From contig JAUSJX010000054.1 in NCBI GenBank assembly GCA_030647435.1, positions 1 to 64,000 on the forward strand: 64,000 nucleotides of DNA, given 5' to 3'. The position numbers were made by a program, and so were the translations under genes. The notes beneath the pieces are model-generated. The model made no database searches. It was given only the letters and a program-made list of their open reading frames with translations, and was not told the DNA's origin. Shown piece after piece: positions 1-64,000 of this stretch; position 1 is the first letter of the stretch, and every line of letters begins with the position of its first letter. The stretch comes from Candidatus Rokuibacteriota bacterium. Lineage in GTDB: Bacteria; Methylomirabilota; Methylomirabilia; Rokubacteriales; CSP1-6.

Positions 1-1
1 G

Positions 2-1138
2 GCGGTGTTCGCGGTGGCGCCGGCGGTGGTGAAGGAGCGGATCGTGAACGGGCGGTTGCTGCTGCCGCTGGACGAGATCGTGCGGCAGCTGCCGCCGGAA
101 GTGTTTGCGGCGTCGATCGGGCGAGGGCCGGTGGAGGTGCCGGGGATCGAGAGCTTCCCCGTGCCGTTCAAGCCGCTGGGGTGGGAAGCGCCGCCTGCAC
201 CGGCTGTTGCCGAGCCGGCGAGCGTGACGCTCCCGGCTCCGCCCGTCCTACTGGAGGTCGAGAGGGCGCCGGAGCCAGTGCCGGTGGCAGCCGAGGCGCC
301 TGTCCAGGCTCCGGCCATCGAGACGCGCTATGTCGCCAAGCCGCAGGGGAATGCCGAGAAGCTCGCCGTCCTCATGGCTCCGTGGGAGACCGCGGCTTTC
401 GACGAGGTCCAGGTCGGCGACTTCGCGATCATCAGCGTCTCGGCGGCCGGTCTTGCCGGGAGCGCGGTGGTCGCCGCGGCCGGCCTCCTGAGCCCCGTCA
501 TCGCGCGCCGGGCGCCGCGGCCCGTCGAACAGGCGACCCTGCGCGGAGTCGGAGGCACGCTCGTGCTCACGCCTGTCGGATCCGGATGGACCACGGGCAC
601 GGCGCTCGCCGTGGGCTTGCGCCCGGGCGGCCCGCTGGCCCGTCTCGAGATACTCGCGCGGCGCGCGGCGGCCGCTCATGAGCCTCCCTCACCGGCTGAG
701 AGTCGGCAGACCGTCCCCCAGACCGTTCCCCAGGCCGTTTCAATGACGGCGAGGTTCGACGCCGCGCCGCCGCCCGCCGCCGCCGCCGCCGCCGCGGAGG
801 ACCTCCAAGCCTTCGGGCCTCTGACGGCTCAGTCGTACCGCGAGCCCACGAGCGGCGTTCTCATACACTGTTTCGTCCCGCCGGGCGCGTCGGCAGCTGA
901 GCTGGCGCCGTTCGCCTGGGAGCTTGCGCAGGCCATGGCGCAGGGTTCCCAGGCGGGACCGCTCGGATCCTTCCACTCCGCCGTCCTCCGCTCGGGGAGA
1001 GAGCGCTTCGAGATCCGCCGGCTGCCGTCTGCCGCGGGTCCGGCGACGGTCCTCGTCGTGGGGGGCGCCGACACGGGCCGGCCGGGGCTCGCGCGCCTGC
1101 AAGTCGAGCGGGCGGCGGCGCGGCTCGGCGCGGCCTGA
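2..1138 (+). CDS. Partial protein upstream of mglA, possibly with roadblock-like folds
   Basis: The frame is open to the window edge, so the true N-terminus is missing; 378 codons are visible. I do not recognise a named family. The visible start holds a hydrophobic motif with PLDEIVRQLPPEVF, then a Pro/Ala-rich linker (about residues 60-110), a compact alpha/beta-looking segment (about 118-220), a second linker with an uninterrupted run of alanines (about 258-266), and a second compact segment to the end. The two segments have the hydrophobic strand and helix pattern of roadblock/LC7 domains, but this is only a visual impression. The stop lies 7 bases before mglA, so the gene is almost certainly cotranscribed with the MglA/MglB-like pair and may be a partner of it. 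Confidence 0.55.
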   Translation, partial: AVFAVAPAVVKERIVNGRLLLPLDEIVRQLPPEVFAASIGRGPVEVPGIESFPVPFKPLGWEAPPAPAVAEPASVTLPAPPVLLEVERAPEPVPVAAEAPVQAPAIETRYVAKPQGNAEKLAVLMAPWETAAFDEVQVGDFAIISVSAAGLAGSAVVAAAGLLSPVIARRAPRPVEQATLRGVGGTLVLTPVGSGWTTGTALAVGLRPGGPLARLEILARRAAAAHEPPSPAESRQTVPQTVPQAVSMTARFDAAPPPAAAAAAAEDLQAFGPLTAQSYREPTSGVLIHCFVPPGASAAELAPFAWELAQAMAQGSQAGPLGSFHSAVLRSGRERFEIRRLPSAAGPATVLVVGGADTGRPGLARLQVERAAARLGAA

Positions 1139-1145
1139 GGACACC

Positions 1146-1763
1146 ATGGCGATCATCAACTACGCGCAGAAGGTCATCAACTTCAAGGTGGTCTACTACG
1201 GCCCGGGAGTGGCCGGGAAGACCGCCAACCTCCAGCACATCCACAAGAGCCTGCCGGACGGCAGCAAGGGCAGCATGATCTCGCTCGCGGCCGGCGACGA
1301 CCGGACGCTCTTCTTCGACTTCCTGCCCGTCTCCGCGCTGACCGTGCGGGGCTTCACGGCCAAGTTCCAGCTCTACACCGTGCCCGGGCAGGTCTACTAC
1401 AACATGACGCGCAAGCTGGTGCTGCGGGGCGCGGACGGGATGGTCTTCGTGGCCGACTCGCAGTGGGACCGGCTGCGCGAGAACGTCGAGAGCTTCCGCA
1501 ACATGGAGGAGAACCTGCGCGAGTACAATACCAGCCTGGACGAGATGCCCTACGTGATCCAGTACAACAAGCGCGACCTCGAGAACATCGCGCCGCTCGA
1601 CTACATGGAGTTTCTCCTCAACCGGCGGGCCCGGCGGGTTCCGTCCTTCGAGGCCGTGGCCGTCAATGGCGACGGGGTCTTCGACACCCTCAACACCGTC
1701 TCCCGCATGGTCCTGGTGGGCGAGTTCGGTCATGAAAAGGGGGAGCACCGTGAGACTGCATGA
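1146..1763 (+). CDS. mglA: MglA-type small Ras-like GTPase
   Basis: This 205-residue protein is a bacterial Ras-like GTPase of the MglA family, cytoplasmic switches that set cell polarity and control gliding or type IV pilus motility. The P-loop GPGVAGKT is at residues 19-26, the family-typical TVPGQV motif (in place of DxxGQ) at about 78-83, and the base-specificity motif NKRD at 141-144. The length is standard for MglA. The start ATG follows closely on the upstream partial gene. The 3' end overlaps the next gene, a roadblock protein, by 14 bases; in Myxococcus MglB is the GAP for MglA, and the overlap supports such a pair here. Type IV pilus genes at the other end of the window are a plausible output. 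Confidence 0.93.
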   Translation: MAIINYAQKVINFKVVYYGPGVAGKTANLQHIHKSLPDGSKGSMISLAAGDDRTLFFDFLPVSALTVRGFTAKFQLYTVPGQVYYNMTRKLVLRGADGMVFVADSQWDRLRENVESFRNMEENLREYNTSLDEMPYVIQYNKRDLENIAPLDYMEFLLNRRARRVPSFEAVAVNGDGVFDTLNTVSRMVLVGEFGHEKGEHRETA

Positions 1764-2238
1764 CGTGGTCATCCACGAAGGCGACGCGGAGAAGATCAAC
1801 GCGGTCCTGACGACGTTCCTCGGTGAGTCCGGCGCCACCGAGGCCCTGCTCATCGACCGGAGCGGCCAGCTCCTGGCGGCGACCGGCGCCAACCGGGCGC
1901 TCGACACCGTGTCCATCTCGGCCCTGGCGGCCGGCGCCTTCAGCTCGACGGGCGCCCTGGCCCAGCTGCTGGGCGAGACGGAGTTCACCGTGCTCTTCCA
2001 CCAGGGCAACAAGGAGAGCATGCACGTCTCCACCGTCGACGACCAGGCGATCCTGCTGGCGATCTTCGGCGAGCGGACGACGGTGGGCATGGTGCGCCTC
2101 TTCGCGAAAGAGGCGGCGACCGCCATCGGGCAGATCCTGACCGAGTCGCGCGCCAAGCCCAGGAGCATGGGTGATCTGTCGACGCCGCTGACGACGGAGG
2201 AATCGCGGACCACTTTCGGCGAGCCGAAGAAGCCCTGA
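1750..2238 (+). CDS. mglB: MglB-like roadblock/LC7 protein
   Basis: A 162-residue roadblock/LC7-domain protein. The core has the usual pattern of an N-terminal helix, the sheet with LLIDRSGQLLA, and a C-terminal helix. I chose the GTG at 1750, preceded by a strong purine-rich site (AAAAGGGGGAG); an in-frame ATG at 1732 is possible but has no such site. The gene overlaps mglA, so the two are translationally coupled. In Myxococcus and Thermus MglB dimers act as GTPase-activating protein and polarity partner of MglA, and that role is inferred here. A tail of about 30 residues rich in Ser, Thr and Arg follows the domain and could be a regulatory or interaction segment. Confidence 0.85.
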   Translation: MRLHDVVIHEGDAEKINAVLTTFLGESGATEALLIDRSGQLLAATGANRALDTVSISALAAGAFSSTGALAQLLGETEFTVLFHQGNKESMHVSTVDDQAILLAIFGERTTVGMVRLFAKEAATAIGQILTESRAKPRSMGDLSTPLTTEESRTTFGEPKKP

Positions 2239-2303
2239 CGGGGGAGTATCACGGGAGTGCCCCGCGGCCGCAAGCGCGGCTACGGGTGCGGCGACAGGCG
2301 CCG

Positions 2304-2735
2304 CTATATGTCTTCGGGGGTGGCCGGGATCTGGCTCTGCGGCCCCCAGGCGCCTTCGAGCGTGGCCAGCGCCTTCCTGAGCGCCCACTGCACTAAGCCC
2401 ACGTTGACCTCGCGATCCCCCAGCACGACCACGAAGCCCACCGGACTCGAGCCGAGGAACACCGTCCCGTCGTCCGCCGAGAAGAGCGCCGTGTGGAAGG
2501 GGGTCCGCTTCAGCCGGTCGGCGCCGACCTCGAGCTCGCGCCCGAGCGTGGCCGTCAGCGCCGCCAGCGGCTCGACGGCCACGCCGCGGGGCAGGCTCGA
2601 CGTGATGACGAGGCCGTCGGCGGCCACCACGAGCCCGCCGCGGACGCGGTCGATCTTGAGCATCTCGGCCAGGATGCGCCGGAACTCGCGCGCCCGCGCG
2701 GACGCGGGCCGTGGGGCCGCGGGCTCGGCGCTCAC
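2304..2735 (-). CDS. Roadblock/LC7 domain protein
   Basis: A 143-residue protein with a roadblock/LC7 domain at about residues 18-125: the helix with FRRILAEML, the strand segment GLVVAADGLVITSSL, and a C-terminal helix. It is read from the strand opposite mglA-mglB, and the two transcription units converge. Its start overlaps the stop of the upstream TPR gene (ATGA arrangement), so the two are translationally coupled. Roadblock proteins usually dimerise with one another or regulate small GTPases; this could be an alternative partner for the adjacent MglA. That link is inferred from position only. Confidence 0.8.
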   Translation of the reverse strand: MSAEPAAPRPASARAREFRRILAEMLKIDRVRGGLVVAADGLVITSSLPRGVAVEPLAALTATLGRELEVGADRLKRTPFHTALFSADDGTVFLGSSPVGFVVVLGDREVNVGLVQWALRKALATLEGAWGPQSQIPATPEDI

Positions 2736-3538
2736 GCGCGGACTCCCAGCTCACGCAGCGAGTTGGTCCAGAGCTTGTCGGTTTCGAGCAGCCCGAAGCC
2801 GACCTTGACGTCCTGCGGGAAGCTGAGGGCGAGGATCAGGCGGTCATTGGTCCGGAAGAACGTGGTCTCGGTGGCGGCCTGGACAATGCCGCGCCTCAAC
2901 GCGCCGAGCCCCGCCCGCTGGAGCGTCGCCGAAGCGATCCGGTAGACCTGTGTGACGTGGCCGGCCAGATCCTCGGCGTCCTTGTCGCCCTGCTGGGAGA
3001 AGACGAGCGTGCCGTCGGCCTGCGTGAGCACGAACTCTCGCCCGCCCGCCGGCGGCTTGAGCTTTTCCACCTGGATCGGCGGGCCCGCGTAGACCGGACG
3101 CTGGCCCGCGGCCGCCGGCGTCATCGTCCAGCTCGACACCATGTCCTGCAGCGCCCTGGCTTCGGGGAAGTCCGGGTAGTACTGGAGGGCCTTGTCGAGA
3201 AAGGGGCGGCAGGCGGCGAGGTCACGCTCTTCGAGCGCGATCTTGGCGAGTCCCAGGAGCGCCCGCGGATGATACGGGTCGAGGGCCAGGACCGCCTGGA
3301 ACTCGCTCTTCGCCGGGCCGATCTGGCGGAAGGCCAGGTGGAGGTAGGCCGAGAGGAGGTGGCCGACACCGTTGTTCGGCGCCAAGCGCAGCCCGTGGGC
3401 GACCAGCTCGGCGGCCTCTTCGAAGCGCCCTTCCTGGCGGTAGAGATCGGCGCGCCGGAAGAGCGTGGCGGCATTGGGCGGACGCGTGAAGCTGGTGATC
3501 GCGTCCCAGATGCGCGACAGGAGCCTCAGCAAGCCCAC
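2732..3538 (-). CDS. TPR protein with a C-terminal roadblock-like domain
   Basis: A 268-residue protein. About three to four TPR units lie at residues 20-135 (the A-x3-L and LxLDPYHPRAL patterns are clear). After a Pro-rich linker there is a segment (about 165-268) whose strand and helix pattern resembles a roadblock domain (REFVLTQADGTLVF, then TTFFRTNDRLILALSF). I place the start at the GTG at 3538: a GAGGGGGGAG site precedes it by 9 bases, and the sequence further upstream is low-quality coding. The gene is coupled to the downstream roadblock gene by an ATGA overlap. It likely scaffolds roadblock/GTPase complexes, an inference from domain content and neighbours. Confidence 0.75.
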   Translation of the reverse strand: MGLLRLLSRIWDAITSFTRPPNAATLFRRADLYRQEGRFEEAAELVAHGLRLAPNNGVGHLLSAYLHLAFRQIGPAKSEFQAVLALDPYHPRALLGLAKIALEERDLAACRPFLDKALQYYPDFPEARALQDMVSSWTMTPAAAGQRPVYAGPPIQVEKLKPPAGGREFVLTQADGTLVFSQQGDKDAEDLAGHVTQVYRIASATLQRAGLGALRRGIVQAATETTFFRTNDRLILALSFPQDVKVGFGLLETDKLWTNSLRELGVRA

Positions 3539-3744
3539 GTGGTTTGACTCCCCCCTCGCTCGTGAAGCCGCCGCCCAGGGGGCGTGGCCGCCCACCCTGA
3601 AACTTGACGGCAAGCATAGCACAGAGGGACGGAGGGGCTCGCACGCCACGGAGCGTCCTCGGCCGTGCCCCCCTCGGAGGGCCGGATTGACCTGTTTCTG
3701 TCATTTCGAAGCCGAAGCTCGTATCCTAGCCGGGGAGGACAAAA

Positions 3745-5142
3745 GTGGGCGTGAAGATACTGGTGGTGGACGATGAGCCCGACATCCGAGCCGTCCTAGG
3801 CGAGTGTCTCACCGCCGCCGGATTCGAGACCCAGGAGGCCGGCGACGGCGCCGAGGCGGTGGCTGCGGTTCAGGCCGAGCGGCCGGCGGTGATTCTCCTT
3901 GACGTGATCATGCCCCGGCAGGGCGGCATCGAGGCGCTCCCCGAGCTGAAGCGGATCGCGCCGGACGTCCCGGTCATCATGTGCACGGCCTACATGGACG
4001 TCCCGACGGCCGTCCGGGCCATGCAGCTCGGCGCCTACGACTACCTGACCAAGCCGTTCGACCCCGAGCTGCTCCTGCTCACGGTCAAGCGCGCCCTCGA
4101 GCGCCGGGAGCTGCTGGCCCGCATCGACGAGCTCAAGAGTCAGGGCGAGGGAATCTCCCTGGCCGAACGCATGGGCGGAAGCCGCGGCATCGAGTCGGTG
4201 ATCCAGCAGGTCGCCCAGGTTGCCCGCTCGAACTTCACGGTGCTCATCCAGGGCGAGACGGGCACGGGTAAGGAGCTGGTGGCGCGCGCGATCCACAACC
4301 AGAGTCCCCGCCGCGACAAGCCGTTCGTGGCGGTGGACTGCGGCGCGATCCCCGAGACGCTGGTCGAGTCCGAGCTCTTCGGGTACGAGAAGGGCGCCTT
4401 CACGGGCGCCGTGCACCGCAAGGACGGGCGGTTCCAGGCTGCCGGCAGCGGGACCGTTTTTCTCGACGAAGTCGGCAACCTGCCCCTGCCCACCCAGGCC
4501 AAGCTGCTGCGCGCGCTCGAGGAGCGGCAGGTCACGCCCCTCGGCGCGACGCGCCCGGTGCCGGTGGACGCGCGCATCATTGCCGCTTCGAACGTGGACC
4601 TCGAGGACGCGAGCCGCGCCGGCCGGTTCCGCCCCGACCTGTACTACAGGCTCAATGAGTTCGGCATCAGCCTGCCCCCGCTGCGCAGCCGGCGGGAGGA
4701 CATCGCCCACCTGGCCAGCCGCTTTCTCGACGAGGTCAGCATGGAGCTGCGCCGCCCCGTGCACGGCATCACGGACGACGCGATGGAGCTGCTGCGTCTT
4801 CACGACTGGCCCGGCAACGTGCGCGAGCTGAAGAACGTGATCCGGAAGGCGGCGCTCCTCGCCACCGATCTGATCACGCCCGAGTTCCTGCCGCCCCTGG
4901 GAGCGCCCGGCGGGGGTCGGCAACCGGATGTCGAGGCGCCTACCGTGAGCGGGGAGTTGTCGCTGCGCGAGGTGACCGAGGTCGCGACCGCCGACGCCGA
5001 GCGGCAGGCCATTCGCCAGGCGCTCGAAGCCGCGAAGGGAAACAAGAGTCAGGCGGCGCGTCTGCTCCGCACTGACTACAGCACGCTGCACGCCAAGATG
5101 AAGCGCTACGGCATTTCCGCGCGCGACTTCCAGGACGCGTAG
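3745..5142 (+). CDS. Sigma54-dependent response regulator (NtrC family)
   Basis: A 465-residue three-domain regulator. The receiver domain (1-120) has the acidic pair D9/D10, phospho-acceptor D53 and K103. The AAA+ domain (about 142-375) has Walker A GETGTGKE at 170-177, GAFTGA at 217-222 (the sigma54-contacting loop) and Walker B ending in FLDE near 241. A Fis-type HTH is at about 425-462. The GTG start at 3745 follows a GGGGAGGA site. Two perfect GG-N10-GC promoters occur directly downstream, so this is probably their activator. No histidine kinase gene is adjacent. Its C-terminus is closely copied by the small Fis-type gene at 5548. Confidence 0.95.
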   Translation: MGVKILVVDDEPDIRAVLGECLTAAGFETQEAGDGAEAVAAVQAERPAVILLDVIMPRQGGIEALPELKRIAPDVPVIMCTAYMDVPTAVRAMQLGAYDYLTKPFDPELLLLTVKRALERRELLARIDELKSQGEGISLAERMGGSRGIESVIQQVAQVARSNFTVLIQGETGTGKELVARAIHNQSPRRDKPFVAVDCGAIPETLVESELFGYEKGAFTGAVHRKDGRFQAAGSGTVFLDEVGNLPLPTQAKLLRALEERQVTPLGATRPVPVDARIIAASNVDLEDASRAGRFRPDLYYRLNEFGISLPPLRSRREDIAHLASRFLDEVSMELRRPVHGITDDAMELLRLHDWPGNVRELKNVIRKAALLATDLITPEFLPPLGAPGGGRQPDVEAPTVSGELSLREVTEVATADAERQAIRQALEAAKGNKSQAARLLRTDYSTLHAKMKRYGISARDFQDA

Positions 5143-5327
5143 CGCCCCCGGTGCCATCTGGTCGCCTCGCTATAACCTCGCCGCTACAGTCCTCGCGCCC
5201 GCGCTAGAACCGCCCGGCCTTCCCGACGGGGCGCCGGCCCGCTCGCCGCCGGCGCCGCTTCGCCAAGGCCGCGTTTGCTCAAGACAATCTGTGACGGGAA
5301 GGCCGCCGCCGTGCGGGGCGATGCCGT

Positions 5328-5342
5328 TGGCACCGGCTTTGC
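5328..5342 (+). promoter_or_regulatory. Sigma54 (-24/-12) promoter 1
   Basis: TGGCAC-N5-TTGC with the invariant GG (5329-5330) and GC (5341-5342) exactly 10 bases apart. Transcription would start near 5354, ahead of a small frame at 5403 and the Fis-type gene at 5548. The rest of 5143-5402 shows no gene that I can support. Confidence 0.8.
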
Positions 5343-5402
5343 CTCTCTTGAGTAGTGCCACCGCCGGCACGGGGTGGACGACGCGAAGAAAGGACAGCCG
5401 AC

Positions 5403-5543
5403 ATGATCGCCACATTGAAGGTCGGTACGAAAGTTTTTCGGTCTGAGCGACGGCGGAACTGCAGCGTCGTTTGTGCGAATGGCGATGAGCGCTGCTTGCG
5501 CCACGAGGAGCGGCACGCCCACGAAGGCGCTTTCCACCCGTAG
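5403..5543 (+). CDS. Possible 46-residue small protein behind sigma54 promoter 1
   Basis: A short frame starting at an ATG preceded by AAAGGAC, about 49 bases downstream of the predicted sigma54 start site. The product is Arg- and Cys-containing and has no family I recognise. It ends 4 bases before the Fis-type gene, so it could instead be a leader for that gene. Only the promoter and ribosome-site placement support it. Confidence 0.25.
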   Translation: MIATLKVGTKVFRSERRRNCSVVCANGDERCLRHEERHAHEGAFHP

Positions 5544-5547
5544 CGCG

Positions 5548-5946
5548 ATGGACAGCACGCCCGAGCTCAGCTTGTCCGCGGCCGGCCATGCCGCCACGCT
5601 CCACGTCCCGGCCGGCCACCCCCCGGCGCCGCAGGCCGTGGGTGTTCACTCGCTGCGGGAATTGGTGGAGCAGGCCGTGGTGGAGGCCGAAGCACAGGCG
5701 ATCCGTCGCGCGCTGGCCTCGGCCAAGGGCAACAAGAGCCTGGCCGCGCAGGTTCTGCAAACCAACTCCACCACGCTGCACGCCAAGATGAAGCGCTTCA
5801 AGATCTTGGCGCGGGAGTTCCTCCCCAGCTGGCGCCCGGCCCGGCCCCCGCCGGCTGGGTTCCTTATGGTTCGCCCACCATGGTCGGCCGTCCATAGAGC
5901 TCGCGCGGGCTCCGGCTCAAACACCCTCCCACTGACCCGGGCTTGA
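5548..5946 (+). CDS. Stand-alone Fis-type HTH protein
   Basis: A 132-residue protein whose central part (about residues 32-92) is a Fis-type helix-turn-helix, closely matching the C-terminus of the NtrC-family regulator encoded just upstream: both contain AKGNKS, then TLHAKMKR. It has no receiver or AAA+ domain and so cannot activate sigma54 itself. The C-terminal 40 residues are Pro/Arg-rich and unrelated. The ATG at 5548 has a weak ribosome site; initiation may depend on the preceding small frame. It lies behind sigma54 promoter 1, so the upstream regulator probably drives it. It could bind the same DNA sites and compete with, or bridge to, the parent regulator. Confidence 0.8.
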   Translation: MDSTPELSLSAAGHAATLHVPAGHPPAPQAVGVHSLRELVEQAVVEAEAQAIRRALASAKGNKSLAAQVLQTNSTTLHAKMKRFKILAREFLPSWRPARPPPAGFLMVRPPWSAVHRARAGSGSNTLPLTRA

Positions 5947-6031
5947 CGCCGCCTGTGTTGAGTGCTCGCTAAACCTCTGAAAACGCTCGGGTTATCTTGC
6001 CGTCGCCGCCGACGCTACGCCACGCCGCCGT

Positions 6032-6046
6032 TGGCATCGCCCTTGC
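6032..6046 (+). promoter_or_regulatory. Sigma54 (-24/-12) promoter 2
   Basis: TGGCAT-N5-TTGC with GG (6033-6034) and GC (6045-6046) 10 bases apart. Transcription would start near 6058. The first start codon with a good ribosome site is 6103, and the GAF-domain membrane protein follows at 6320. The flanks resemble promoter 1 (CCGCCGTTGGCA versus GATGCCGTTGGCA). Confidence 0.78.
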
Positions 6047-6102
6047 CCTATTGGAGTACGAGACCAGAGCGCGATGCAGCCAGAGTCCTTGAGGAGCGTG
6101 AT

Positions 6103-6285
6103 ATGAGCGAAGTTCTGGGGTCGAGGATTCAGCTTCGATGGATCGCCTGGGGGCGGCGGGCCCGCTGCTCTTGGGGTGCGCGGGAGCTGAGGGGCGGCTC
6201 TTTGCCGAGGGCCGGCCCCACCTGGGGAATGACGTCCGCTTCGAGTCGGGCATCCAAGGTTGCCAAATGCAGCCGCGCAGCCTGA
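6103..6285 (+). CDS. Possible 60-residue small protein behind sigma54 promoter 2
   Basis: A short frame whose ATG is preceded by GAGGAG at a good distance, about 45 bases after the predicted sigma54 start site. The product is rich in Arg, Ser and Trp, with no family I recognise. The layout repeats that of the frame at 5403: promoter, roughly 45-50 bases, small frame, signalling gene. It may be a real peptide, a translated leader, or chance. Confidence 0.28.
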   Translation: MSEVLGSRIQLRWIAWGRRARCSWGARELRGGSLPRAGPTWGMTSASSRASKVAKCSRAA

Positions 6286-6319
6286 TCATCTGCCAGGAAG
6301 GCGCCGCCGGCTGCGCCCC

Positions 6320-8290
6320 ATGAACGCGTTCTCCACGCTGCCGCCGATGCTCACGTTCCTCATGCTGGGAGCGGTAAGCGCCGGCGCCCTCTACAACCTG
6401 TGGGTCTGGCTCCACCGCCGGAGCGACACCCTCCATGTCTGGGCGGCGGGCTGGTGCGCCATCACCGGCTCGTACCTGGTCAGCCACTACGTCCAGCTCT
6501 CGTCGGTGGATCCCGAGCGCGTCGTGCTCGGCTCGCGCCTGGCGTGGGTGTGCGCCCTGCTGCTCATCCTCGTGTTGGTCGGGCTGACCCAGACCCTCGT
6601 GCGTGGGCGGTGCTCCCGGCGGTCGATCGTCTTGCTGGGCGGGCTCAACGCCGTGCTGGTCCTGGTGACCATGCTGACGAATCTGATCGCGACGGATCAG
6701 ATCTATCAGCGGACCGACCGGCTCGGCGGCCAGTACTGGGCGTCGGTCCCGGGGCCGTTGATGCTTCTCCTGGTCCCGTACGCCTTGGCGGTCTTCGTCT
6801 ATTGCTTTACGGTCATCTGGAGGGCCAAGCAGCTCGATCGGGGCGCGCGGCGGGTGTTCCTGGTGGGCTTCAGCGCCTACATCGCAGGCGCCCTCAACGA
6901 CTCCCTGCACGCGGCCCGGCACATCCAGAGCATCCGCGTGTTCGACTACGCCTTCGTAACCATGGCGATCGGGCTCACGTACCTCATGGTGAAGCGCTAC
7001 ACGCGCCTGTCCGATAGTCTCGAGATCGAGGTCGCCGCGCAAACCCGGGACCTCCGGGTCCGTCAGGAGCAGCTGGGCGCCCTGGTCCGCGCGGGACAGG
7101 TGGTGATGGCGGGACTGGATCTGCAGGATATCCTCACGCGACTCATCGGGGAGGCGAGCCGCATCTCGGGCGCTCCCCACGTGACAATCATGCTGCGGGA
7201 CCGAGGCTCGAGGACTCTTCGGCTGGCCGCCCACATGGGGGACACGTTCCCGCCGGGCTACGAGCTGGAACTCGGGCAGAGCATCTCCGGGCTGGTAGCC
7301 GAGCGCGGCGAGCCGATCTACGTCGCGGACGTTGTGGACGACCTCCGCAACTCCATCCCGGACCGTGACCGGGCCGCCGGGATCGTGGCGTACCTCGGGC
7401 TGCCGATCAAGGCGGCCGGTACCGTCCTCGGGGTGCTCGTCTTCAAGACGATCGCGCCGCGCGCGTTCGACCCGGAAGAGCTGACGATCCTCACGTCCTT
7501 CGCGCATCAGGCCGCCATCGCGATCGAGAACGCGCGGCTGTACGCGGCACTCGAGGATCGTGTCTCCCACCTTCAGACCGTGACGCGCCTCAACCGGCTG
7601 ATTTCGAGCTCGCTCGAGAGCGACCGAGTGCTGCACGAAATCGTCCAGGCGGCCGCCCAGCTGCCCGGCGCTGCGGTGGCGTCCATCTGGCTCGCGAACG
7701 AAGAGAAGAGGACGCTCGAGGTTGTGAATGTCTCCGATCCGGTTATGGATGCCGATTGGCCGGTGAGGACCTTGAGCTTCGACCAGGGCGTCCTCGGCTG
7801 GGTGGCGCGCCACGGTCGGGTTCTGAACGTGCCCGACGCGTTCACAGACGGCCGGTTCGTGGCGTTGGACTGGTGGCGGCGCCATGGGCTCAGCAGCTTC
7901 CTCGGCGTGCCGGTCATCCTGGACGGAGTGCTGCTCGCCGTGCTGACGCTCAACGGCCGCGAGCCGTTTCAGCTCGATCCCGAGGACGAGCGTCTGCTCG
8001 AGAGCTTCGGCGCCCAGGCGGCCTTGGCCATCCGGAACGCCTCGCTGTACGCCGCCGAGGGCGCCGCGCGCCAGGTCGCCGAGCGGGCGCTGGCCGAGGT
8101 CACGCGCCTGCAGGGCATGCTGCCGATCTGTTCCTACTGCAAGAAGATCCGCAACGACCAGAACTCGTGGGAACAGCTGGAGAGCTACATCAGCGAGCAC
8201 TCCCACGCCACCTTCAGCCACGGCATCTGCCCGGACTGCCGCACCACGGTGGTGGCGCGCGAGCTCGAGCAGTGGCGGAGGGCGCGATGA
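6320..8290 (+). CDS. Membrane sensor with two GAF domains and a C-terminal Cys4 motif, no kinase
   Basis: A 656-residue protein. The N-terminal 225 residues hold about seven hydrophobic segments (7TM-like sensor module). A short coiled-coil linker leads to two GAF domains at about 260-410 and 430-585. The C-terminus carries a Cys4 motif (C604, C607, C637, C640; LPICSYCKKIR ... GICPDC), a putative metal-binding module I know from the ends of other signalling proteins. No HisKA, HATPase, GGDEF, EAL or phosphatase domain is visible, so output must be by protein contact. I start at ATG 6320, just before the first membrane helix. It lies behind sigma54 promoter 2 and is followed by a single-domain receiver. 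Confidence 0.85.
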   Translation: MNAFSTLPPMLTFLMLGAVSAGALYNLWVWLHRRSDTLHVWAAGWCAITGSYLVSHYVQLSSVDPERVVLGSRLAWVCALLLILVLVGLTQTLVRGRCSRRSIVLLGGLNAVLVLVTMLTNLIATDQIYQRTDRLGGQYWASVPGPLMLLLVPYALAVFVYCFTVIWRAKQLDRGARRVFLVGFSAYIAGALNDSLHAARHIQSIRVFDYAFVTMAIGLTYLMVKRYTRLSDSLEIEVAAQTRDLRVRQEQLGALVRAGQVVMAGLDLQDILTRLIGEASRISGAPHVTIMLRDRGSRTLRLAAHMGDTFPPGYELELGQSISGLVAERGEPIYVADVVDDLRNSIPDRDRAAGIVAYLGLPIKAAGTVLGVLVFKTIAPRAFDPEELTILTSFAHQAAIAIENARLYAALEDRVSHLQTVTRLNRLISSSLESDRVLHEIVQAAAQLPGAAVASIWLANEEKRTLEVVNVSDPVMDADWPVRTLSFDQGVLGWVARHGRVLNVPDAFTDGRFVALDWWRRHGLSSFLGVPVILDGVLLAVLTLNGREPFQLDPEDERLLESFGAQAALAIRNASLYAAEGAARQVAERALAEVTRLQGMLPICSYCKKIRNDQNSWEQLESYISEHSHATFSHGICPDCRTTVVARELEQWRRAR

Positions 8291-8366
8291 CCGGCGCCCT
8301 GCCGCGCCCCATGTCCCTCGGTCACGCCCGGAGGCTTTCATGAGCCGTCCGGCAGAAAGGTCTCCC

Positions 8367-8816
8367 ATGGAAACCATCCTGGTGGCCGACGACGCGCCCG
8401 ACATTCTCGCCCTGGCACGCGACATCCTCGAGGCGCGAGGCTACACCGTCCTGACAGCCGCCGACGGCGAGGAAGCGCTGCGGCTGGCCGAGGGCTACGC
8501 GGGGCCGATCCACGCCCTGCTCGCCGACGTGGTCATGCCCGGCCTGACCGGGCCCGAGCTGGCGGAGCGGCTGACGCGCACGCGGCACGAGACGAAGGTG
8601 GTCTTCATGTCCGGCTACACCACCGAGGTGATGGACCAGTACGGGCTCCTGCACTCCGGCGCGCCCTTCATCGGCAAGCCGTTCACTCCAGATCTGCTGG
8701 TGCGGAAGGTCCGCGAGGCGCTCGACTACCGCTCGCCCTTCGCTCGCCCGCCCGCGCCCGCGCGGCCCGCCCTGGCCGGATCCCGGATCGCCGCTACGCC
8801 CATCTTGGTTACCTGA
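8367..8816 (+). CDS. Single-domain response regulator receiver (CheY-like)
   Basis: A 149-residue protein made of one receiver domain (residues 1-120: ILVADDAPDI acidic pair, LLADVVMPG phospho-Asp, FIGKPF lysine) plus a Pro/Ala-rich tail. The AGAAAGG site upstream favours the ATG at 8367 over the in-frame ATG at 8340. The sequence around the lysine resembles receivers attached to hybrid kinases, but here it is free-standing. It may relay signals for the neighbouring kinase-less sensor or the NtrC-family regulator; a cognate kinase must be elsewhere. Confidence 0.88.
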   Translation: METILVADDAPDILALARDILEARGYTVLTAADGEEALRLAEGYAGPIHALLADVVMPGLTGPELAERLTRTRHETKVVFMSGYTTEVMDQYGLLHSGAPFIGKPFTPDLLVRKVREALDYRSPFARPPAPARPALAGSRIAATPILVT

Positions 8817-8884
8817 AGCGCGGATCCGCCCGTCGGCGAGGGCCCGGTTTGACCTGCCCCTGACGATTTGGCAGGATCGGCGCC

Positions 8885-10138
8885 ATGAAGGTCGTCATCG
8901 TCGGCGCCGGCTTCGCCGGCCTCCAGTGCGCGCAGCGTCTCTCCGGCACGCCGGTGGACGTGCTGCTGATCGACCGCAACAACTACCACCTGTTCACGCC
9001 GCTGCTCTACCAGGTCGCCAGCTCCCTGCTCAACCCGAGCGACATCGCCTACCCGGTGCGGACGGTCTTTCGGGGCTCACCCAACGTTCGCTTCCGCGCG
9101 GCCCAGGTGACCGGCGTGGCAGTCGAGGCGAAAGTCGTGCAGACGGCCGACGGCGGCCGGCTTCCGTACGACTGCCTGGTGATCGCGACGGGGAGCGCCA
9201 CCAACTTCTTCGGGATGATCTCGGTCGAGCGGGCGGCGCACGGGCTCAAGGACCTGCCCGAGGCCGTGGCGCTCCGGACCCACGTCATCCGCGCATTCGA
9301 AGGAGCGGCCCGCGAGACGGACCATGCGGCCCTGCGAGCCTGGCTCACGTTCGTGGTGGTGGGCGGCGGCCCGACCGGCGTGGAGTACGCCGGCGCGCTC
9401 TCCGAGCTGATCCACCGCGTGCTGGTCCGGGACTACCCAGAGCTCGATCTTCGCGCCGTGCGCGTGATTCTGATCGAGGCGCTCGATCACGTGCTGCCGG
9501 CCTTCCTCCCGGCCCTCTCGGAGGACGCGCGGAAGCGGCTCGAGCGGCTCGGCGTCGAGGTCCGGCTCGGCGCGCGGCTGCTGGACGTGACGGATGGGCG
9601 GATCACACTCTCGAGCGGCGAGACCCTCGCCGCGCAGACCCTCGTGTGGGCGGCGGGGGTCAAACCCGCGGAGCTCGACACGGCACTCGACGTCCGGCGC
9701 ACCCCGTCTGGGCGAATCGCGGTGGACGAGTGCCTCCGGATCCCGGATTGCCCTGGAGCCTTCGCGATCGGGGACGTGGCGGGCGCCACCCAGGATGGCA
9801 GGGAGCTCGCGATGATGTCGCCGCAGGCGATGCAGGAGGGGCGCTATGTCGCCGATGCGATCGTCCGGCTGGAGCGGCAGCAGCCGTTGCGGCCGTTCCG
9901 CTACCGCGACAAGGGCATCATGGCCACGATCGGCCGCCACGCCGCGGTCGCCCAGGTGGGGCCGCTCTCGTTCACGGGGCCCATCGGCTGGTTCGTGTGG
10001 CTCTTCGTGCACCTCTACTACATCATCGGCTACCGGAACCGCCTGGTTGTGCTGATCTCGTGGGCGTGGAACTACGTCTTCTACGATCGCCCCATCAGGC
10101 TGATCACGCGGGGGAAGGACGGGACGGAAGAGGAGTGA
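8885..10138 (+). CDS. ndh: Type II NADH dehydrogenase (NDH-2)
   Basis: A 417-residue FAD-dependent NADH:quinone oxidoreductase, a single-subunit, non-proton-pumping entry point to the respiratory chain on the cytoplasmic membrane face. The N-terminal FAD motif GAGFAG is at 7-12, with the NDH-2-typical NNYHLFTPLLYQVA following. The second dinucleotide (NADH) motif is VVGGGPTGVE near 157-166. FAIGDVAG near 296 is the second FAD contact. The C-terminal hydrophobic stretch (about 365-400, GWFVWLFVHLYYI) is the membrane-binding segment usual in this family. The gene stands alone between the signalling island and a convergent Liv operon. Confidence 0.92.
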   Translation: MKVVIVGAGFAGLQCAQRLSGTPVDVLLIDRNNYHLFTPLLYQVASSLLNPSDIAYPVRTVFRGSPNVRFRAAQVTGVAVEAKVVQTADGGRLPYDCLVIATGSATNFFGMISVERAAHGLKDLPEAVALRTHVIRAFEGAARETDHAALRAWLTFVVVGGGPTGVEYAGALSELIHRVLVRDYPELDLRAVRVILIEALDHVLPAFLPALSEDARKRLERLGVEVRLGARLLDVTDGRITLSSGETLAAQTLVWAAGVKPAELDTALDVRRTPSGRIAVDECLRIPDCPGAFAIGDVAGATQDGRELAMMSPQAMQEGRYVADAIVRLERQQPLRPFRYRDKGIMATIGRHAAVAQVGPLSFTGPIGWFVWLFVHLYYIIGYRNRLVVLISWAWNYVFYDRPIRLITRGKDGTEEE

Positions 10139-10362
10139 AGTCGGCCGCAGGCGGGCGAGAAGGGTCCAGATGCGAGGCGGCGCCCCGCTGTTCGAGTTGA
10201 ACGACGGCGTATGCCGTCGTGAGACGAGGGCTGAGTTGATTCCGCAGACAAACCGCACGACTGTCTCAGCCCTCGCCTCGGGGCTCCGCCCCTCAGCTCG
10301 AACGGCCACGAGCGTGCGGCCGAGGGCGCCAACGAAGCAGATGGGCCCTTATCGGCCGCCTG
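10139..10362 (+). repeat. Composite intergenic repeat, copy A, with three hairpins
   Basis: This stretch lies between convergent ndh and livF. Module X (10163-10200) is identical over 38 bases to the reverse complement of 13912-13949. Module Y (10317-10356) matches the reverse complement of 13786-13825 at 39 of 40 bases. Between them are three stem-loops: 8 bp at 10201-10220, 11 bp at 10225-10235/10265-10275, and 5 bp at 10280-10292. It may act as a two-way terminator, a structured RNA or a small non-autonomous element. No gene is evident. Confidence 0.8.
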
Positions 10363-11097
10363 CTAGTGGCCCAGGAAGATGCGCTTCACCTCGGAGGAGG
10401 CGAGGAGGTCGGCCGAGGGGCCTTCGAGAATGGCGCGCCCGGATTCGAGGATGTAGCCGCGGTGGGCCATGCGGAGCGCCAGCTCCACGTTCTGCTCGAT
10501 GAAGACCACCGTGGTGCCGCGCTCGCGGTTGATCGCGGTCAGGACTTTCGCGATCTGCTCGATCACGCGCGGCGCCAGCCCCAGGAAGGGCTCGTCCACC
10601 ATGAGGAGCGCGGGGCGCGCCATGAGGCCGCGGCCGATGGCGACCATCTGCTGCTCGCCTCCCGAGAGCGTCCCCGCGATCTGGCTGTGCCGCTCTCTCA
10701 GGTGCGGGAAGAGGGCCTCGACGTCGGCCAGCGTTTCCTCGCGGCGCGCTCTGGCTCCTGGGTGATAGGCGCCCAGCAGGAGATTCTGGCGCACGGTCAG
10801 GTACGGGAAGAGCCGGCGGCGCTCCAACACGTGGGCGAGGCCGAGCCCCACGATCTTGTGGGGCGGCAGGCCGTCGATGCGCCGGTCTCCGAGGCGGATC
10901 TCGCCCGCGCGGGCCCGCACGAGCCCTGAGAGCGTGTTCATGAGCGTGGACTTGCCCGAGCCGTTCGGCCCGAGGATCGCCACGACTTCGCCCCGGCGCG
11001 CGCGGAAGGAGACATCCCAGAGGACCTGGTAGTCGCCGTAGAGGACGTCGAGGCCACGGGCCTCGAGCGCGGTGCCGCCCGCGGGGTCAACGGACAT
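10363..11097 (-). CDS. livF: Branched-chain amino-acid ABC transporter ATPase LivF (system 1)
   Basis: A 244-residue ABC ATPase of the LivF type, one of the two nucleotide-binding subunits that power the LivH/LivM permease. Walker A GPNGSGKS is near 43-50, signature LSGGEQQ near 144-150, and Walker B LLMVDEP near 164-170. The family-typical ERRRLFPYLTVRQNL is present in the helical domain. The start overlaps the livG stop by 11 bases, and it is the last gene of the livK-livH-livM-livG-livF unit. Copy A of the composite repeat begins 7 bases beyond its stop. Confidence 0.93.
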   Translation of the reverse strand: MSVDPAGGTALEARGLDVLYGDYQVLWDVSFRARRGEVVAILGPNGSGKSTLMNTLSGLVRARAGEIRLGDRRIDGLPPHKIVGLGLAHVLERRRLFPYLTVRQNLLLGAYHPGARARREETLADVEALFPHLRERHSQIAGTLSGGEQQMVAIGRGLMARPALLMVDEPFLGLAPRVIEQIAKVLTAINRERGTTVVFIEQNVELALRMAHRGYILESGRAILEGPSADLLASSEVKRIFLGH

Positions 11098-11806
11098 AGG
11101 CCTGCCCGAGGTAGGCCTCGATCACGCGCGGCTCGCGCCCGACGGCAGCGGGCGGCCCGTCGGCGATGACCTCGCCCAGGTGGAGCGCCACGATGCGCCG
11201 CGAGACGTCCATGATCACGCCCATGTTGTGCTCGATGACGACCAGCGCCGTGCCCGCGGCGTTCAGCTCGCGAACGAGCGCGACGAGTCCCGGGATGCTC
11301 CGGAGATCCACGCCGCCCGTCATCTCGTCGAGGAGCAGGAGGCGCGGCTTGGTCGCCAGCGCGCGGGCCAGCTCGAGGCGCTTGCGCTGGCCGGTGGAGA
11401 GCACGCGCGCGTGCGCCTCCGCCTTGTCGGCGAGCCCGACGCGCTCGAGCGCCTCGAGCGCCTGCAGGCGGGCGCGCGCGGGATCGGCCGTCTTCTGGAA
11501 GGCGCCGACCATCACGTTCTCGAGCACGGTCATCTGTGTGAACGGCTTGAGCTTCTGGAAGGTGCGCGCCACTCCGAGCCGGCTGATCTCGTCGGGGCGG
11601 AGCCGCGTGATGGGGCGACCGTCCAGCAGAACCTCGCCCGCGTCCGCCGGCTGGAAGCCCGTGAGGAGGTCGAAGAGCGTGGACTTGCCGGCGCCGTTGG
11701 GGCCGATGATGCCCACGAGCTCCCCCGCGCCTACCTGGAAGGAAATGTCGTTGTTGGCGACGAGGCCGCCGAAGCGCTTCGTCACTCCGCGAACGTCCAG
11801 CAACAT
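11087..11806 (-). CDS. livG: Branched-chain amino-acid ABC transporter ATPase LivG (system 1)
   Basis: A 239-residue LivG-type ABC ATPase. Walker A GPNGAGKS lies near residues 35-42 and the LivG marker GVARTFQ is present. The signature is LSTGQRKR rather than the usual YGxQR form, and Walker B reads LLLLDEMTGG, with Met where DEP is usual in these proteins; both are tolerated variants but make it divergent from the LivG of system 2. The ATG at 11806 abuts a palindromic repeat whose GGGGGAGAGGGA arm doubles as the ribosome-binding site. It pairs with LivF to energise the permease. Confidence 0.9.
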   Translation of the reverse strand: MLLDVRGVTKRFGGLVANNDISFQVGAGELVGIIGPNGAGKSTLFDLLTGFQPADAGEVLLDGRPITRLRPDEISRLGVARTFQKLKPFTQMTVLENVMVGAFQKTADPARARLQALEALERVGLADKAEAHARVLSTGQRKRLELARALATKPRLLLLDEMTGGVDLRSIPGLVALVRELNAAGTALVVIEHNMGVIMDVSRRIVALHLGEVIADGPPAAVGREPRVIEAYLGQAYVR

Positions 11807-11807
11807 T

Positions 11808-11846
11808 CCCTCTCCCCCACTGGGGGAGAGGGCAGGGTGAGGGGGG
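11808..11846. repeat. Palindromic CCCTCTCCCCC repeat between livM and livG
   Basis: An interrupted palindrome (CCCTCTCCCCC, short loop, GGGGGAGAGGG) followed by CAGGGTGAGGGGG. The same sequence type occurs in multiple copies at 24774-24893. One arm supplies the livG ribosome site. Confidence 0.8.
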
Positions 11847-11868
11847 TGGAGGCGAGGGGGTCGGTCCA

Positions 11869-12891
11869 TCAACCGGTCCGCCGGCGCCCGCGCTGGGCGA
11901 GCGCCATGATGCCGCCGGGCTGGATCACCGAGATGACCATGATCAGGAAGCCGTAGATGAGCAGGTCGATGGCCTTGCCTGTGCCGCCCAGGTAGATGCG
12001 CGTCGCCTCGCCCAGCGGCACCAGGATGGCCGCGCCGATGAGCGGCCCCCAAAGCGTGCCCACCCCGCCCAGGACGGCGATCAGGCAGATCAGGATCGAG
12101 AGCGAGAGCGGCAGCACCGACTCGGGGTCGATGAAGAGGATGTACTGGGCGTAGAACGTCCCGCCCAAAGCCGTCAGCGCGGCCGAGACCGCCATCGCGC
12201 GCTGCTTGTAGCGCGCCACCGGAATGCCCAGGCTCGCGGCGGCGTCCTGGTCTTCCCTGATGGCGCGGAAGTAATAGCCGGTGCGCGAGCGCTCGATGCG
12301 CCGTGTGACCCAGAGCGCCAGCAGCAAGAGTCCGAGCGCGATGTAGTAGTAGACCTGCTTGTCCCTGAACTGGAAGGCGAGGAGAGAGCCCGTCCGGTCG
12401 ATGGGGATGAACAGCCCGCGCGCCCCGCCCACCCAGTCCCAGTTGATCATGAGGGTCTGGACGATTTCGCCCACCGCGATCGTCGCGATGGCGAAGTAGT
12501 GGCCGCGCAGCCTTAACACGGGATAGCCGATCACCTGGGAGAGCGCGACGGCCAGCGCCGCCCCCGCCAGCATCCCGGCCCACGGCGTGAGGCCGAGCGT
12601 CTTGACGAGCACGGTCGAGGTGTAGGCGCCCGTGCCGAAGAACACCGCGTGCCCCAGCGAGATCTGGCCACAGTAGCCCGCCAGCACGTTCCACGCCGTG
12701 GCCAGCATGGCGTAGAGGAAGATGCGGATCATCACATCCCGCGGGTAGGGGAGCGTGAACACCAGCGGGAAGGCGAGGAGCAAAGCCAGCGCCACGAGGC
12801 CGGCGGTGAAGGTGAGCCTCCGGGGCCATTTAGCGTGGCCTACTGTCGAAGAGTCCACGCGGCGGCCGGGTTCCTTCGCGCAAGCGCTCAT
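11869..12891 (-). CDS. livM: Branched-chain amino-acid ABC permease LivM (system 1)
   Basis: A 340-residue inner-membrane permease with about nine hydrophobic segments. LivM family marks are visible: NVLAGYCGQISLGHAVFFG near the second helix, LRGHYFAIATIAVGEI, and the coupling-loop segment with SRTGYYFRAIREDQDAAASLGI. It forms the translocation pore together with LivH. The start at 12891 is adjacent to the livH stop (12892), giving tight coupling. The N-terminal 25 residues are hydrophilic and not conserved, so a slightly later start is possible. Confidence 0.9.
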   Translation of the reverse strand: MSACAKEPGRRVDSSTVGHAKWPRRLTFTAGLVALALLLAFPLVFTLPYPRDVMIRIFLYAMLATAWNVLAGYCGQISLGHAVFFGTGAYTSTVLVKTLGLTPWAGMLAGAALAVALSQVIGYPVLRLRGHYFAIATIAVGEIVQTLMINWDWVGGARGLFIPIDRTGSLLAFQFRDKQVYYYIALGLLLLALWVTRRIERSRTGYYFRAIREDQDAAASLGIPVARYKQRAMAVSAALTALGGTFYAQYILFIDPESVLPLSLSILICLIAVLGGVGTLWGPLIGAAILVPLGEATRIYLGGTGKAIDLLIYGFLIMVISVIQPGGIMALAQRGRRRTG

Positions 12892-13758
12892 TCAGAAGCG
12901 CCCGAACAATCCCTGGGGCCGCCAGAGAACGACCAGCAGATAGAGGACGAAGACGGCCACGTACTTGAGCGCCGGCGCGATCAGGAGACCGCCCAGCACC
13001 TCGATCAGCCCCACCACCACGCCCGCCACCAAGGTCCCCGGCACATTGCCGAAGCCGCCGAGAGCCACCGTCACGTAGGCCAGCAGCGCGAAGGTCGAGC
13101 CCACGTCGGGGAAGACGTAGAAGAAGATGGTCAAGAGCGCCCCCGCCACTCCCACGCAGGCCGCGCCGATGCCCCAGCCGAGGGCGAACATCCGCTCCGT
13201 GTTGATGCCCATGAGCGAGGCCGCCTGCCGGTCCTGGGCCGTCGCCTGCAGCGCCAGCCCCGTCTCGGTGCGGCTGATGAACCAGTTGAGGAAGACGAAG
13301 GCCAGGAGCGCTCCGACGCTGGCCACCAGCTGCGGCAGCCCGATGAAGATCCCGCCCAGGGAGATGCGCCCCTGCACGAGCGGATCCTTCACGAGGTGGA
13401 AGTCCACGCCCCAGATCGCCTGCGCCGCCGAGCGCAGGAAGATGGCCAGCCCGAAGGTGGCGAAGATCTGGGCCAGCATGGGCGCGCCCAGCACCCAGCG
13501 GATCAGGCCGTGGTAGGTCGCGAAGCCCAGGAGGAACAATGCCGCCGCCGTCAGCGGCAGCGAGACCACCGGATCGAGCCGCCAGAGCGCCCAGGCCCAG
13601 TAGGTCGAGAACATCGCCAGCATCAGGAACTCGCCGTGGGCGAAGTTGACGATCTCCATAAGGCCGAAGATGAGGGACAGCCCGGCGGCGATGAGCGCGT
13701 AGACGAACCCCATGAGGAGGCCGCTCACGATGCCCTGCAGGAGAACCTCGGCAGTCAC
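12892..13758 (-). CDS. livH: Branched-chain amino-acid ABC permease LivH (system 1)
   Basis: A 288-residue inner-membrane permease with about eight hydrophobic segments. LivH marks include FVYALIAAGLSLIFGLMEIVNFAHGE near the N-terminus and the coupling loop with TGLALQATAQDRQAASLMGI. I place the start at the GTG at 13758 because it leaves the usual 30-40 residues before NFAHGE. An upstream ATG at 13830 would translate part of the intergenic repeat. No strong ribosome site is visible at either start. It is the partner of LivM. Confidence 0.88.
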   Translation of the reverse strand: MTAEVLLQGIVSGLLMGFVYALIAAGLSLIFGLMEIVNFAHGEFLMLAMFSTYWAWALWRLDPVVSLPLTAAALFLLGFATYHGLIRWVLGAPMLAQIFATFGLAIFLRSAAQAIWGVDFHLVKDPLVQGRISLGGIFIGLPQLVASVGALLAFVFLNWFISRTETGLALQATAQDRQAASLMGINTERMFALGWGIGAACVGVAGALLTIFFYVFPDVGSTFALLAYVTVALGGFGNVPGTLVAGVVVGLIEVLGGLLIAPALKYVAVFVLYLLVVLWRPQGLFGRF

Positions 13759-13785
13759 GGTGGGCCAATCTACCACCAGCAGGGC

Positions 13786-13949
13786 GCCGATAAGGGCCCA
13801 TTTGCTTCGTTGGCGCCCTCGGCCGGGCACTCAACGTACAGGGAGTACGCCTCGTGCCCGGCCTTCGGGCGCCGCCTCGCAACTGGACCCTTCTCGGCGC
13901 CCTGCGGCCGCTCAACTCGAACAGCGGGGCGCCGCCTCGCATCTGGACC
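13786..13949 (-). repeat. Composite intergenic repeat, copy B, inverted relative to copy A
   Basis: This lies between livK and livH of system 1. It carries module Y (13786-13825) and module X (13912-13949), both inverted relative to copy A. The core differs: a 10-bp stem with arms 13821-13830 and 13854-13863, and an extra diverged piece of module X (GCGCCGCCTCGCAACTGGAC, around 13870-13889). The two copies bracket livF, livG, livM and livH. Confidence 0.8.
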
Positions 13950-13975
13950 TTTTTGAGCGGCCTGCCGCAGTCCGG

Positions 13976-15253
13976 CTACTTCCTGTCTTTCCAGGGCGTC
14001 AGGGGATACACGACGTCGGCGGCGGCCAGCTCGAAGGGGTAGATGGTGGCGTATTTCCCCTTCTGGACCTGCTGGAGGATGGCGCGCACACCGGTGTTCT
14101 GGCCCTTCTCGTCGAACTTGACGCCGCTCCAGGGCATGATGAGCTGCTCGGGCGGCATGTTGGTGGCCGCGAGCGCCTTGCGGATCTCCTCGGGGTTGAC
14201 GCTCTTGGCGCGGTTGATGGCGTCGGCCAGCACGATGAAGCCGGTGAAGGCCCGCGCGGGCACGTCGGAGATGTCGCGGCCGCCCGGGTTGTCCTTCAGC
14301 TTCTTGAACAGCTCGTTGATCGGCTTGATCATGGGCTTCTTGTCCGCCATGTCGAGCGCGAAGGGCGCGCGCGTGATGTGGCCCTCGGCGTCCTTTCCCA
14401 TCTCGGTGAGGAAGCTCGGGTCGGTCCAGCCCGCGTTCTGGGCCATCAGCATCTTGGGGTTGTAGTCCAGGTTCTTCGCCGTCTTGACGAAGATGAAGGC
14501 GTCCGAGGTATAAGAGGTCGGCAGGAAGACGTCCGGATTGGCCGCCTTGAGCTTGCCCACCTCGGCGTCGAGACTCGTGGTCTTGGCGCGGTAGGCCATC
14601 TTGATCACCACCTCGTAGCCGTACTTCTTCGCGAGCTCCTCCTGTACCTTGGCCGAGTCCACGCCGAAGAGGGTGTCCTCGTGCATGATGCCCAAGGTCT
14701 TGATCTTCACCCCGCGACGCTTCTCCAGGTCCTTCATGAAGTCGAACATCGCCACGCTGAAGTGCCCGTCGTGGGGCGAAGTGCGGAAGAACCACTTGAA
14801 GCCGCGCTCGGTGAGTCCGGGGGAGGAGGACTCGGCGTTCAAATAGGGCATGCCGTAGCGCTCGGCCACCTGGCTCGCCGTGGCGGTGACGCTCGAGAAG
14901 TAGGCGCCGTAGAGCGCGTGGACCTTCTCCTGGGTGATGAGGCGCTCGGCCTCGGCCTGGCCCACGTCGGGCTTGCCCTGGTGGTCCACGATCACGAGAC
15001 GGATCTTGGCGCCGCCCAGCCCGGGCAGGCCGGCGGTCTTGCCCAGGGGCAGGTTCAGGGTGGAACCGCCGTTGTTGATGATCTCGACGGCCATCTTGAC
15101 GGCGTTGACGGAGTCGATGCCCACCTGGGCCACGGGACCCGACAGCGGGTAGAGGATTCCGATCACGACTTCCTTGGGGGCTTGGGCCTGCGCGGGTGCC
15201 CACGGCGAGAGCGCCACGAGGGCCAGGGAGAGCAGTCCGATCGCACGTCGCAT
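13976..15253 (-). CDS. livK: Branched-chain amino-acid ABC transporter substrate-binding protein (system 1)
   Basis: A 425-residue periplasmic binding protein of the Leu/Ile/Val-binding family. A signal peptide is clear (residues 1-23, MRRAIGLLSLALVAL core, cleavage near AQA). The mature part begins with VVIGILYPLSGPVAQVG, the typical first strand and ligand loop of this family. A textbook AGGAGG site precedes the ATG. It is first in the livK-livH-livM-livG-livF order, separated from livH by copy B of the repeat. The ligand cannot be read from sequence; in this family it ranges over branched amino acids, amides, urea and aromatic acids. Confidence 0.92.
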   Translation of the reverse strand: MRRAIGLLSLALVALSPWAPAQAQAPKEVVIGILYPLSGPVAQVGIDSVNAVKMAVEIINNGGSTLNLPLGKTAGLPGLGGAKIRLVIVDHQGKPDVGQAEAERLITQEKVHALYGAYFSSVTATASQVAERYGMPYLNAESSSPGLTERGFKWFFRTSPHDGHFSVAMFDFMKDLEKRRGVKIKTLGIMHEDTLFGVDSAKVQEELAKKYGYEVVIKMAYRAKTTSLDAEVGKLKAANPDVFLPTSYTSDAFIFVKTAKNLDYNPKMLMAQNAGWTDPSFLTEMGKDAEGHITRAPFALDMADKKPMIKPINELFKKLKDNPGGRDISDVPARAFTGFIVLADAINRAKSVNPEEIRKALAATNMPPEQLIMPWSGVKFDEKGQNTGVRAILQQVQKGKYATIYPFELAAADVVYPLTPWKDRK

Positions 15254-15421
15254 ACGGGATCCTCCTCTACGGCTTGATGAATATTACAGGTCGGCAGTGA
15301 CCGTCCTATTGGCCCGGGAGTCTAGCACAGTCGCGGCGGGGGCGGGCGCTGTCGGGTGACGTAGCCTCCGCAGGGCGAGGGGCGAAGTGTATGCATCAGC
15401 GGACATTGACGGGCGGCGTCG

Positions 15422-16021
15422 ATGGGGTTTAGCCTGAACGAGATGGATGCGATTCCGGTTCCGACCAAGCGCTGGGCGCGGGTGGAATACGAGCGCCTCG
15501 TGGATCGGGCTGTCTTCCAGCCCGGCGACCGCGTCGAGCTCGTCGGCGGTCAGCTGGTCGTGCGGGAACCGCAGGGGAGCCCGCACGCGGTAGCCGTTCA
15601 GCTCGCTGAAGACGCTTTACGGGTGGCGTTTGGACCCGGTTGGGTGGTGCGGGTGCAGATGCCGGTGGCGCTCGACGACGAGTCAGAGCCCGAGCCCGAC
15701 GTGGCCGTCTGCGCCGGGAGCCCGCGCGACTACCTGGCCGGTCATCCCTCCCGGCCCGTCCTCCTCGTCGAGGTGGCTGAGGCCAGCCTGGCCTTCGACC
15801 GGGAGCACAAGGGCAGCCTCTACGCCCGGGCGCATGTGCCCGACTACTGGATCGTGAACCTCGTGGACCACGTGCTCGAGGTCCACCGCGACCCCGCGCC
15901 CTCCGCCGACGCTCCGTACGGGTGGCGTTTCAGCACTCGGCGAAGCCTCGGCGCGACCGACACCGTCTCGCCGCTGGCCGTCCCTCGAGCCCGCATCCCC
16001 ATCGCTGATCTGCTGCCCTAG
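15422..16021 (+). CDS. Uma2-family (DUF820) putative restriction-fold nuclease
   Basis: A 199-residue protein of the Uma2/DUF820 family, common in cyanobacteria and many soil bacteria, with a PD-(D/E)xK nuclease fold but no settled function. The marks are EYERLVDRAVFQPGDRVELVGGQLV at the N-terminus, the acidic EPEPDVAVC (about residue 90-98), and VEVAEASLAFDREHKGSLYARAHVPDYWIVNL, which carries the E and K of the fold. The start could be ATG 15422 or the in-frame ATG at 15443. It stands alone beside mobile-element debris, fitting its usual accessory status. The 168 bases before it hold no feature I can support. Confidence 0.8.
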   Translation: MGFSLNEMDAIPVPTKRWARVEYERLVDRAVFQPGDRVELVGGQLVVREPQGSPHAVAVQLAEDALRVAFGPGWVVRVQMPVALDDESEPEPDVAVCAGSPRDYLAGHPSRPVLLVEVAEASLAFDREHKGSLYARAHVPDYWIVNLVDHVLEVHRDPAPSADAPYGWRFSTRRSLGATDTVSPLAVPRARIPIADLLP

Positions 16022-16081
16022 CGGAGAGCGCTTCTCGGCGCGCCAATGCAGCCCGCCGCGCGCCTGCCCTATGCTCCTCTC

Positions 16082-16323
16082 ATGCTTCTCCGCTCGGTGG
16101 GTCTCTCCTGGTCTCGCGTCACGGCGGGCCTCCAGTGCCACCAGCGGCTCTGCTGGACCGTGGACGAGCCCACCGCGCCGGACCTCCAGCCGGACGAGGC
16201 CCGGCCGGCCCTGTTCGACGAAGGCACCCAGGTCGGCGAGGCGGCGCGCACCTATGTGCCAGGCGGCGTGCTGATCGATCTGCCGTACAAGGCCTATGCC
16301 GAACGCATTGCGGAGCGTAGATA
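16082..16323 (+). pseudogene. Truncated DUF2779-like gene (N-terminal part only)
   Basis: About 80 codons resemble the start of DUF2779-type proteins: SRVTAGLQCHQRLCW with its conserved Cys, then FDEGTQVGEAAR and VPGGVLIDLPY. The frame stops at the left end of the IS element. When the IS and the TA duplication are removed in silico the frame still ends at once in TAA, so the gene was already cut short before the IS arrived. No continuation is visible downstream of the IS. Confidence 0.6.
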
Positions 16324-17427
16324 TTGACTCTCGCATAACTAATGGATATCCATTGGAGACTTTGCTATCCTATGGGGCATGAGACCCCCAGGAACCCCCG
16401 AGCAGCTCCAGACGCGAAGGGTGCGCGCCGTCGCCCTGCTTCAGTCCGGCAAGACCTATCAATCAATCGCCGCGACCCTGAACGCGTCAATCAGTTCGGT
16501 GGTGCGCTGGGCGCAAGTGCATCGCAAGGGTGGCGTGAAAGCGCTCCGGCCCAAGCCTGCGCCTGGGCGTCCGCCGATGCTGACACCGCGACAGAAGCGC
16601 CGCTTGTTGCAGTTGCTGGTACAGGGGCCCTTGTCCGAAGGATATGCGACAGACCTGTGGACCCTGCCGCGCATCGCCACGCTGATCCGGAAACATTTCG
16701 GGACACGCTATCATCCAGGCCATGTGTGGCGGGTGATGCGGGGCTTGGGCTGGACGTGTCAGAAGCCGGAGCGGCGGGCGCTGCAACGGGACGAGAACGC
16801 CATCGCGCGCTGGAAGACACAGGCGTGGCCGCGGATAAAAAAAAGCCCAAAGACTTGGGGCCCATCTCGTCTTCCTCGACGAAAGCGGCTTCCTCCTCAT
16901 CCCTAACGTCCGCAAGACCTGGGCGCCGATCGGACAGACCCCGGTGTTCACACACAGCTATCGACGGGATCGCATATCCGTCATCTCCAGTATCACCGTG
17001 TCCCCATCCGGGCGGCATCTCGGGCTGTCCTGTCGTTTCCACGCGATCAACATCACCGGCGTGGAGGTTATCAGGTTCTTGCGCCACCTTCTCCGGCATC
17101 TGCGTGGACCGGTGGTGCTCCTGTGGGACGGCGGCACCATCCACAAGCGCGTCATCGTCGAACACTTCCTGCGCAAGCACACACGGCTTCACGTCTATCG
17201 GTTCCCGTCCTACGCCCCGGAACTCAACCCGGACGAGTTTGTCTGGACCAAGGCCAAGCACGCGCTCTCCAATGGTGCGCCGCACGACCTCCCCCAGCTT
17301 GGGACGCAGCTGCGCCGTTCTATCCACCGCATTCGCGGGTCCCAGCGATTGCTGTGGTCCTGCATCCACGCGTCCGATCTGCCGTGGCCACGCGCCTAGA
17401 GATATCCATTCTTTATGCGAGAGTCAA
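16324..17427 (+). mobile_element. IS630-family insertion sequence
   Basis: A 1,104-bp element with 27-bp terminal inverted repeats (16324-16350 and 17401-17427, 25 of 27 matching) flanked by TA on both sides (16322-16323 and 17428-17429), as expected for IS630/Tc1-type target duplication. It encodes one transposase split by a frameshift. The insertion point sits in the loop of an older palindrome, CGGAGCGTAG ... CTACGCTCCG. Both ends are intact. Confidence 0.9.
16379..17399 (+). pseudogene. IS630-family transposase, frameshifted at a poly-A tract
   Basis: The first part (16379 to about 16845) encodes a helix-turn-helix region with SGKTYQSIAATLNASISSVVRW. The second part, in another frame, carries the DDE catalytic triad: FLDESGF, LLWDGGTIH and the Glu of ELNPDEFVW. 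The join is a run of eight A (GGATAAAAAAAAGCCC). Restoring one continuous frame needs a +1 (or -2) shift there, equal to one A too many. IS630-type elements often use A-run slippage, so this may be programmed recoding, decay or a sequence error. All three catalytic residues are intact. Confidence 0.85.
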
Positions 17428-17429
17428 TA

Positions 17430-17908
17430 ATGTTGCCTACGCTCCGCTCATTCCTCGGCCGCCGTCACCGGCGCCTTCCATACCGCATCCGGGGTAGTCA
17501 TCCCTGGCCCCCTCGTAGGTGCCTGTGACGCCTGCCGCCCTTGTCGCTGAATCAGCTCCACCGTACGTGCGATCAAACGGCACAGGCCCGAGTGCTCGCG
17601 GGCGCAAACACGACGCGTCGGCTTCGGAGCGTAGATAACATAAAGCCCGTTCTCGGTCATGACCCGCCTCCCCCGAGGGTCTTCCCGCGGGGTCAGCCGT
17701 GTCACAGCGCGGATAAACCCCCTCCCAGCCCGCGCCGAACCTGCCAGAGCAAGGATCACAGGTCAAATCAGGGCCTTGAACCAGAAGGTGGGGGCCCTCC
17801 ACGAGACCATCAGGCAACAGCCGGGCGGCCGAGGGGGGGGGGAGGATCTTCTGAATGACGACGTGGCCGTCGATCGTGGCGATCAGCTGCAATCGCCCGG
17901 CCCGCGTT
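17430..17908. other. Degenerate stretch with possible mobile-element remnants
   Basis: No intact gene is evident. On the minus strand near 17892-17840 a short piece reads LIATIDGHVVIQKIL, which resembles the C-terminus of IS91-like transposases; it then dissolves at a G10 tract (17833-17842). A further minus-strand piece near 17640-17660 (ENGLYVIYAP) has a diverged relative near 44500-44530 (DNGLYVGYAH). The GGAGCGTAGATAA motif around 17628 repeats the pre-insertion target of the IS. I read this as accumulated mobile-element debris. Confidence 0.4.
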
Positions 17909-19504
17909 CTATCCGGTGACGTAGCCCTCGAGCAAGTCGCGGGCGCGGAGCGCGGGATCGCGCTCGGCGGGCGGGCCGTAGCCGCCGCCGCCCGGCATCA
18001 GGATCTCGATGAGATCGCCCGGCCTGAGCGTCTGCTCGGCCTTGGGGTTCGCGGGCGCTTTCCCGTTGATGAGCACCTGTCCCGTGGCGCCGGGCAGGCC
18101 GCCGAAGAAGCCTTGCGCGGGGACGGTCGTCCGGTCGCAGAGGACGGAGCAGGTCGCGGGCTCGTCGGAGAGCACGCGGAAGGCCAGCGCCTGGCCCAGC
18201 CCCCCGCGGAAGCGCCCGTCGCCGCCCGAGCCGTCGCGGAGCGCCTTCCGCTCGACCAGGAGCGGCGCCAAGGTCTCCACGACCTCGACGGGCGTGCCGA
18301 GGACTCCGGAGGGGAAGGCGGTGGCGCTGAGCCCGTCTTTCGTCGGCCGCGCCCCCGTGCCGCCTGAGCCGAAGAAGGTGTAGACGAACGGCGTTCTCGC
18401 GCGGTCCTTGCCCGAGAGCTGGATGCCCCAGATGTTGGCCGAGCCCTCGGCCATCACGCGGTCGGGCAAGGCCTGCTTGAGCGCGCCCGCCACGACGTGG
18501 GGCAGGAAGTGGCCGACGACGTGGCGCGCGGCGACGGGCGCCGGGTGCTGGACGTTCAAAATGCTGCCCTCGGGCGCCGTGATCCTGAGCACGCGGAAGG
18601 CGCCCTCGTTGTTCGGCACGTCGGGGCTGACGATGACCTTGACGCCGTAGGTCGTGTAGGCCTCGGTGTAGTTCATCACCACGTTGACGCCGCGGCGGCT
18701 CGCGGGCGAGGAGCCGGCGAAGTCCACCCAGAGGCTGTCGCCCGCCACCTCGCAGCGGCACCGGACGGTCAGCGGCTCGCCGAAGCCGTCGGACGTCAGC
18801 GAGTACTCGTAGCGCCCTGGCCTGAGGCGGCCGATGGCCTCGCGCATGGCCCGCTCTGTGCGGGCCACGATCTCGTCCGACAGCGGCTCGAGCCGCTCGA
18901 AGCCGAACTCCTCCATGAACTCGAGCAGGCGTAGGCCGCCGACGGCGCCGCCCGCGATCTGGGCGTGGAAGTCGCCCATGACGAGCTCGGGCACCCGCAC
19001 GTTGGCGCGGATCATGGTCTCGAGCGCGCGGTTGATCCTGCCGGCTTCGTACAGCTTCATGATCGGGATGAAGAGCCCTTCCTCGTAGACCTCGCGCGCC
19101 TCGGCGGAGAGGACGTGACCGCCGATGTCGGCCGAGTGGCAGGTCGAGGCGAAGAAGGCGACGAGGTCGCGGCCGCGGAAGACCGGGCTCGCGATCGTGA
19201 CGTCGTTGAGATGCCCCGAGGTCTTCCAGGGGTCGTTGGTGATGACCACGTCGCCGGGCTCGAAGGCCTCGACGGGGTAGGCGTCGAGGATGTGCTTCAT
19301 TGCGAGCGCCATGGAGTTGATGTGCCCGGGCGTGCCGGTGACGGCCTGCGCGACCATCCAGCCTCGCCGGTCGAACACGCCGGCCGAGAGGTCGCCCGCC
19401 TCGCGCACGATCGAGGTGAACGAGGTGCGCATGAGCGCCGCCGCCTGCTCGTTGACGACGCCGATCAGCCGGTTCCAGCAGATGTCCAGCGTGATGGGGT
19501 CCAT
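17909..19504 (-). CDS. hyuB: Hydantoinase/oxoprolinase B-type subunit (HyuB family)
   Basis: A 531-residue protein of the HyuB family, the partner subunit in ATP-dependent hydantoinases, 5-oxoprolinases and related acetone or acetophenone carboxylases. The N-terminus (DPITLDICWNRLIGVVNE), GHLNDVTIASPVFRGRD, the STCHSADIGG metal-site region and the C-terminal MPGGGGYG glycine run are all family marks. The length is usual for a stand-alone B subunit. Its ATG overlaps the hyuA stop (TGATG), so the subunits are coupled. Substrate class cannot be decided from sequence; the FAD oxidase and cyclodeaminase neighbours suggest cyclic amides or N-heterocycles derived from amino acids. Confidence 0.92.
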   Translation of the reverse strand: MDPITLDICWNRLIGVVNEQAAALMRTSFTSIVREAGDLSAGVFDRRGWMVAQAVTGTPGHINSMALAMKHILDAYPVEAFEPGDVVITNDPWKTSGHLNDVTIASPVFRGRDLVAFFASTCHSADIGGHVLSAEAREVYEEGLFIPIMKLYEAGRINRALETMIRANVRVPELVMGDFHAQIAGGAVGGLRLLEFMEEFGFERLEPLSDEIVARTERAMREAIGRLRPGRYEYSLTSDGFGEPLTVRCRCEVAGDSLWVDFAGSSPASRRGVNVVMNYTEAYTTYGVKVIVSPDVPNNEGAFRVLRITAPEGSILNVQHPAPVAARHVVGHFLPHVVAGALKQALPDRVMAEGSANIWGIQLSGKDRARTPFVYTFFGSGGTGARPTKDGLSATAFPSGVLGTPVEVVETLAPLLVERKALRDGSGGDGRFRGGLGQALAFRVLSDEPATCSVLCDRTTVPAQGFFGGLPGATGQVLINGKAPANPKAEQTLRPGDLIEILMPGGGGYGPPAERDPALRARDLLEGYVTG

Positions 19505-21618
19505 CACACCGCCTCCCCCGGTTCCATGATGAGCGTCAGCCGAGCGTCTACGCTGACGCGCGCGCCGGGGCCGACCACGGTGGTGGACTCGCGCTCCTCG
19601 ATGATGACGGGGCCGACGAACGTGGCCCCGGGCGCGAGAGCGTAGCGGTCGTAGACGGGCGTGTCCACGTAGCCTCGCGCCTCGGGGAAGTACGCCTTGC
19701 GCGTGGCCTTCGTCACGGGCTTGGCCGCCCCCGCCGCCGGAGCGCCAGGCTTGAGACCGGACACTGAGATGTCGGGCACCGGGCCCGAGACCACGACGCG
19801 CCAGTTGAGCGCCTCGATGGGGACGCCCATGGGGATCCGGCTGTAGAGCGCGCGGTACGCCGTCTCGAAGTTGGCCGTGATGGCGGCGAGGCTCGAGACC
19901 TCCAGCGCGCCCTGAGGCACCTCGACCTCGACCTCGTGCCCCTGGCCCGTGTAGTGCATCTCCGCCGTGCGGCGAATGCGCACGGACGCATCCGGCACTT
20001 CCGCGCCGCGCAGGATCCGCCGCCCCTCGGCCTCCATCTCTCCGAAGACCCGGCTGATCTGCGCCCAGTCGGCGGCGTCGAGGCGCTGGGGCGCTGTGCG
20101 CACGAAGTCGAAGGCGAGCGGCGCCGCCAGGAGCCCGTAGGCCGACATTGCTCCTGCGCCAAAAGGAATCAACACGCGCGGTACTTTCAGGATGCGCCCG
20201 ACCTGCCAGGCGTGCACCGGGCCCGCGCCGCCGAAGGCGAAGAGGGGATACGCGCGCAGGTCCTTGCCGCGCTCGATGCCGTGTACCCGCGCGGCCCCGG
20301 CCATGTTCTCGTTGACCACGCGGTGGATGCCCCAGGCCGCGTCGGTCAGGGACAAGCCCATCGGCCCGGCGATCTTCTCCTCCACGGCGCGCCGTGCCGC
20401 TTCCACGTCGAGGCGCATGCGGCCGCCGAGGAAGAAACCGGGGTCGAGGTAACCGAGGAGGAGGTCTGCGTCCGTGACCGTCGGTACCTGCCCGCCTTGG
20501 GCATAGCACGCAGGGCCAGGGTCCGCGCCCGCGCTCTCCGGCCCGACCTTGAGGAGGCCCATGCGGTCCACCCGCGCCAGCGACCCGCCCCCCGCGCCGA
20601 CCTCGATCATCTCGATACAGGGGACGCGGATGGGCAGGCCCGAGCCCTTCTTGAAGCGGTCGGCCCGCGCGACCTCGAACTCGCGCGCGAGCAGCGGCTC
20701 GCCGCCGTCGATGACGCAGGCCTTGGCCGTGGTGCCGCCCATGTCGAAGGAGAGGAGGCGCGGCTCTCCGAGCTCGCGCGCCATGCGCGCCGCGGCCAGC
20801 GCCCCCGCCGCCGGGCCAGACTCGACGAGTCGGATGGGCACGCGCTTCGCGGTCTCGGGCGTGGCGATGCCGCCGGCCGAGAGCATGATGTAGAAGTGCC
20901 CGGGGACGCCCAGGTCCTGGAGCTTGCGCTCGAGGTTGTCGAGGTACCGGGACATGAGCGGCATGACGTAGACGTTGGCGCAGGTGGTCGAGGTCCGCTC
21001 GTACTCCCGAATCTCCGGCACGACCTCAGAAGAGCAGGACACGGGCACCGCGGGCAGCAGCTCGGCACAGAGAGCACTCAGCATGCGCTCGTGGGCGGGG
21101 TTGCGGTAGGCGTGCAGGAGGCAGATCGCGACGGCCTCGACGCCGGCGTCTTTGAGCCGGGCGATGGCGGCGCGGGCGCTCGGCTCGTCCAGCGGCGTGA
21201 GCACGCTGCCGTCGGCCATGATGCGTTCTTTGACCTCCAGCCTCAGGTGGCGCGGCACCAGTGGCGCCGGCTGGTCGATGAAGAGGTCGTACATGTCGTA
21301 GCGGCCCTCGCGCCCGATCTCGACCGCGTCGCGGAAGCCCTCCGTGGTCAGGAGCCCCGTCCGGGCGCCCTTGCGTTCGATGAGCGCGTTGGTGGCGAGC
21401 GTCGTGCCGTGGATCAGCGAGCGCACGTCGGCCGCGCGGCCGCCCGCGTCGTTGAGGAGCGTGACCACGCCCTGCTCGACGGCCTGCGAAGGGTCCTTGG
21501 GGGTCGTGAGGAGCTTGTCGACCTGGACGGCGCCGGTGGCATCGTCCACCCAGACGAGGTCCGTGAAGGTGCCGCCGATGTCGACGCCGATGCGTGCGTA
21601 CCGCGCAGGGGATGTCAT
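19504..21618 (-). CDS. hyuA: Hydantoinase/oxoprolinase A-type subunit (HyuA family)
   Basis: A 704-residue HyuA-type subunit. The ATPase core of the ASKHA fold is clear: IGVDIGGTFTDLVW at the N-terminus (phosphate 1 loop), LIHGTTLATNALIERKGA, and LLSFDMGGTTAKACVIDGG in the second half. The C-terminal third is the hydantoinase domain. I start at ATG 21618 (MTSPARYARIG), 5 residues before the first strand; an upstream ATG at 21654 is possible. The enzyme couples ATP hydrolysis to opening or carboxylation of a carbonyl substrate together with HyuB, to which it is coupled by a TGATG overlap. Confidence 0.93.
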   Translation of the reverse strand: MTSPARYARIGVDIGGTFTDLVWVDDATGAVQVDKLLTTPKDPSQAVEQGVVTLLNDAGGRAADVRSLIHGTTLATNALIERKGARTGLLTTEGFRDAVEIGREGRYDMYDLFIDQPAPLVPRHLRLEVKERIMADGSVLTPLDEPSARAAIARLKDAGVEAVAICLLHAYRNPAHERMLSALCAELLPAVPVSCSSEVVPEIREYERTSTTCANVYVMPLMSRYLDNLERKLQDLGVPGHFYIMLSAGGIATPETAKRVPIRLVESGPAAGALAAARMARELGEPRLLSFDMGGTTAKACVIDGGEPLLAREFEVARADRFKKGSGLPIRVPCIEMIEVGAGGGSLARVDRMGLLKVGPESAGADPGPACYAQGGQVPTVTDADLLLGYLDPGFFLGGRMRLDVEAARRAVEEKIAGPMGLSLTDAAWGIHRVVNENMAGAARVHGIERGKDLRAYPLFAFGGAGPVHAWQVGRILKVPRVLIPFGAGAMSAYGLLAAPLAFDFVRTAPQRLDAADWAQISRVFGEMEAEGRRILRGAEVPDASVRIRRTAEMHYTGQGHEVEVEVPQGALEVSSLAAITANFETAYRALYSRIPMGVPIEALNWRVVVSGPVPDISVSGLKPGAPAAGAAKPVTKATRKAYFPEARGYVDTPVYDRYALAPGATFVGPVIIEERESTTVVGPGARVSVDARLTLIMEPGEAV

Positions 21619-21672
21619 GGCGCCAGAGTGTACACGGCGCGATGTGGCCGTCAAGGCGGCCCGCGCCGCGCG

Positions 21673-22842
21673 TCAGCCGAGGTACGAGGACACGAAAGTC
21701 CCGCCCGCCGCGCTGCCGGCAAAGCGGTCGAGGCGAAAAGGCGCCGGGCTGACCGGCGGCGCTTCGCCTACGATCAAGGCCGCCATCATCTCGCCCACCG
21801 CAGGGGCGAGCTTGAAGCCGTGGCCCGACATGCCGGCGGCGATGAAGAAACCTTTCACCGCCGACTCGTCGAGAATGGGCATCCAGTCCGGCGTGATGTC
21901 GAAGGCGCCGGCCCAGCCGCGGGCGTAGCGGGCGGTGCCGAGGGCGGGCAGCGCACGGCTCGTGCGCTCGAGCACCGCCTCCGCCTCCTCGAAGCTCGGC
22001 TCGGCGCCGAGCAGCTCCGGATCCATCGGGTGCTGCGTCTCGTCGTCGGTGAGCGAGCCCGTCAGCGTGAGCCCGCCCGTCTCGGGCTTCACGTAGCTGC
22101 CGCCGTGGAGGTCGAGGTAGACCATGTGGGACCGGCCGAAGCCGGTATCACGCTCAAGGACGAAGACCGGATGCCTGCCGATGACGATCGGCAGCTCGAC
22201 CCCTGCGAGGCGGCCCAGAGCGGGGGACCAGAGCCCGGCGGCATTCACGACGACGGGAGCGGCGATCTCCTCGCCGGAGGCCGTCACGACGCCCGTGACA
22301 CTGCCGCGCGCCTGGCGGATCGCCGTCACCTCTACGCCCTGCTCGATGGCCACGCCCCGCTTGCGCGCCGCATCGGCATAGCCTGTGGTGACGGCAGAGG
22401 GGTCGCCATAGCCTGAGCCGGGCTCGTAGAGCACGGCGCCGAGCCCGGCAGCATCGATGCGCGGCTCGACGCGGCCAAGGTCGCGCGGCTCGAGAATCTC
22501 GGCGCTGACACCGAGAGCGCGTTGAAGCGCCAAGGTCTTCTCGAGGGCGGGGCGCATGGCGGAGGCGACGCCGATCAGCACACCGCTGCGGACAAAGCCC
22601 GACTCTCCGCCCACCGACTCGCCGAAGCGCTCGAAGACGGCGAGCGACCGCAGGACCATCTGCGTCGTCTCAGGCGTGGGGTAGAGCTGGCGGATGATGC
22701 CGACCGAGCGGCCGGTGCCTCCCGAGCCGAGAAAGCGGCGCTCCAGCACCAGGACGCGCTTGACGCCGGCTCCCGCGAGCTGGAAGGCGAGCGAGCAGCC
22801 GGTGACGCCGCCGCCGACGATGACGGCGTCGGCGGTCCTCAT
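21673..22842 (-). CDS. FAD-dependent amine/amino-acid oxidoreductase (DAO family)
   Basis: A 389-residue flavoprotein of the DAO superfamily, closest in feel to sarcosine or dimethylglycine oxidase beta-like enzymes. The Rossmann FAD motif GGGVTG is at 10-15; SGGTGRSVGIIRQLY follows, a family mark near the flavin; VVVNAAGLWSPALG and the C-terminal GWAGAFDITPDWMPILD and AGMSGHGFKLAPAVGE complete the FAD-binding pattern. It probably oxidises a secondary amine or imino acid. The start overlaps the stop of the MOSC gene (ATGA), and it lies between transporter-linked genes and hyuAB, so a role in degrading the imported compound is likely. Confidence 0.88.
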   Translation of the reverse strand: MRTADAVIVGGGVTGCSLAFQLAGAGVKRVLVLERRFLGSGGTGRSVGIIRQLYPTPETTQMVLRSLAVFERFGESVGGESGFVRSGVLIGVASAMRPALEKTLALQRALGVSAEILEPRDLGRVEPRIDAAGLGAVLYEPGSGYGDPSAVTTGYADAARKRGVAIEQGVEVTAIRQARGSVTGVVTASGEEIAAPVVVNAAGLWSPALGRLAGVELPIVIGRHPVFVLERDTGFGRSHMVYLDLHGGSYVKPETGGLTLTGSLTDDETQHPMDPELLGAEPSFEEAEAVLERTSRALPALGTARYARGWAGAFDITPDWMPILDESAVKGFFIAAGMSGHGFKLAPAVGEMMAALIVGEAPPVSPAPFRLDRFAGSAAGGTFVSSYLG

Positions 22843-23318
22843 GCTGGTGCTAGGTTGACGAGCCGGACCGTATCGCCCTGGCTGATGCTGCCCGTCCTGA
22901 GCACGCGGGCGTAGACGCGGCTCGAGCCCTGGTGGTGCTTCTGGGAAACGCGCGAGAAGTCACCGTTGGCGAAGTTCTTCTTGATGTTGAAGCACGGGGA
23001 GGTATAGCGGGTCACCTCGATCAGGACGCCCGCGCCCAGCTCGAGGCGCACGCCCGGTGTCACGCACTCCCAATCGAGGCCCTCGACGGTCAGGTTCTCG
23101 CCGATGGCGCCGGGAGAGACGTCGTGTCCTTCGGCCTGGAGGACGCGGATCTGCTCGAGCGCAAACAGGCAGAGCGCGCGCTCGGGACCGCCGTGGTGCT
23201 CCATGTCGCGGTGCTGGTCGCCCTCGAGCCCCAGCTCCGTTACTCGCGCCGCCGCGACCCGGAGCTTGGGGACTCCGCCAAGCGAGACGCTGATCTGAAC
23301 GATGCGGCCGTGCGCCAC
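22839..23318 (-). CDS. MOSC domain protein
   Basis: A 159-residue stand-alone MOSC domain, the fold that ends molybdenum-cofactor sulfurases and carries YiiM/YuaD-type proteins. Marks: GLEGDQHRDMEHHGGPERALCLF, GAIGENLTVEGLDW, and the Cys in YTSPCFNIKKNF that is the probable sulfur-handling residue. Such proteins reduce or sulfurate molybdenum-cofactor enzymes or N-hydroxylated substrates; no molybdoenzyme gene is adjacent, so its partner is unknown. It is coupled on both sides by 1- to 4-base overlaps, which argues for a real role in the surrounding pathway. Confidence 0.88.
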   Translation of the reverse strand: MAHGRIVQISVSLGGVPKLRVAAARVTELGLEGDQHRDMEHHGGPERALCLFALEQIRVLQAEGHDVSPGAIGENLTVEGLDWECVTPGVRLELGAGVLIEVTRYTSPCFNIKKNFANGDFSRVSQKHHQGSSRVYARVLRTGSISQGDTVRLVNLAPA

Positions 23319-24292
23319 TAGAGGATCACCTCCGTGCCGATGCCGCGCGCCATGGCCCGATCATACGCGAGGCGCGCCGAGGCCGCGTCCTCGGGCGCCC
23401 AGCCCACAGACTTGAAGAGCGTGATCTCGTCGGGACGCGTGCGACCAGGCTTCTTGCGCGTCACGACCTCGGCCAGCTCGGCCCTGACGTGGCGCCGCGT
23501 GATGGCGCCCGCCTTGATCGGGATGAGGAGATCGCCGGCTTCCGTCCACGCGCCGTGGTAGGTATCCACGACGACGCGCGAGCGCTTGACGGTCTCGGTG
23601 TCGACCTCGCGGGTCGTGGGCCTGGACGCGCCGACGGCGTCCACGTGGGCGCCGGGCCTGAGATCGCGCCCCGCGAAGACGGGACGGGATGAAGTTGTCG
23701 CGCACGTCACGATGTCTGCTTCGCGGACCGCCGCGCGTCTGTCGCGCGCGACCTCGACCGGCACGCCGAGGGCGCCACGCATCCGTGTTGCGAAGGCCTG
23801 GGCGCGGGCCGGGTCGCGCCCGACGACGGCGACGCTCTCGACGGGCAGGACGGCCTTGAGACAGCGGAGCTGGAACTCGGCCTGGACCCCCGCGCCGAAG
23901 CAGGCGACGCGCCGGGAATCCGGACGCGCGAGATACCTTGCGGCAACAGCGGAGGCCGCGCCCGTGCGGATGGCGGTGAGGAAACCCGCCTCCATGAAGG
24001 CGAGCGGGGCGCCGGTCTCCGGATCGCTCAGCACGTACGAGGCGTGGAGCGTCGGGAGCCCGCGCTTGCGGTTGCCCTCGACGACGCTGACGAGCTTCGC
24101 GCCGAGCGCCTGGGCCCTGGGCAGGGCCGAGATCATGCCGAGGAAGACCCCGCCCTTCGCCATGGGCAGGACGGCGCGGGGCAGGGCGGGGGCGCGGCCT
24201 GCCGCCGCCTCGCGGAACGCCGACTCGACAGCAATGATGACCGCCGCCGGCTCGAGCACGCGCTCGAGGTCGGAGCGCGTGAGGACGAGCAT
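23318..24292 (-). CDS. Ornithine cyclodeaminase / mu-crystallin family protein
   Basis: A 324-residue NAD(P)-dependent enzyme of the ornithine cyclodeaminase/mu-crystallin family (also ketimine reductases and alanine dehydrogenases). Marks: GGVFLGMISALP region, LPTLHASYVLSDPETGAPLAF, FLTAIRTGAASAVAARYLA, the Rossmann loop ACFGAGVQAEFQL, and HVDAVGASRP. The family forms or reduces cyclic imines such as delta-1-pyrroline-carboxylate. The end overlaps the MOSC gene by one base and the start abuts the MaoC gene. The exact substrate cannot be told; with the FAD oxidase it could process a cyclic imino acid. Confidence 0.9.
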   Translation of the reverse strand: MLVLTRSDLERVLEPAAVIIAVESAFREAAAGRAPALPRAVLPMAKGGVFLGMISALPRAQALGAKLVSVVEGNRKRGLPTLHASYVLSDPETGAPLAFMEAGFLTAIRTGAASAVAARYLARPDSRRVACFGAGVQAEFQLRCLKAVLPVESVAVVGRDPARAQAFATRMRGALGVPVEVARDRRAAVREADIVTCATTSSRPVFAGRDLRPGAHVDAVGASRPTTREVDTETVKRSRVVVDTYHGAWTEAGDLLIPIKAGAITRRHVRAELAEVVTRKKPGRTRPDEITLFKSVGWAPEDAASARLAYDRAMARGIGTEVIL

Positions 24293-24756
24293 CAGGCATC
24301 CGTCGCCGACGCCCGCTTGATCATGCGCTTGATCGTCGCCTCGAGGACCAGCTCGCCGCGATGGTTCAGCACTTCGTGCTTGTAGGTGACGATGCCGCGG
24401 TCGGCCTTCTTGGTCTCGCGCTTGTCGGTGATCACCACGCGGACGTGCAGCGTGTCGCCCACCAGCACCGGCGACACGATCCTGATCTCGCTGCCGAGGT
24501 AGGACATGCCGGTGCCGTGGATCAGCCCCGTCTGCATGACCAGCCCCTCGGAGAGGCAGAAGGTGAAGGCGCCGGGCGCCGGCTTGCCCTTGAACACGGA
24601 GGCCGTCGCGACGTACTCCATGTCGTAGAAGAGAGGCTCGTTGAATCCGCAGAGGTTGACGAAGGCGCAGATGTCGGCCTCCGTCACCGTCCGCCCCAGC
24701 GTGTCGTACGCCGCCCCGACAACGTGCTCCTCGTACGTCAGTCCCTGCTTGATCAT
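24292..24756 (-). CDS. MaoC-like hot-dog hydratase
   Basis: A 154-residue MaoC-type hot-dog protein. The hydratase-type segment with GFNEPLFYDMEYVA replaces the usual D-x4-H motif of R-hydratases, so the catalytic Asp/His pair is not obvious here. GDTLHVRVVITDKRETKKADRGIVTYKHEVLN is the typical second half. It probably acts on an acyl-CoA or related unsaturated intermediate, or is a catalytically divergent member. It is the first enzyme gene after livF of system 2, separated only by the CCCTCTCCCC repeat block. Confidence 0.82.
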   Translation of the reverse strand: MIKQGLTYEEHVVGAAYDTLGRTVTEADICAFVNLCGFNEPLFYDMEYVATASVFKGKPAPGAFTFCLSEGLVMQTGLIHGTGMSYLGSEIRIVSPVLVGDTLHVRVVITDKRETKKADRGIVTYKHEVLNHRGELVLEATIKRMIKRASATDA

Positions 24757-24773
24757 TCGGTCTCTCCTTTGCC

Positions 24774-24893
24774 CCTCACCCTACCCTCTCCCCCGAGGGG
24801 AGAGGGGAACCATGGAACCCTCGCCCAAGAGGGGAGAGGGGATCCTGGAACCCTCGCCCCCAGAGGGGGAGAGGGCAGGGTGAGGGGGAGCAT
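24774..24893. repeat. Clustered palindromic CCCTCTCCCC repeats
   Basis: Three related units in a row between livF2 and the MaoC gene: CCTCACCCTACCCTCTCCCC with its palindromic partner, a middle unit CCCTCGCCCAAGAGGGGAG, and a right unit ending GGGAGAGGGCAGGGTGAGGG. A single unit is at 11808-11846. Such repeats can fold into stable hairpins within the transcript and may be processing or attenuation points. Confidence 0.8.
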
Positions 24894-24896
24894 GGT

Positions 24897-25601
24897 TTAC
24901 GCCTCCCCGAGGTAGGCGCGCCGGACTTCGGGATTGTCGGCGAGGTCTCGGGCGGAGCCCTCGAGGACCAGGTTGCCGGTCTCGAGGACGTAGCCGCGGC
25001 CGGCTATGGACAGCGCCATGGCCGCGTTCTGCTCGACGAGCAGGATGGTCACGCCCTGCCGGTTGATGGTCTGCACGGTCTCGAAGATCTGCTCGACGAG
25101 GACGGGCGCCAGCCCCATGGAGGGTTCATCGAGTAGCAGGAGTCTGGGCCTCGCCATGAGGGCGCGGCCGATAGCCAGCATCTGCTGCTCGCCGCCGGAG
25201 AGCGTACCCGCGACCTGGGCGCGCCGCTCCTTGAGCCGCGGGAAGATCGAAAAGACCCTGTCGATGTCCTCCGGCACCCCGGGATCGGAGCGCGTGAAGG
25301 CGCCCATCTCGAGGTTCTCCAGCACGGTCAAGCGGTTGAAGATGCGCCGCCCCTCGGGGACGTGGGTGACGCCGCGTCGCACGATGGCGTGCGAGGCCAC
25401 GCCGATGAGCGAGCCGCCCTCGAAGACGACGTCCCCCTGACGCGCGGCGAGGAGCCCTGAGATGGCCCGGAGCGTGGTCGTCTTGCCCGCGCCGTTACTG
25501 CCGAGGAGGGCGACGACCTCCACTTGCCCCACGCCGAAGGACACGCCCTTGAGCGCCCGGATCTCGCCGTAGGACACGTGGAGGTCCCGCACCTCAAGCA
25601 T
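24897..25601 (-). CDS. livF: Branched-chain amino-acid ABC transporter ATPase LivF (system 2)
   Basis: A 234-residue LivF ATPase. It starts MLEVRDLHVSYGEIRALKGV, with Walker A GSNGAGKT, the LivF mark PEGRRIFNRLTVLENLEMG, signature LSGGEQQML and Walker B LLLLDEPSMGLAP. The start overlaps the livG stop by 8 bases. It is the last transporter gene of system 2, before the repeat block and the catabolic genes. Confidence 0.94.
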   Translation of the reverse strand: MLEVRDLHVSYGEIRALKGVSFGVGQVEVVALLGSNGAGKTTTLRAISGLLAARQGDVVFEGGSLIGVASHAIVRRGVTHVPEGRRIFNRLTVLENLEMGAFTRSDPGVPEDIDRVFSIFPRLKERRAQVAGTLSGGEQQMLAIGRALMARPRLLLLDEPSMGLAPVLVEQIFETVQTINRQGVTILLVEQNAAMALSIAGRGYVLETGNLVLEGSARDLADNPEVRRAYLGEA

Positions 25602-26391
25602 CGCCGGCCTCCGCCCGCGGCGTCCACTTCCGCCTGCCGAGGTAGGCTTCGATGACCCGCGGGTTCTTCTGGACTTCGGTTGCGCGCCCCTCGGCGATCT
25701 TCTCGCCGTAGTCGAGCACCGTGACGTGGTCGGACACCTCCATGACGACGCGCATGTTGTGCTCGATCAGGAGGATGGTCAGGCCGAGGTCGCCGACGAG
25801 CCGCCGCAGGAGCGCCATGAGGCTCTGCGCCTCGCCCTGCGTCATGCCGGCTGTGGGCTCATCGAGGAGGAGCAGGGCGGGCTTCGAGGCCAGCGCCCGG
25901 CCGATCTCCAGGCGCCGCTGGTCGCCGTAGGGCAGGTTGCGCGCCAGCTCGTTGGCGCGGCCGCGGAGCCCCACGATGTCGAGCAGCGCAGCAGCCCGCG
26001 CCCAGAGGGCCTCCTCCTCGCGCTTCCAGTGCGGGTTCCGCGAGAGCGCCCCCCAGAAGCCCGAGTCGACGCGCGCGTGCATGCCTACGAGCACGTTCTC
26101 GACGGCCGTCATGTTCTTGAAGAGCCGGATGTTCTGGAAGGTGCGGCAGATTCCGAGCGCCGTGATCTGGTCGGGGCGCAGTCCCATGAGCGGGGTCCCT
26201 TGGAACCGGACGGCGCCCTCCTCCGGCACGTAGAGCCCGGTGAAGACGTTGAAGAAGGTGGTCTTGCCCGCGCCGTTGGGGCCGATGATGGACGCGATCC
26301 GGCCCTCCTCGAGCTCGAAGTCCACGTTGTTGAGCGCGGTCAGCCCGCCGAACTTCTTGGTGACCCCGCGCGCCTCGAGGAGGACGGCCAT
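25594..26391 (-). CDS. livG: Branched-chain amino-acid ABC transporter ATPase LivG (system 2)
   Basis: A 265-residue LivG ATPase with canonical motifs: Walker A GPNGAGKT, the LivG mark GICRTFQNIRLFKNMTAVENV, the signature region NLPYGDQRRLEIGRAL, Walker B LLLLDEPTAGM, and EHNMRVVMEVSDHVTVLDYG. Unlike the LivG of system 1, it has the consensus DEP. One base separates it from livM. Confidence 0.94.
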   Translation of the reverse strand: MAVLLEARGVTKKFGGLTALNNVDFELEEGRIASIIGPNGAGKTTFFNVFTGLYVPEEGAVRFQGTPLMGLRPDQITALGICRTFQNIRLFKNMTAVENVLVGMHARVDSGFWGALSRNPHWKREEEALWARAAALLDIVGLRGRANELARNLPYGDQRRLEIGRALASKPALLLLDEPTAGMTQGEAQSLMALLRRLVGDLGLTILLIEHNMRVVMEVSDHVTVLDYGEKIAEGRATEVQKNPRVIEAYLGRRKWTPRAEAGDA

Positions 26392-26392
26392 C

Positions 26393-27655
26393 TCAGGGCT
26401 CGTCGAGCTCGCGCGTGCGGCGCTGCGCCGGCAGGATGCCCTGCGGGCGGAAGATCATCATCAGCACCAGGATGAGGCCGAAGACCATGCGCTCGTACTT
26501 GGCCGGCTCGAGCTGGGTCGGCAGGTTGGCCAGGTTGTAGCCGAAGATCTCCACGCCGGCGTTGCGGAGCTCGTTGACCCAGAGCGAGAGCCCCTTGAGG
26601 ACCTGGAGGTTGAGCACGGTCACGACCGTGGCGCCCAGGATGGCGCCGGGGATCGAGCCCATGCCACCCAGGATGATCATGGCGAGGACGCCGATCGACT
26701 CCATGAAGGTGAAGGACTCGGGGTTGATGAAGATCTGCTTGGCGGAGAAGAGCACGCCCACCGCGCCCGCGAAGGAAGCGCCGCAGGCGAAGGCGAGGAG
26801 CTTCATGCGCACCAGCGGCACTCCCATGGCCTGCGCGGCGGTTTGATCTTCCCGTATGGCCTCCCACGCCCGCCCGATGTGGGAGTCCTCCAGCCGCCGG
26901 TTGACCAGCACCGTCGCGCCGACGATGAGCAGGACGAGGGCGTAGAGGTAGAGCGGGTAGATCACGTTCGGGTCCGGCTCGATCCCGACGGCACGCAGCG
27001 CGGGGGCGAAGAAGATGGGCGGCCGTCCGATGGGCGTGATCCCCTTGGGGCCGTTGGTGAAGTTGATCGGCTTGTCGAGGTTGTTGGCCAGGACGCGGAT
27101 CACCTCGCCGAAGCCCAGCGTCACGAGCGCCAGGTAGTCGCCGTGGAGCCTCAGCACCGGCAGGCCGAGGAGGAGCCCGGCGCCCGCGGCCACGCCCACG
27201 CCCACGAACAGGAAGACGAAGAACCACCACGGGGAGAGCGGGAAGAAGTCGCCGCCGAAGATCAGGTTGGCCTGCGGAGACCCGAAGATCGCCCAGGAAT
27301 ACGCGCCCACGGCGAAGAAGGCGACATAGCCCAGGTCGAGGAGGCCGGCCAGGCCGACCACGATGTTCAGCCCGAGCGCCAGGGCCACGAAGATGCCGAC
27401 CTGGATCGCGATCTCCATGTAGTAGGCGTTGATGCTCCCGAGCACGGGCATGAGGACGCCGAGCGTGCCGAGGGTCAGCGACGTCTTGAGCCACCGCGGC
27501 ATCCGCGCGAAGTAGAGGAGGAGGATCGATGTCTGGAAGAGCATGAAGACCACGATCGAGCGTGGGTAGCTGGCGACGCCCCACGCCGTGACGCCGAGCA
27601 GCGACACGACGAGAATCGTCGCGGGCACGGGCTTGTCGAGCAGATCGCGGATCAT
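26393..27655 (-). CDS. livM: Branched-chain amino-acid ABC permease LivM (system 2)
   Basis: A 420-residue permease, longer than the system 1 LivM through an N-terminal region of extra hydrophobic segments (residues 1-100). The core marks are NIVVGLAGLLDLGYVAFFAVGAY, LRLHGDYLALVTLGFGEVIR, the coupling loop SHIGRAWEAIREDQTAAQAMG, and GSIPGAILGA. It forms the pore with LivH. It follows livH after a 64-base gap that holds no evident feature. Confidence 0.93.
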   Translation of the reverse strand: MIRDLLDKPVPATILVVSLLGVTAWGVASYPRSIVVFMLFQTSILLLYFARMPRWLKTSLTLGTLGVLMPVLGSINAYYMEIAIQVGIFVALALGLNIVVGLAGLLDLGYVAFFAVGAYSWAIFGSPQANLIFGGDFFPLSPWWFFVFLFVGVGVAAGAGLLLGLPVLRLHGDYLALVTLGFGEVIRVLANNLDKPINFTNGPKGITPIGRPPIFFAPALRAVGIEPDPNVIYPLYLYALVLLIVGATVLVNRRLEDSHIGRAWEAIREDQTAAQAMGVPLVRMKLLAFACGASFAGAVGVLFSAKQIFINPESFTFMESIGVLAMIILGGMGSIPGAILGATVVTVLNLQVLKGLSLWVNELRNAGVEIFGYNLANLPTQLEPAKYERMVFGLILVLMMIFRPQGILPAQRRTRELDEP

Positions 27656-27719
27656 CTCAGCACTCGCCTCGTCGCGCTCGTCGCCTGCGGCTCCGGCCGC
27701 GCCTCATCTCGAAAGGCGA

Positions 27720-28697
27720 TCACGCGCGCTCCCTGACGACTTCGCCGAGGAGGCCCTTGGGGCGGAAGATCAGGATGAGGATCAGGATGGAGAACGCGAG
27801 GATGTCCTTGTACTCGGCGCCGAAGGCTCCGCCCGTCAGCAGCGAGAGGTAGGAGGCGCCAAAGGCCTCGAGCAGCCCCAGGAGGAGCCCGCCGAGCATG
27901 GCGCCCGGGATGTTGCCGATGCCGCCGAGCACCGCCGCGGTGAAGGCCTTGAGCCCGGGGATGAAGCCCGTGTACGGGTTGATGAGGCTGTACTGCACGC
28001 CGAAGAGCACACCCGCGCCGCCGCCCATGGCGCCGCCGATCAGGAAAGTCAGCGAGATCATCCGGTTGACGTTGATGCCCATGAGGGACGCGGCCCCCTG
28101 GTCCTCGGCGACGGCGCGGATGGCCTTGCCGATCTTGGTGCGGTTGACGAGGCTGTGCAGCCCCCAGAGCATCAGGAGGGAGGCGCCGATCACGACGAGC
28201 GACTTGACCGAGATGTCGATCGACGGCGTCAGCTCGAAGCGCTCGTTCATCACGTCCATCGGCGGGTAGACGATGTTGAAGGCGTTGCGCCAGAGCGATT
28301 CGAAGAGGCGGATCGCGTCCTGGAGGAAGAAGCTGACCCCGATCGCCGAGATCAGCGGAATCAGCCGCGGGGCGTTTCGGAGCGGGCGGTACGCGACCCG
28401 CTCGACGCCCGCCGCCAAGAGCCCGCTCGCGAGCATGCCCACCAGGAGCGCCACGAGCACGAGCAGGAAGGGCGACCACGTCTCGAGGGCGCCGCGCGCC
28501 TGGAGCCCCAGCAGGACCTCGGCGCCCACGAAGGACCCGAGGATGAAGATCTCGGAGTGGGCGAAGTTGATGAACTCGAGGACGCCGTACACCATGGTGT
28601 AGCCGAGGGCGATCAGGGCGTACATGAAGCCGAGCGTGATGCCGTCGAGCAGGACCTGCGGGAAGATGCCGATCAGGAGATCAACGTCCATCGGCAC
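27720..28697 (-). CDS. livH: Branched-chain amino-acid ABC permease LivH (system 2)
   Basis: A 325-residue permease. GFMYALIALGYTMVYGVLEFINFAHSEIF is the N-terminal LivH mark, with Ser in place of the common Gly after NFAH. The coupling loop is TKIGKAIRAVAEDQGAASLMGI. GTG 28697 or ATG 28691 may start it; neither has a clear ribosome site. It lies just downstream of a strong hairpin that separates it from the binding-protein gene, which should lower its expression relative to that gene. Confidence 0.92.
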   Translation of the reverse strand: MPMDVDLLIGIFPQVLLDGITLGFMYALIALGYTMVYGVLEFINFAHSEIFILGSFVGAEVLLGLQARGALETWSPFLLVLVALLVGMLASGLLAAGVERVAYRPLRNAPRLIPLISAIGVSFFLQDAIRLFESLWRNAFNIVYPPMDVMNERFELTPSIDISVKSLVVIGASLLMLWGLHSLVNRTKIGKAIRAVAEDQGAASLMGINVNRMISLTFLIGGAMGGGAGVLFGVQYSLINPYTGFIPGLKAFTAAVLGGIGNIPGAMLGGLLLGLLEAFGASYLSLLTGGAFGAEYKDILAFSILILILIFRPKGLLGEVVRERA

Positions 28698-28717
28698 TGG
28701 GTCCCAAAGCGGGGAGC

Positions 28718-28747
28718 GCGGGAGGGGCGGTCCCCCGCCCCTCCCGC
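28718..28747 (-). terminator. Strong hairpin between livK2 and livH2
   Basis: A perfect 13-bp GC-rich stem (arms 28718-28730 and 28735-28747) with a 4-base loop, 20 bases after the binding-protein stop. No T-run follows, so it is more likely a partial terminator or mRNA-stabilising structure that raises binding-protein output over the permease genes than a full stop. Confidence 0.65.
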
Positions 28748-28766
28748 TGACGACTGCGCCGGACGG

Positions 28767-29963
28767 CTACTTCTTGGCCGCGGGCGGCGCGATGGTGAGC
28801 TGCTTGACGATCTTGTTGTCGCCCCACTTCGCCGGGTCGTCGCTCACGACCGTCAGCACGAAGTACTGGGCCTTCAGGCGGTCACCCTTCGAGTCGAACG
28901 CGATGTCGCCCGTGATCCCGGAGAGCTTGGCCTTGCGGACCGCGGTCGAGACGTCCTCGCGCGTCACCTTCTTGCCGCCCTTGGCGACGTCCTCGATGGC
29001 CTTCACGGCGATGGTGGCCGCGTCGTAGGCCTCGGCCGCGTAGGGTTCGGGATTCTTGCCGAACTTCTTTTTGAATTCGTCCACGAAAGCCTTGGCCTTG
29101 GGCAGCGCCGAAGCCGGCCCGGCCGCCGAGGTGTAGTGCATGCCCACGACCGACTTGCCGGCGATCTTGGTCAGGTCGGAGGAGTCCATGCCGTCGGGGC
29201 CCATGAACTTGGCCTTGATGCCCTTCTCGCGCGCCTGCTTGAAGAAGGGCGCGCCCTGGTCGTAGATGCCGCCGAAGTAGATGACGTCGGGGTTCTTGGC
29301 CTTGATGGGCGTGAGGATCGGGTCGAAGTTCGACTTCTCCTCCGTGCCCTCGAAGGCGACCACCTTGATGCCCTTCTTCTCGGCGTCGGCCTTGAAGAAC
29401 TCCGCGATGCTCTGCCCGTACTGCGTCTTGTCGTGGACGATGGCGGCGCTCTTGACCTTCATGGTCCCGTGGGCGAACTCGGAGCCGACCACGCCCTGGA
29501 CGTCGTCGCGGCCGCAGACGCGGTTGATGTTGGGATAGCCGCGATCCGTCACGACGGGGTTCGTGTTGGCCGGCGAGACCATCACGACGTTGACTTCCTT
29601 GTAGACCTCCGACGAGGGGATCGCCACGCCGGAGTTCAGGTGGCCGATCACGGCCATGATGTCCTTGTCAGAGATGATGTTCTTGGCGTTGGCGACGCCG
29701 ACGTCGGGCTTGGCCTGATCGTCGAAGGGCACGAACTCGACCTTGTAGCCCATCTTCTCGAGATTGCCCTTGAGCTTCTCGACGGCCAGCTGGGCGCCGA
29801 GCTTGATGCCTTCGCCCAGCGCGGCCTGGCCGCCTGAGAGTGGGCTCTGGGAGGCGATCTTGATGGTGCCCTTGGACTGGGCATCCACCTGCGCCGTGGC
29901 CGGCAGCAGCAGCGCGGCGATCGCGAGGGCGGTTAGTACGTGGCGGATTCGAAAGGTCCTCAT
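28767..29963 (-). CDS. livK: Branched-chain amino-acid ABC transporter substrate-binding protein (system 2)
   Basis: A 398-residue periplasmic binding protein of the Leu/Ile/Val family. A signal peptide spans about residues 1-28 (TALAIAALLLPATAQVDA). The mature part starts IKIASQSPLSGGQAALGE; VIGHLNSGVAIPSSEVY and VMVSPANTNPVVTDRGYPNINR are typical ligand-cleft segments (the serine/threonine-rich loop binds the amino-acid head group in the family). The ATG is preceded by two tandem copies of an AGGAGGAG-bearing unit and by a good sigma70-like promoter, consistent with strong expression. Confidence 0.94.
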   Translation of the reverse strand: MRTFRIRHVLTALAIAALLLPATAQVDAQSKGTIKIASQSPLSGGQAALGEGIKLGAQLAVEKLKGNLEKMGYKVEFVPFDDQAKPDVGVANAKNIISDKDIMAVIGHLNSGVAIPSSEVYKEVNVVMVSPANTNPVVTDRGYPNINRVCGRDDVQGVVGSEFAHGTMKVKSAAIVHDKTQYGQSIAEFFKADAEKKGIKVVAFEGTEEKSNFDPILTPIKAKNPDVIYFGGIYDQGAPFFKQAREKGIKAKFMGPDGMDSSDLTKIAGKSVVGMHYTSAAGPASALPKAKAFVDEFKKKFGKNPEPYAAEAYDAATIAVKAIEDVAKGGKKVTREDVSTAVRKAKLSGITGDIAFDSKGDRLKAQYFVLTVVSDDPAKWGDNKIVKQLTIAPPAAKK

Positions 29964-29964
29964 T

Positions 29965-30006
29965 CGGTCTCCTCCTCAGAACGGGCGGTCTCCTCCTCAG
30001 AACGGG
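29965..30006 (-). repeat. Tandem 21-bp duplication carrying the livK2 ribosome site twice
   Basis: Two identical adjacent 21-bp units, each containing GAGGAGGAGACCG on the minus strand. The first Shine-Dalgarno is correctly spaced from the livK2 ATG; the second lies one unit upstream. Such a duplication could serve as a standby site or vary by slippage. Confidence 0.85.
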
Positions 30007-30030
30007 TCGGCCAAGGTTGCGAGCGGCGCC

Positions 30031-30058
30031 ATTATAGCGGGTTTGCGGGGGTCGTCAA
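30031..30058 (-). promoter_or_regulatory. Sigma70-like promoter of livK2
   Basis: TTGACG (30053-30058) and TATAAT (30031-30036) on the minus strand with a 16-base spacer. Transcription would start near 30024, giving a 5' leader of about 60 bases that contains the duplicated ribosome site. The -35 box overlaps the last codons of the neighbouring TMTC-like gene. Confidence 0.7.
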
Positions 30059-31863
30059 CGGGTCGGGCGCGGCCCAGCCGGACCTCCATCCACGCGGCCC
30101 GGCTCGGCCAGGAGCGCCTGGAGCTGGCGTCGCGCCTCGGCATCGCCCGGGTTGACGGCGAGCGCCTCCTGGAGGAGCGCCTTGGCGACCAGCGCGCGTC
30201 CCGCCCTGCGCTCCTCCGCCGCGCGCGCGACCAGGGCCTGCGAGTAGTTGGGGACGAGGCCTTTGAATCCCGGGTCCTGGGCGAAGGCCTGGCGGTAGTA
30301 GGGCAGGGACTCGGCGTACTTACCCTGCTGCAAGTACACGGCGCCCAGGTTGGCCAGCGCCCCGGTCAGGTTGGGCTCGAGTCGCAGCGCGAGGTGGAGC
30401 ATCTCCTCGGCCTCCTTGTCCTTGTTCTGCCCGTGAAGCGCAGTCGCGATATTGTTCGCGAACGTGGCGCGCCTTGGGCGGAGCGCGAAGGCCCGGCGGA
30501 AGGCCGCTTCCGCCTCCGCATGGCGCTTTCGGACCGTGAGGGACGTGCCGAGGTTGTTCCAGCAGATGGAGCAGTCGGGCTCGACGTTGACCGACCACCG
30601 CCACAGCGTCTCCGAGTCCTGCCAGACCTTGGACTGGTCCCAGGCGCCGACAGCCAGCACGAACAGCACCGCGGCGGCGCCGGCGAGCACGCTTCTGGCG
30701 ATGACGGCGCTCACACGGCCGCGCGAGCGGGCGTCGAGGAGCCGGGCGAGTCCGCCGCCCGCCAGCGCCGCGAAGCCGAGTCCCGAGAGATAGCTGTAGC
30801 GGTCGTGGGCCAGCTGGTTGCCGGCGTGCACGATCCCGCTGATCGGGAGGAGTATGAGGACCGACAGCGCCCAGGCCGCGAGCCCGGCAGGGAAGACGCG
30901 CCGGAGCGCCCACAGCAGCGCCGTGACCGCGACGAAGGCGAGTGCCGGGATCAGGAAGCGCGGGGCCAGGAGGCGCACGTCCACCGGCAGCTCATACAGC
31001 GGGATCAGCCTCACGGGCCAGAGCCAGCGCGCCGGGTAGAAGCTGAAGGTGTAGGCGGTCATCGCGACGCGAGAGCCCGGGCCGTACGTCTCGTAGCCCG
31101 TCACCCCGGTGCCCGTGAGCACCACCCGGAGGGCGATGAAGCCGCCGATGGCCGCGACCGCGGCCCACGGGAGCTTTTCGAGCAGGCAGCGCCGCCAGCC
31201 GAGGACCCGCGCGCGCCCGAGCGGGTAGACGTCGAGGAGCAGAAGCACGGCCGGCAGCGGCATCGCGGCCGCCTTTGACAGCAGTGCGGCCGCGGTGGCG
31301 GCGAGCGATGCGTACGTCCACCCTCGCCGGAGTGTCGCGTCCTCCGCCGCGGCGCGCAGGTAGGCCAGGACCGCGAGCATGAAGAAGAAGCCGCAGAGGA
31401 CATCCTTCCGCTCGGTCACCCACACGACGGACTCGACACGTAGCGGATGGACCGCGAAGAGCAGCGCCGCGAAGCCCGCCCCGACGGACAGGCCGGGCTC
31501 GGCGGCGGCGGCCCCGGCGGCGCGCAGCAGCCGGCGGGCGATGAAGAAGAAGACCGTGGCGCTGGCCGCGTGCAGCAGCAGGTTGAGGAGGTGGTAGCCG
31601 CGCGGGTTGAGCCCGCCGAGCGCGTAGTTCAGCCCGAAGCTCATCCAGGTCAGCGGGATCCAGTGGCCGAGAACCGTGCCCGTCCACATCCACTGGAGCT
31701 GCGCCGTCCGCAAGCCGTGGACGCCCGTGTTGTTCACGACGTTGTCGAAGTCGTCCCAGTTGACGAAGTCCGCGCTCAGCGCCGGGAGGAAGGTGAGGAA
31801 GGCCGCGGCGAAGATCAGGCAGGGCACGCCGACGCGACGGAGCGTCAGAAGGGCCCCGCTCAT
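30055..31863 (-). CDS. TMTC-like GT-C membrane protein with C-terminal TPRs (paralogue A)
   Basis: A 602-residue protein with about ten or more hydrophobic segments (residues 10-410) and about four TPR units at the C-terminus. The first loop carries FVNWDD, the acidic pair expected of GT-C/PMT-type glycosyltransferases; GYHLLNLLLHAAS and [20 protein letters not shown] follow. This is the layout of TMTC O-mannosyltransferases: a membrane catalytic half using a lipid-linked sugar, and TPRs on the non-cytoplasmic side. I start at ATG 31863, coupled to paralogue B by an ATGA overlap. It is the last gene of the efp-acc-thiE operon. Donor and acceptor are unknown. Confidence 0.82.
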   Translation of the reverse strand: MSGALLTLRRVGVPCLIFAAAFLTFLPALSADFVNWDDFDNVVNNTGVHGLRTAQLQWMWTGTVLGHWIPLTWMSFGLNYALGGLNPRGYHLLNLLLHAASATVFFFIARRLLRAAGAAAAEPGLSVGAGFAALLFAVHPLRVESVVWVTERKDVLCGFFFMLAVLAYLRAAAEDATLRRGWTYASLAATAAALLSKAAAMPLPAVLLLLDVYPLGRARVLGWRRCLLEKLPWAAVAAIGGFIALRVVLTGTGVTGYETYGPGSRVAMTAYTFSFYPARWLWPVRLIPLYELPVDVRLLAPRFLIPALAFVAVTALLWALRRVFPAGLAAWALSVLILLPISGIVHAGNQLAHDRYSYLSGLGFAALAGGGLARLLDARSRGRVSAVIARSVLAGAAAVLFVLAVGAWDQSKVWQDSETLWRWSVNVEPDCSICWNNLGTSLTVRKRHAEAEAAFRRAFALRPRRATFANNIATALHGQNKDKEAEEMLHLALRLEPNLTGALANLGAVYLQQGKYAESLPYYRQAFAQDPGFKGLVPNYSQALVARAAEERRAGRALVAKALLQEALAVNPGDAEARRQLQALLAEPGRVDGGPAGPRPTR

Positions 31864-33641
31864 CGCCCAAGCCCGTCGGCCGGTCGCCCGGCCGAGAGCG
31901 CCTCGAGCCCATCCCGCGCCTGCGCGTTGCCGGGCTGCACCGTGAGCGCTTCCTGGTAGAGCGCCATGGCTTGGTCCGGCCGCCCGGCCTTGCGCTCGGC
32001 GGCGGCTGCCGCGACGAGCGCTTGCGCCAGCTCCTTCACCGAGCCGGAGAACCTCGGGTCGAGCGCGTAGGCCTTCCGGAGGTGGGCGAGGGCCTCCGCG
32101 AAGCGCCCCGTCTGGGCTTCGTACGAGCCCAGGTTGAGCAGGGCCCCGGTGAGGTTCGGGTCGAGGCGGAGCGCCTCCCGCAGCATCGCTTCGGCGTCGG
32201 CGTCCTTCCTCTGGCCTGCGAGGGCGATCGCGATGTTGTTGGCGAGGCTCGCGGTCATCGGGCGGAGCGCGGCCACCCGGCGGTAGGCCGCCTCCGCCTC
32301 GGGGTGCCGCTTCTGGCCGCTCAGCGCGTGCCCGAGGTTGTTCCAGCACACCGCGCACTCGGAGTCGAGGTTCGCGGCCCAGCGCCAGAGCGTCTCGGAG
32401 TCCGCCCAGACCTTCGACTGGTCCCAGGACGCGGCGGCTAGGAACAGCAGCGCCGCGGCCGCTCCCGCCGTCGCGCTTCGGGTGATCATGGCGCTCACGC
32501 GCCCGCGCGCCCGGGCGTCGAGCAGCCAGGCGATCCCGCCGCCGGCAAGGACGTTGAAGCCCAGCCCCGAGAGATAGCTGTACCGGTCGTGGGCCAGCTG
32601 ATACCCGGCGTGCACCGCCCCGCTCACCGGCAGCACCAGGAGCGCCGAATACACCCACGCCGCGAGCCCCCCCGGCCACCGCCGCCGCAGCACGATCAGC
32701 GCGGCCGTGATGGCCGGCACCGCCACCATCGGCAGCAGGAACCGCCACGCCAGAGGATCGACCCGCGCCGGCAGCTCGTACATCGGCGACAGCTCCACCG
32801 GCCACAGGAACCTCCACGGGTAGAACAGCAGGCTGTACAGCGTCATCGCCGCGCGCGCCCCGAGACCGTACGCCGCGTACCCCGTCACCGTCGCCCCCTG
32901 CCGCACCGCCACCAGCGCGACCGCCGCCCCCACCCCGGCCAGCGCGAAGTACCCGATCTTCTCTCGCAGCAGTACCGCTAGGCCCACGCCGCGCCGCCGC
33001 AGCGGATAGATGTCCAGCACCAGCAACGCCGCCGGCAGCATCATGGTCGAGGCCTTGGACAGCAGCGCGGCGGCAAAGAGCCCCAGCGACGCCGCGCGCC
33101 ACCGCGAGTCAAGCCGCCCGCCTGCCCCCCGCTCGACCGCGTTGAGATAGCCCAGCACGGCCAGCAGGAAGAACAACCCGCTCAGCACGTCGCGCCGCTC
33201 CGTCACCCAGGCCACCGACTCGACCCGCAGCGGGTGCACCGCGAACACCGCCGCTGCCGCCGCCGCGCCCCACGCCACCGCCCCCTGCGTCCGTTCCCCC
33301 CCGGTCCCCGCCGCCAGCAGCCGCCGCGCCACGGCGTAGAACACCACCGCGTTGGCCGCGTGCAGCAGCAGATTGCCCAGGTGATAGCCCCACGGCGCCA
33401 TCCCCCCGAGGACGTAGTTCACCCCGAGCGTCAGCCACGTGAGCGGGATCCAGTGCCCCATCAGCGTCGTCGTGAACATCCAGCGGAGGTTGCTCCAGCC
33501 GAGGCCCCGGAAGTTGGGGTTCGCGAGAAAGTTGACGTCGTCGTCCCAGTTGACGAACTCGCCGCTCAAGCCCGGCCAGAAGGTCAGGAAGGCGACGGCG
33601 AAGACGAGGGCGGGGAGGAGCGCGCGGCGCGGGATGCTCAT
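31860..33641 (-). CDS. TMTC-like GT-C membrane protein with C-terminal TPRs (paralogue B)
   Basis: A 593-residue paralogue of A with the same plan: FVNWDDD in the first loop, [83 protein letters not shown], then about four TPRs. The DNA is exceptionally GC-rich and A and B remain alike through the TPR part, suggesting a fairly recent tandem duplication. It lies 10 bases after paralogue C. I infer a GT-C glycosyltransferase; a non-catalytic membrane TPR scaffold is the alternative. Confidence 0.82.
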   Translation of the reverse strand: MSIPRRALLPALVFAVAFLTFWPGLSGEFVNWDDDVNFLANPNFRGLGWSNLRWMFTTTLMGHWIPLTWLTLGVNYVLGGMAPWGYHLGNLLLHAANAVVFYAVARRLLAAGTGGERTQGAVAWGAAAAAAVFAVHPLRVESVAWVTERRDVLSGLFFLLAVLGYLNAVERGAGGRLDSRWRAASLGLFAAALLSKASTMMLPAALLVLDIYPLRRRGVGLAVLLREKIGYFALAGVGAAVALVAVRQGATVTGYAAYGLGARAAMTLYSLLFYPWRFLWPVELSPMYELPARVDPLAWRFLLPMVAVPAITAALIVLRRRWPGGLAAWVYSALLVLPVSGAVHAGYQLAHDRYSYLSGLGFNVLAGGGIAWLLDARARGRVSAMITRSATAGAAAALLFLAAASWDQSKVWADSETLWRWAANLDSECAVCWNNLGHALSGQKRHPEAEAAYRRVAALRPMTASLANNIAIALAGQRKDADAEAMLREALRLDPNLTGALLNLGSYEAQTGRFAEALAHLRKAYALDPRFSGSVKELAQALVAAAAAERKAGRPDQAMALYQEALTVQPGNAQARDGLEALSAGRPADGLGR

Positions 33642-33651
33642 CGCCCGTTGC

Positions 33652-35550
33652 TCACCGTGGAGTCGGCCGCCCAGCCTGGAGTCGCGCCTGGGTGAGCAGG
33701 AACCGCGTGGCTTCCGAGGCGCCGTCGAGGGCGAGGGCGCGCTCGAGCACGGGCACCGCTTCCGCGCCCCGGCCGCGCTCCATCAGCGCCTGGCCGAGAT
33801 TGCGATGCGTGTCGGGATCCTGGGTCAGGATTCGGGAGGCCTCGGCGAGCAGGGACACCGCCTCGTCGAGCCTGCCCTGCCGCGCGAGTTCGATGCCATG
33901 GTTTCGTAGAGCGTAGCCTAGATTGCTCCGGAGACCAGGAAACGCCGGCTGCGCCGCGGCGGCCTTGCGCAGCCAGGGCACGGCCTCGGCATAGCGCCCT
34001 TGTCTGGCCAGCAGCGCGCCGAGGTTGGCCGCGGGGGCGGCTTGGTTGGGCGCCAGGCTCAGCGCTTGACGGAAGGCCTCTTCCGCCTGGGCCGTCCGTC
34101 CGCGGTTCGTCAGGATGGCGCCCAGCGTGTCGTACGACGTGAAGTGATCGGCGCGCAGCTCGATGGCGTGGCGCACGAGGCCCTCTGCCCTGTCGATCAT
34201 GGCGGGCGAGGGCTCCCGGCGCCGCACGATGGCCGCGGCCAGGTTGTTGGCGCAGACGACGCAGTCCGCGTCCAGCGCCACCGCGCGCTCCCAGAGAGAG
34301 TCGGAGTCGCGCCATATCCGGGTTTGCCCCCAGCTGGCCGCGCCAAGACCAAGGACGACCACGACCGCGACCGCCAGAGCCAGCGTCGCGGGCGCCCGGC
34401 CGAGCCGGTCCGCGCCGCCTGCGCGAAGCAGCGTCCAGAGCGCGCCGCCCGCCACCACGGCAAACCCGAGCCCCGAGAGATAGCTATAGCGGTCATGGGC
34501 GAGTTGGAAGCCGGCGGGCACGATTCCGCTCACGGGTAGGAGCACGAGGGCTGAGTAGGCCCAGGCCGCGAGCGCCCAAGGCGCGCGCCGCCGCAGCAGG
34601 ACGAGGCAGGCGGTCACAGCCAGGAGCGCCAGGAGCGGACCAAGAAAGCGCCCCTGCGAGAGGTCCACCCGCGGGGGCAGCTCGTAGAGCGGTGATAGCG
34701 CCACGGGCCACACCCAGCGCGAGGGATAGAACCAGAAGGCATAGGCGACGACTCCGACGCGCGCCCCCATGCCCGTCTGGCTCCAGGCCGAGGCTGAAGC
34801 GCCGATACGGAGGGCAAGCATGGCCACGACGGCGCCCACCACGGCGATGGCCGCGTACGGCAACTTCTCGAGAAGAAGGGCGCGCCAGTCCAGCCGCAAG
34901 CGGCGAAGCGGGTAGACGTCAAGAAGGAGAAGGACACCAGGCAGCGCCATGACGATGGACTTGGACAGGAAAGCCGCGGCAAAGGCCAGGAGCGAGGCCG
35001 TCCGCCAGCGCCCGCTGATGAATCCGCCGCCGTCTGTCGCGCGAAGGTAGAAGAGGATCGACAACAGGAAGAAGAGCCCGGAGAGCACGTCGCGGCGCTC
35101 GGTGATCCAGGCGACCGACTCCACCCGCAGGGGATGAACCGCGAAGACGAGGGCCGCGAAGGCCGCGCCCGCGCGGTCCGGCATGCTCTCGATGACGCGT
35201 GCGGGCGTCTCGCCCGAGGCGCTGGCCAGGAGCCGTCGGGCAATGAAGTAGAGGCAGACGGCATTGGCCGAGTGGAGCAGGAGATTGCCGAGGTGGTAGC
35301 CCCAGGGATTCATGCCGCCCAGGGCGTAGTTGATTCCCAGGGTGAGCCAGGTCAGGGGAATCCAGTGGCCGAGGAGTGTGGTCGTGAACATGTAGCGAAG
35401 CTGAAGCCAGCCGAGTCCCCGATAGCCCTCGTTCATCAGGAAGTTCGTGACGTCGTCCCAGTAGAGGAATTGGCCCTGGAGCGACGGGAGAAAGGGCAGG
35501 CAAGCCGCGAGGGCAATGCCGGCGGGCCAGAGCAGCCGGGACAGCATCAC
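33652..35550 (-). CDS. TMTC-like GT-C membrane protein with C-terminal TPRs (paralogue C)
   Basis: A 632-residue paralogue: FLYWDD in the first loop (Tyr where the others have Asn), [74 protein letters not shown], then about five TPRs. The start is GTG 35550 or the adjacent ATG 35547; the GTGA overlap with thiE shows translational coupling to a metabolic gene. It heads the A-B-C run at the distal end of the operon. Confidence 0.82.
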
Positions 35551-36185
35551 CGAGCGCCGTCCCGGGCCGAGCGAATGGTCTCGAGGAACCCGCGAACGGC
35601 GGCGGCCGGATCCCGCGCGCTGCCTATGGCGGAGATGACGGCGACGGCGTCGGCACCCGCCTCGATGACCTGGCTGACATTGTCCCGGGTGATGCCGCCG
35701 ATGGCCACAAGGGGGACAGGGATGTCCGCCCGCACGCGTCTCACCAGCTCCGGTCCCACAAGATCGAAGCCGATCTTGCTCCCCGTCGGGAACATGCTGC
35801 CCACCGCCACATAGTCGGCGCCGTCGTCGCGCGCTCGTCGCGCCTGGTCCGGGTTGTGGGTCGAGACGCCGAGGATCATGGGCGGAGGCAAGAGCCGGCG
35901 CGCCTCGCGCGCCGGCAGGTCGTCCTGCCCAACGTGGACGCCGTCCGCCTCGACGGCCAGGGCCAGGTCCACGCGGTCGTTGACGATGAAGAGGCAGGCG
36001 GCCTCACGGCAGCGGCGTCTCAGCGCGCGCGCCACGGGATAGAGCTCGTTGAGCGGCATGGCCTTCTCGCGCAGCTGGACCAGGCGGCAGCCGCCCTCGA
36101 GCACCGCGTCGAGGAGTGTGGCCAGGTCCCGACCGCCGCCGGCTCCCCGGTCGAGGATGACGTAGAGCGGTGTGGAGAGGGTCAC
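35547..36185 (-). CDS. thiE: Thiamine-phosphate synthase
   Basis: A 212-residue TIM-barrel enzyme that joins HMP-PP and HET-P to give thiamine phosphate. Marks: LVQLREKAMP, LFIVNDRVDLALAVEADGVHVGQDDL, ILGVSTHN, DYVAVGSMFPTGSK (phosphate-binding), and PLVAIGGITRDN. The GTG at 36185 gives the normal length and follows accC by 10 bases. No other thiamine gene is present, so its place in an operon with accBC and TMTC-like genes looks opportunistic. Confidence 0.92.
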   Translation of the reverse strand: MTLSTPLYVILDRGAGGGRDLATLLDAVLEGGCRLVQLREKAMPLNELYPVARALRRRCREAACLFIVNDRVDLALAVEADGVHVGQDDLPAREARRLLPPPMILGVSTHNPDQARRARDDGADYVAVGSMFPTGSKIGFDLVGPELVRRVRADIPVPLVAIGGITRDNVSQVIEAGADAVAVISAIGSARDPAAAVRGFLETIRSARDGAR

Positions 36186-36195
36186 CGGGGCGGGG

Positions 36196-37530
36196 TCAGG
36201 GACCGACTTCGAGACGTGGCAGCGTGTGCTCTCCGGAGAGGAAGGCGGGGTCGGCCAGGAGCTTCTGGTGGTAGGGGATGGTGGTCTTGACGCCTTCCAC
36301 GTGCGTCTCGGAGAGCGCCCGCTGCATGCGGGCGATGGCCTCGGCGCGGTCACGGCCGTGGACGATGATCTTGGCGATCAGCGAGTCGTAGTACGGCGGC
36401 ACCGCCGCGCCCGGCATCATGTGGCTGTCCACCCGCACGCCGTATCCCCCTGGCGGAAGCCACGCCGTCACCGTGCCGGGCGAGGGGACGAAGTGCTCCG
36501 GATCCTCTGCGTTGATGCGGCACTCGATGGCGTGGCCGCGCACCGTGATCGCGCGCTGCCTGTAGCCGAGGGACTCGCCCGAGGCGATGCGGATCTGCTC
36601 CCGAACGAGGTCGATGCCCGTGACCATCTCGGTGACAGGGTGCTCGACCTGGATGCGCGTGTTCATCTCGATGAAGTAGAAGGTGCCGTTGCGCGCCACG
36701 AGGAACTCGACGGTGCCTGCCGAGACATAGTTGACCGAGTTGGCGACGGTCAGAGCCGCCTTGTAGAGGCCCGCCCGCGTCTCCTCCGAGATGGCCGAGG
36801 CGGGGCTCTCCTCGAGGAGCTTCTGGTGCCGGCGCTGCACGGAGCAGTCGCGCTCGCCCAGGTGCACGCGGATGCCGTTCCGGTCGCCCAAGACCTGCAC
36901 CTCGACGTGGCGCGCCTCCTCGACAAACTTCTCGAGGTAGAGCTCCGAGGAGCCGAAGGCCTGGGCCGCCTCCGCCCGGCATGTCGCGAAGGCCTGCGCG
37001 AGCATGTCGCGCGCGCGAACGATGCGCATGCCGCGCCCGCCGCCGCCCGCTGCCGCCTTGACCACGACGGGATAGCCGATCGTGTCGGCCAGCGCCTGCG
37101 CCTCGTCCACGCCCTCGAGCGGCCCTTCGCTGCCCGGCACGACGGGCGCGCCGGCCTGCTTGGCCATCGCACGCGCCTGGGCCTTGTCGCCCATGAGCCG
37201 GATGGCCTCCGGTGCGGGGCCGATGAACGTGATGCCGCAGGCGCGGCAGATCTCGGCGAAGGCCGCGTTCTCGGACAGCAGACCGTAGCCGGGGTGAATC
37301 GCCTCGCTGTCCGTGATGGAAGCCGCCGAGATGATGCTGGGGATATTGAGGTAGCTCTGGCGCGCCTCGGCGGGGCCGATGCAGATGGATTCGTCGGCCA
37401 GCCGCACGGGCAGCGATCCCGCGTCGGCCTGCGAGTGGGCGACGACGGTGCGGATGCCCATCTCGCGGCAGGTGCTGAGGATGCGCAGCGCGATCTCTCC
37501 GCGGTTGGCGATCAGTATCTTGTGGAACAT
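36196..37530 (-). CDS. accC: Acetyl-CoA carboxylase, biotin carboxylase subunit
   Basis: A 444-residue biotin carboxylase, the ATP-grasp enzyme that carboxylates biotin on AccB in the first step of fatty-acid synthesis. It begins MFHKILIANRGEIALRIL; VKAAAGGGGRGMRIV is the ATP-binding glycine loop, EVQVLGD and ERDCSVQRRHQKLLEESP are in the grasp domain, and FIEMNTRIQVEHPVTEM holds the metal ligands and the catalytic Arg. The start follows accB by 13 bases. The carboxyltransferase genes accA and accD are not in the window. Confidence 0.96.
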   Translation of the reverse strand: MFHKILIANRGEIALRILSTCREMGIRTVVAHSQADAGSLPVRLADESICIGPAEARQSYLNIPSIISAASITDSEAIHPGYGLLSENAAFAEICRACGITFIGPAPEAIRLMGDKAQARAMAKQAGAPVVPGSEGPLEGVDEAQALADTIGYPVVVKAAAGGGGRGMRIVRARDMLAQAFATCRAEAAQAFGSSELYLEKFVEEARHVEVQVLGDRNGIRVHLGERDCSVQRRHQKLLEESPASAISEETRAGLYKAALTVANSVNYVSAGTVEFLVARNGTFYFIEMNTRIQVEHPVTEMVTGIDLVREQIRIASGESLGYRQRAITVRGHAIECRINAEDPEHFVPSPGTVTAWLPPGGYGVRVDSHMMPGAAVPPYYDSLIAKIIVHGRDRAEAIARMQRALSETHVEGVKTTIPYHQKLLADPAFLSGEHTLPRLEVGP

Positions 37531-37543
37531 GGCGTTCAGCGCG

Positions 37544-38023
37544 CTACTTGCGGCACTCCACGAGGAAGAGCGGCTGGCCGAATTCGACGGGTTGGGCATT
37601 CTCGACGAGGATCTTCACGACGCGGCCGGTGACCTTCGACTCGATCTCGTTCATGAGCTTCATCGCCTCGATGATGCAGAGGGTCTGCCCCTCCTTGATC
37701 GTGTCGCCCTCGCTGACGAACGGCGCCGTCTCGGGGTTCGTGGCGCGGTAGAAGGTGCCGACCATGGGCGCCTCGATCGTCACGGTGCCGGCGGCGGCTT
37801 CGGCGGCGCGCTCGACGCTCTCCGCCTGGGGTAGCGCGGCGGGCGCGGCGGCGGCGCCCTGCGTCGCGGCCGCGGGCGCGTGCCGGCGGACGACGCGCAC
37901 GCGCACGCCGCCGCTCTCCACTTCGATTTCCGCCAGGTCGTGGGCCATCGCCAGATCGACGACCTGCTTCGGCGTCCACTGCTGTCCCGCCGCGGGGCGG
38001 GCCGCGCGCTTCTTGCCGGCCAT
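37544..38023 (-). CDS. accB: Acetyl-CoA carboxylase, biotin carboxyl carrier protein
   Basis: A 159-residue carrier with an Ala/Pro-rich linker (about 50-75) and a C-terminal biotinyl domain. The biotin lysine is K122 in EAMKLMNE, and the thumb-containing segment PMVGTFYRATNPETAPFV is typical of AccB. It lies between efp (4-base gap) and accC, a widespread order. Confidence 0.95.
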   Translation of the reverse strand: MAGKKRAARPAAGQQWTPKQVVDLAMAHDLAEIEVESGGVRVRVVRRHAPAAATQGAAAAPAALPQAESVERAAEAAAGTVTIEAPMVGTFYRATNPETAPFVSEGDTIKEGQTLCIIEAMKLMNEIESKVTGRVVKILVENAQPVEFGQPLFLVECRK

Positions 38024-38027
38024 GAGC

Positions 38028-38597
38028 CTAGCCGGCCGCCGCGACGCGGCCCAGGTACTCGGCGCTCCGGGTGTCGACCTTCACGATGTCCCCCTCGTTG
38101 AGGAAGAGCGGCACCTGGACGACCGCGCCGCTTTCGAGCGTGGCCGGCTTGGAGCCGCCCGAGGCCGTGTCGCCGCGGATGCCCGGGTCGGTCTTGGTGA
38201 TCGCGAGCTCCATGAAAGTCGGCAGCTCGACCGTCACGGGGCTGCCGTCGATGAAGAGGATGTCGACGTCCGTGTTCTCCTTGAGGAAGGAGCGCGCGTC
38301 GCCGACCTCCTCGGCGGAGAGCGAGATCTGGTCGTAGGTCTCCGTGTCCATGAAGTGGTAGCGGTCGTCCTTGTAGAGATACTGCATGTGCTTGTCCTCG
38401 AAGTCGACCAGCTCCACCTTCTCGCCGGCCCGGAAGGTGTTGTCGATGACGCGGCCCTGCCTCATGTGCTTGAGCTTGGTGCGCACGAAGGCGCCGCCCT
38501 TGCCGGGCTTGACGTGCTGGAAGTCGACGATGGTGTACGGCTGCCCGTCGAACTGGATCTTCAGCCCCTTCTTGAACTCGGCCGTGGACACCTGCAT
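38028..38597 (-). CDS. efp: Translation elongation factor P
   Basis: A 189-residue EF-P, the three-domain tRNA-shaped factor that rescues ribosomes stalled at polyproline. The loop VKPGKGGAFVRTK carries the lysine that is modified in many bacteria; no modification gene is nearby. The last domain has the usual GD(I/T)ASGG-like segment (RGDTASGGSKPATLESGAVVQVP). Window proteins such as PilQ, PilP and the N-terminal partial protein are Pro-rich, so dependence on EF-P is plausible. Confidence 0.96.
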   Translation of the reverse strand: MQVSTAEFKKGLKIQFDGQPYTIVDFQHVKPGKGGAFVRTKLKHMRQGRVIDNTFRAGEKVELVDFEDKHMQYLYKDDRYHFMDTETYDQISLSAEEVGDARSFLKENTDVDILFIDGSPVTVELPTFMELAITKTDPGIRGDTASGGSKPATLESGAVVQVPLFLNEGDIVKVDTRSAEYLGRVAAAG

Positions 38598-38601
38598 GAC
38601 G

Positions 38602-39264
38602 TTATGGTCCCTTCCGTTTCTGGGTCTTGGCCCGCAGCGCCTCTTCGAGGCCCGCGCGTGCCCGGGCATCACCCGGGTTCTTCCTGGTCAGGCGCAGGAA
38701 GATCTGCGCCGCTTCGTCGCTGAGCCCCTGCTCGAGGCACAGGGCGCCCATGCTCATCGTGGCGAACGTGTCGTCCGCCAGCACGCGCCCCAGCGGCGAG
38801 CCGTCCCCCGCGCGCCCCTCCGCGGCCAGCGTCTCGAGCAGCAGGCGCGATTCCCGGTCGCCCGCGTCGAGTTTGACCACGCGCTCGAGATGCTGCCGCG
38901 CCTCTTCCCAGCGCCCTGCCTTTCGGTGGATCTCGGCCGCCAGGCGATGCGCCTGGGCGTCTTTCGGGCCCGACTGGAGGATGACCCCGAGCTCGCCCAG
39001 CGCCGCGTCGGGGTTGCCATCGTCCAGGTGCGCCTTGGCGAGGATCAGGCGCGCCGTCGTGTAGTGCGGGAAGCGCCCGAGCCCCTCGCGGCAGAGGTTG
39101 ATGGCCTCCCGCGTCCGTCCGACCTTGCGGTAGGCATCGGCCAGGGGAGCGAAGGCCAGCGAGGCCGGATCCCGGGCCAGCCGCTCCTCGTACCGCTTGA
39201 TGGCGCCCGCCGCCACGGGATCCTCGGCGGCTGTCCCGCCGCCCTGGGGGATCGGGTTCGCCAT
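38602..39264 (-). CDS. TPR protein at the head of the efp-acc operon
   Basis: A 220-residue soluble TPR protein with about five TPR-like units from residue 22 on (YEERLARDPASLAFAPLADAYRK, ARLILAKAHLDDGNPDAALGELG, QAHRLAAEIHRKAGRWEEARQHLE, and two weaker ones). No signal peptide. It precedes efp by 4 bases and sits under a near-consensus sigma70-like promoter whose start site is almost at the ATG, so translation may be leaderless. Role unknown. Confidence 0.8.
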   Translation of the reverse strand: MANPIPQGGGTAAEDPVAAGAIKRYEERLARDPASLAFAPLADAYRKVGRTREAINLCREGLGRFPHYTTARLILAKAHLDDGNPDAALGELGVILQSGPKDAQAHRLAAEIHRKAGRWEEARQHLERVVKLDAGDRESRLLLETLAAEGRAGDGSPLGRVLADDTFATMSMGALCLEQGLSDEAAQIFLRLTRKNPGDARARAGLEEALRAKTQKRKGP

Positions 39265-39273
39265 GGCTCATCT

Positions 39274-39302
39274 TTTATAAGCGCCAAAGGCCCGAGAGTC
39301 AA
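39274..39302 (-). promoter_or_regulatory. Sigma70-like promoter of the TPR-efp-acc operon
   Basis: TTGACT (39297-39302) and TATAAA (39274-39279) on the minus strand with a 17-base spacer. The predicted start site is about 39267, only a few bases before the ATG at 39264, implying a leaderless or near-leaderless mRNA. The divergent TMTC-like gene begins immediately on the other side. Confidence 0.75.
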
Positions 39303-41107
39303 TGCGTTCCCGGCCCTTGCCGCGCCTATGCCGCCATGACAAACTCGCCCTGGTGGCCGACCACAAGGACACGGACAGCGCGGTTCGCCCAAGCCCGAGC
39401 GGAGCCGCGAGATTCCTGCCTTTGGTAGCCGGCCTCGGAGCTGTCGTGGTCTTCCTGCCGGCGCTCGCGAACGGCTTCATCGACTGGGATGACGGCTCGC
39501 TGCTGCTCCGGAACCCGTGGTATCGCGGCCTCGGCCCTTCGAACCTCGCGTGGATGTTCACGACGGTTCTCATGGGTCACTGGATGCCGGTCAATTGGCT
39601 CTCCTTCGGCCTCGACTACCTCCTCTGGGGGATGAATCCGGCGGGCTATCACCTGACCAACGTCCTGCTCCACGCCGCCGGCGTCGTCGTCTTCTTCTGC
39701 GTGGCGCGGGCACTCCTGCGACCGGCCCTTCCGGCCCGCCCGGCGTCCGACCCGTGGCTCAGCATGGGCGCCCTCGTGGCGGCGCTCGCCTTCGGGATCC
39801 ACCCGCTGCGCGTGGAGTCGGTGGCGTGGGTCACGGAGCGGCGGGATGTGCTCTCCGGGCTTTTCTACCTCCTCGCTGTGTGGGCCTACCTGCGCTATAT
39901 CGCGCGGCGCGCGAAGAGCGCGTACTGGGCCGCGCTCGGCTGTTTCGCCCTCGCGCTCATGTCCAAGTCCATCACGGCGAGCCTGCCCGGCCTCCTGGTG
40001 CTGCTCGACATCTACCCGCTCCGCCGCCTCGGCGGCGCGGCCGGCTGGCTCACGCCCGCCGCGCGGCGAGTCTGGCTCGAGAAGTTGCCCTTCGCGGCGC
40101 TCGCGGTCGCCGGCGCGGCCGTGGCCGTCCGGGCCATCGCCGTCGGCGGCGGGCTGACGCCGCTCGGCGTCCTGGGTCTCCCGGCCCGCGCGGCGCTCTC
40201 GCTCTACGCGCTCGGCTTCTACCTCGCGAAGCTCCTCTGGCCCACGTCCCTCTCGCCGCTCTATGAGCTCGCGCTGCCGGTCCGCCCGCTCGAGGCTCGC
40301 ATCGTGCTGAGCGCGCTCGGCGTCGTCGCGGTCACCGGCGCGGCCCTGCTCCTGCGTCGGCGCTGGCCCGCGTTCCTCGCGGCGTGGGCAGCCTTCGCCC
40401 TGACCCTGCTGCCCGTGCTCGGCATCGCGCACAACGGATACCAGGCCGCCGCCGACCGGTATACCTATCTGGCCTGCCTGGGCTTTGCCGCGCTCGCCGG
40501 AGGTGCCGTCGCGGTCTGGCGCCGCCGGGCGCTGTGGCCGGCCGCGCTGGGGCTCTTGGCCCTGGCCGCGCTGACCTGGATGCAGGTGCCGGTGTGGCGG
40601 AGCGATGAAAGCCTCTGGCGCCGGGCCGTGGAGCTGGAGCCCGGCTCCGGGGTGGCGCGCTCCAACCTGGGCGCCGCTCTCACGGCTGAGCGCCGCTATG
40701 CCGACGCCGTGGCCGAGCTCGAGCGGGCGGTGGCGCTCCGGCCGGGCTATGCCGAGGCGTGGAACAATCTCGGGCTGGCCTGGGCGCAGCAGGGTCGTCC
40801 CGCAGAGGCCGCGGAGGGCTTCCGCCGGGCCGTGGCGGTTCGCCCCCGCTTCGCCGAGGCGTGGAACAACCTCGGCGTGGCCCTGGCCGTGCAGGGGCGG
40901 CGGGACGAGGCGCTCTCGCACTTCCGGGAGGCGCTCCGCCCGAACCCGGACTACGCGGAGGCGCGGAACAATCTCGGTCTCGCCCTCGCGCAGGAAGGCA
41001 AGCTACGGGAGGCGGCCGAGCAGTTCATGCGCGCGGTCGAGCTGAATCCCGAATGGATCGACGCGCGGAGGAATCTGGAGCAGGCGCAGCGACTGTTGGG
41101 TCGCTAA
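39302..41107 (+). CDS. TMTC-like GT-C membrane protein with C-terminal TPRs (paralogue D)
   Basis: A paralogue of about 600 residues on the opposite strand from A-C: FIDWDD in the first loop, [87 protein letters not shown], then four well-formed TPRs (repeated AEAWNNLGLA). The ATG at 39302 overlaps the -35 box of the divergent operon, so the GTG at 39353 may be the real start. It converges with the acyltransferase gene by a 4-base tail overlap. Confidence 0.82.
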   Translation: MRSRPLPRLCRHDKLALVADHKDTDSAVRPSPSGAARFLPLVAGLGAVVVFLPALANGFIDWDDGSLLLRNPWYRGLGPSNLAWMFTTVLMGHWMPVNWLSFGLDYLLWGMNPAGYHLTNVLLHAAGVVVFFCVARALLRPALPARPASDPWLSMGALVAALAFGIHPLRVESVAWVTERRDVLSGLFYLLAVWAYLRYIARRAKSAYWAALGCFALALMSKSITASLPGLLVLLDIYPLRRLGGAAGWLTPAARRVWLEKLPFAALAVAGAAVAVRAIAVGGGLTPLGVLGLPARAALSLYALGFYLAKLLWPTSLSPLYELALPVRPLEARIVLSALGVVAVTGAALLLRRRWPAFLAAWAAFALTLLPVLGIAHNGYQAAADRYTYLACLGFAALAGGAVAVWRRRALWPAALGLLALAALTWMQVPVWRSDESLWRRAVELEPGSGVARSNLGAALTAERRYADAVAELERAVALRPGYAEAWNNLGLAWAQQGRPAEAAEGFRRAVAVRPRFAEAWNNLGVALAVQGRRDEALSHFREALRPNPDYAEARNNLGLALAQEGKLREAAEQFMRAVELNPEWIDARRNLEQAQRLLGR

Positions 41108-42228
41108 AGGGCGGGCGCGACGGCGGCGGCCGGCGCGGCGGCCGTGCGATCGGCTTGCCGCGCCGCGAATCGCGATTTCAGGCGAAGCGCCGGCGCCTCG
41201 ATCCAGCGGTAGGAGGCCCCGGCCATGGCGAACGTGATCACCCACGCCGGCACGATTCGGGACGGGATGTATTCGAGGAGACCCGAGGCCAACAGGGCTC
41301 CCGCGAGGAAGAACACGGGAAGGTGCCACAGGTAGATCGCGTAGGAGCGCTTCCCGATCCACACGAGCGGTGACCAGGCGAGAAGGGGAGCCAGGCGCGA
41401 GCCGGGCTGCAGGACGTCCACGATGAGGATGCCGGCGGCCACCGCCACGATGGTGCTCGCCCCCCGCCGGGCATAGTCGTCGGGCAGACGCGCCATCACG
41501 AGTACGGCCGCGAGGACGGCGGCGGCCGCCAGCGCGGCGACCCGCCATCGCCACCTCGTCGTGGCCGACGGATCGCGCCCGCCCCGGATGTACCCCCACG
41601 ACACGAGGCACGCCGTCGCGCACCCGATGAGGATGGGATCGGCGTGCGCGTCCGTGCCGAGGTAGAAGCGCCGGCCCGTCGCTCCGCTCACCGCCAGGTG
41701 ATAGCGGAGGAGGATCGATCCCAGGGTGGCCAGGAAGAGGCCGGCCACGAGCAGCCATCGCGCGCGCACGCGGCGGAGGAGCAGGGTGAGGACGGGTGGC
41801 CATACGAGGTAGAACTGCTCCTCGATCGACAGCGACCAGGCGTGCCCGAGCATGCCCTGGGGAAGCCCCGCGATGGCCGCCCAGTTCGCCACGTAGAAGA
41901 TCACCGCGAGGACGAAGAGCGACATGCCGACGACGCGGGACGGGCCCGCGGTGGCGATCATGGCCACTCCGGAGACGATCACCACGGGCACGAGGGCGGG
42001 GAGAAGCCGAAGGGCCCGGCGGCAGTAGAAATCACGCAGGGCGATGCGCCCCGCGGCCGCGTGCTCCTCGATCAGGAGCGTGGTGATGAGGAAGCCGCTC
42101 AGGGTGAAGAAGACGTCCACGCCGAGGAAGCCGCCGTGAATCAGCCCGGAGTGATAGAGCATGACGGCGAGGATGGAGATGGCGCGGATGCCGTCGAGGG
42201 CGGGGTGGTAGCCAAGCCGTGTCGTCAT
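41104..42228 (-). CDS. OafA-type acyltransferase 3 family protein
   Basis: A 374-residue membrane acyltransferase of the acyltransferase 3 (OafA/YrhL) family, which O-acetylates or otherwise acylates lipopolysaccharide, exopolysaccharide or antibiotic sugars. YHPALDGIRAISILAVMLYHSG carries the catalytic His; FLGVDVFFTLSGFLITTLLI and FYCRRALRLLP are strong family marks; about ten hydrophobic segments follow. There is no SGNH domain fused. The position among TMTC-like genes suggests modification of the same glycan or protein. Confidence 0.9.
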   Translation of the reverse strand: MTTRLGYHPALDGIRAISILAVMLYHSGLIHGGFLGVDVFFTLSGFLITTLLIEEHAAAGRIALRDFYCRRALRLLPALVPVVIVSGVAMIATAGPSRVVGMSLFVLAVIFYVANWAAIAGLPQGMLGHAWSLSIEEQFYLVWPPVLTLLLRRVRARWLLVAGLFLATLGSILLRYHLAVSGATGRRFYLGTDAHADPILIGCATACLVSWGYIRGGRDPSATTRWRWRVAALAAAAVLAAVLVMARLPDDYARRGASTIVAVAAGILIVDVLQPGSRLAPLLAWSPLVWIGKRSYAIYLWHLPVFFLAGALLASGLLEYIPSRIVPAWVITFAMAGASYRWIEAPALRLKSRFAARQADRTAAAPAAAVAPAL

Positions 42229-42288
42229 GGGCGGCGCTTCGGGACGGTGGTGGACGGCGGGTGGCAGGGCAATGATCTATTTCTAGCA

Positions 42289-42304
42289 CGGCCGTAGACG
42301 GCCG
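42289..42304. other. Small hairpin CGGCCG-TAGA-CGGCCG
   Basis: A 6-bp perfect stem with a 4-base loop between the acyltransferase start and the chimeric fragment. It could end transcripts coming from the TMTC-E side; no T-run follows. The rest of 42229-42323 holds no gene I can support. Confidence 0.4.
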
Positions 42305-42323
42305 CCCGAGAGAATTGGGAGGC

Positions 42324-42512
42324 TCAGCCGAGCTCGGCCAGGGCCTCCAGGATCACGGGCTTGGGGACGTCGAAGACGATGCGGAAGCGTCCGATCTCCG
42401 GGTTGACCTGGTCGTCCCAATTGAGGAACTGGCCGTCGAGCGATGGGATGAACACCGCGAAGCAGAGCGTGGCGACCAGGCTCGGCAACCCCCAGCGGTG
42501 GAGCAACCTCAT
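42324..42512 (-). pseudogene. Chimeric fragment: TMTC-like N-terminus joined to an AroB C-terminus
   Basis: A 62-codon frame. Residues 1 to about 37 are the start of a TMTC-like protein (LVATLCFAVFIPSLDGQFLNWDDQVN). The last 25 residues (PEIGRFRIVFDVPKPVILEALAELG in two halves PEIGRFRIVFDV and LEALAELG) match the end of the AroB encoded at 45157, also at DNA level (TCAGCCGAGCTCGGC and ACGTCGAAGAC are shared). It begins 4 bases after the stop of TMTC paralogue E. It cannot make either protein and looks like a recombination scar. Confidence 0.8.
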
Positions 42513-42516
42513 CAGC

Positions 42517-44487
42517 TCACTGCTCCCGGGCCTGGCCGAGCTCGCGCAGAGCCCGGTCGAGGTTGCTGCGCGCGTCCTGAAAGGCGGGCTTGAGGCTTAC
42601 CGCCTCGCGGAAATGCTCGGCGGCCGCGGCCAGCTGGCCCTGTTGTGCCAGCGCAATGCCGAAGTTGTTGTGCGCCTCGGCGAAGCCCGGCTTGAGCTGG
42701 ACGGCCTCAGTGAAGTGAGCCACGGCGGGGGCGAGCTGGCCGTGGCGCGCGAGAAACGCGCCCAGGTTGTTGTGCGCCTCGGCCGAGTCCGGCCGGAGCC
42801 GCACGGCCTCGACGAAGTGCCGGGACGCTTCGTCGACCTGTCCACGGCGCTCCAGCGCCTGGGCGAGATTCGCGTGCGCTTCAGCGTAGGCCGGCCTGAC
42901 GCGGAGCGCCTCGCGGTAGTGGGCGATGGCTGCATCTGTGTCGCCCAGCCCCGCGAGGAGCACGCCGAGGTTGAGGTGGGTCGCCACGAGGCGAGGGTTC
43001 AGCCTTAAGGCCTCCTGGTAGGAGAGCCTTGCCGCTGGGAGGTCGCCCTGAGCGGCGAGTGCGAGCCCGAGATTGTTATGCGCCTCCGGGTAGCGCGGCC
43101 GGATGCGGAGCGCCTCGCGGTAGTGCTCGACTGCGGCAGCCGTCTCTCCGTTCTGGGCCAGCGCCCATCCGAGGTTCAGGTGGGCGACGGAGGACGGGTG
43201 GGTTTTCAGCGCGTGGGTCCAGAGGGTCTCCGAGCTCTTCCAGGCCTGGACCTGGCTCCAAGTGAGAAGTCCTAATGCGATCGTCACGATGGCCCCCAAG
43301 ACCGCAGCGAGTGGAGCGCGCACCGGCCAGCACCACGCGAGCACACCCCCGAGGGCCAGCGCCCATGCAACGCACGCGAGGTAGGTGTAGCGATCGGCGG
43401 CGATCTGATGGCCGTTGTGGACGATGCCGAGCACCGGCAGGAGGATGACGACGTAAGCCAGCCACGCTCCTAGGAGCGCAGGCCGCCTGCGGCGCAGGCA
43501 GAGGGCGAGCGCCGTGATGGCTAGGACCACCGCGGCGCTCAGAACGAACGGCCAACTCCAAGGATCGAGCCGGGGCGGAAGCTCGTAGAGCGGGGAGAGA
43601 TTCAAGGGCGCCACGGTCTTCCAGAGATAAAACGCCAGTGAGAAGAGAGAGATGACGGCCCGGTCGAGGGCGCCCACCACGGCGAGGGGCGTCATGTTGC
43701 CGGTACCCGAGAGGACGAGGAGCGCAGTGGCGCTCGCGGCCAGGGCGAGCAGGACGAAGGGCACCTTCTCGAGGAGGACACCGCGGGCCGGTCCCGCGAG
43801 CCATGCACGCGAGGGCCAAGGGAGCCGCCGTAGAGGATAGACGTCCAGGATCAAGAGCACGGCAGGGAGGCTCACTACCATGGATTTCGAGAGCAGCGCG
43901 AGAGTGAAGGAGGCGAGCGAAGCCCAGAGCAAGGACCGGTGTGCGGCCGTAGCACCGGAAGCGTAGTGGAGGTATGCCAGGATCGCGAGGAGGTAGAAAA
44001 GGCCCGAGAGGAGGTCGCGGCGCTCGGTGACCCAAGCTACCGATTCCACGCGTAGCGGATGGAGCGCGAAGAAAAGCGCGGTGAAAGTCGCGCCGGCGAC
44101 GAGGCTCCCGGCCTCGTCCCGCTTGGCCGGCCTGGCCAGGGCGAGGATCTGCAGGGCGATCCCATACACGACCGCCGCGTTTGCCGTGTGGAGCAGCAGG
44201 TTCGTCAGATGGTAGCCCGCCGGGTTCATGCCCCATAGGACGTAATCGAGGGCGAACGTCATCCAGGTCAGGGGGATGTAGTGACCGAGGTGATTCGTGG
44301 TGAACATCCACCGGAGGTGGTCCCATTCGAACCCCCGGTAATGAGGGTTGTCCACGAGATTGTGGCGATCATCCCAATCGAGGAAACCGTTGCCAAGGGC
44401 CGGCAGGAACGCGGCGAGCGTGGCTAGCACAACGAGGGCGCAGGCCAGCGGGTGAGCGATTCGCAGTCGAGAGGACCGGGGGGTCAC
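42517..44487 (-). CDS. TMTC-like GT-C membrane protein with C-terminal TPRs (paralogue E)
   Basis: A 656-residue paralogue with GTG start: FLDWDD in the first loop, [89 protein letters not shown], then the longest TPR tail of the set, six regular 34-residue units plus a partial one. It is closest in loop sequences to paralogue D (WGMNPAGYHLTN is shared). It lies between an IS3 remnant and the chimeric fragment. Confidence 0.83.
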   Translation of the reverse strand: MTPRSSRLRIAHPLACALVVLATLAAFLPALGNGFLDWDDRHNLVDNPHYRGFEWDHLRWMFTTNHLGHYIPLTWMTFALDYVLWGMNPAGYHLTNLLLHTANAAVVYGIALQILALARPAKRDEAGSLVAGATFTALFFALHPLRVESVAWVTERRDLLSGLFYLLAILAYLHYASGATAAHRSLLWASLASFTLALLSKSMVVSLPAVLLILDVYPLRRLPWPSRAWLAGPARGVLLEKVPFVLLALAASATALLVLSGTGNMTPLAVVGALDRAVISLFSLAFYLWKTVAPLNLSPLYELPPRLDPWSWPFVLSAAVVLAITALALCLRRRRPALLGAWLAYVVILLPVLGIVHNGHQIAADRYTYLACVAWALALGGVLAWCWPVRAPLAAVLGAIVTIALGLLTWSQVQAWKSSETLWTHALKTHPSSVAHLNLGWALAQNGETAAAVEHYREALRIRPRYPEAHNNLGLALAAQGDLPAARLSYQEALRLNPRLVATHLNLGVLLAGLGDTDAAIAHYREALRVRPAYAEAHANLAQALERRGQVDEASRHFVEAVRLRPDSAEAHNNLGAFLARHGQLAPAVAHFTEAVQLKPGFAEAHNNFGIALAQQGQLAAAAEHFREAVSLKPAFQDARSNLDRALRELGQAREQ

Positions 44488-44529
44488 GTCGTTAGCCGCC
44501 GATGCGCGTAGCCGACATAAAGGCCGTTA

Positions 44530-44949
44530 TCAGCCCCAAGCCAGGGACGTTTGGACGCCGAGCGGCGGGTCAAACCGCGCTGAACAGCCCTGACCTTGTT
44601 TTTGCAGTTCGACCAGGGCCTCAGCCCGCTCGGCGCGCTTCCGCCACCGGATGCTCTCTCGCTCCAGTTCGGTGATCCGCTGGTCGCGCGGACCGGGGAC
44701 CCGCGGCACGGGCCCGCGTTTCTTCGGTGCCGCCGCCAGCTCTCCTCGCTCCCGCGCCGCGCGCCACGTCGTCAGGTGGGACGAGTACAACCCCTCCCGC
44801 CGCAACAACGCCCCGACCGCGCCCGACGTCTTGCAGGCGTCCGCCTCTCGGAGGATCTTCCGCTTGTAATCCACCGTGAACCGCCGCCGCGTCGCCTTCG
44901 CCACCACCTCGATCGCCGGCCCACCCAGGGCCTGCTCCAATGCGCTCAT
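44530..44949 (-). pseudogene. IS3-family transposase OrfA remnant
   Basis: About 120 codons of an OrfA: an HTH region (RRRFTVDYKRKILREADAC, then GALLRREGLYSSHLTTWRAAR) and a coiled coil (ITELERESIRWRKRAERAEALVELQKQ). The frame then leaves the family and ends; no OrfB with the DDE domain exists on either side and no terminal inverted repeats were found. The 177 bases between it and aroB contain only the likely upstream part of the same element (ATGAGTGAGACAGTGACC on the minus strand near 45010). Confidence 0.75.
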
Positions 44950-45156
44950 CGCTCTCCAATCCCGACTCGCCCTCGACACGAAACTTCCAGGGGGTCACTG
45001 TCTCACTCATATTGGCAGAGAGGGCCGGGCCAGCTTTCGCGTCACCTATTGGGTGGTGCCCTCCGTGCCAGCGAGGAGCCCCCGAGAGCCACGTTTCATG
45101 CGGGCGTTGAGCGATTATTGCCCGGTTCGTTCACCCTTCAAATCGAAAATGCGGGT

Positions 45157-46239
45157 TCAGCCGAGCTCGGCGAGGGCGTCGAGGATGGTCGCTGTCGGCA
45201 CGTCGAAGACCAGGCGGAACGCGCCGATCTCGGGCGCCAGCACAAAGGGCACGCGGCCGTCCCTGGACTTCTTGTCGCGGCTGAGCGCCTCGACCACGAG
45301 CGAAGGCGCCCCTCCAGCGCCGCGCACAGGCAACCCGACGGCTTCGAGCAGGCGGACCTGCCGCGCGCGCACCCCGGGCTTGGCCAGGCCGAGGCGCTCG
45401 GCGATCCCGGCCTCGGCGGCGATGCCGAGCGACACGGCCTCGCCGTGGGCGAAGCGCCGGTAGCCGGTGACCGCCTCGATCGCGTGCCCGATCGTGTGCC
45501 CGTAGTTGAGGACGTGGCGGAGCTCCGACTCCTGTTCGTCGCGCTCGACCACCGAAGCCTTGAGACGGCACGAGCCCGCGACGATCCGCTCGAGGGCGGC
45601 GGGCTCGCGCTCGAGCAGGGCCGCCACGCCGCGCTCGACGTCCTCGAAGTACGCCGCGTCGAGCACGATGCCGTGCTTGATCACCTCCGCCAGCCCCGAT
45701 CGGTACTCGCGTTCCGGCAGGGTCAAGAGCGCGGCCGTGTCGGAGAGCACGAGGCGCGGCTGGTGGAAGGCGCCGATCAGGTTCTTGGCCCGCGGGTGGT
45801 CGATGGCCGTCTTGCCGCCGATCGAGGCGTCCACCTGCGCCAGCAGCGTGGTGGGCGCCTGCACCACGCCGACACCTCGCATGTAGGTCGCCGCGGCGAA
45901 GCCCGCCAGGTCTCCGACGGCGCCGCCGCCCAGCGCCACGACCGTCGAGCTTCGGTCGAGACCCGCGTCGAGGAAGCGCTCCCACGTCGAGGCGGCGACC
46001 TCCAGCGTCTTGGCGCGCTCCCCCTCGGGCAGGAGCACCGTGGTGACGTCGAAGCCTGCGGCGGCGAGGCTCCGGGTGACGGCGGCGCCGTGGAGGGCCA
46101 GGATCGCCGGGTCGGTGACGAGGGCGATCTTCCGGCCGGCCTTGAGGCGGGCGAGCTCGGCTCCGACCATGGCCAAGGCGCCTGCGCCGACGAGGATGCG
46201 GTACGAGCGGGCGCCCAGATTGACGGGGACGTCGATCAT
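45157..46239 (-). CDS. aroB: 3-dehydroquinate synthase
   Basis: A 360-residue NAD- and metal-dependent enzyme making dehydroquinate from DAHP in the shikimate pathway. Marks: ALGGGAVGDLAGFAAATYMRG, PTTLLAQVDASIGGKTAI, EVIKHGIVLD, and the metal ligands in HVLNYGHTIGHAIE and HGEAVSLGI. It follows aroC by 12 bases in the pilM-pilQ-aroC-aroB operon. A diverged copy of its last 25 codons lies at 42324. No aroK or aroQ is present, though these often follow. Confidence 0.95.
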   Translation of the reverse strand: MIDVPVNLGARSYRILVGAGALAMVGAELARLKAGRKIALVTDPAILALHGAAVTRSLAAAGFDVTTVLLPEGERAKTLEVAASTWERFLDAGLDRSSTVVALGGGAVGDLAGFAAATYMRGVGVVQAPTTLLAQVDASIGGKTAIDHPRAKNLIGAFHQPRLVLSDTAALLTLPEREYRSGLAEVIKHGIVLDAAYFEDVERGVAALLEREPAALERIVAGSCRLKASVVERDEQESELRHVLNYGHTIGHAIEAVTGYRRFAHGEAVSLGIAAEAGIAERLGLAKPGVRARQVRLLEAVGLPVRGAGGAPSLVVEALSRDKKSRDGRVPFVLAPEIGAFRLVFDVPTATILDALAELG

Positions 46240-46251
46240 CTACCGCCCCCG

Positions 46252-47418
46252 CTACCAGCTCTTGAGGTAGTCGAGGTAGCCCTGGTAGTTGCGGCGGATC
46301 TCGTCGATGCTGTCGCCGGCGAATTTCTCGAGGAAAGCCTCGACCAGGGCGAGCGCCATCATGGCCTCGCCGACCACTCCGGCGGCCGGGACGGCGCACA
46401 CGTCGCTGCGTTCCACCACGGCTTCCACCGTCTCCTTGGTCACCATGTCTACCGACTGGAGAGGCTTGCGCAGGGTCGAGATCGGCTTCATCGCGGCGCG
46501 GACCACCACGGGCTGGCCGTTGGTGACGCCGCCCTCGAGGCCCCCGGCGCTGTTCGAGCGGCGGTGGAAGCCGCTGTCGCTGTCGAACAGGATCTCGTCG
46601 TGGACCTGCGAGCCCGGCCGGCGCGCGGCCTCGAAGCCCATGCCGATTTCGGCGCCCTTGATGGCGTGAATGGAGCAGAACGCGCGCGCGAGGCGCCCGT
46701 CGAGCTTTCGGTCCCATTGCACGTAGGAACCCAAGCCCACGGGACAGCCGAGGGCGACCACCTCGAAGACTCCGCCCAGCGTGTCACCGGCTTCCTTGGC
46801 CCGATCGATGGCCTCGACGATGGCGCGCTCCGCGGCGGGGTCGGCGCAGCGGACTTCCGATGCTTCGGCGCGGCGTCGAACCTCGTCCCAGGGCACCTCG
46901 AGCGGGCCGATGCGCACGCCGCCGATCTCGGTGACATGGCTCAGGATCGTGATGCCGAACTCGCCGAGCAGTCGTTTGGCCACGCCCGCGACGGCGACGC
47001 GCGCCGTGGTCTCGCGCGCGCTCGAGCGCTCGAGCACGTTACGGATGTCGCGGTGGCCGTACTTCATGGCTCCTGCCAGGTCGGCGTGTCCAGGGCGCGG
47101 CCGCGTGACCGCCTTGGGCGGGGCTCCGGCCGGCGGCTCGCCGACCGCCATGGTTTGCTTCCAGTTCTCCCAGTCCCGGTTCTGGATGGTGAGCGTGATC
47201 GGGCTGCCGAGGGTCACGCCCCAGCGCACGCCCGAGGAGATGTGGGCCTGGTCGCGCTCGATCTTCATGCGCCCGCCGCGGCCATAGCCGCGCTGGCGGC
47301 GAGCCAGGTCCTCGTTGAGGTGCTCCTCGGTGAGCCCGAGGCCGGCGGGCACGCCGTCGATGACGGCGGTGAGAGCCTCGCCGTGAGACTCACCGGCCGT
47401 CAGAAAGCGGAACGCCAC
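46252..47418 (-). CDS. aroC: Chorismate synthase
   Basis: A 388-residue flavin-dependent lyase making chorismate from EPSP. It begins with [24 protein letters not shown], the first chorismate-synthase signature; [29 protein letters not shown] and [24 protein letters not shown] are the others. The start is a GTG at 47418, 10 bases after pilQ. Joining of shikimate genes to pilQ is a known order in delta-proteobacteria and relatives. Confidence 0.95.
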
Positions 47419-47428
47419 GGGGTGCGCG

Positions 47429-49822
47429 CTACTTCGGCGCGATGGGGGTGGTGGCCATGCCGGCGCCCCCCTGGCCCGTCACGAGCGACGGCGTCACGAA
47501 GATCACCAGCTCGCGGCCGGTCTCGCTGTTCTCCTTCTGCTTGAAGAGCCAGCCGAGAATGGGGATGTCGCCGAAGAGCGGCACCTTGCGCACGGTCGTG
47601 CTGGACGAGCCCTGGGTGACGCCGCCGATGACGAGCCGGTCGCCCTCCTTGATCAGGACCTGGGTCTCCGCCTTCCGCCGGTTGATAATGGGCACCGTCA
47701 TGCCGGGGGTGGGGCTGATGTTGGCGCCTTGCGAGTTGTTCTCCACGACGATCACCATCTTGATCTTGGTGATGACCTGGTCGCCGACCCTCTCCCGGAG
47801 CACCGTCGGCGTCACCTCGAGCTTGAGCACGGCCTCCTTGAACTGGATCTGCGTGCCGGCGGAGCTGACCGTGGCGTACGGGATCTCCTCACCGAGCGAC
47901 AGGGAGGCCTTGTTGTTCTCGACCGTGACGATCTCGGGCCGCGCGAGCGTACGCGTCTTGCCCTGTTTGGCCAGGGCCTGGAGCGCCAGGTTGATGTTGA
48001 AGCGATTCGAGATCAGGCCGAAGGCTAAGCCGCCGGCGGGCGCGCCCGCGTTGGTGGCGCCCGGTAGCGCGCCGAAGGGCAGGTTGACCAGATTGCCGCC
48101 CAGCGGCAAGCCCGTCGTGCCCGATACCGGGAAAAGCTGGGAGAGGGTCAGGTTCGGGTTGGCGGCGCTGAAACTGTTCGCCCCAACCGGGGTGCCTGCC
48201 ACCGCCCCCGCCGTCTGGAAGCCCTGGCCTACCAGCGTCGTAGTATTGTTGACATTGCCGACGATGGCGCCGCCCCACTGGACGCCGATGCCCTCGAAGG
48301 CGTCGCGGTCGAGGATCTCCATCCGCGCCTCGATCTTCACCTGCGGCAGCGGGATGTCGAACTTCTCCTTGATCAGCTTCTTGATGCGCTCGAGGTCGGC
48401 CTCGTAGTGGCGGATGAAGATGCTGTTGGTCGGCTTGTGCGCCTGGATCGTGATGCCCTTGGCGAGGACGTCCTGGCTGACCGACACGACCTGCTGGTTC
48501 GGCGAGGGCTGGAAGGGCGGGTACGGGCTGTTCGGCTCCGGCAGCCGGCCGAGGGCCGGGTTCGGGGGGCTCGACCCGACCACGGTCGGGTTCTGCGGCA
48601 CGCTCTGAATGATTGGCGCAGACGATACCGGCTGGGTGCCCGAGGGGGGAATGCCGAGGATGCCCTGGAGCGTCTTGGCGAGCTCCTCGGGGTCAGCGTA
48701 CGACAGGCGGATGGTCTCCTCACGCAGCGGTCCGCGCGCCTTGGCCTCGGTGATGGCCGCATCGGACTGGAGCTTCTTGTAGGCGGCCTCCGCTTCCTTG
48801 AGCTCCGCGTCGGCGCGCTTGGTGCGGATCTCAGTCTCCGCCTTGACCTGCGCCTCCTGCACGCGCGCCTGCGCCTCGCGTTCCTTGGTCAACTGCTCGA
48901 TGGACACGATCCGGATGATGCCGTTGCGGTCGAGCCGCTGCAACCCGCGAGCCTCGAGGATGGTGGCGAGCGCCTGCTCCCAGGTGACGTTGTGTAGCGA
49001 CACCGACACCTTGCCCTTGACGTCCTCGCCCGCCACGATGTTGCGCCCGCTCTCGGCGGCCAGGATGCGCAGGAGGTTCACGACGTCCGCGTCCCTGAAG
49101 TCGAGCGAGATGAGCTTGTCGCCCGATGGCGCCTGCCCGCTGGGCATGGACGGTGCGCCGGGCGCGGGCGGCGGAGCGGCCGGCCCCGCCTGGGCGATGC
49201 GAGCAGGAGCAGGGGCGGCCTTGGGCTCGACTGCCGGCAGGGGCGCCGGAGTGACCGTGGCCATAGCTTCCTTGTCGGGTGCGGCGGGAGGCTTCGCGGG
49301 GTCGGCGGCCCGCGCTTCCATGCGCGGCGTCTCCACGCGGGGGGCCCAGGCTTCGGCCGGCGCCGGCGGGACCTTCGCCTTCGTCTCGCGCGGCTTCGCC
49401 GCGGGTTTCTCGGCCTGGGCGGTACCGGCCGGCTCGAGCACGATGAGCAGGCCTTCGGCGTCTTCGTCGATGCGGTAGCCGACCTTGCGGGAGAGCTCGA
49501 CCACGACGCGCGCCACGCTGCCCTTCCACTGGCTGCCGCGCACCTGGCGCACGGGCTCCGTGTCGGACTTGAGCGTGGTCTTGCTCCAGGTGTATGTGGC
49601 GCCCGGCAGGTCGACGACGAGACGGTTCGGGGAGTCGATGAAGCTCGACTGGTACTTTGCCGGACCGCTGGTCTTGATGCGGACGGTGACCCCGTCGGAC
49701 AGGCGGTCGACGCTGAGTGACGTCACCTGGACGGCGGCGTCCGGCGTCTGTGCGGTTCCGATCCCCGCGGCGACAACGGCGAGCAGGAGCAGCAATCCCA
49801 CGCTCGGCACCATGGCCTTCAT
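47429..49822 (-). CDS. pilQ: Type IV pilus secretin PilQ
   Basis: A 797-residue outer-membrane secretin. In order: signal peptide (1-25), AMIN domain (about 28-120) for peptidoglycan binding, a Pro/Ala-rich linker, an STN/N0 domain near 235-305 ([19 protein letters not shown]), a highly charged predicted coiled coil near 312-365 ([19 protein letters not shown]), an N1-type domain, a Pro/Gly-rich stretch, and the secretin barrel ([16 protein letters not shown] ... [12 protein letters not shown] ... [24 protein letters not shown] region). ATG 49822 has an AAGGGG site. Only one AMIN domain is evident, and the coiled coil between STN and N1 is not usual. Confidence 0.94.
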
Positions 49823-49859
49823 CGGGCGATCACCCCTTTCGCGGCTCTGTGTCCGCATG

Positions 49860-50363
49860 TCAGTCGAGGACCAAGCGCAGGGTCACCGAGGTGGGACCCT
49901 GACCCGGCTGCGCCGCGACCGCGAAGGTCACGGTGGTTCCGGTGATTCCGGTCACCCGTCCGTTGCCGACAGCGTCGCCGCTCTTGAGAATATACCCGAC
50001 ACCGTCGGGCCCTTCGACGAGGGCCAGCGTGCCCTGGCGGCCCTGCACGATGCCTACCAGCTTCGCTGCCGTGATGTTGATCCCCTTGGCCTCGAGCGCC
50101 AGCGAGACGGGCGAAAACGGGTCGCGGCGGCTCTTGGCGTCGTAGGCCAGTGGCGGGAGCACGGGGCCCGCGCCCGGATCGAGTGGGCGGACGGCGGACG
50201 CTCCGGGCCCGGCCGGCGCCTGGGGAGCCGCTGGTGCGGCTACGGGCACCGGGGGCTTGGGCGGGGCGGGCGGCGGCTCGGCTCCGCCACAGGCGCCGAG
50301 CAGCGTCGCCCCGACGATCGGCGCGACCTTCCAGCTCAGCTTCATTGGCCAGCGCAGCTTCAT
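49860..50363 (-). CDS. pilP: Type IV pilus lipoprotein PilP
   Basis: A 167-residue inner-membrane lipoprotein of the alignment complex linking PilNO to PilQ. The N-terminus has a hydrophobic signal and the lipobox ATLLGACGG with its Cys; a Pro/Ala-rich linker follows, then the HR domain (RDPFSPVSL, LVGIVQGRQGTLALVEGPDGVGYILKSGD) typical of PilP. The start overlaps the pilO stop (ATGA). An alternative in-frame ATG lies 18 bases downstream. Confidence 0.92.
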   Translation of the reverse strand: MKLRWPMKLSWKVAPIVGATLLGACGGAEPPPAPPKPPVPVAAPAAPQAPAGPGASAVRPLDPGAGPVLPPLAYDAKSRRDPFSPVSLALEAKGINITAAKLVGIVQGRQGTLALVEGPDGVGYILKSGDAVGNGRVTGITGTTVTFAVAAQPGQGPTSVTLRLVLD

Positions 50364-51013
50364 CGGGACTGCCCCGGCGGCGCGGCGGCGGGCGACCCTG
50401 CCGGCGCACGCGGCGCCGCGGGGGAGCCCGGCTTGACGGGCGGCGGCGGCGCGCCTTCCGGCCTGAACGTATACGTCGCCAGCGTCATCTCGGCCCGGAG
50501 CGTGCCCGTGGGCCGGTCGATGCCGATCACGCGGAAGTCGCCCAGCGACACGATGCGCGGCATCTTGCCCACGCGCTCCAGGAAGGCGCCCAGCTGGTGA
50601 TAGGTGCACTCGGCCGTGACCGAGATCGGCACCTCCGACAGCACGTCCCGGTCCTCGGCCGCCTTCGGCTGGAAGAGCGAGACGCCGAGCCCCGACTGCG
50701 TGGCGAGGTCCGACACCTGGCGGTACACCTGCGGAATCTCGCGCTCCGAGGGCAGCCGCTCCTTGGCCGTATCGAGGCGCTTGCGCAACGCCTCGGCCAG
50801 CGCGCGGAACGGGCGGAGGTTGGCTTCGTCCGCCTTCGCCTTGAGCACCTCGGCGCGGCGGACCTCGTTTTCCTCCAGGAGAGTGTCGCGCTCCGCACGG
50901 GCGCCGGAGATGAGGAAGAAGTAACCCAGCGCGCCCACTATGACGAGCACCATCGCGCCGAAGATCAGCTTCTGCGGGCGCGGCGCGTTGACGATGGTGT
51001 CGAGTGCGCCCAC
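50360..51013 (-). CDS. pilO: Type IV pilus alignment protein PilO
   Basis: A 217-residue bitopic protein: short cytoplasmic start, one membrane helix (about 16-38, LIFGAMVLVIVGALGYFFLI), a coiled coil (40-90), and a ferredoxin-like periplasmic domain (about 100-190). It pairs with PilN. A Pro/Ala-rich C-terminal tail of about 30 residues (from GAPPPPVKPGSPAAP) is longer than usual. It follows pilN by 3 bases. Confidence 0.93.
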   Translation of the reverse strand: MGALDTIVNAPRPQKLIFGAMVLVIVGALGYFFLISGARAERDTLLEENEVRRAEVLKAKADEANLRPFRALAEALRKRLDTAKERLPSEREIPQVYRQVSDLATQSGLGVSLFQPKAAEDRDVLSEVPISVTAECTYHQLGAFLERVGKMPRIVSLGDFRVIGIDRPTGTLRAEMTLATYTFRPEGAPPPPVKPGSPAAPRAPAGSPAAAPPGQSR

Positions 51014-51016
51014 GGC

Positions 51017-51565
51017 TCAGGGCTCGAAGCGCGTGACCACCTCGAAGGTGATCAGGCGCGGCGACTTGGTCAGGTCCTGCTTGGCGTCCACGATGTCCAC
51101 GTCCTTGAACCTGCCGCTGGCCTTGAGGTTGGCCATGAAGTCGGACAGGGCCGTCGCGCTGTAGGTGGTGCCGGCGAACCGAAGCTGCGTCCCCTTCTCC
51201 TCCATACGCGTGAGCCAGAGGTCCTTGGGCAGGGTGTCGAGGACGGCGTCGAGCAGGTAGACGGGACGGGTTTGGCGACGCGCCACGAGCTCGATGGCGT
51301 TGACCCGGCGCTCGAGCAACTCCTTGTCGCGTCGGAAGCGCTGGCCTTCGGCGATGATCACCTTGAGCTTGTCCGCCTGCTTCTTGTTCTCGGCGATCTC
51401 GGTGTTCAGGCGCTTGGTCTCCACCGAGAGGCTCAACCACCAGCCGCCCAGCACAAGCACGAGCCCCAGGGCGACCGCTCCGAAGAGTATGCCCAGGTTG
51501 AAGCTCGGGATGGAGAGGCTGACGCGGCTCTTGGTCGAGGGCGGCGCCAGGTTGATCCTGATCAT
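51017..51565 (-). CDS. pilN: Type IV pilus alignment protein PilN
   Basis: A 182-residue bitopic protein with the conserved start MIRINLAPPSTKS (the INLLP-like motif that docks into PilM; here INLAP), one membrane helix (about 26-46), a coiled coil, and a periplasmic domain with KDLWLTRMEEKGTQLRFAG. Its ATG overlaps the pilM stop by 4 bases. Confidence 0.94.
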   Translation of the reverse strand: MIRINLAPPSTKSRVSLSIPSFNLGILFGAVALGLVLVLGGWWLSLSVETKRLNTEIAENKKQADKLKVIIAEGQRFRRDKELLERRVNAIELVARRQTRPVYLLDAVLDTLPKDLWLTRMEEKGTQLRFAGTTYSATALSDFMANLKASGRFKDVDIVDAKQDLTKSPRLITFEVVTRFEP

Positions 51566-52623
51566 GCGCCCTTGTCTCCCGGACGCCGCAGCCCAAGCCC
51601 TACGGCCACCGCAAGGAGGGGCCCGGCCTGGTCGAGCTCCTCGGCCGAGAACTGGCCGGCGTCGTGCTCTACGCGCTCGAGCGGCCGCGCGACTTCCACC
51701 GGCACGCCCCAGGAGGAAGACAGGAACTCGTCGATCCCCGCGAGGCGCGCGCAGCCGCCCGACAGCACGATGCGGCCGATGCGCTCCGACTCGGCCGTCG
51801 ACGCGAAGTAGTCGAAGGTGCGCTGGACCTCCAGCGAGAGGTCGCGCGACACGGCCTCGAGCGCGGGCACGAGATCGTCCCAGGCGACTCCGACGTCCTG
51901 GCCCTGCTTGGCCGCCTCGGCCTTCTCGAAGGGAATGTTGAGCCGCTGCGCGATGGCCAGGGTGTAGTTGTGGCCGCCGAAGGGAACGTCGCGCGCGAAG
52001 ACGGAGGTGCCGCCGCGCACGACGTTGGTCTTCATGACGGTGGCGCCGATGTCGATGAGCGCCACGGCCTCGTCGGCCGGCTCCGGATGGTTCAGCTCGA
52101 ACTGGTTCTGGATTGCGAAGGCGTCGAGGTCCACGACGAGGGCCTCGAGGCCGGCCTGCTCCACGGCCGCGACGTATTCGAGCACCTTGACCTTCTTCAC
52201 CGCGACCAGGACCACCGACATGGAGTTGACCGACTCGCCGACGACCTGGTAGTCGAGGAAGACGTCGTCCACCGCGAAGGGAATGTGGTGCTCGGCCTCC
52301 AGCGTGATGGCGTCGGCCAGCTCCTTCGGCGTCACCTTGGGCAGGGGGACACGCTTCATGATGCCTTCGCGTCCCGAGACAGAGATGACCGCGGCGGTGC
52401 CCTTGATGCCGGCCTTCTGCACGCATTCCCTGACGGCGTCGCTGACGAGACCGGGCTCCTTGATGCTGCCCTCGCTGATCACGTCACGGGGCAGGGCGAC
52501 CTGGGCGAATGCCGTGAGGCCCCACCCGCCTTTCCCTTCACGGAGCTCGACCGCTTTGATCGAGCTGGACCCAATGTCGAGCCCAAAGGTCAAGGGCTTC
52601 TTGCCCATTCCGAACAACCCCAT
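51562..52623 (-). CDS. pilM: Type IV pilus assembly ATPase-like protein PilM
   Basis: A 353-residue actin-like (FtsA-fold) cytoplasmic protein that binds PilN and ATP. Marks: FGLDIGSSSIKAVELREGKG, AVISVSGREGIMKRV, VALIDIGATVMKTNVVRGG, and IVLSGGCARLAGIDEFL. I start at ATG 52623, preceded by GGGAG; an upstream in-frame ATG (52659) would add 12 unconserved residues. It is the first gene of the pilMNOPQ-aroCB operon. Confidence 0.94.
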   Translation of the reverse strand: MGLFGMGKKPLTFGLDIGSSSIKAVELREGKGGWGLTAFAQVALPRDVISEGSIKEPGLVSDAVRECVQKAGIKGTAAVISVSGREGIMKRVPLPKVTPKELADAITLEAEHHIPFAVDDVFLDYQVVGESVNSMSVVLVAVKKVKVLEYVAAVEQAGLEALVVDLDAFAIQNQFELNHPEPADEAVALIDIGATVMKTNVVRGGTSVFARDVPFGGHNYTLAIAQRLNIPFEKAEAAKQGQDVGVAWDDLVPALEAVSRDLSLEVQRTFDYFASTAESERIGRIVLSGGCARLAGIDEFLSSSWGVPVEVARPLERVEHDAGQFSAEELDQAGPLLAVAVGLGLRRPGDKGA

Positions 52624-52696
52624 GGCCGGCTCCCGGTCCTGCTGACCGCCGACTCCCATGAGGGGGTCCCTGCGGCCGAGTGAAGGTTGACTGCCC

Positions 52697-52756
52697 GTCA
52701 GCAAAAAATGCTGACCTCTCGCGTAGTTTATAACGGGGGCTGGGCCCAACTGTCAA
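52697..52756 (-). promoter_or_regulatory. Sigma70-like promoter and leader hairpin of the pilM operon
   Basis: On the minus strand TTGACA (52751-52756) and TATAAA (52727-52732) are spaced by 18 bases, near consensus. Just inside the transcript is a 7-bp stem GTCAGCA/TGCTGAC (52697-52715) with an A/T loop. The leader to pilM is about 95 bases. A regulatory role of the hairpin is possible but not shown. Confidence 0.75.
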
Positions 52757-52816
52757 CTGTTCGACGCTACTAGATAAAGGGGTCTCGACTCCCCGGAGCC
52801 CGACGGATGGGGCAAA

Positions 52817-53998
52817 TTAGGGGTCTGAAGGCTCGCGGTACGACCCGGCCTTGAGCATCCAGCCTCTCGGCACGGTGCCGTCGCCTCCGGAAGCTGCCGC
52901 GCAGTCAAACGTAAGAGCTGGGCCGCCGCCGGTCCGGGAGAGGCTCCCAGAGCCGCCGCGCACACCTGCGGCAACGACCTGCCCCTCGATGCCTCCCGGT
53001 GTCGCGCCGCGATACGCGAAGCCGTCCTGCGCATATACGAGTCCGCGCACGCGCGCGTCGCCCGAGATCTCGAGGGAGCCGGCGACGACGAGCCAGCCGC
53101 GGAAGGCGCCTCCGACGAGCTCGGCTCGCGCGAGCTCCGCCGCGGGGGTCGCGTCCGTGATGGGAGCCCCATTCGCCGTATCGACGAACACGAGGCCCTC
53201 TGGAGCGGGACGCGAGGCGTCGAAAAGGACCGAGCCCCTGTAGTAACTGCCGCGCGCGCGGGCCAGCCGCTTGAGCGCAAGGAGGTCGACATCCGTGAAG
53301 TTCCATGCGAGCGCCGCATCGGCCGGCTGCGCCTGCACGTAGTCCCCAGCTTCGTTGGGCGTGTCGTTGCCGTCGGCACCCCAGACCTTCGCGGTCGGCG
53401 CCACGCTCACGACGCCGCTCGACCAGGCGCCCCGCTTGCTGCCGCACCGCGCGTCTGCCCTTGCGTCCACTGTCACCTCGGCGGTGACCTCGAGATCACC
53501 CCGCACGCAGAGCGCACAGGGTGCGCTTTCCGCAGGCGCGCGCAGCCGCCACAGCGTGCCGGTGATGCGCTGGTGGGCTTTGGGACGGGTGTCCCCGGCG
53601 TCGTCAGTCGGCGCCCATCCTATCGACAGCACGTCGCGCTCGTTCTGGGCCGCGCCGGCGACAACCTCGAGACGGAAGCCGCCCAGGGGCGCACCCCCGG
53701 CCGCCATGACGATGAGCCGGCTTCCGTCGTACGGCGGCGGGACCGTAGGCGGCAAGGGGTCTCGTAGCCCGTTGGGCGCCTCGGGATTTGCGAGGGCCCA
53801 GAGGGCCTGCTCGATGCCGGCCTCGGCCAGCGCTCGTGCCTGCGCCGTGCGGAGCTGATTGGCCGCGATGGTGGGCTCCGTCGCCGACATGACGGAGAGC
53901 CCGAGGATCAAGGACGAGAGCAGTACCAGCGTGACGATGGCCAGCGGCAACGCGGCGCCCCGCTTGTCCATCCAGAGCCGGACCAGGAATCCCCTCAC
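52817..53998 (-). CDS. pilX: PilX-type minor pilus assembly protein
   Basis: A 393-residue protein. The N-terminus has a charged leader and one hydrophobic helix (ALPLAIVTLVLLSSLILGLSVM) followed by EPTIAANQLRTAQARALAEAGIEQALW, the PilX N-terminal pattern (the TEP...AxxxAxxGxxxA helix). The remainder is a large beta-rich region with several Cys and a C-terminal repeat of short strands; no close family is recognised. The GTG at 53998 forms a GTGA overlap with pilV; the internal ATG at 53971 is an alternative. It is much longer than classical PilX (about 200 residues) and could present an adhesive domain. Confidence 0.75.
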   Translation of the reverse strand: MRGFLVRLWMDKRGAALPLAIVTLVLLSSLILGLSVMSATEPTIAANQLRTAQARALAEAGIEQALWALANPEAPNGLRDPLPPTVPPPYDGSRLIVMAAGGAPLGGFRLEVVAGAAQNERDVLSIGWAPTDDAGDTRPKAHQRITGTLWRLRAPAESAPCALCVRGDLEVTAEVTVDARADARCGSKRGAWSSGVVSVAPTAKVWGADGNDTPNEAGDYVQAQPADAALAWNFTDVDLLALKRLARARGSYYRGSVLFDASRPAPEGLVFVDTANGAPITDATPAAELARAELVGGAFRGWLVVAGSLEISGDARVRGLVYAQDGFAYRGATPGGIEGQVVAAGVRGGSGSLSRTGGGPALTFDCAAASGGDGTVPRGWMLKAGSYREPSDP

Positions 53999-54450
53999 CG
54001 CTGGGCGACGAGCGTCGTGACGGAGACCGTCTTGTCGAGCGCAGCCAGGCCTGAGCCCGTGACCGGCCGGTACGCCACGGTCACCGTCACTTGCCGAAGG
54101 CGCCCGGAGGTGATGACGCCGCAACCGGGTGGAAGGCCGCAGTCGAGGACTCTGACCTGACGGCTATAGCCGGCGTATGGGTCGGGCAGCGCCGCCTCGT
54201 CGGCGAAGGTTGTCGTGCCGCCGCTCTGCGGAGGGGACAGCGGCGCACCTGACACGCCGAGTCGATCCACGGGCGGTGCCGCGCTCCACGCAGCGGTGCG
54301 GACCTTTTCGAGGCGCGCGCTGGCGAGAAAAGTGGCGGTCGAAAGTTTGGCGCCCTCGCTCACGGCGACGCCCGCCACGGGAATGGCGGAAGTGAGCGCG
54401 GAGAGGCCGATGGCTACCACCGCGACGGCCGCCAAGACCTCGACAAGCAT
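53995..54450 (-). CDS. pilV: PilV-like minor prepilin, leader missing or frameshifted
   Basis: A 151-residue pilin-like protein: hydrophobic N-terminal helix MLVEVLAAVAVVAIGLSALTSAIP, then a region with two Cys (CGLPPGC). The ATG corresponds to the mature N-terminus; there is no leader before it, and in the same frame TGA lies 4 codons upstream. A different upstream frame reads RRALNR, like the basic end of a prepilin leader, so one frameshift may have cut it off. The helix Glu is at position 4 after the presumed Gly rather than 5. It lies between a FimT-like gene and pilX, the normal minor-pilin order. Confidence 0.7.
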   Translation of the reverse strand: MLVEVLAAVAVVAIGLSALTSAIPVAGVAVSEGAKLSTATFLASARLEKVRTAAWSAAPPVDRLGVSGAPLSPPQSGGTTTFADEAALPDPYAGYSRQVRVLDCGLPPGCGVITSGRLRQVTVTVAYRPVTGSGLAALDKTVSVTTLVAQR

Positions 54451-54457
54451 CCCGGTT

Positions 54458-54621
54458 CAGGGCTCTACGGTCGCGTGGACGGACGTCGGGGCGAGGACGC
54501 TCTGGCTGTGACTGGGCTGGGTGACGTGAACGGCTGCCGCCGACCCGCTGCCCAGTTGCCCGCTGCCCAGTTCGTAGTGCAGTGCCGCCGAAGCACTGTG
54601 CACAAAGACGTCGACGAGCAT
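54458..54621 (-). other. Short frame and tandem 15-bp repeat upstream of pilV
   Basis: The 179 bases between the FimT-like gene and pilV hold a 54-codon frame without a recognised family. It begins ATGCTCGTCGACGTCTT, strikingly like the pilV start ATGCTTGTCGAGGTCTT 171 bases downstream. It contains a tandem 15-bp direct repeat (CCCGCTGCCCAGTT, starts 54544 and 54559). It may be a remnant of a rearranged pilV start rather than a gene. Confidence 0.35.
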
Positions 54622-54629
54622 TGCCTCGC

Positions 54630-55109
54630 TCAGGGTCCGATGGTCACGCGACCGGAGGCCGAGACGAGGACGCTCAGGCTGGAGGTGCCGTTGGTGACCG
54701 TGAGGGTGGCGGCCGGAGCTGCGGCGCCCAGGTTGTTGAACACCGGGATGGCGCTGGTAGCGAGGGTGATGCCGTCGGGTGTCGGGATATTGCCAGCAGC
54801 GTTCGTGCCGGATCCCGTCCAGACGCCGGGACTCTGGCAGTTTCCCTGCTTGGTGTAGGTGATCGCCGTCGCGGTGATCCCTACCGAGACGGAGCAGTTC
54901 ATCTGGATAGCGAGCTGGCGGCCTTGGTTCAGATAGGCGGCAACATCCGCGGCGGCTCCCCGCACCTGGGCGCTTTGGTAGTAGGTGATGAACGCCGGGA
55001 GGGAGAGGCTGAAAAGCGCCCCGATCACGGCCAGCAGAACCGTCAACTCGGCGAGGCTGAAGCCGGCTTGGCTCTGGGCTGGTCCTCTGTGCGGACGGAT
55101 AACGCTCAT
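54630..55109 (-). CDS. FimT/GspH-type minor prepilin
   Basis: A 159-residue prepilin: 16-residue leader ending in Gly, cleavage before FSLAELTVLLAVIGALFSLSLP, with the conserved Glu at +5 of the mature protein. The C-terminal part carries two Cys (MNCSVS and GNCQSP) likely to pair, and ends VSASGRVTIGP, typical of GspH/FimT. It probably primes pilus assembly with PilV and PilX. Confidence 0.87.
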   Translation of the reverse strand: MSVIRPHRGPAQSQAGFSLAELTVLLAVIGALFSLSLPAFITYYQSAQVRGAAADVAAYLNQGRQLAIQMNCSVSVGITATAITYTKQGNCQSPGVWTGSGTNAAGNIPTPDGITLATSAIPVFNNLGAAAPAATLTVTNGTSSLSVLVSASGRVTIGP

Positions 55110-55123
55110 GGCGGATTATTGAA

Positions 55124-55138
55124 GCAAGAAAGGGGCCA
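55124..55138 (-). promoter_or_regulatory. Candidate sigma54 promoter of the minor pilin genes
   Basis: On the minus strand TGGCCCC-TTTC-TTGC with GG (55136-55137) and GC (55124-55125) 10 bases apart. The predicted start site is only about 3 bases before the ATG at 55109, so it would give a near-leaderless message; this lowers confidence. Confidence 0.45.
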
Positions 55139-55162
55139 GCTGGGACCCCCTTGAAATCGGTT

Positions 55163-55915
55163 TCAGCTCAAGAAACGGCCGAGATACCAGTCCAAGAGGG
55201 TATTTCCCCAAAAAAGGCTGACCACGGCCCCCAAGGCCAGAAACGGACCGAAGGGCACGGGGTCCTTCCTACCCTTGGTCCCGGTCACGAGGAGCCCGAT
55301 GGCCACGGCGCCTCCGGCGAAGACCCCTACGAGGATGGCCAGAAGCACCAGCTTCCAGCCGAGGAAGGCTCCCATCATGGCGCCGAGCTTCATGTCGCCC
55401 CCGCCCATGCCTCCGCCGCTCGCGAGGATGATCGCCAGAAAGAGGCCTCCGCCAACCAGGATGCCGAACAGCGTGTCGAGCCAGGCGGCAGGATGGAGGG
55501 CCATAGCCAGCCCGGCCCCGACAACGATCCCCGGCAGCGTGATGACGTCGGGAATGATCTGGTGATCCAGGTCGATGGCGGTGATCGCGACAAGGGCCGC
55601 CAACAGGAGGAGCGCCGCGCCGAGGTCGAGCGCCGGTCCGAACCGCCGGGCGGCCAGCAGGAACAGCACCGCCGTCAGGAGCTCGACCGCCGGGTAACGC
55701 CACGAGATGCGGGCTTGACAGCTGCGGCAGCGCGCACGGAGCCATAGCCAGGAGAAGACGGGCACGTTGTCGTACCAGCGGATGGGGCTGCCGCAGGCTG
55801 GACAGGCCGACGGCGGATGCACGACGCTCCGGCCGTCGGGAAGGCGTGCGATCACGACGTTGAGGAAGCTGCCGATGACGAGGCCAAAGAGGAAGCACGC
55901 CGCGTCGAGGAACAT
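55163..55915 (-). CDS. pilD: Prepilin peptidase / N-methylase
   Basis: A 250-residue polytopic membrane protein that cleaves prepilin leaders and methylates the new N-terminus. The N-terminal methylase part has FGLVIGSFLNVVIARLP and the four zinc cysteines in CPACGS and CRSCQ. The two catalytic Asp lie in AIDLDHQIIPD and GGGMGGGDMKLGAM. ATG 55915 or the upstream in-frame GTG 55927 may start it. It is placed between major and minor pilin genes, its substrates. Confidence 0.94.
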   Translation of the reverse strand: MFLDAACFLFGLVIGSFLNVVIARLPDGRSVVHPPSACPACGSPIRWYDNVPVFSWLWLRARCRSCQARISWRYPAVELLTAVLFLLAARRFGPALDLGAALLLLAALVAITAIDLDHQIIPDVITLPGIVVGAGLAMALHPAAWLDTLFGILVGGGLFLAIILASGGGMGGGDMKLGAMMGAFLGWKLVLLAILVGVFAGGAVAIGLLVTGTKGRKDPVPFGPFLALGAVVSLFWGNTLLDWYLGRFLS

Positions 55916-55985
55916 GGGCGGGACCACGGCGTGATTGTACAGGAGCGAGGTCTGGAGCCCGGCAGGATCGCGGCGACGCAGGTGC

Positions 55986-56017
55986 GACGAGGGAGGGGCG
56001 TGGGCCCCTCCCTCGTC
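55986..56017 (-). terminator. Hairpin terminator after pilA
   Basis: A perfect 14-bp stem (arms 55986-55999 and 56004-56017) with a 4-base loop, 25 bases after the pilA stop. There is no T-run, but strength and position suggest it ends or stabilises the abundant pilA message and limits read-through into pilD. Confidence 0.75.
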
Positions 56018-56042
56018 CGGCCGGCAATGAGTGAATGGCCTG

Positions 56043-56459
56043 CTACGGCACGGTGATGGTCGTGGCGTCGCCATTAGCGGTGATGGAGAAGGTCCCGGCG
56101 GTGCTCGACGTGTAGCCGTAGGCGGTCCAGCCCGGCGAGCCGCCCGGAGGCGGAGCGGGCACGCGGGTGACGAAGGGGCCAGCGCTCTGGTTCAGGCCGT
56201 TGAGAGTGGCCACAGTCAGATCGGTCAGGGCCACCGGCAGCGTGCCCATGTGGGCCGTGAAGATGCTGACCGACGACGCAAGCGTCCGCATGTCGGCCTG
56301 CGCCTTGGCGACGCGGGCGCGGGTCTGGACGTTGGCGTACAGCGGGATGGCGATGGCGGCCAGGATGCCGATGATGGCCACCACGATCATCAACTCGATG
56401 AGCGTGAAGCCGCGCTGGTTGCCCAGCACTGTCCTCTTCTTGTGCCACAGGCTAATCAT
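56043..56459 (-). CDS. pilA: Type IV major pilin PilA
   Basis: A 138-residue prepilin with a 17-residue basic leader ending NQRG, cleavage before [22 protein letters not shown], and Glu at +5. The globular part is short and without cysteines, so it lacks the usual disulfide loop; it resembles Geobacter/Myxococcus-type small pilins more than the Pseudomonas form. The ATG has a GGGGGAG site, and a canonical sigma54 promoter lies upstream. Confidence 0.94.
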
Positions 56460-56537
56460 CTCTTTGTCTCCCCCTTGTCAAGTATGGGGTCTCTCGACCC
56501 CGGTATGAAGGCTTAGCCTTCTTGGCACTTACAGAAA

Positions 56538-56552
56538 GCATGTTCGGTGCCA
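56538..56552 (-). promoter_or_regulatory. Sigma54 promoter of pilA
   Basis: On the minus strand TGGCAC-N5-ATGC with GG (56550-56551) and GC (56538-56539) exactly 10 bases apart. The start site would be near 56526, about 67 bases before the pilA ATG. PilR is encoded next door, matching the classical PilSR-sigma54 control of pilA. The remaining bases of 56460-56738 show no gene. Confidence 0.85.
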
Positions 56553-56738
56553 TGTGTCCGCGAGGTCCTCACAGCCGCCACACGACTGACACGACCAGGG
56601 GAGAAGTTACAGGCTGGCGGCTAAGGCACTGAGAAACAACGACCGCGCCCTGGATGTCAGGGCCCCCAACATGGGCATCAGGCCAGGGTTCTATGGCGTG
56701 CGGCTGACGGTTGGTGTCAGCAGGGAAACCCAAAAGTG

Positions 56739-58136
<1,398 letters not shown>

Positions 58137-58148
58137 GGTGGCTCGATG

Positions 58149-59795
58149 CTACACCGCGGCGTCAGCGGACGGAAGGATCAGCATGAAGCTCGTGCCGGCG
58201 CCCGGCTGGCTGCGCACCTCGATCTGGCCGCCGTGGTCCTGGACGACCCGGTAGACGAGGGCGAGCCCGATGCCGCTGCCTTCCGCCTTCGTGGAGAAGA
58301 ACGGCTCGAAGATCTGGGGCAGGTCGGTCTCCGCAATGCCCTGGCCCGTGTCGCTGATCCACAGCTGCAGGCGCGGCGGCCCGCCGCCGGGCACGACCCG
58401 GCCGCCCACGCGCAGCTCGCCGCCCTCGGGCATGGCCTGCACGGCGTTGATGCAGAGGTTCCAGATGGCCTGGTGTAGCTGCTGGGGGTCGACCCGCGCG
58501 GGTAGCTTCTCGCCGTATTCCCGGATCACCTTGAGCTCAGCCGGCAGCGAGCGGTGCTCGACGAGGAGGACGACCTCCTCCAGGAGATCGGCGAGGTCGA
58601 CGGCGTGGCTCGCCATGGGCGCCGGCCGGGCGTACTCGAGGAAGTCGCGGATGATGCGGTTGAGCCGCTCCGACTCGCGCAGCACGATTTCGACGAGACG
58701 CTCGCGGCCGGGATCGGCCGGCAGCTCGCGGACCAGCGCCTCGATGGCGCCCGAGAGCGAGGCCAGCGGGTTTCGGATTTCGTGCGCGATGTTGGCGGAG
58801 AGCCGCCCGATGGTCGCCAATCGGTCTGCCTGGCGCACCTGCTGCTCCATCCGCTTGATGGACGAGAGATCCTGGCAGACGCCGATGAGCCCGACGGCCT
58901 CGCCGTCACCCGAGCGCAGCGACCAGAAGGAGACGCCCACGGGCACCTCGTGCCCGTCGCGCCTTTTCAGGCGGATCTCGTACCGCAGGGACTGGGCGCC
59001 GGGCCCGGCGGCCGCCTGCCGTGCCTCCTCGAGGTCCACCTCACGCCCGAAGAGGGCCTCCCAGGTCTGGCCCAGCGCCTCCCGCTCGGCAACGCCCGTA
59101 ATGGACTCCGCCGCCCGGTTGAAGGCGGTGATGCGCCCCTCGGGGTTGACCGCGATCAGCCCTGAGCCGACCGACTGGAAAATCAGGTCGCGGAACGCCT
59201 GGAGATCGGAAAAGTCCTTGCGCTGGCTCTCGAGGTTGCGCTGGGCGAGGTAGTAGCGTTCAGCGAGCGAGCCGGCCAGGAGGGCGATGGCGAACAGGAC
59301 GGCCGCGTTGAGGAGGACCGTGAGCACCTCGAGGGTCGTCGGCTGGACCGGCTCAGCGAGCCCCAAGAGGGTCAGGAGGTGGCGGCCCAGCACGACGTCG
59401 ACGTAGAGGAGGCCGGCGAGGCTGGCCGCGACCAGGCCGCCGCGGCGACCCAGCAGCAAGCAGCCCTCGAGCACGGTCAGCACGTACAGGAAGGTGAAGA
59501 CCGAGTGCGAGCCGCCGCTCGCGGCGATGATGCCCGTCACCAGCGCCACATCGAGGCAGATCTGCATCCACGCGAAGCGGCGGAGATCGGCCCCGTGCGC
59601 GCTCCCGACCATGAGGAAGCACGAGACGAGTCCGGCGGCCGAGACGGCGAGGCCGAAGAACAGGAAGTCGAACTGGAAGCTGCCCGCGTAGCGCAGTACC
59701 GCGCCCGCGGCCAGGACCATCGCGGCGGTGATCAGCCGCGCCCAGCTCAGGCCGCGCAGGGACGTCCGGAGCGGCTGAGGTTCTTCGACCGGCAC
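58149..59795 (-). CDS. pilS: Sensor histidine kinase PilS
   Basis: A 548-residue membrane kinase. About six hydrophobic segments fill residues 18-185, a PAS domain lies at about 205-315, then HisKA with NIAHEIRNPLASL (phospho-His), and HATPase with N-box NLCINAVQAM, DTGQGI and GSGIGLALV. In Pseudomonas PilS senses pilin level in the membrane through its helices. The gene lies 12 bases upstream of pilR and 3 bases after pilC. Confidence 0.93.
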   Translation of the reverse strand: MPVEEPQPLRTSLRGLSWARLITAAMVLAAGAVLRYAGSFQFDFLFFGLAVSAAGLVSCFLMVGSAHGADLRRFAWMQICLDVALVTGIIAASGGSHSVFTFLYVLTVLEGCLLLGRRGGLVAASLAGLLYVDVVLGRHLLTLLGLAEPVQPTTLEVLTVLLNAAVLFAIALLAGSLAERYYLAQRNLESQRKDFSDLQAFRDLIFQSVGSGLIAVNPEGRITAFNRAAESITGVAEREALGQTWEALFGREVDLEEARQAAAGPGAQSLRYEIRLKRRDGHEVPVGVSFWSLRSGDGEAVGLIGVCQDLSSIKRMEQQVRQADRLATIGRLSANIAHEIRNPLASLSGAIEALVRELPADPGRERLVEIVLRESERLNRIIRDFLEYARPAPMASHAVDLADLLEEVVLLVEHRSLPAELKVIREYGEKLPARVDPQQLHQAIWNLCINAVQAMPEGGELRVGGRVVPGGGPPRLQLWISDTGQGIAETDLPQIFEPFFSTKAEGSGIGLALVYRVVQDHGGQIEVRSQPGAGTSFMLILPSADAAV

Positions 59796-59798
59796 GCG

Positions 59799-60998
59799 CT
59801 ATTTGACCAGAGTGACCAGTTTGAAGATCGGCAGGTACATGGCCACGACGAGGCCGCCGATGATCACGCCGAGCACGACGATCATGAGGGGTTCGAGCAG
59901 CGCCGTGAGCGCGCCCACGGCCGTGTCGACCTCGTCGTCGTAGAAGTCGGCGATCTTGGACAGCATCGCGTCGAGCGCGCCCGTCTGCTCGCCGACCGAG
60001 ATCATCTGGATGACCATCGGCGGGAAGACCCCCGAGGCCTTGAGCGGCTCGGCCAGCGTCTTGCCCGCGGTGACCGCGGCGCGGCACTGCATCACCGCCT
60101 TCTCGACGACCTTGTTTCCGGCGGTTCGCGCGGTGATGCGAAGCCCCTCGAGGATCGGCACGCCGGAGGACACGAGTGTGCCCAGCGTGCGGGTAAAGCG
60201 GGCGACGGCAACCTTGCGGATCAGCGTTCCGATGACGGGGAGCTTGAGCAGCAGCGCGTCGATGGTGGAGCGCCCCTTTTCCGTCCGGTAGTAGGCCCGG
60301 AGGGCAAAGACGCAGCCGATGACGCCGGCGATGATGAGCAGGATGTAGCTCCGCACGAAATCGGAGAGCCAGACGACCACTTGGGTCGGCAGCGGCAGGT
60401 CGGCGCCCAGATCCTTGAACATCTTGGTGAAGGTCGGGATCACGAAGGTCAGCATGAAGATGACGACCAGCATCGCCACGCTGATGATGCTCGCCGGATA
60501 GATCATCGCCGACTTGACCTTCCGCTTGAGCGCCGCGGCCTTCTCGATGTACGCCGCGAGGCGCTGGAACACCGTGTCGAGGATACCGCCCGTCTCGCCC
60601 ACCTCGACCAGGTTGACGAACAGGTCGTCGAACGTGCGCGGGTTGCGCCGCAGCGCGTCGGCCAGGGTCGAGCCCTGCTCCACGGAACGGGCGACCCTAC
60701 CCGTCACATCGCGGAGGTTCTTCGACTCACTCTGCTCGGACAAGATGTGGAGGCACTGCACGAGCGGCAGGCCCGCGTCGATCATGGTGGAGAACTGGCG
60801 CGTGAAGATCGCCATCTCCTTGTCCTTGACCTTGCCGCCGCTCTTGCTCGGGGTCTTGCCGCCGGCCTTCTCGTTGATCTTCGTGACGAGGATGGCGCGC
60901 TTGCGGAGCTCGCCAACCGCGGCGGTGCGATCTTGCGCCTCGATCTCGCCGGTGGTCGTCCCGCCGGCCCCGCGTCCCTGGTACGTGAAGACCGCCAT
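59799..60998 (-). CDS. pilC: Type IV pilus platform protein PilC
   Basis: A 399-residue inner-membrane platform protein of the GspF/PilC family with two similar T2SF halves: FTRQFSTMIDAGLPLVQCLHILSEQ and FTRTLGTLVSSGVPILEGLRITARTAGN, each followed by a membrane helix pair. It begins AVFTYQGRGAGGTTTGEIEA, the usual PilC start. It is thought to turn under PilB or PilT to add or remove pilins. Confidence 0.95.
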   Translation of the reverse strand: MAVFTYQGRGAGGTTTGEIEAQDRTAAVGELRKRAILVTKINEKAGGKTPSKSGGKVKDKEMAIFTRQFSTMIDAGLPLVQCLHILSEQSESKNLRDVTGRVARSVEQGSTLADALRRNPRTFDDLFVNLVEVGETGGILDTVFQRLAAYIEKAAALKRKVKSAMIYPASIISVAMLVVIFMLTFVIPTFTKMFKDLGADLPLPTQVVVWLSDFVRSYILLIIAGVIGCVFALRAYYRTEKGRSTIDALLLKLPVIGTLIRKVAVARFTRTLGTLVSSGVPILEGLRITARTAGNKVVEKAVMQCRAAVTAGKTLAEPLKASGVFPPMVIQMISVGEQTGALDAMLSKIADFYDDEVDTAVGALTALLEPLMIVVLGVIIGGLVVAMYLPIFKLVTLVK

Positions 60999-61013
60999 GT
61001 CACACCCTCCTGG

Positions 61014-62132
61014 TTACCGTTTGCCGAACGGCGAGCTGCCCGTGAGGGTCGTGGTGGGGGCGCTCGGGCCCGCCGCCACCAGCTGGGACAGCTCCTCCGG
61101 CTGCATGCTCCGGTTGAGCGCCTCTTCGCGACTGATGTGCCGCTTCTGAACCAGCTCGATGAGCGATTGGTTCATGGTCTGCATGCCGAACTTCTGGCCC
61201 GCCTGCATGGCCGAGTAGATCTGGTGGATCTTCTCCTCGCGGATCAGGTTCCGGATGGCCGGCGTGGTGATCATGATTTCGAGCGCCATGACGCGCCCCC
61301 GGCCGTCGGCCGTCGGGATCAGCTGCTGCGAGAGCACGCCCTCGAGGACCAGTGACAGCTGCGCCCGCACCTGGGACTGCTGGTTGGTCGGGAAGACGTC
61401 GATGATGCGGTTGATGGTCTGGGCGCAGGAGTTGGTGTGCAGCGTGCCGAGCGTCAGGTGGCCCGTCTCGGCGATGGTCAGCGCGGCGGCGATGGTCTCG
61501 AGGTCGCGCATCTCACCCACCAGCACCACGTCCGGGTCCTGACGGAGGATGTACTTGAGCGCGTTTTTGAACGACTGGGTGTCCGAGAAGACCTCGCGCT
61601 GGTTCACCAGGCACTTTTTGTGGTGGTGAACGAATTCGATCGGGTCCTCGATCGTCATGATGTGCTCGTTGCGCTCGTTGTTGATCTTGTCCACCATGGC
61701 CGCGAGCGTCGTTGACTTGCCCGAGCCTGTCGGCCCCGTGACGAGGACCAGGCCCTTGGGCCGATCCGCCAGCTGCTCGACGACAGCGGGCAGGCCGAGC
61801 TCTTCGAACGAGCGGATATTGATGGGGATGACCCGGATCGCGGCCGCGACCGCGCCGCGCTGGCGGTAGACGTTGCAGCGGAACCGCGCCAGGCCCTGGA
61901 TACCGAAGGACAGGTCGAGCTCGTTGTCCTCCTCGAACTTCTGTTTCTGCCCCTCATTCAGCACGCTGTAGGCCAGCCGCTGGGTGTCCTGCGGCGTCAG
62001 ACGCTCGAACTGCGTCAGCGGCGTCAGCTTGCCGTGCAGCCGGATCTGCGGGGGGGTGCCCGTCGTGATATGCAGGTCGGACGCCCCTCGCTCGATCATG
62101 ATGGTCAGCAGGTCGTGCATCGTCGCGGCCAT
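61014..62132 (-). CDS. pilT: Pilus retraction ATPase PilT
   Basis: A 372-residue hexameric AAA-like ATPase. Walker A is GPTGSGKST, Asp and His boxes are HIMTIEDPIEFVH and GHLTLGTLHTNSC, Walker B is VVLVGEMRDLETI, and the PilT-specific C-terminal AIRNLIRE motif is intact, which supports retraction function. It lies between pilB and pilC. Confidence 0.96.
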   Translation of the reverse strand: MAATMHDLLTIMIERGASDLHITTGTPPQIRLHGKLTPLTQFERLTPQDTQRLAYSVLNEGQKQKFEEDNELDLSFGIQGLARFRCNVYRQRGAVAAAIRVIPINIRSFEELGLPAVVEQLADRPKGLVLVTGPTGSGKSTTLAAMVDKINNERNEHIMTIEDPIEFVHHHKKCLVNQREVFSDTQSFKNALKYILRQDPDVVLVGEMRDLETIAAALTIAETGHLTLGTLHTNSCAQTINRIIDVFPTNQQSQVRAQLSLVLEGVLSQQLIPTADGRGRVMALEIMITTPAIRNLIREEKIHQIYSAMQAGQKFGMQTMNQSLIELVQKRHISREEALNRSMQPEELSQLVAAGPSAPTTTLTGSSPFGKR

Positions 62133-62163
62133 GGCCTAGGCGTTCTCCTCTGTTGGTCTCGTG

Positions 62164-63900
62164 CTATCCAAGGGTAACCCGGAGCACCTCTTCCACGGTC
62201 ATCATGCCGTCGAGCACCTTCTGAAGCGCGTTCTGCCGGAGCGTCTTCATGCCCTGGGCCTGCGCCGTCTCGCCGATCTCGGCCGTCGGCGCGTTCCGGA
62301 TGATCAGGTCGCGGATCTCCTGAGATGCCGGCATGACCTCGTAGATGGCCACGCGCCCTTTCATGCCCGTGAAGCTGCACGCCGCGCACCCCTTGCCCTT
62401 GTAGAAGTTGACCTTGCCCAGCCCCTGCGAGATGTGGCCGTAGGGCACGAGCGTCTCCTCGTCGGCCTCGTACGGCTGCTTGCAGTCCTTGCACACCCGG
62501 CGTCCGAGCCGCTGGGCGAGGATCAGCATCAGAGAGGAGGACACGAGGAAGGGCGGGATGCCCATGTCGAGCAGGCGCGCCACGGTGGACGGGCAGTCGT
62601 TGGTGTGCAGCGTCGTCAGCACCAGGTGGCCGGTCAGCGCGGCCCGGATGCCGATCTGGGCCGTTTCGAGGTCGCGCGTCTCGCCGACCAGGATGACGTC
62701 CGGATCCTGGCGCAGGAAGGCGCGCAGCGCCCCGGCGAAGGTGCGCCCGATCTCCTCGTTGATCTGGACCTGGTTGACGCCCTTGAGGTTGTACTCGACG
62801 GGGTCCTCGGCGGTCATGATGTTGATGTCGGGCGAGTTGATGGTGTGGATGGCCGAGTAGAGCGTGGTCGTCTTGCCCGAGCCCGTGGGCCCAGTGATCA
62901 GGATCATGCCGTACGGGTTGTGGATGGCCTTGGTAAACTGCTCGAGGCTCCACGGGTCGAAGCCGAGCATGGTCAGGTCGAGCTGCAGCGAGTCCTTGTC
63001 GAGGATGCGCATGACGGTCTTCTCGCCGAAGATCGTCGGCAGCGTGGAGACGCGGAAGTCGATCTCGCGCTGGTTGAAGCGGAGCTTGATCCGGCCATCC
63101 TGCGGGAGGCGCCGCTCCGCGATGTCCAGGCTCGCCATGATCTTGACGCGCGAGGTGAGCGCGGCCTCGAGGCGCTTCGGCGGCGTCATGATCTCGTGCA
63201 AGACGCCGTCGACGCGGAACCGCACCCGGAAGACCTTTTCGTAGGGCTCGAGGTGGATGTCGGACGCGCCCCGGCGAATGGCGTCGACCAGGATCATGTT
63301 GATGAGGCGCACGACGGGCGCCTCGTCGGCCGACTCCTTCAGCTCGAAGACGTCGACCTTGGCGGCGACCTCGTCGTCGCCCTCGACCAGCTCGACGTCG
63401 GCGGCGGCTCCCTCCATCTCCGAGACGATGTCGGCGATGCCCCCGCCCGTGCTGTCGTACGCGCGGTCGATGGCCTGGCGAATCGCCACCTGGGAGGCGA
63501 CGACCGGGACGACCAGGAGGTTCGTCATGAACCCGACGTCGTCCAGCGCGAAGACGTTCGTCGGGTCCCCCATGGCGAGCGTCAGCTGGTTGCCCTGGCG
63601 CTTGACGGGCAGGACTTCGTACTTGCGCGCGATCTGCTCCGGCACGAGCTTGAGCACGTCCGGGTCGACGTCCAGCTGGGAAAGCGTGATCGACTGGATG
63701 CCATACTGCCGCGACAGGAACGCGATCAGCTTCTCTTCGGTGACGAAGTTGAGCTTGACGAGGATGGACCCGAGCTTGTCGTTGGAGCCCTTCTGTTCCT
63801 GGAGCGCGCGGGCGAGCTGTTCGTTGTCGATCAGTCCCTCGCGGACGAGGAGATCGCCAAGGCGCCGGCTGACTGGTTGTCCGAGCTTGGGTTCTGCCAT
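62164..63900 (-). CDS. pilB: Pilus extension ATPase PilB
   Basis: A 578-residue extension motor. The N-terminal MshE/T2SSE-N-type domain (about 1-150) has the repeated LLVREGLIDNEQLARAL and LIAFLSRQYGI patterns, often c-di-GMP-binding in MshE-like proteins. Walker A is GPTGSGKTTTLYS, Walker B DVILVGETRDLETA, and the tetracysteine zinc site is CKDC ... CAAC. I start at ATG 63900; an upstream TTG-initiated extension would cross a palindrome and is unlikely. Confidence 0.95.
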   Translation of the reverse strand: MAEPKLGQPVSRRLGDLLVREGLIDNEQLARALQEQKGSNDKLGSILVKLNFVTEEKLIAFLSRQYGIQSITLSQLDVDPDVLKLVPEQIARKYEVLPVKRQGNQLTLAMGDPTNVFALDDVGFMTNLLVVPVVASQVAIRQAIDRAYDSTGGGIADIVSEMEGAAADVELVEGDDEVAAKVDVFELKESADEAPVVRLINMILVDAIRRGASDIHLEPYEKVFRVRFRVDGVLHEIMTPPKRLEAALTSRVKIMASLDIAERRLPQDGRIKLRFNQREIDFRVSTLPTIFGEKTVMRILDKDSLQLDLTMLGFDPWSLEQFTKAIHNPYGMILITGPTGSGKTTTLYSAIHTINSPDINIMTAEDPVEYNLKGVNQVQINEEIGRTFAGALRAFLRQDPDVILVGETRDLETAQIGIRAALTGHLVLTTLHTNDCPSTVARLLDMGIPPFLVSSSLMLILAQRLGRRVCKDCKQPYEADEETLVPYGHISQGLGKVNFYKGKGCAACSFTGMKGRVAIYEVMPASQEIRDLIIRNAPTAEIGETAQAQGMKTLRQNALQKVLDGMMTVEEVLRVTLG

Positions 63901-63912
63901 CGGTTCGGTTCC

Positions 63913-63929
63913 AGGGGCCGCGGGCCCCT
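63913..63929. other. Palindrome between the upstream gene and pilB
   Basis: AGGGGCC-GCG-GGCCCCT, a 7-bp perfect stem with a 3-base loop in the short gap before pilB. It sits over the region where a pilB ribosome site would lie and could end the upstream message or mask initiation. Confidence 0.45.
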
Positions 63930-64000
63930 TCAACTGGCCCCCGCGAGGCGCCGCAGGGCGTCGGAGAACGCCTTGAGGGCTTCATCCTGGTAGAGGACGA
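63930..64000 (-). CDS. C-terminal end of a gene cut by the window edge
   Basis: On the minus strand the last 22 residues of a protein are visible (LYQDEALKAFSDALRRLAG near the end), followed by a stop 29 bases before the pilB ATG. The helical, Ala/Leu/Arg-rich end could belong to a TPR or similar protein. Too little is present to name it. Confidence 0.5.
   Translation of the reverse strand, partial: VLYQDEALKAFSDALRRLAGAS

What the first reader, a model, noticed from the sequence alone, without database searches (positions are those of the whole stretch)
42324..42512. Chimeric scar: TMTC-like N-terminus fused to the tail of AroB
The 62-codon frame begins like a TMTC protein (through FLNWDDQVN) and then switches to a diverged copy of the last 25 codons of AroB. 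DNA similarity to the real aroB end (45157 onwards) is visible. The intact TMTC paralogue E lies exactly between the two aroB tails. This suggests a second aroB end once lay here, or that a segment was transferred with flanking aroB DNA and then deleted internally.
Basis: seen in the sequence. Interest (0 to 1): 0.68.

Follow-up and report, generated by a model that had tools for sequence, protein, structure and literature searches.

The report
Scar of a gene borrowed from cousins
A small nonsense-looking gene in an uncultured bacterium is the seam where an acyltransferase gene, imported from a sister species with the tail end of its neighbouring gene aroB still attached, was joined to a decaying membrane-protein gene; it is a clear but ordinary trace of gene exchange between relatives.

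Summary
The 62-codon frame at 42512-42324 (-) is 37 codons of a TMTC-like N-terminus, then 25 codons of an AroB tail whose DNA is 79.5% identical to the window's own aroB end. The tail is not a decayed copy of that aroB. It matches, 25/25 amino acids and 98.7% of nucleotides, the end of the intact aroB of a sister species (G025), where an acyltransferase-3 gene follows directly, as here. The match starts at the junction and runs through that gene at 94.7% over 1,305 bp, against 70-85% for surrounding genes. Third-codon-position identity to G025 is 90% (acyltransferase) and 96% (tail), against 57-69% in ten other genes. The resident aroB matches the closest relatives (96%), which lack the acyltransferase. 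Best reading: a cassette [aroB tail + upstream region + acyltransferase] came from a G025-like lineage and was joined illegitimately to a TMTC gene that lost its remainder. Homology-facilitated illegitimate recombination, or a second aroB later mostly deleted, would both give this. TMTC E and two truncated insertion sequences lie between the aroB tails. Misassembly is unlikely but cannot be excluded without reads.

The parts
45157..46239 (-). Resident aroB, intact, G023/G024 type, with its own native tail (45157-45234)
   Evidence: aa 96% to G024 and G023, 80% to G025; tail 97.3% nt to G024; Pfam DHQ_synthase
45025..45156 (-). Left end of an insertion sequence with an IS1380-type transposase (DDE_Tnp_1_4), abutting the aroB stop codon, truncated
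   Evidence: About 131 bp, 82-90% identical to the ends of several dispersed elements; a longer copy (L164) encodes a DDE_Tnp_1_4 protein
44595..45024 (-). First 430 bp of an IS3-type insertion sequence (HTH_Tnp_1 orfA), 3' part missing
   Evidence: 96% to G000:C83 and 88% to C41 and to G024 copies; the copy on C83 goes on into an rve-domain transposase
42517..44487 (-). TMTC-like paralogue E, intact 656 codons, between the two aroB tails
   Evidence: ORF; TPR repeats in Pfam; best relative in the family 56% aa
42402..42512 (-). TMTC': first 37 codons of a second TMTC-like gene, starting 4 bp after the TMTC E stop codon, truncated at the junction
   Evidence: No other match in 57 family genomes at E <= 1e-8; 41 bp at 90% to G000:C3
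42324..42401 (-). Last 25 codons and stop of a G025-type aroB (foreign tail)
   Evidence: 25/25 aa and 98.7% nt to the end of G025's intact aroB; one synonymous difference
42229..42323 (-). Spacer upstream of the acyltransferase, same as downstream of aroB in G025
   Evidence: Continuous alignment with G025:C209; about 86% identical in its first 100 bp
41104..42228 (-). Acyltransferase-3 gene (PF01757), G025 type
   Evidence: aa 95%, nt 95.2%, third positions 90% to G025; Pfam
41096..41110 (.). Right edge of the foreign block: the acyltransferase stop region shares TAGCGACCC with the 3' end of TMTC D; 57 bp present in G022 are absent here
39302..41107 (+). TMTC-like paralogue D; same place and orientation in G022, only its first ~64 bp left in G024
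   Evidence: 61% aa, third positions 56% to G022; G024 deletion scar

Best explanation
The frame is not a functional fusion gene but the seam of a gene transfer within the genus. Shown: the DNA from 42402 down to about 41098 (25-codon aroB tail, spacer, whole acyltransferase-3 gene) is of G025 type, inside a backbone (aroC-aroB upstream, TPR gene-efp downstream) of G023/G024 type. Inferred: a fragment of a G025-like donor carrying aroB-acyltransferase recombined at this locus. On the acyltransferase side it was anchored by homology or by the 9-bp TAGCGACCC match. On the aroB side it was joined, practically without homology, to codon 37 of a TMTC-like gene (TMTC'), whose remainder was lost. This is the pattern of homology-facilitated illegitimate recombination. 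A two-step route, in which a second complete aroB was inserted and most of it deleted later, gives the same sequence. The acyltransferase with its upstream region is the part that stayed intact; the aroB tail is a passenger.
For: The tail is 25/25 aa and 98.7% nt identical to the end of G025's intact aroB, followed there by the same acyltransferase. 1,305 bp at 94.7% start exactly at the junction, against 70-85% for the other long G000-G025 matches. Third-position identity is 90% and 96%, against 57-69% in ten other genes. The resident aroB is 96% to G024 and 79% to G025 in DNA, and the aroB tree groups G022+G025 (100/100) apart from G000. Sites shared G000=G025 against G025=G022 are 48:21 in the acyltransferase and 58:142 in aroB, Fisher p = 5e-9. 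An acyltransferase of this type (over 90% aa) occurs only in G000, G022 and G025 of 57 family genomes, in G022 and G025 next to aroB. Homology-facilitated illegitimate recombination is documented by experiment, with insertions coupled to deletions and 0-10 bp of homology at the junction (PMC3240628).
Against: The acyltransferase tree alone does not exclude G000 as the outgroup (AU p = 0.35; G000+G025 support 41.6/61), so the case rests on low divergence and on the aroB tail rather than on topology. G022's acyltransferase is also unusually close (87% at third positions), so the gene may have moved more than once. The joining mechanism leaves no direct proof. TMTC E and the insertion-sequence remnants are not explained by a single event. 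No reads were available.
Confidence: 0.82

Rival explanations
1. Misassembly: a piece of a G025-like strain from the same sample was joined into the contig.
For: The genome is a 176-contig draft with 2.07% estimated contamination. The piece is close to another species.
Against: The piece would have to be misjoined on both sides within 1.3 kb, and the right-hand order acyltransferase-TMTC D is also found in G022. No long repeat spans the 42402 junction: the longest exact string shared by the two aroB tails is 15 bp and with the C3 TMTC 25 bp, and a DNA search of the genome found only short partial matches. There is only one aroB and one acyltransferase of this type in the genome. The sequence differs from G025 by about 5%. 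The window holds no N.
Confidence: 0.08
2. Local duplication: the second tail is a diverged tandem copy of the window's own aroB end.
For: 79.5% DNA identity to the resident tail and direct orientation.
Against: 98.7% identity to G025's aroB end, and the continuation into spacer and acyltransferase in the same order as in G025.
Confidence: 0.01
3. Integrative element: a site-specific element targets the 3' end of aroB and carries a substitute tail, leaving two tails as its borders.
For: Two aroB tails in direct orientation flank a 2.7-kb segment unique to this genome. G025's aroB tail is less similar to G022 (69%) than its body (88%), as if it had been replaced at the same point.
Against: No integrase in the segment. 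The resident tail is native (97.3% to G024) and the tails are only 79.5% alike. A drop of the G025-G022 size occurs in several of 93 comparable pairs.
Confidence: 0.04
4. The 62-codon frame is a translated, functional fusion peptide.
For: Open frame with ATG 4 bp after the TMTC E stop codon.
Against: Junction found in 1 of 60 genomes of the order (which also lists one 3-mismatch chance match); no Pfam domain; the tail shows one synonymous change over 25 codons, too few to test selection.
Confidence: 0.03

Closest known systems
Homology-facilitated illegitimate recombination (S. pneumoniae, A. baylyi, P. stutzeri, rarely E. coli; PMC3240628)
   Same: Small foreign insert coupled with loss of resident DNA; one side by homology, the other joined with little or no homology
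   Different: Inferred here from one draft genome and not observed; natural competence of Rokubacteria was not examined; the homologous side is not uniquely identified
Orphaned 3' ends and displaced immunity genes in T6SS and Rhs loci (PMC5361080)
   Same: A transferred module leaves stranded gene ends; the authors propose a homology-facilitated illegitimate step
   Different: The stranded end here is a housekeeping gene tail that travelled as a passenger; no effector/immunity logic
Genomic islands that carry a replacement 3' end of their target gene (general knowledge)
   Same: Duplicated 3' gene ends in direct orientation
   Different: No integrase, tails only 79.5% alike, resident tail native

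Membership tests
Segment transferred between congeners | Similarity to a non-sister genome far above that of the flanks, silent sites included | tested here: met
   94.7% against 70-85%; third positions 90% and 96% against 57-69%
Segment transferred between congeners | Significant phylogenetic incongruence | tested here: inconclusive
   aroB groups G022+G025 at 100/100; acyltransferase groups G000+G025 at 41.6/61 with AU p = 0.35 for the alternative; site-pattern contrast p = 5e-9
Segment transferred between congeners | Donor context visible at an edge | tested here: met
   The tail is the end of the donor-type aroB that precedes the same gene in G025
Product of homology-facilitated illegitimate recombination | One junction with 0-10 bp of homology | tested here: met
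   Left junction about 1 bp, with the C3 TMTC gene as model for the lost sequence
Product of homology-facilitated illegitimate recombination | Other side joined by homologous recombination | tested here: inconclusive
   Right edge lies in a shared TAGCGACCC stretch and the same gene order exists in G022, but the resident sequence before the event is unknown
Product of homology-facilitated illegitimate recombination | Loss of resident DNA at the illegitimate junction | tested here: inconclusive
   TMTC' ends after codon 37, but no intact form was found
Integrative element in a gene 3' end | Integrase gene within the segment | tested here: not met
   Only truncated transposase sequence, TMTC E and the acyltransferase
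Integrative element in a gene 3' end | The tail of the intact gene is supplied by the element | tested here: not met
   Resident tail 97.3% to G024, body 96.4%

The most novel reading that the evidence does not exclude
The [aroB tail + acyltransferase] block is a recurrently moving cassette in this genus with a left edge fixed at the LAP|EIG codons of aroB. It replaces the aroB tail in some lineages (G025) and lands illegitimately in others (G000), so that a housekeeping gene end serves as a reusable landing site without an integrase.
Probability: 0.06. Interest if true: 0.5.

Novelty: new member of a known kind. Interest (0 to 1): 0.27.

Why it matters
It shows, to the base, one edge of a recent gene transfer between species of an uncultured genus, with the donor's neighbouring gene end left as a label. 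It gives a concrete case that a non-core gene next to aroB is exchanged while aroB itself is not, and shows that a stranded 3' gene end can reveal donor context. It does not change what is known about mechanisms of recombination.

Tried and rejected
Local duplication of the window's aroB end: rejected by the 98.7% match to G025. TMTC E as part of the identified donor segment: no relative above 56% aa in 57 genomes, so no donor could be named. Source of the TMTC' N-terminus: no match at E <= 1e-8 elsewhere in the family. Idea that G025's own aroB tail was replaced at the same base: its drop from 88% to 69% against G022 looked striking, but similar drops occur in several of 93 comparable pairs, so it is kept only as the novel case. 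Tree test of the acyltransferase: not decisive. No structure prediction was run; it would not bear on the question.

Full report
WHERE IT IS. The window lies in a 5.79-Mb, 176-contig draft genome (G000, contig C54; 98.5% complete, 2.07% contamination). Its nearest named relatives are Candidatus Rokubacteria metagenome genomes. Five genomes of the genus are held: G000 itself, G022, G023, G024 and G025.

THE OBSERVATION. The frame 42512-42324 (-) is as described: 37 TMTC-like codons, then 25 AroB-tail codons. DNA similarity of the tail to the window's aroB end is 79.5% over 83 columns, E = 3e-11, and no shuffled sequence came near the score. TMTC E lies between the two tails.

WHOSE TAIL IT IS. 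The tail matches the end of the intact aroB of G025 at 25/25 residues and 98.7% of bases, with a single synonymous change. All other aroB tails in the family are at most 76% identical to it. In G025 the aroB stop codon is followed directly by an acyltransferase-3 gene. In the window the same spacer and gene follow the orphan tail. The alignment to G025 is continuous from 42402, exactly the junction, to 41098, six bases beyond the acyltransferase stop codon: 1,305 bp, 94.7%.

WHY THIS IS A TRANSFER. Other long DNA matches between the window and G025 are 70-85%. Third-codon-position identity to G025 is 57-69% in ten other genes (AroB body, AroC and eight pilus genes), but 90% in the acyltransferase and 96% in the tail. 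The backbone belongs with G023 and G024: aroB body 94-96% DNA, efp 97-99%. The aroB tree groups G022 with G025 at 100/100. Site patterns reverse between the two genes: 48 sites shared by G000 and G025 against 21 by G025 and G022 in the acyltransferase, 58 against 142 in aroB. The acyltransferase tree by itself is too poor in signal to exclude vertical branching (AU p = 0.35); the argument rests on divergence, silent sites and the attached tail.

DIRECTION. In G025 the tail is the end of an ordinary intact gene. In the window it is stranded. The window's clade has a different native tail. So the donor was of the G025 type, or an unsampled lineage close to it.

NEIGHBOURHOOD. G022 has the order aroB - acyltransferase - TMTC D (opposite strand) - TPR gene - efp, which is probably the older state. 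G024 and G023 go from aroB straight to the TPR gene. G024 keeps about 64 bp of the start of TMTC D, a deletion scar. In the window the following lie between aroB and the foreign block: a 131-bp left end of an insertion sequence whose longer copy encodes a DDE_Tnp_1_4 transposase (IS1380-type), abutting the aroB stop codon; the first 430 bp of an IS3-type element; about 107 bp of unassigned DNA; TMTC E; and the first 37 codons of TMTC'. TMTC E has no close relative.

THE JUNCTIONS. On the left, TMTC-like homology to the C3 paralogue ends at 42402 and aroB homology starts there: about 1 bp shared. On the right, the stop region of the acyltransferase and the 3' end of TMTC D share TAGCGACCC, and 57 bp that G022 has between the two genes are missing. 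The right-hand missing piece could be the crossover itself or a separate small deletion.

MECHANISM. Shown: a foreign block with an aroB tail at its left edge, joined to a truncated TMTC-like gene. Inferred: homology-facilitated illegitimate recombination, in which one side pairs by homology and the other is joined with 0-10 bp of homology and loss of resident DNA (PMC3240628), or insertion of a complete second aroB followed by deletion. The two cannot be told apart here. Comparable stranded 3' ends are described for T6SS and Rhs loci, with a similar mechanism proposed (PMC5361080).

ARTEFACT. The junction is in one genome only and reads were not available. Against a misassembly: two misjoins within 1.3 kb would be needed, no long repeat spans the left junction, the right-hand gene order exists in G022, there is one aroB in the genome, and the sequence is 5% away from G025.

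VERDICT. A real and well-resolved scar of a transfer between congeners. The kind is known; the case is tidy rather than surprising.

Noticed in passing
window 34610-35295: Part of a TMTC-like gene is 92.6% identical to G022:C73:8832-9517, while neighbouring DNA is 65-80% identical to G022: possibly another recent exchange or gene conversion within the genus.
   Followed up: no
L119 (G022:C73) 1174-1735: About 550 bp of extra DNA between aroB and the acyltransferase in G022, with an altered AroB C-terminus (…LTEVGLGRGLGFLV). The aroB 3' side is rearranged in at least four of the five genus genomes.
   Followed up: partly
L120 (G023:C184) 1127-1366: About 240 bp with an imperfect terminal inverted repeat (GCAGGCTGCTCAAAAAGG…CCTTTTTCAGCAGCCTGC) between aroB and the TPR gene, like a small non-autonomous transposon.
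   Followed up: no
L166 (G000:C3) 899-1651: A TMTC-like gene with a large in-frame internal deletion (…VESVAWVTERR|RLGLLHVDQG…), another decaying copy of this family in the same genome.
   Followed up: no
window 45025-45156: The end of an IS1380-type element sits directly after the aroB stop codon; related ends are dispersed in G000, G023, G024 and G025.
   Followed up: partly
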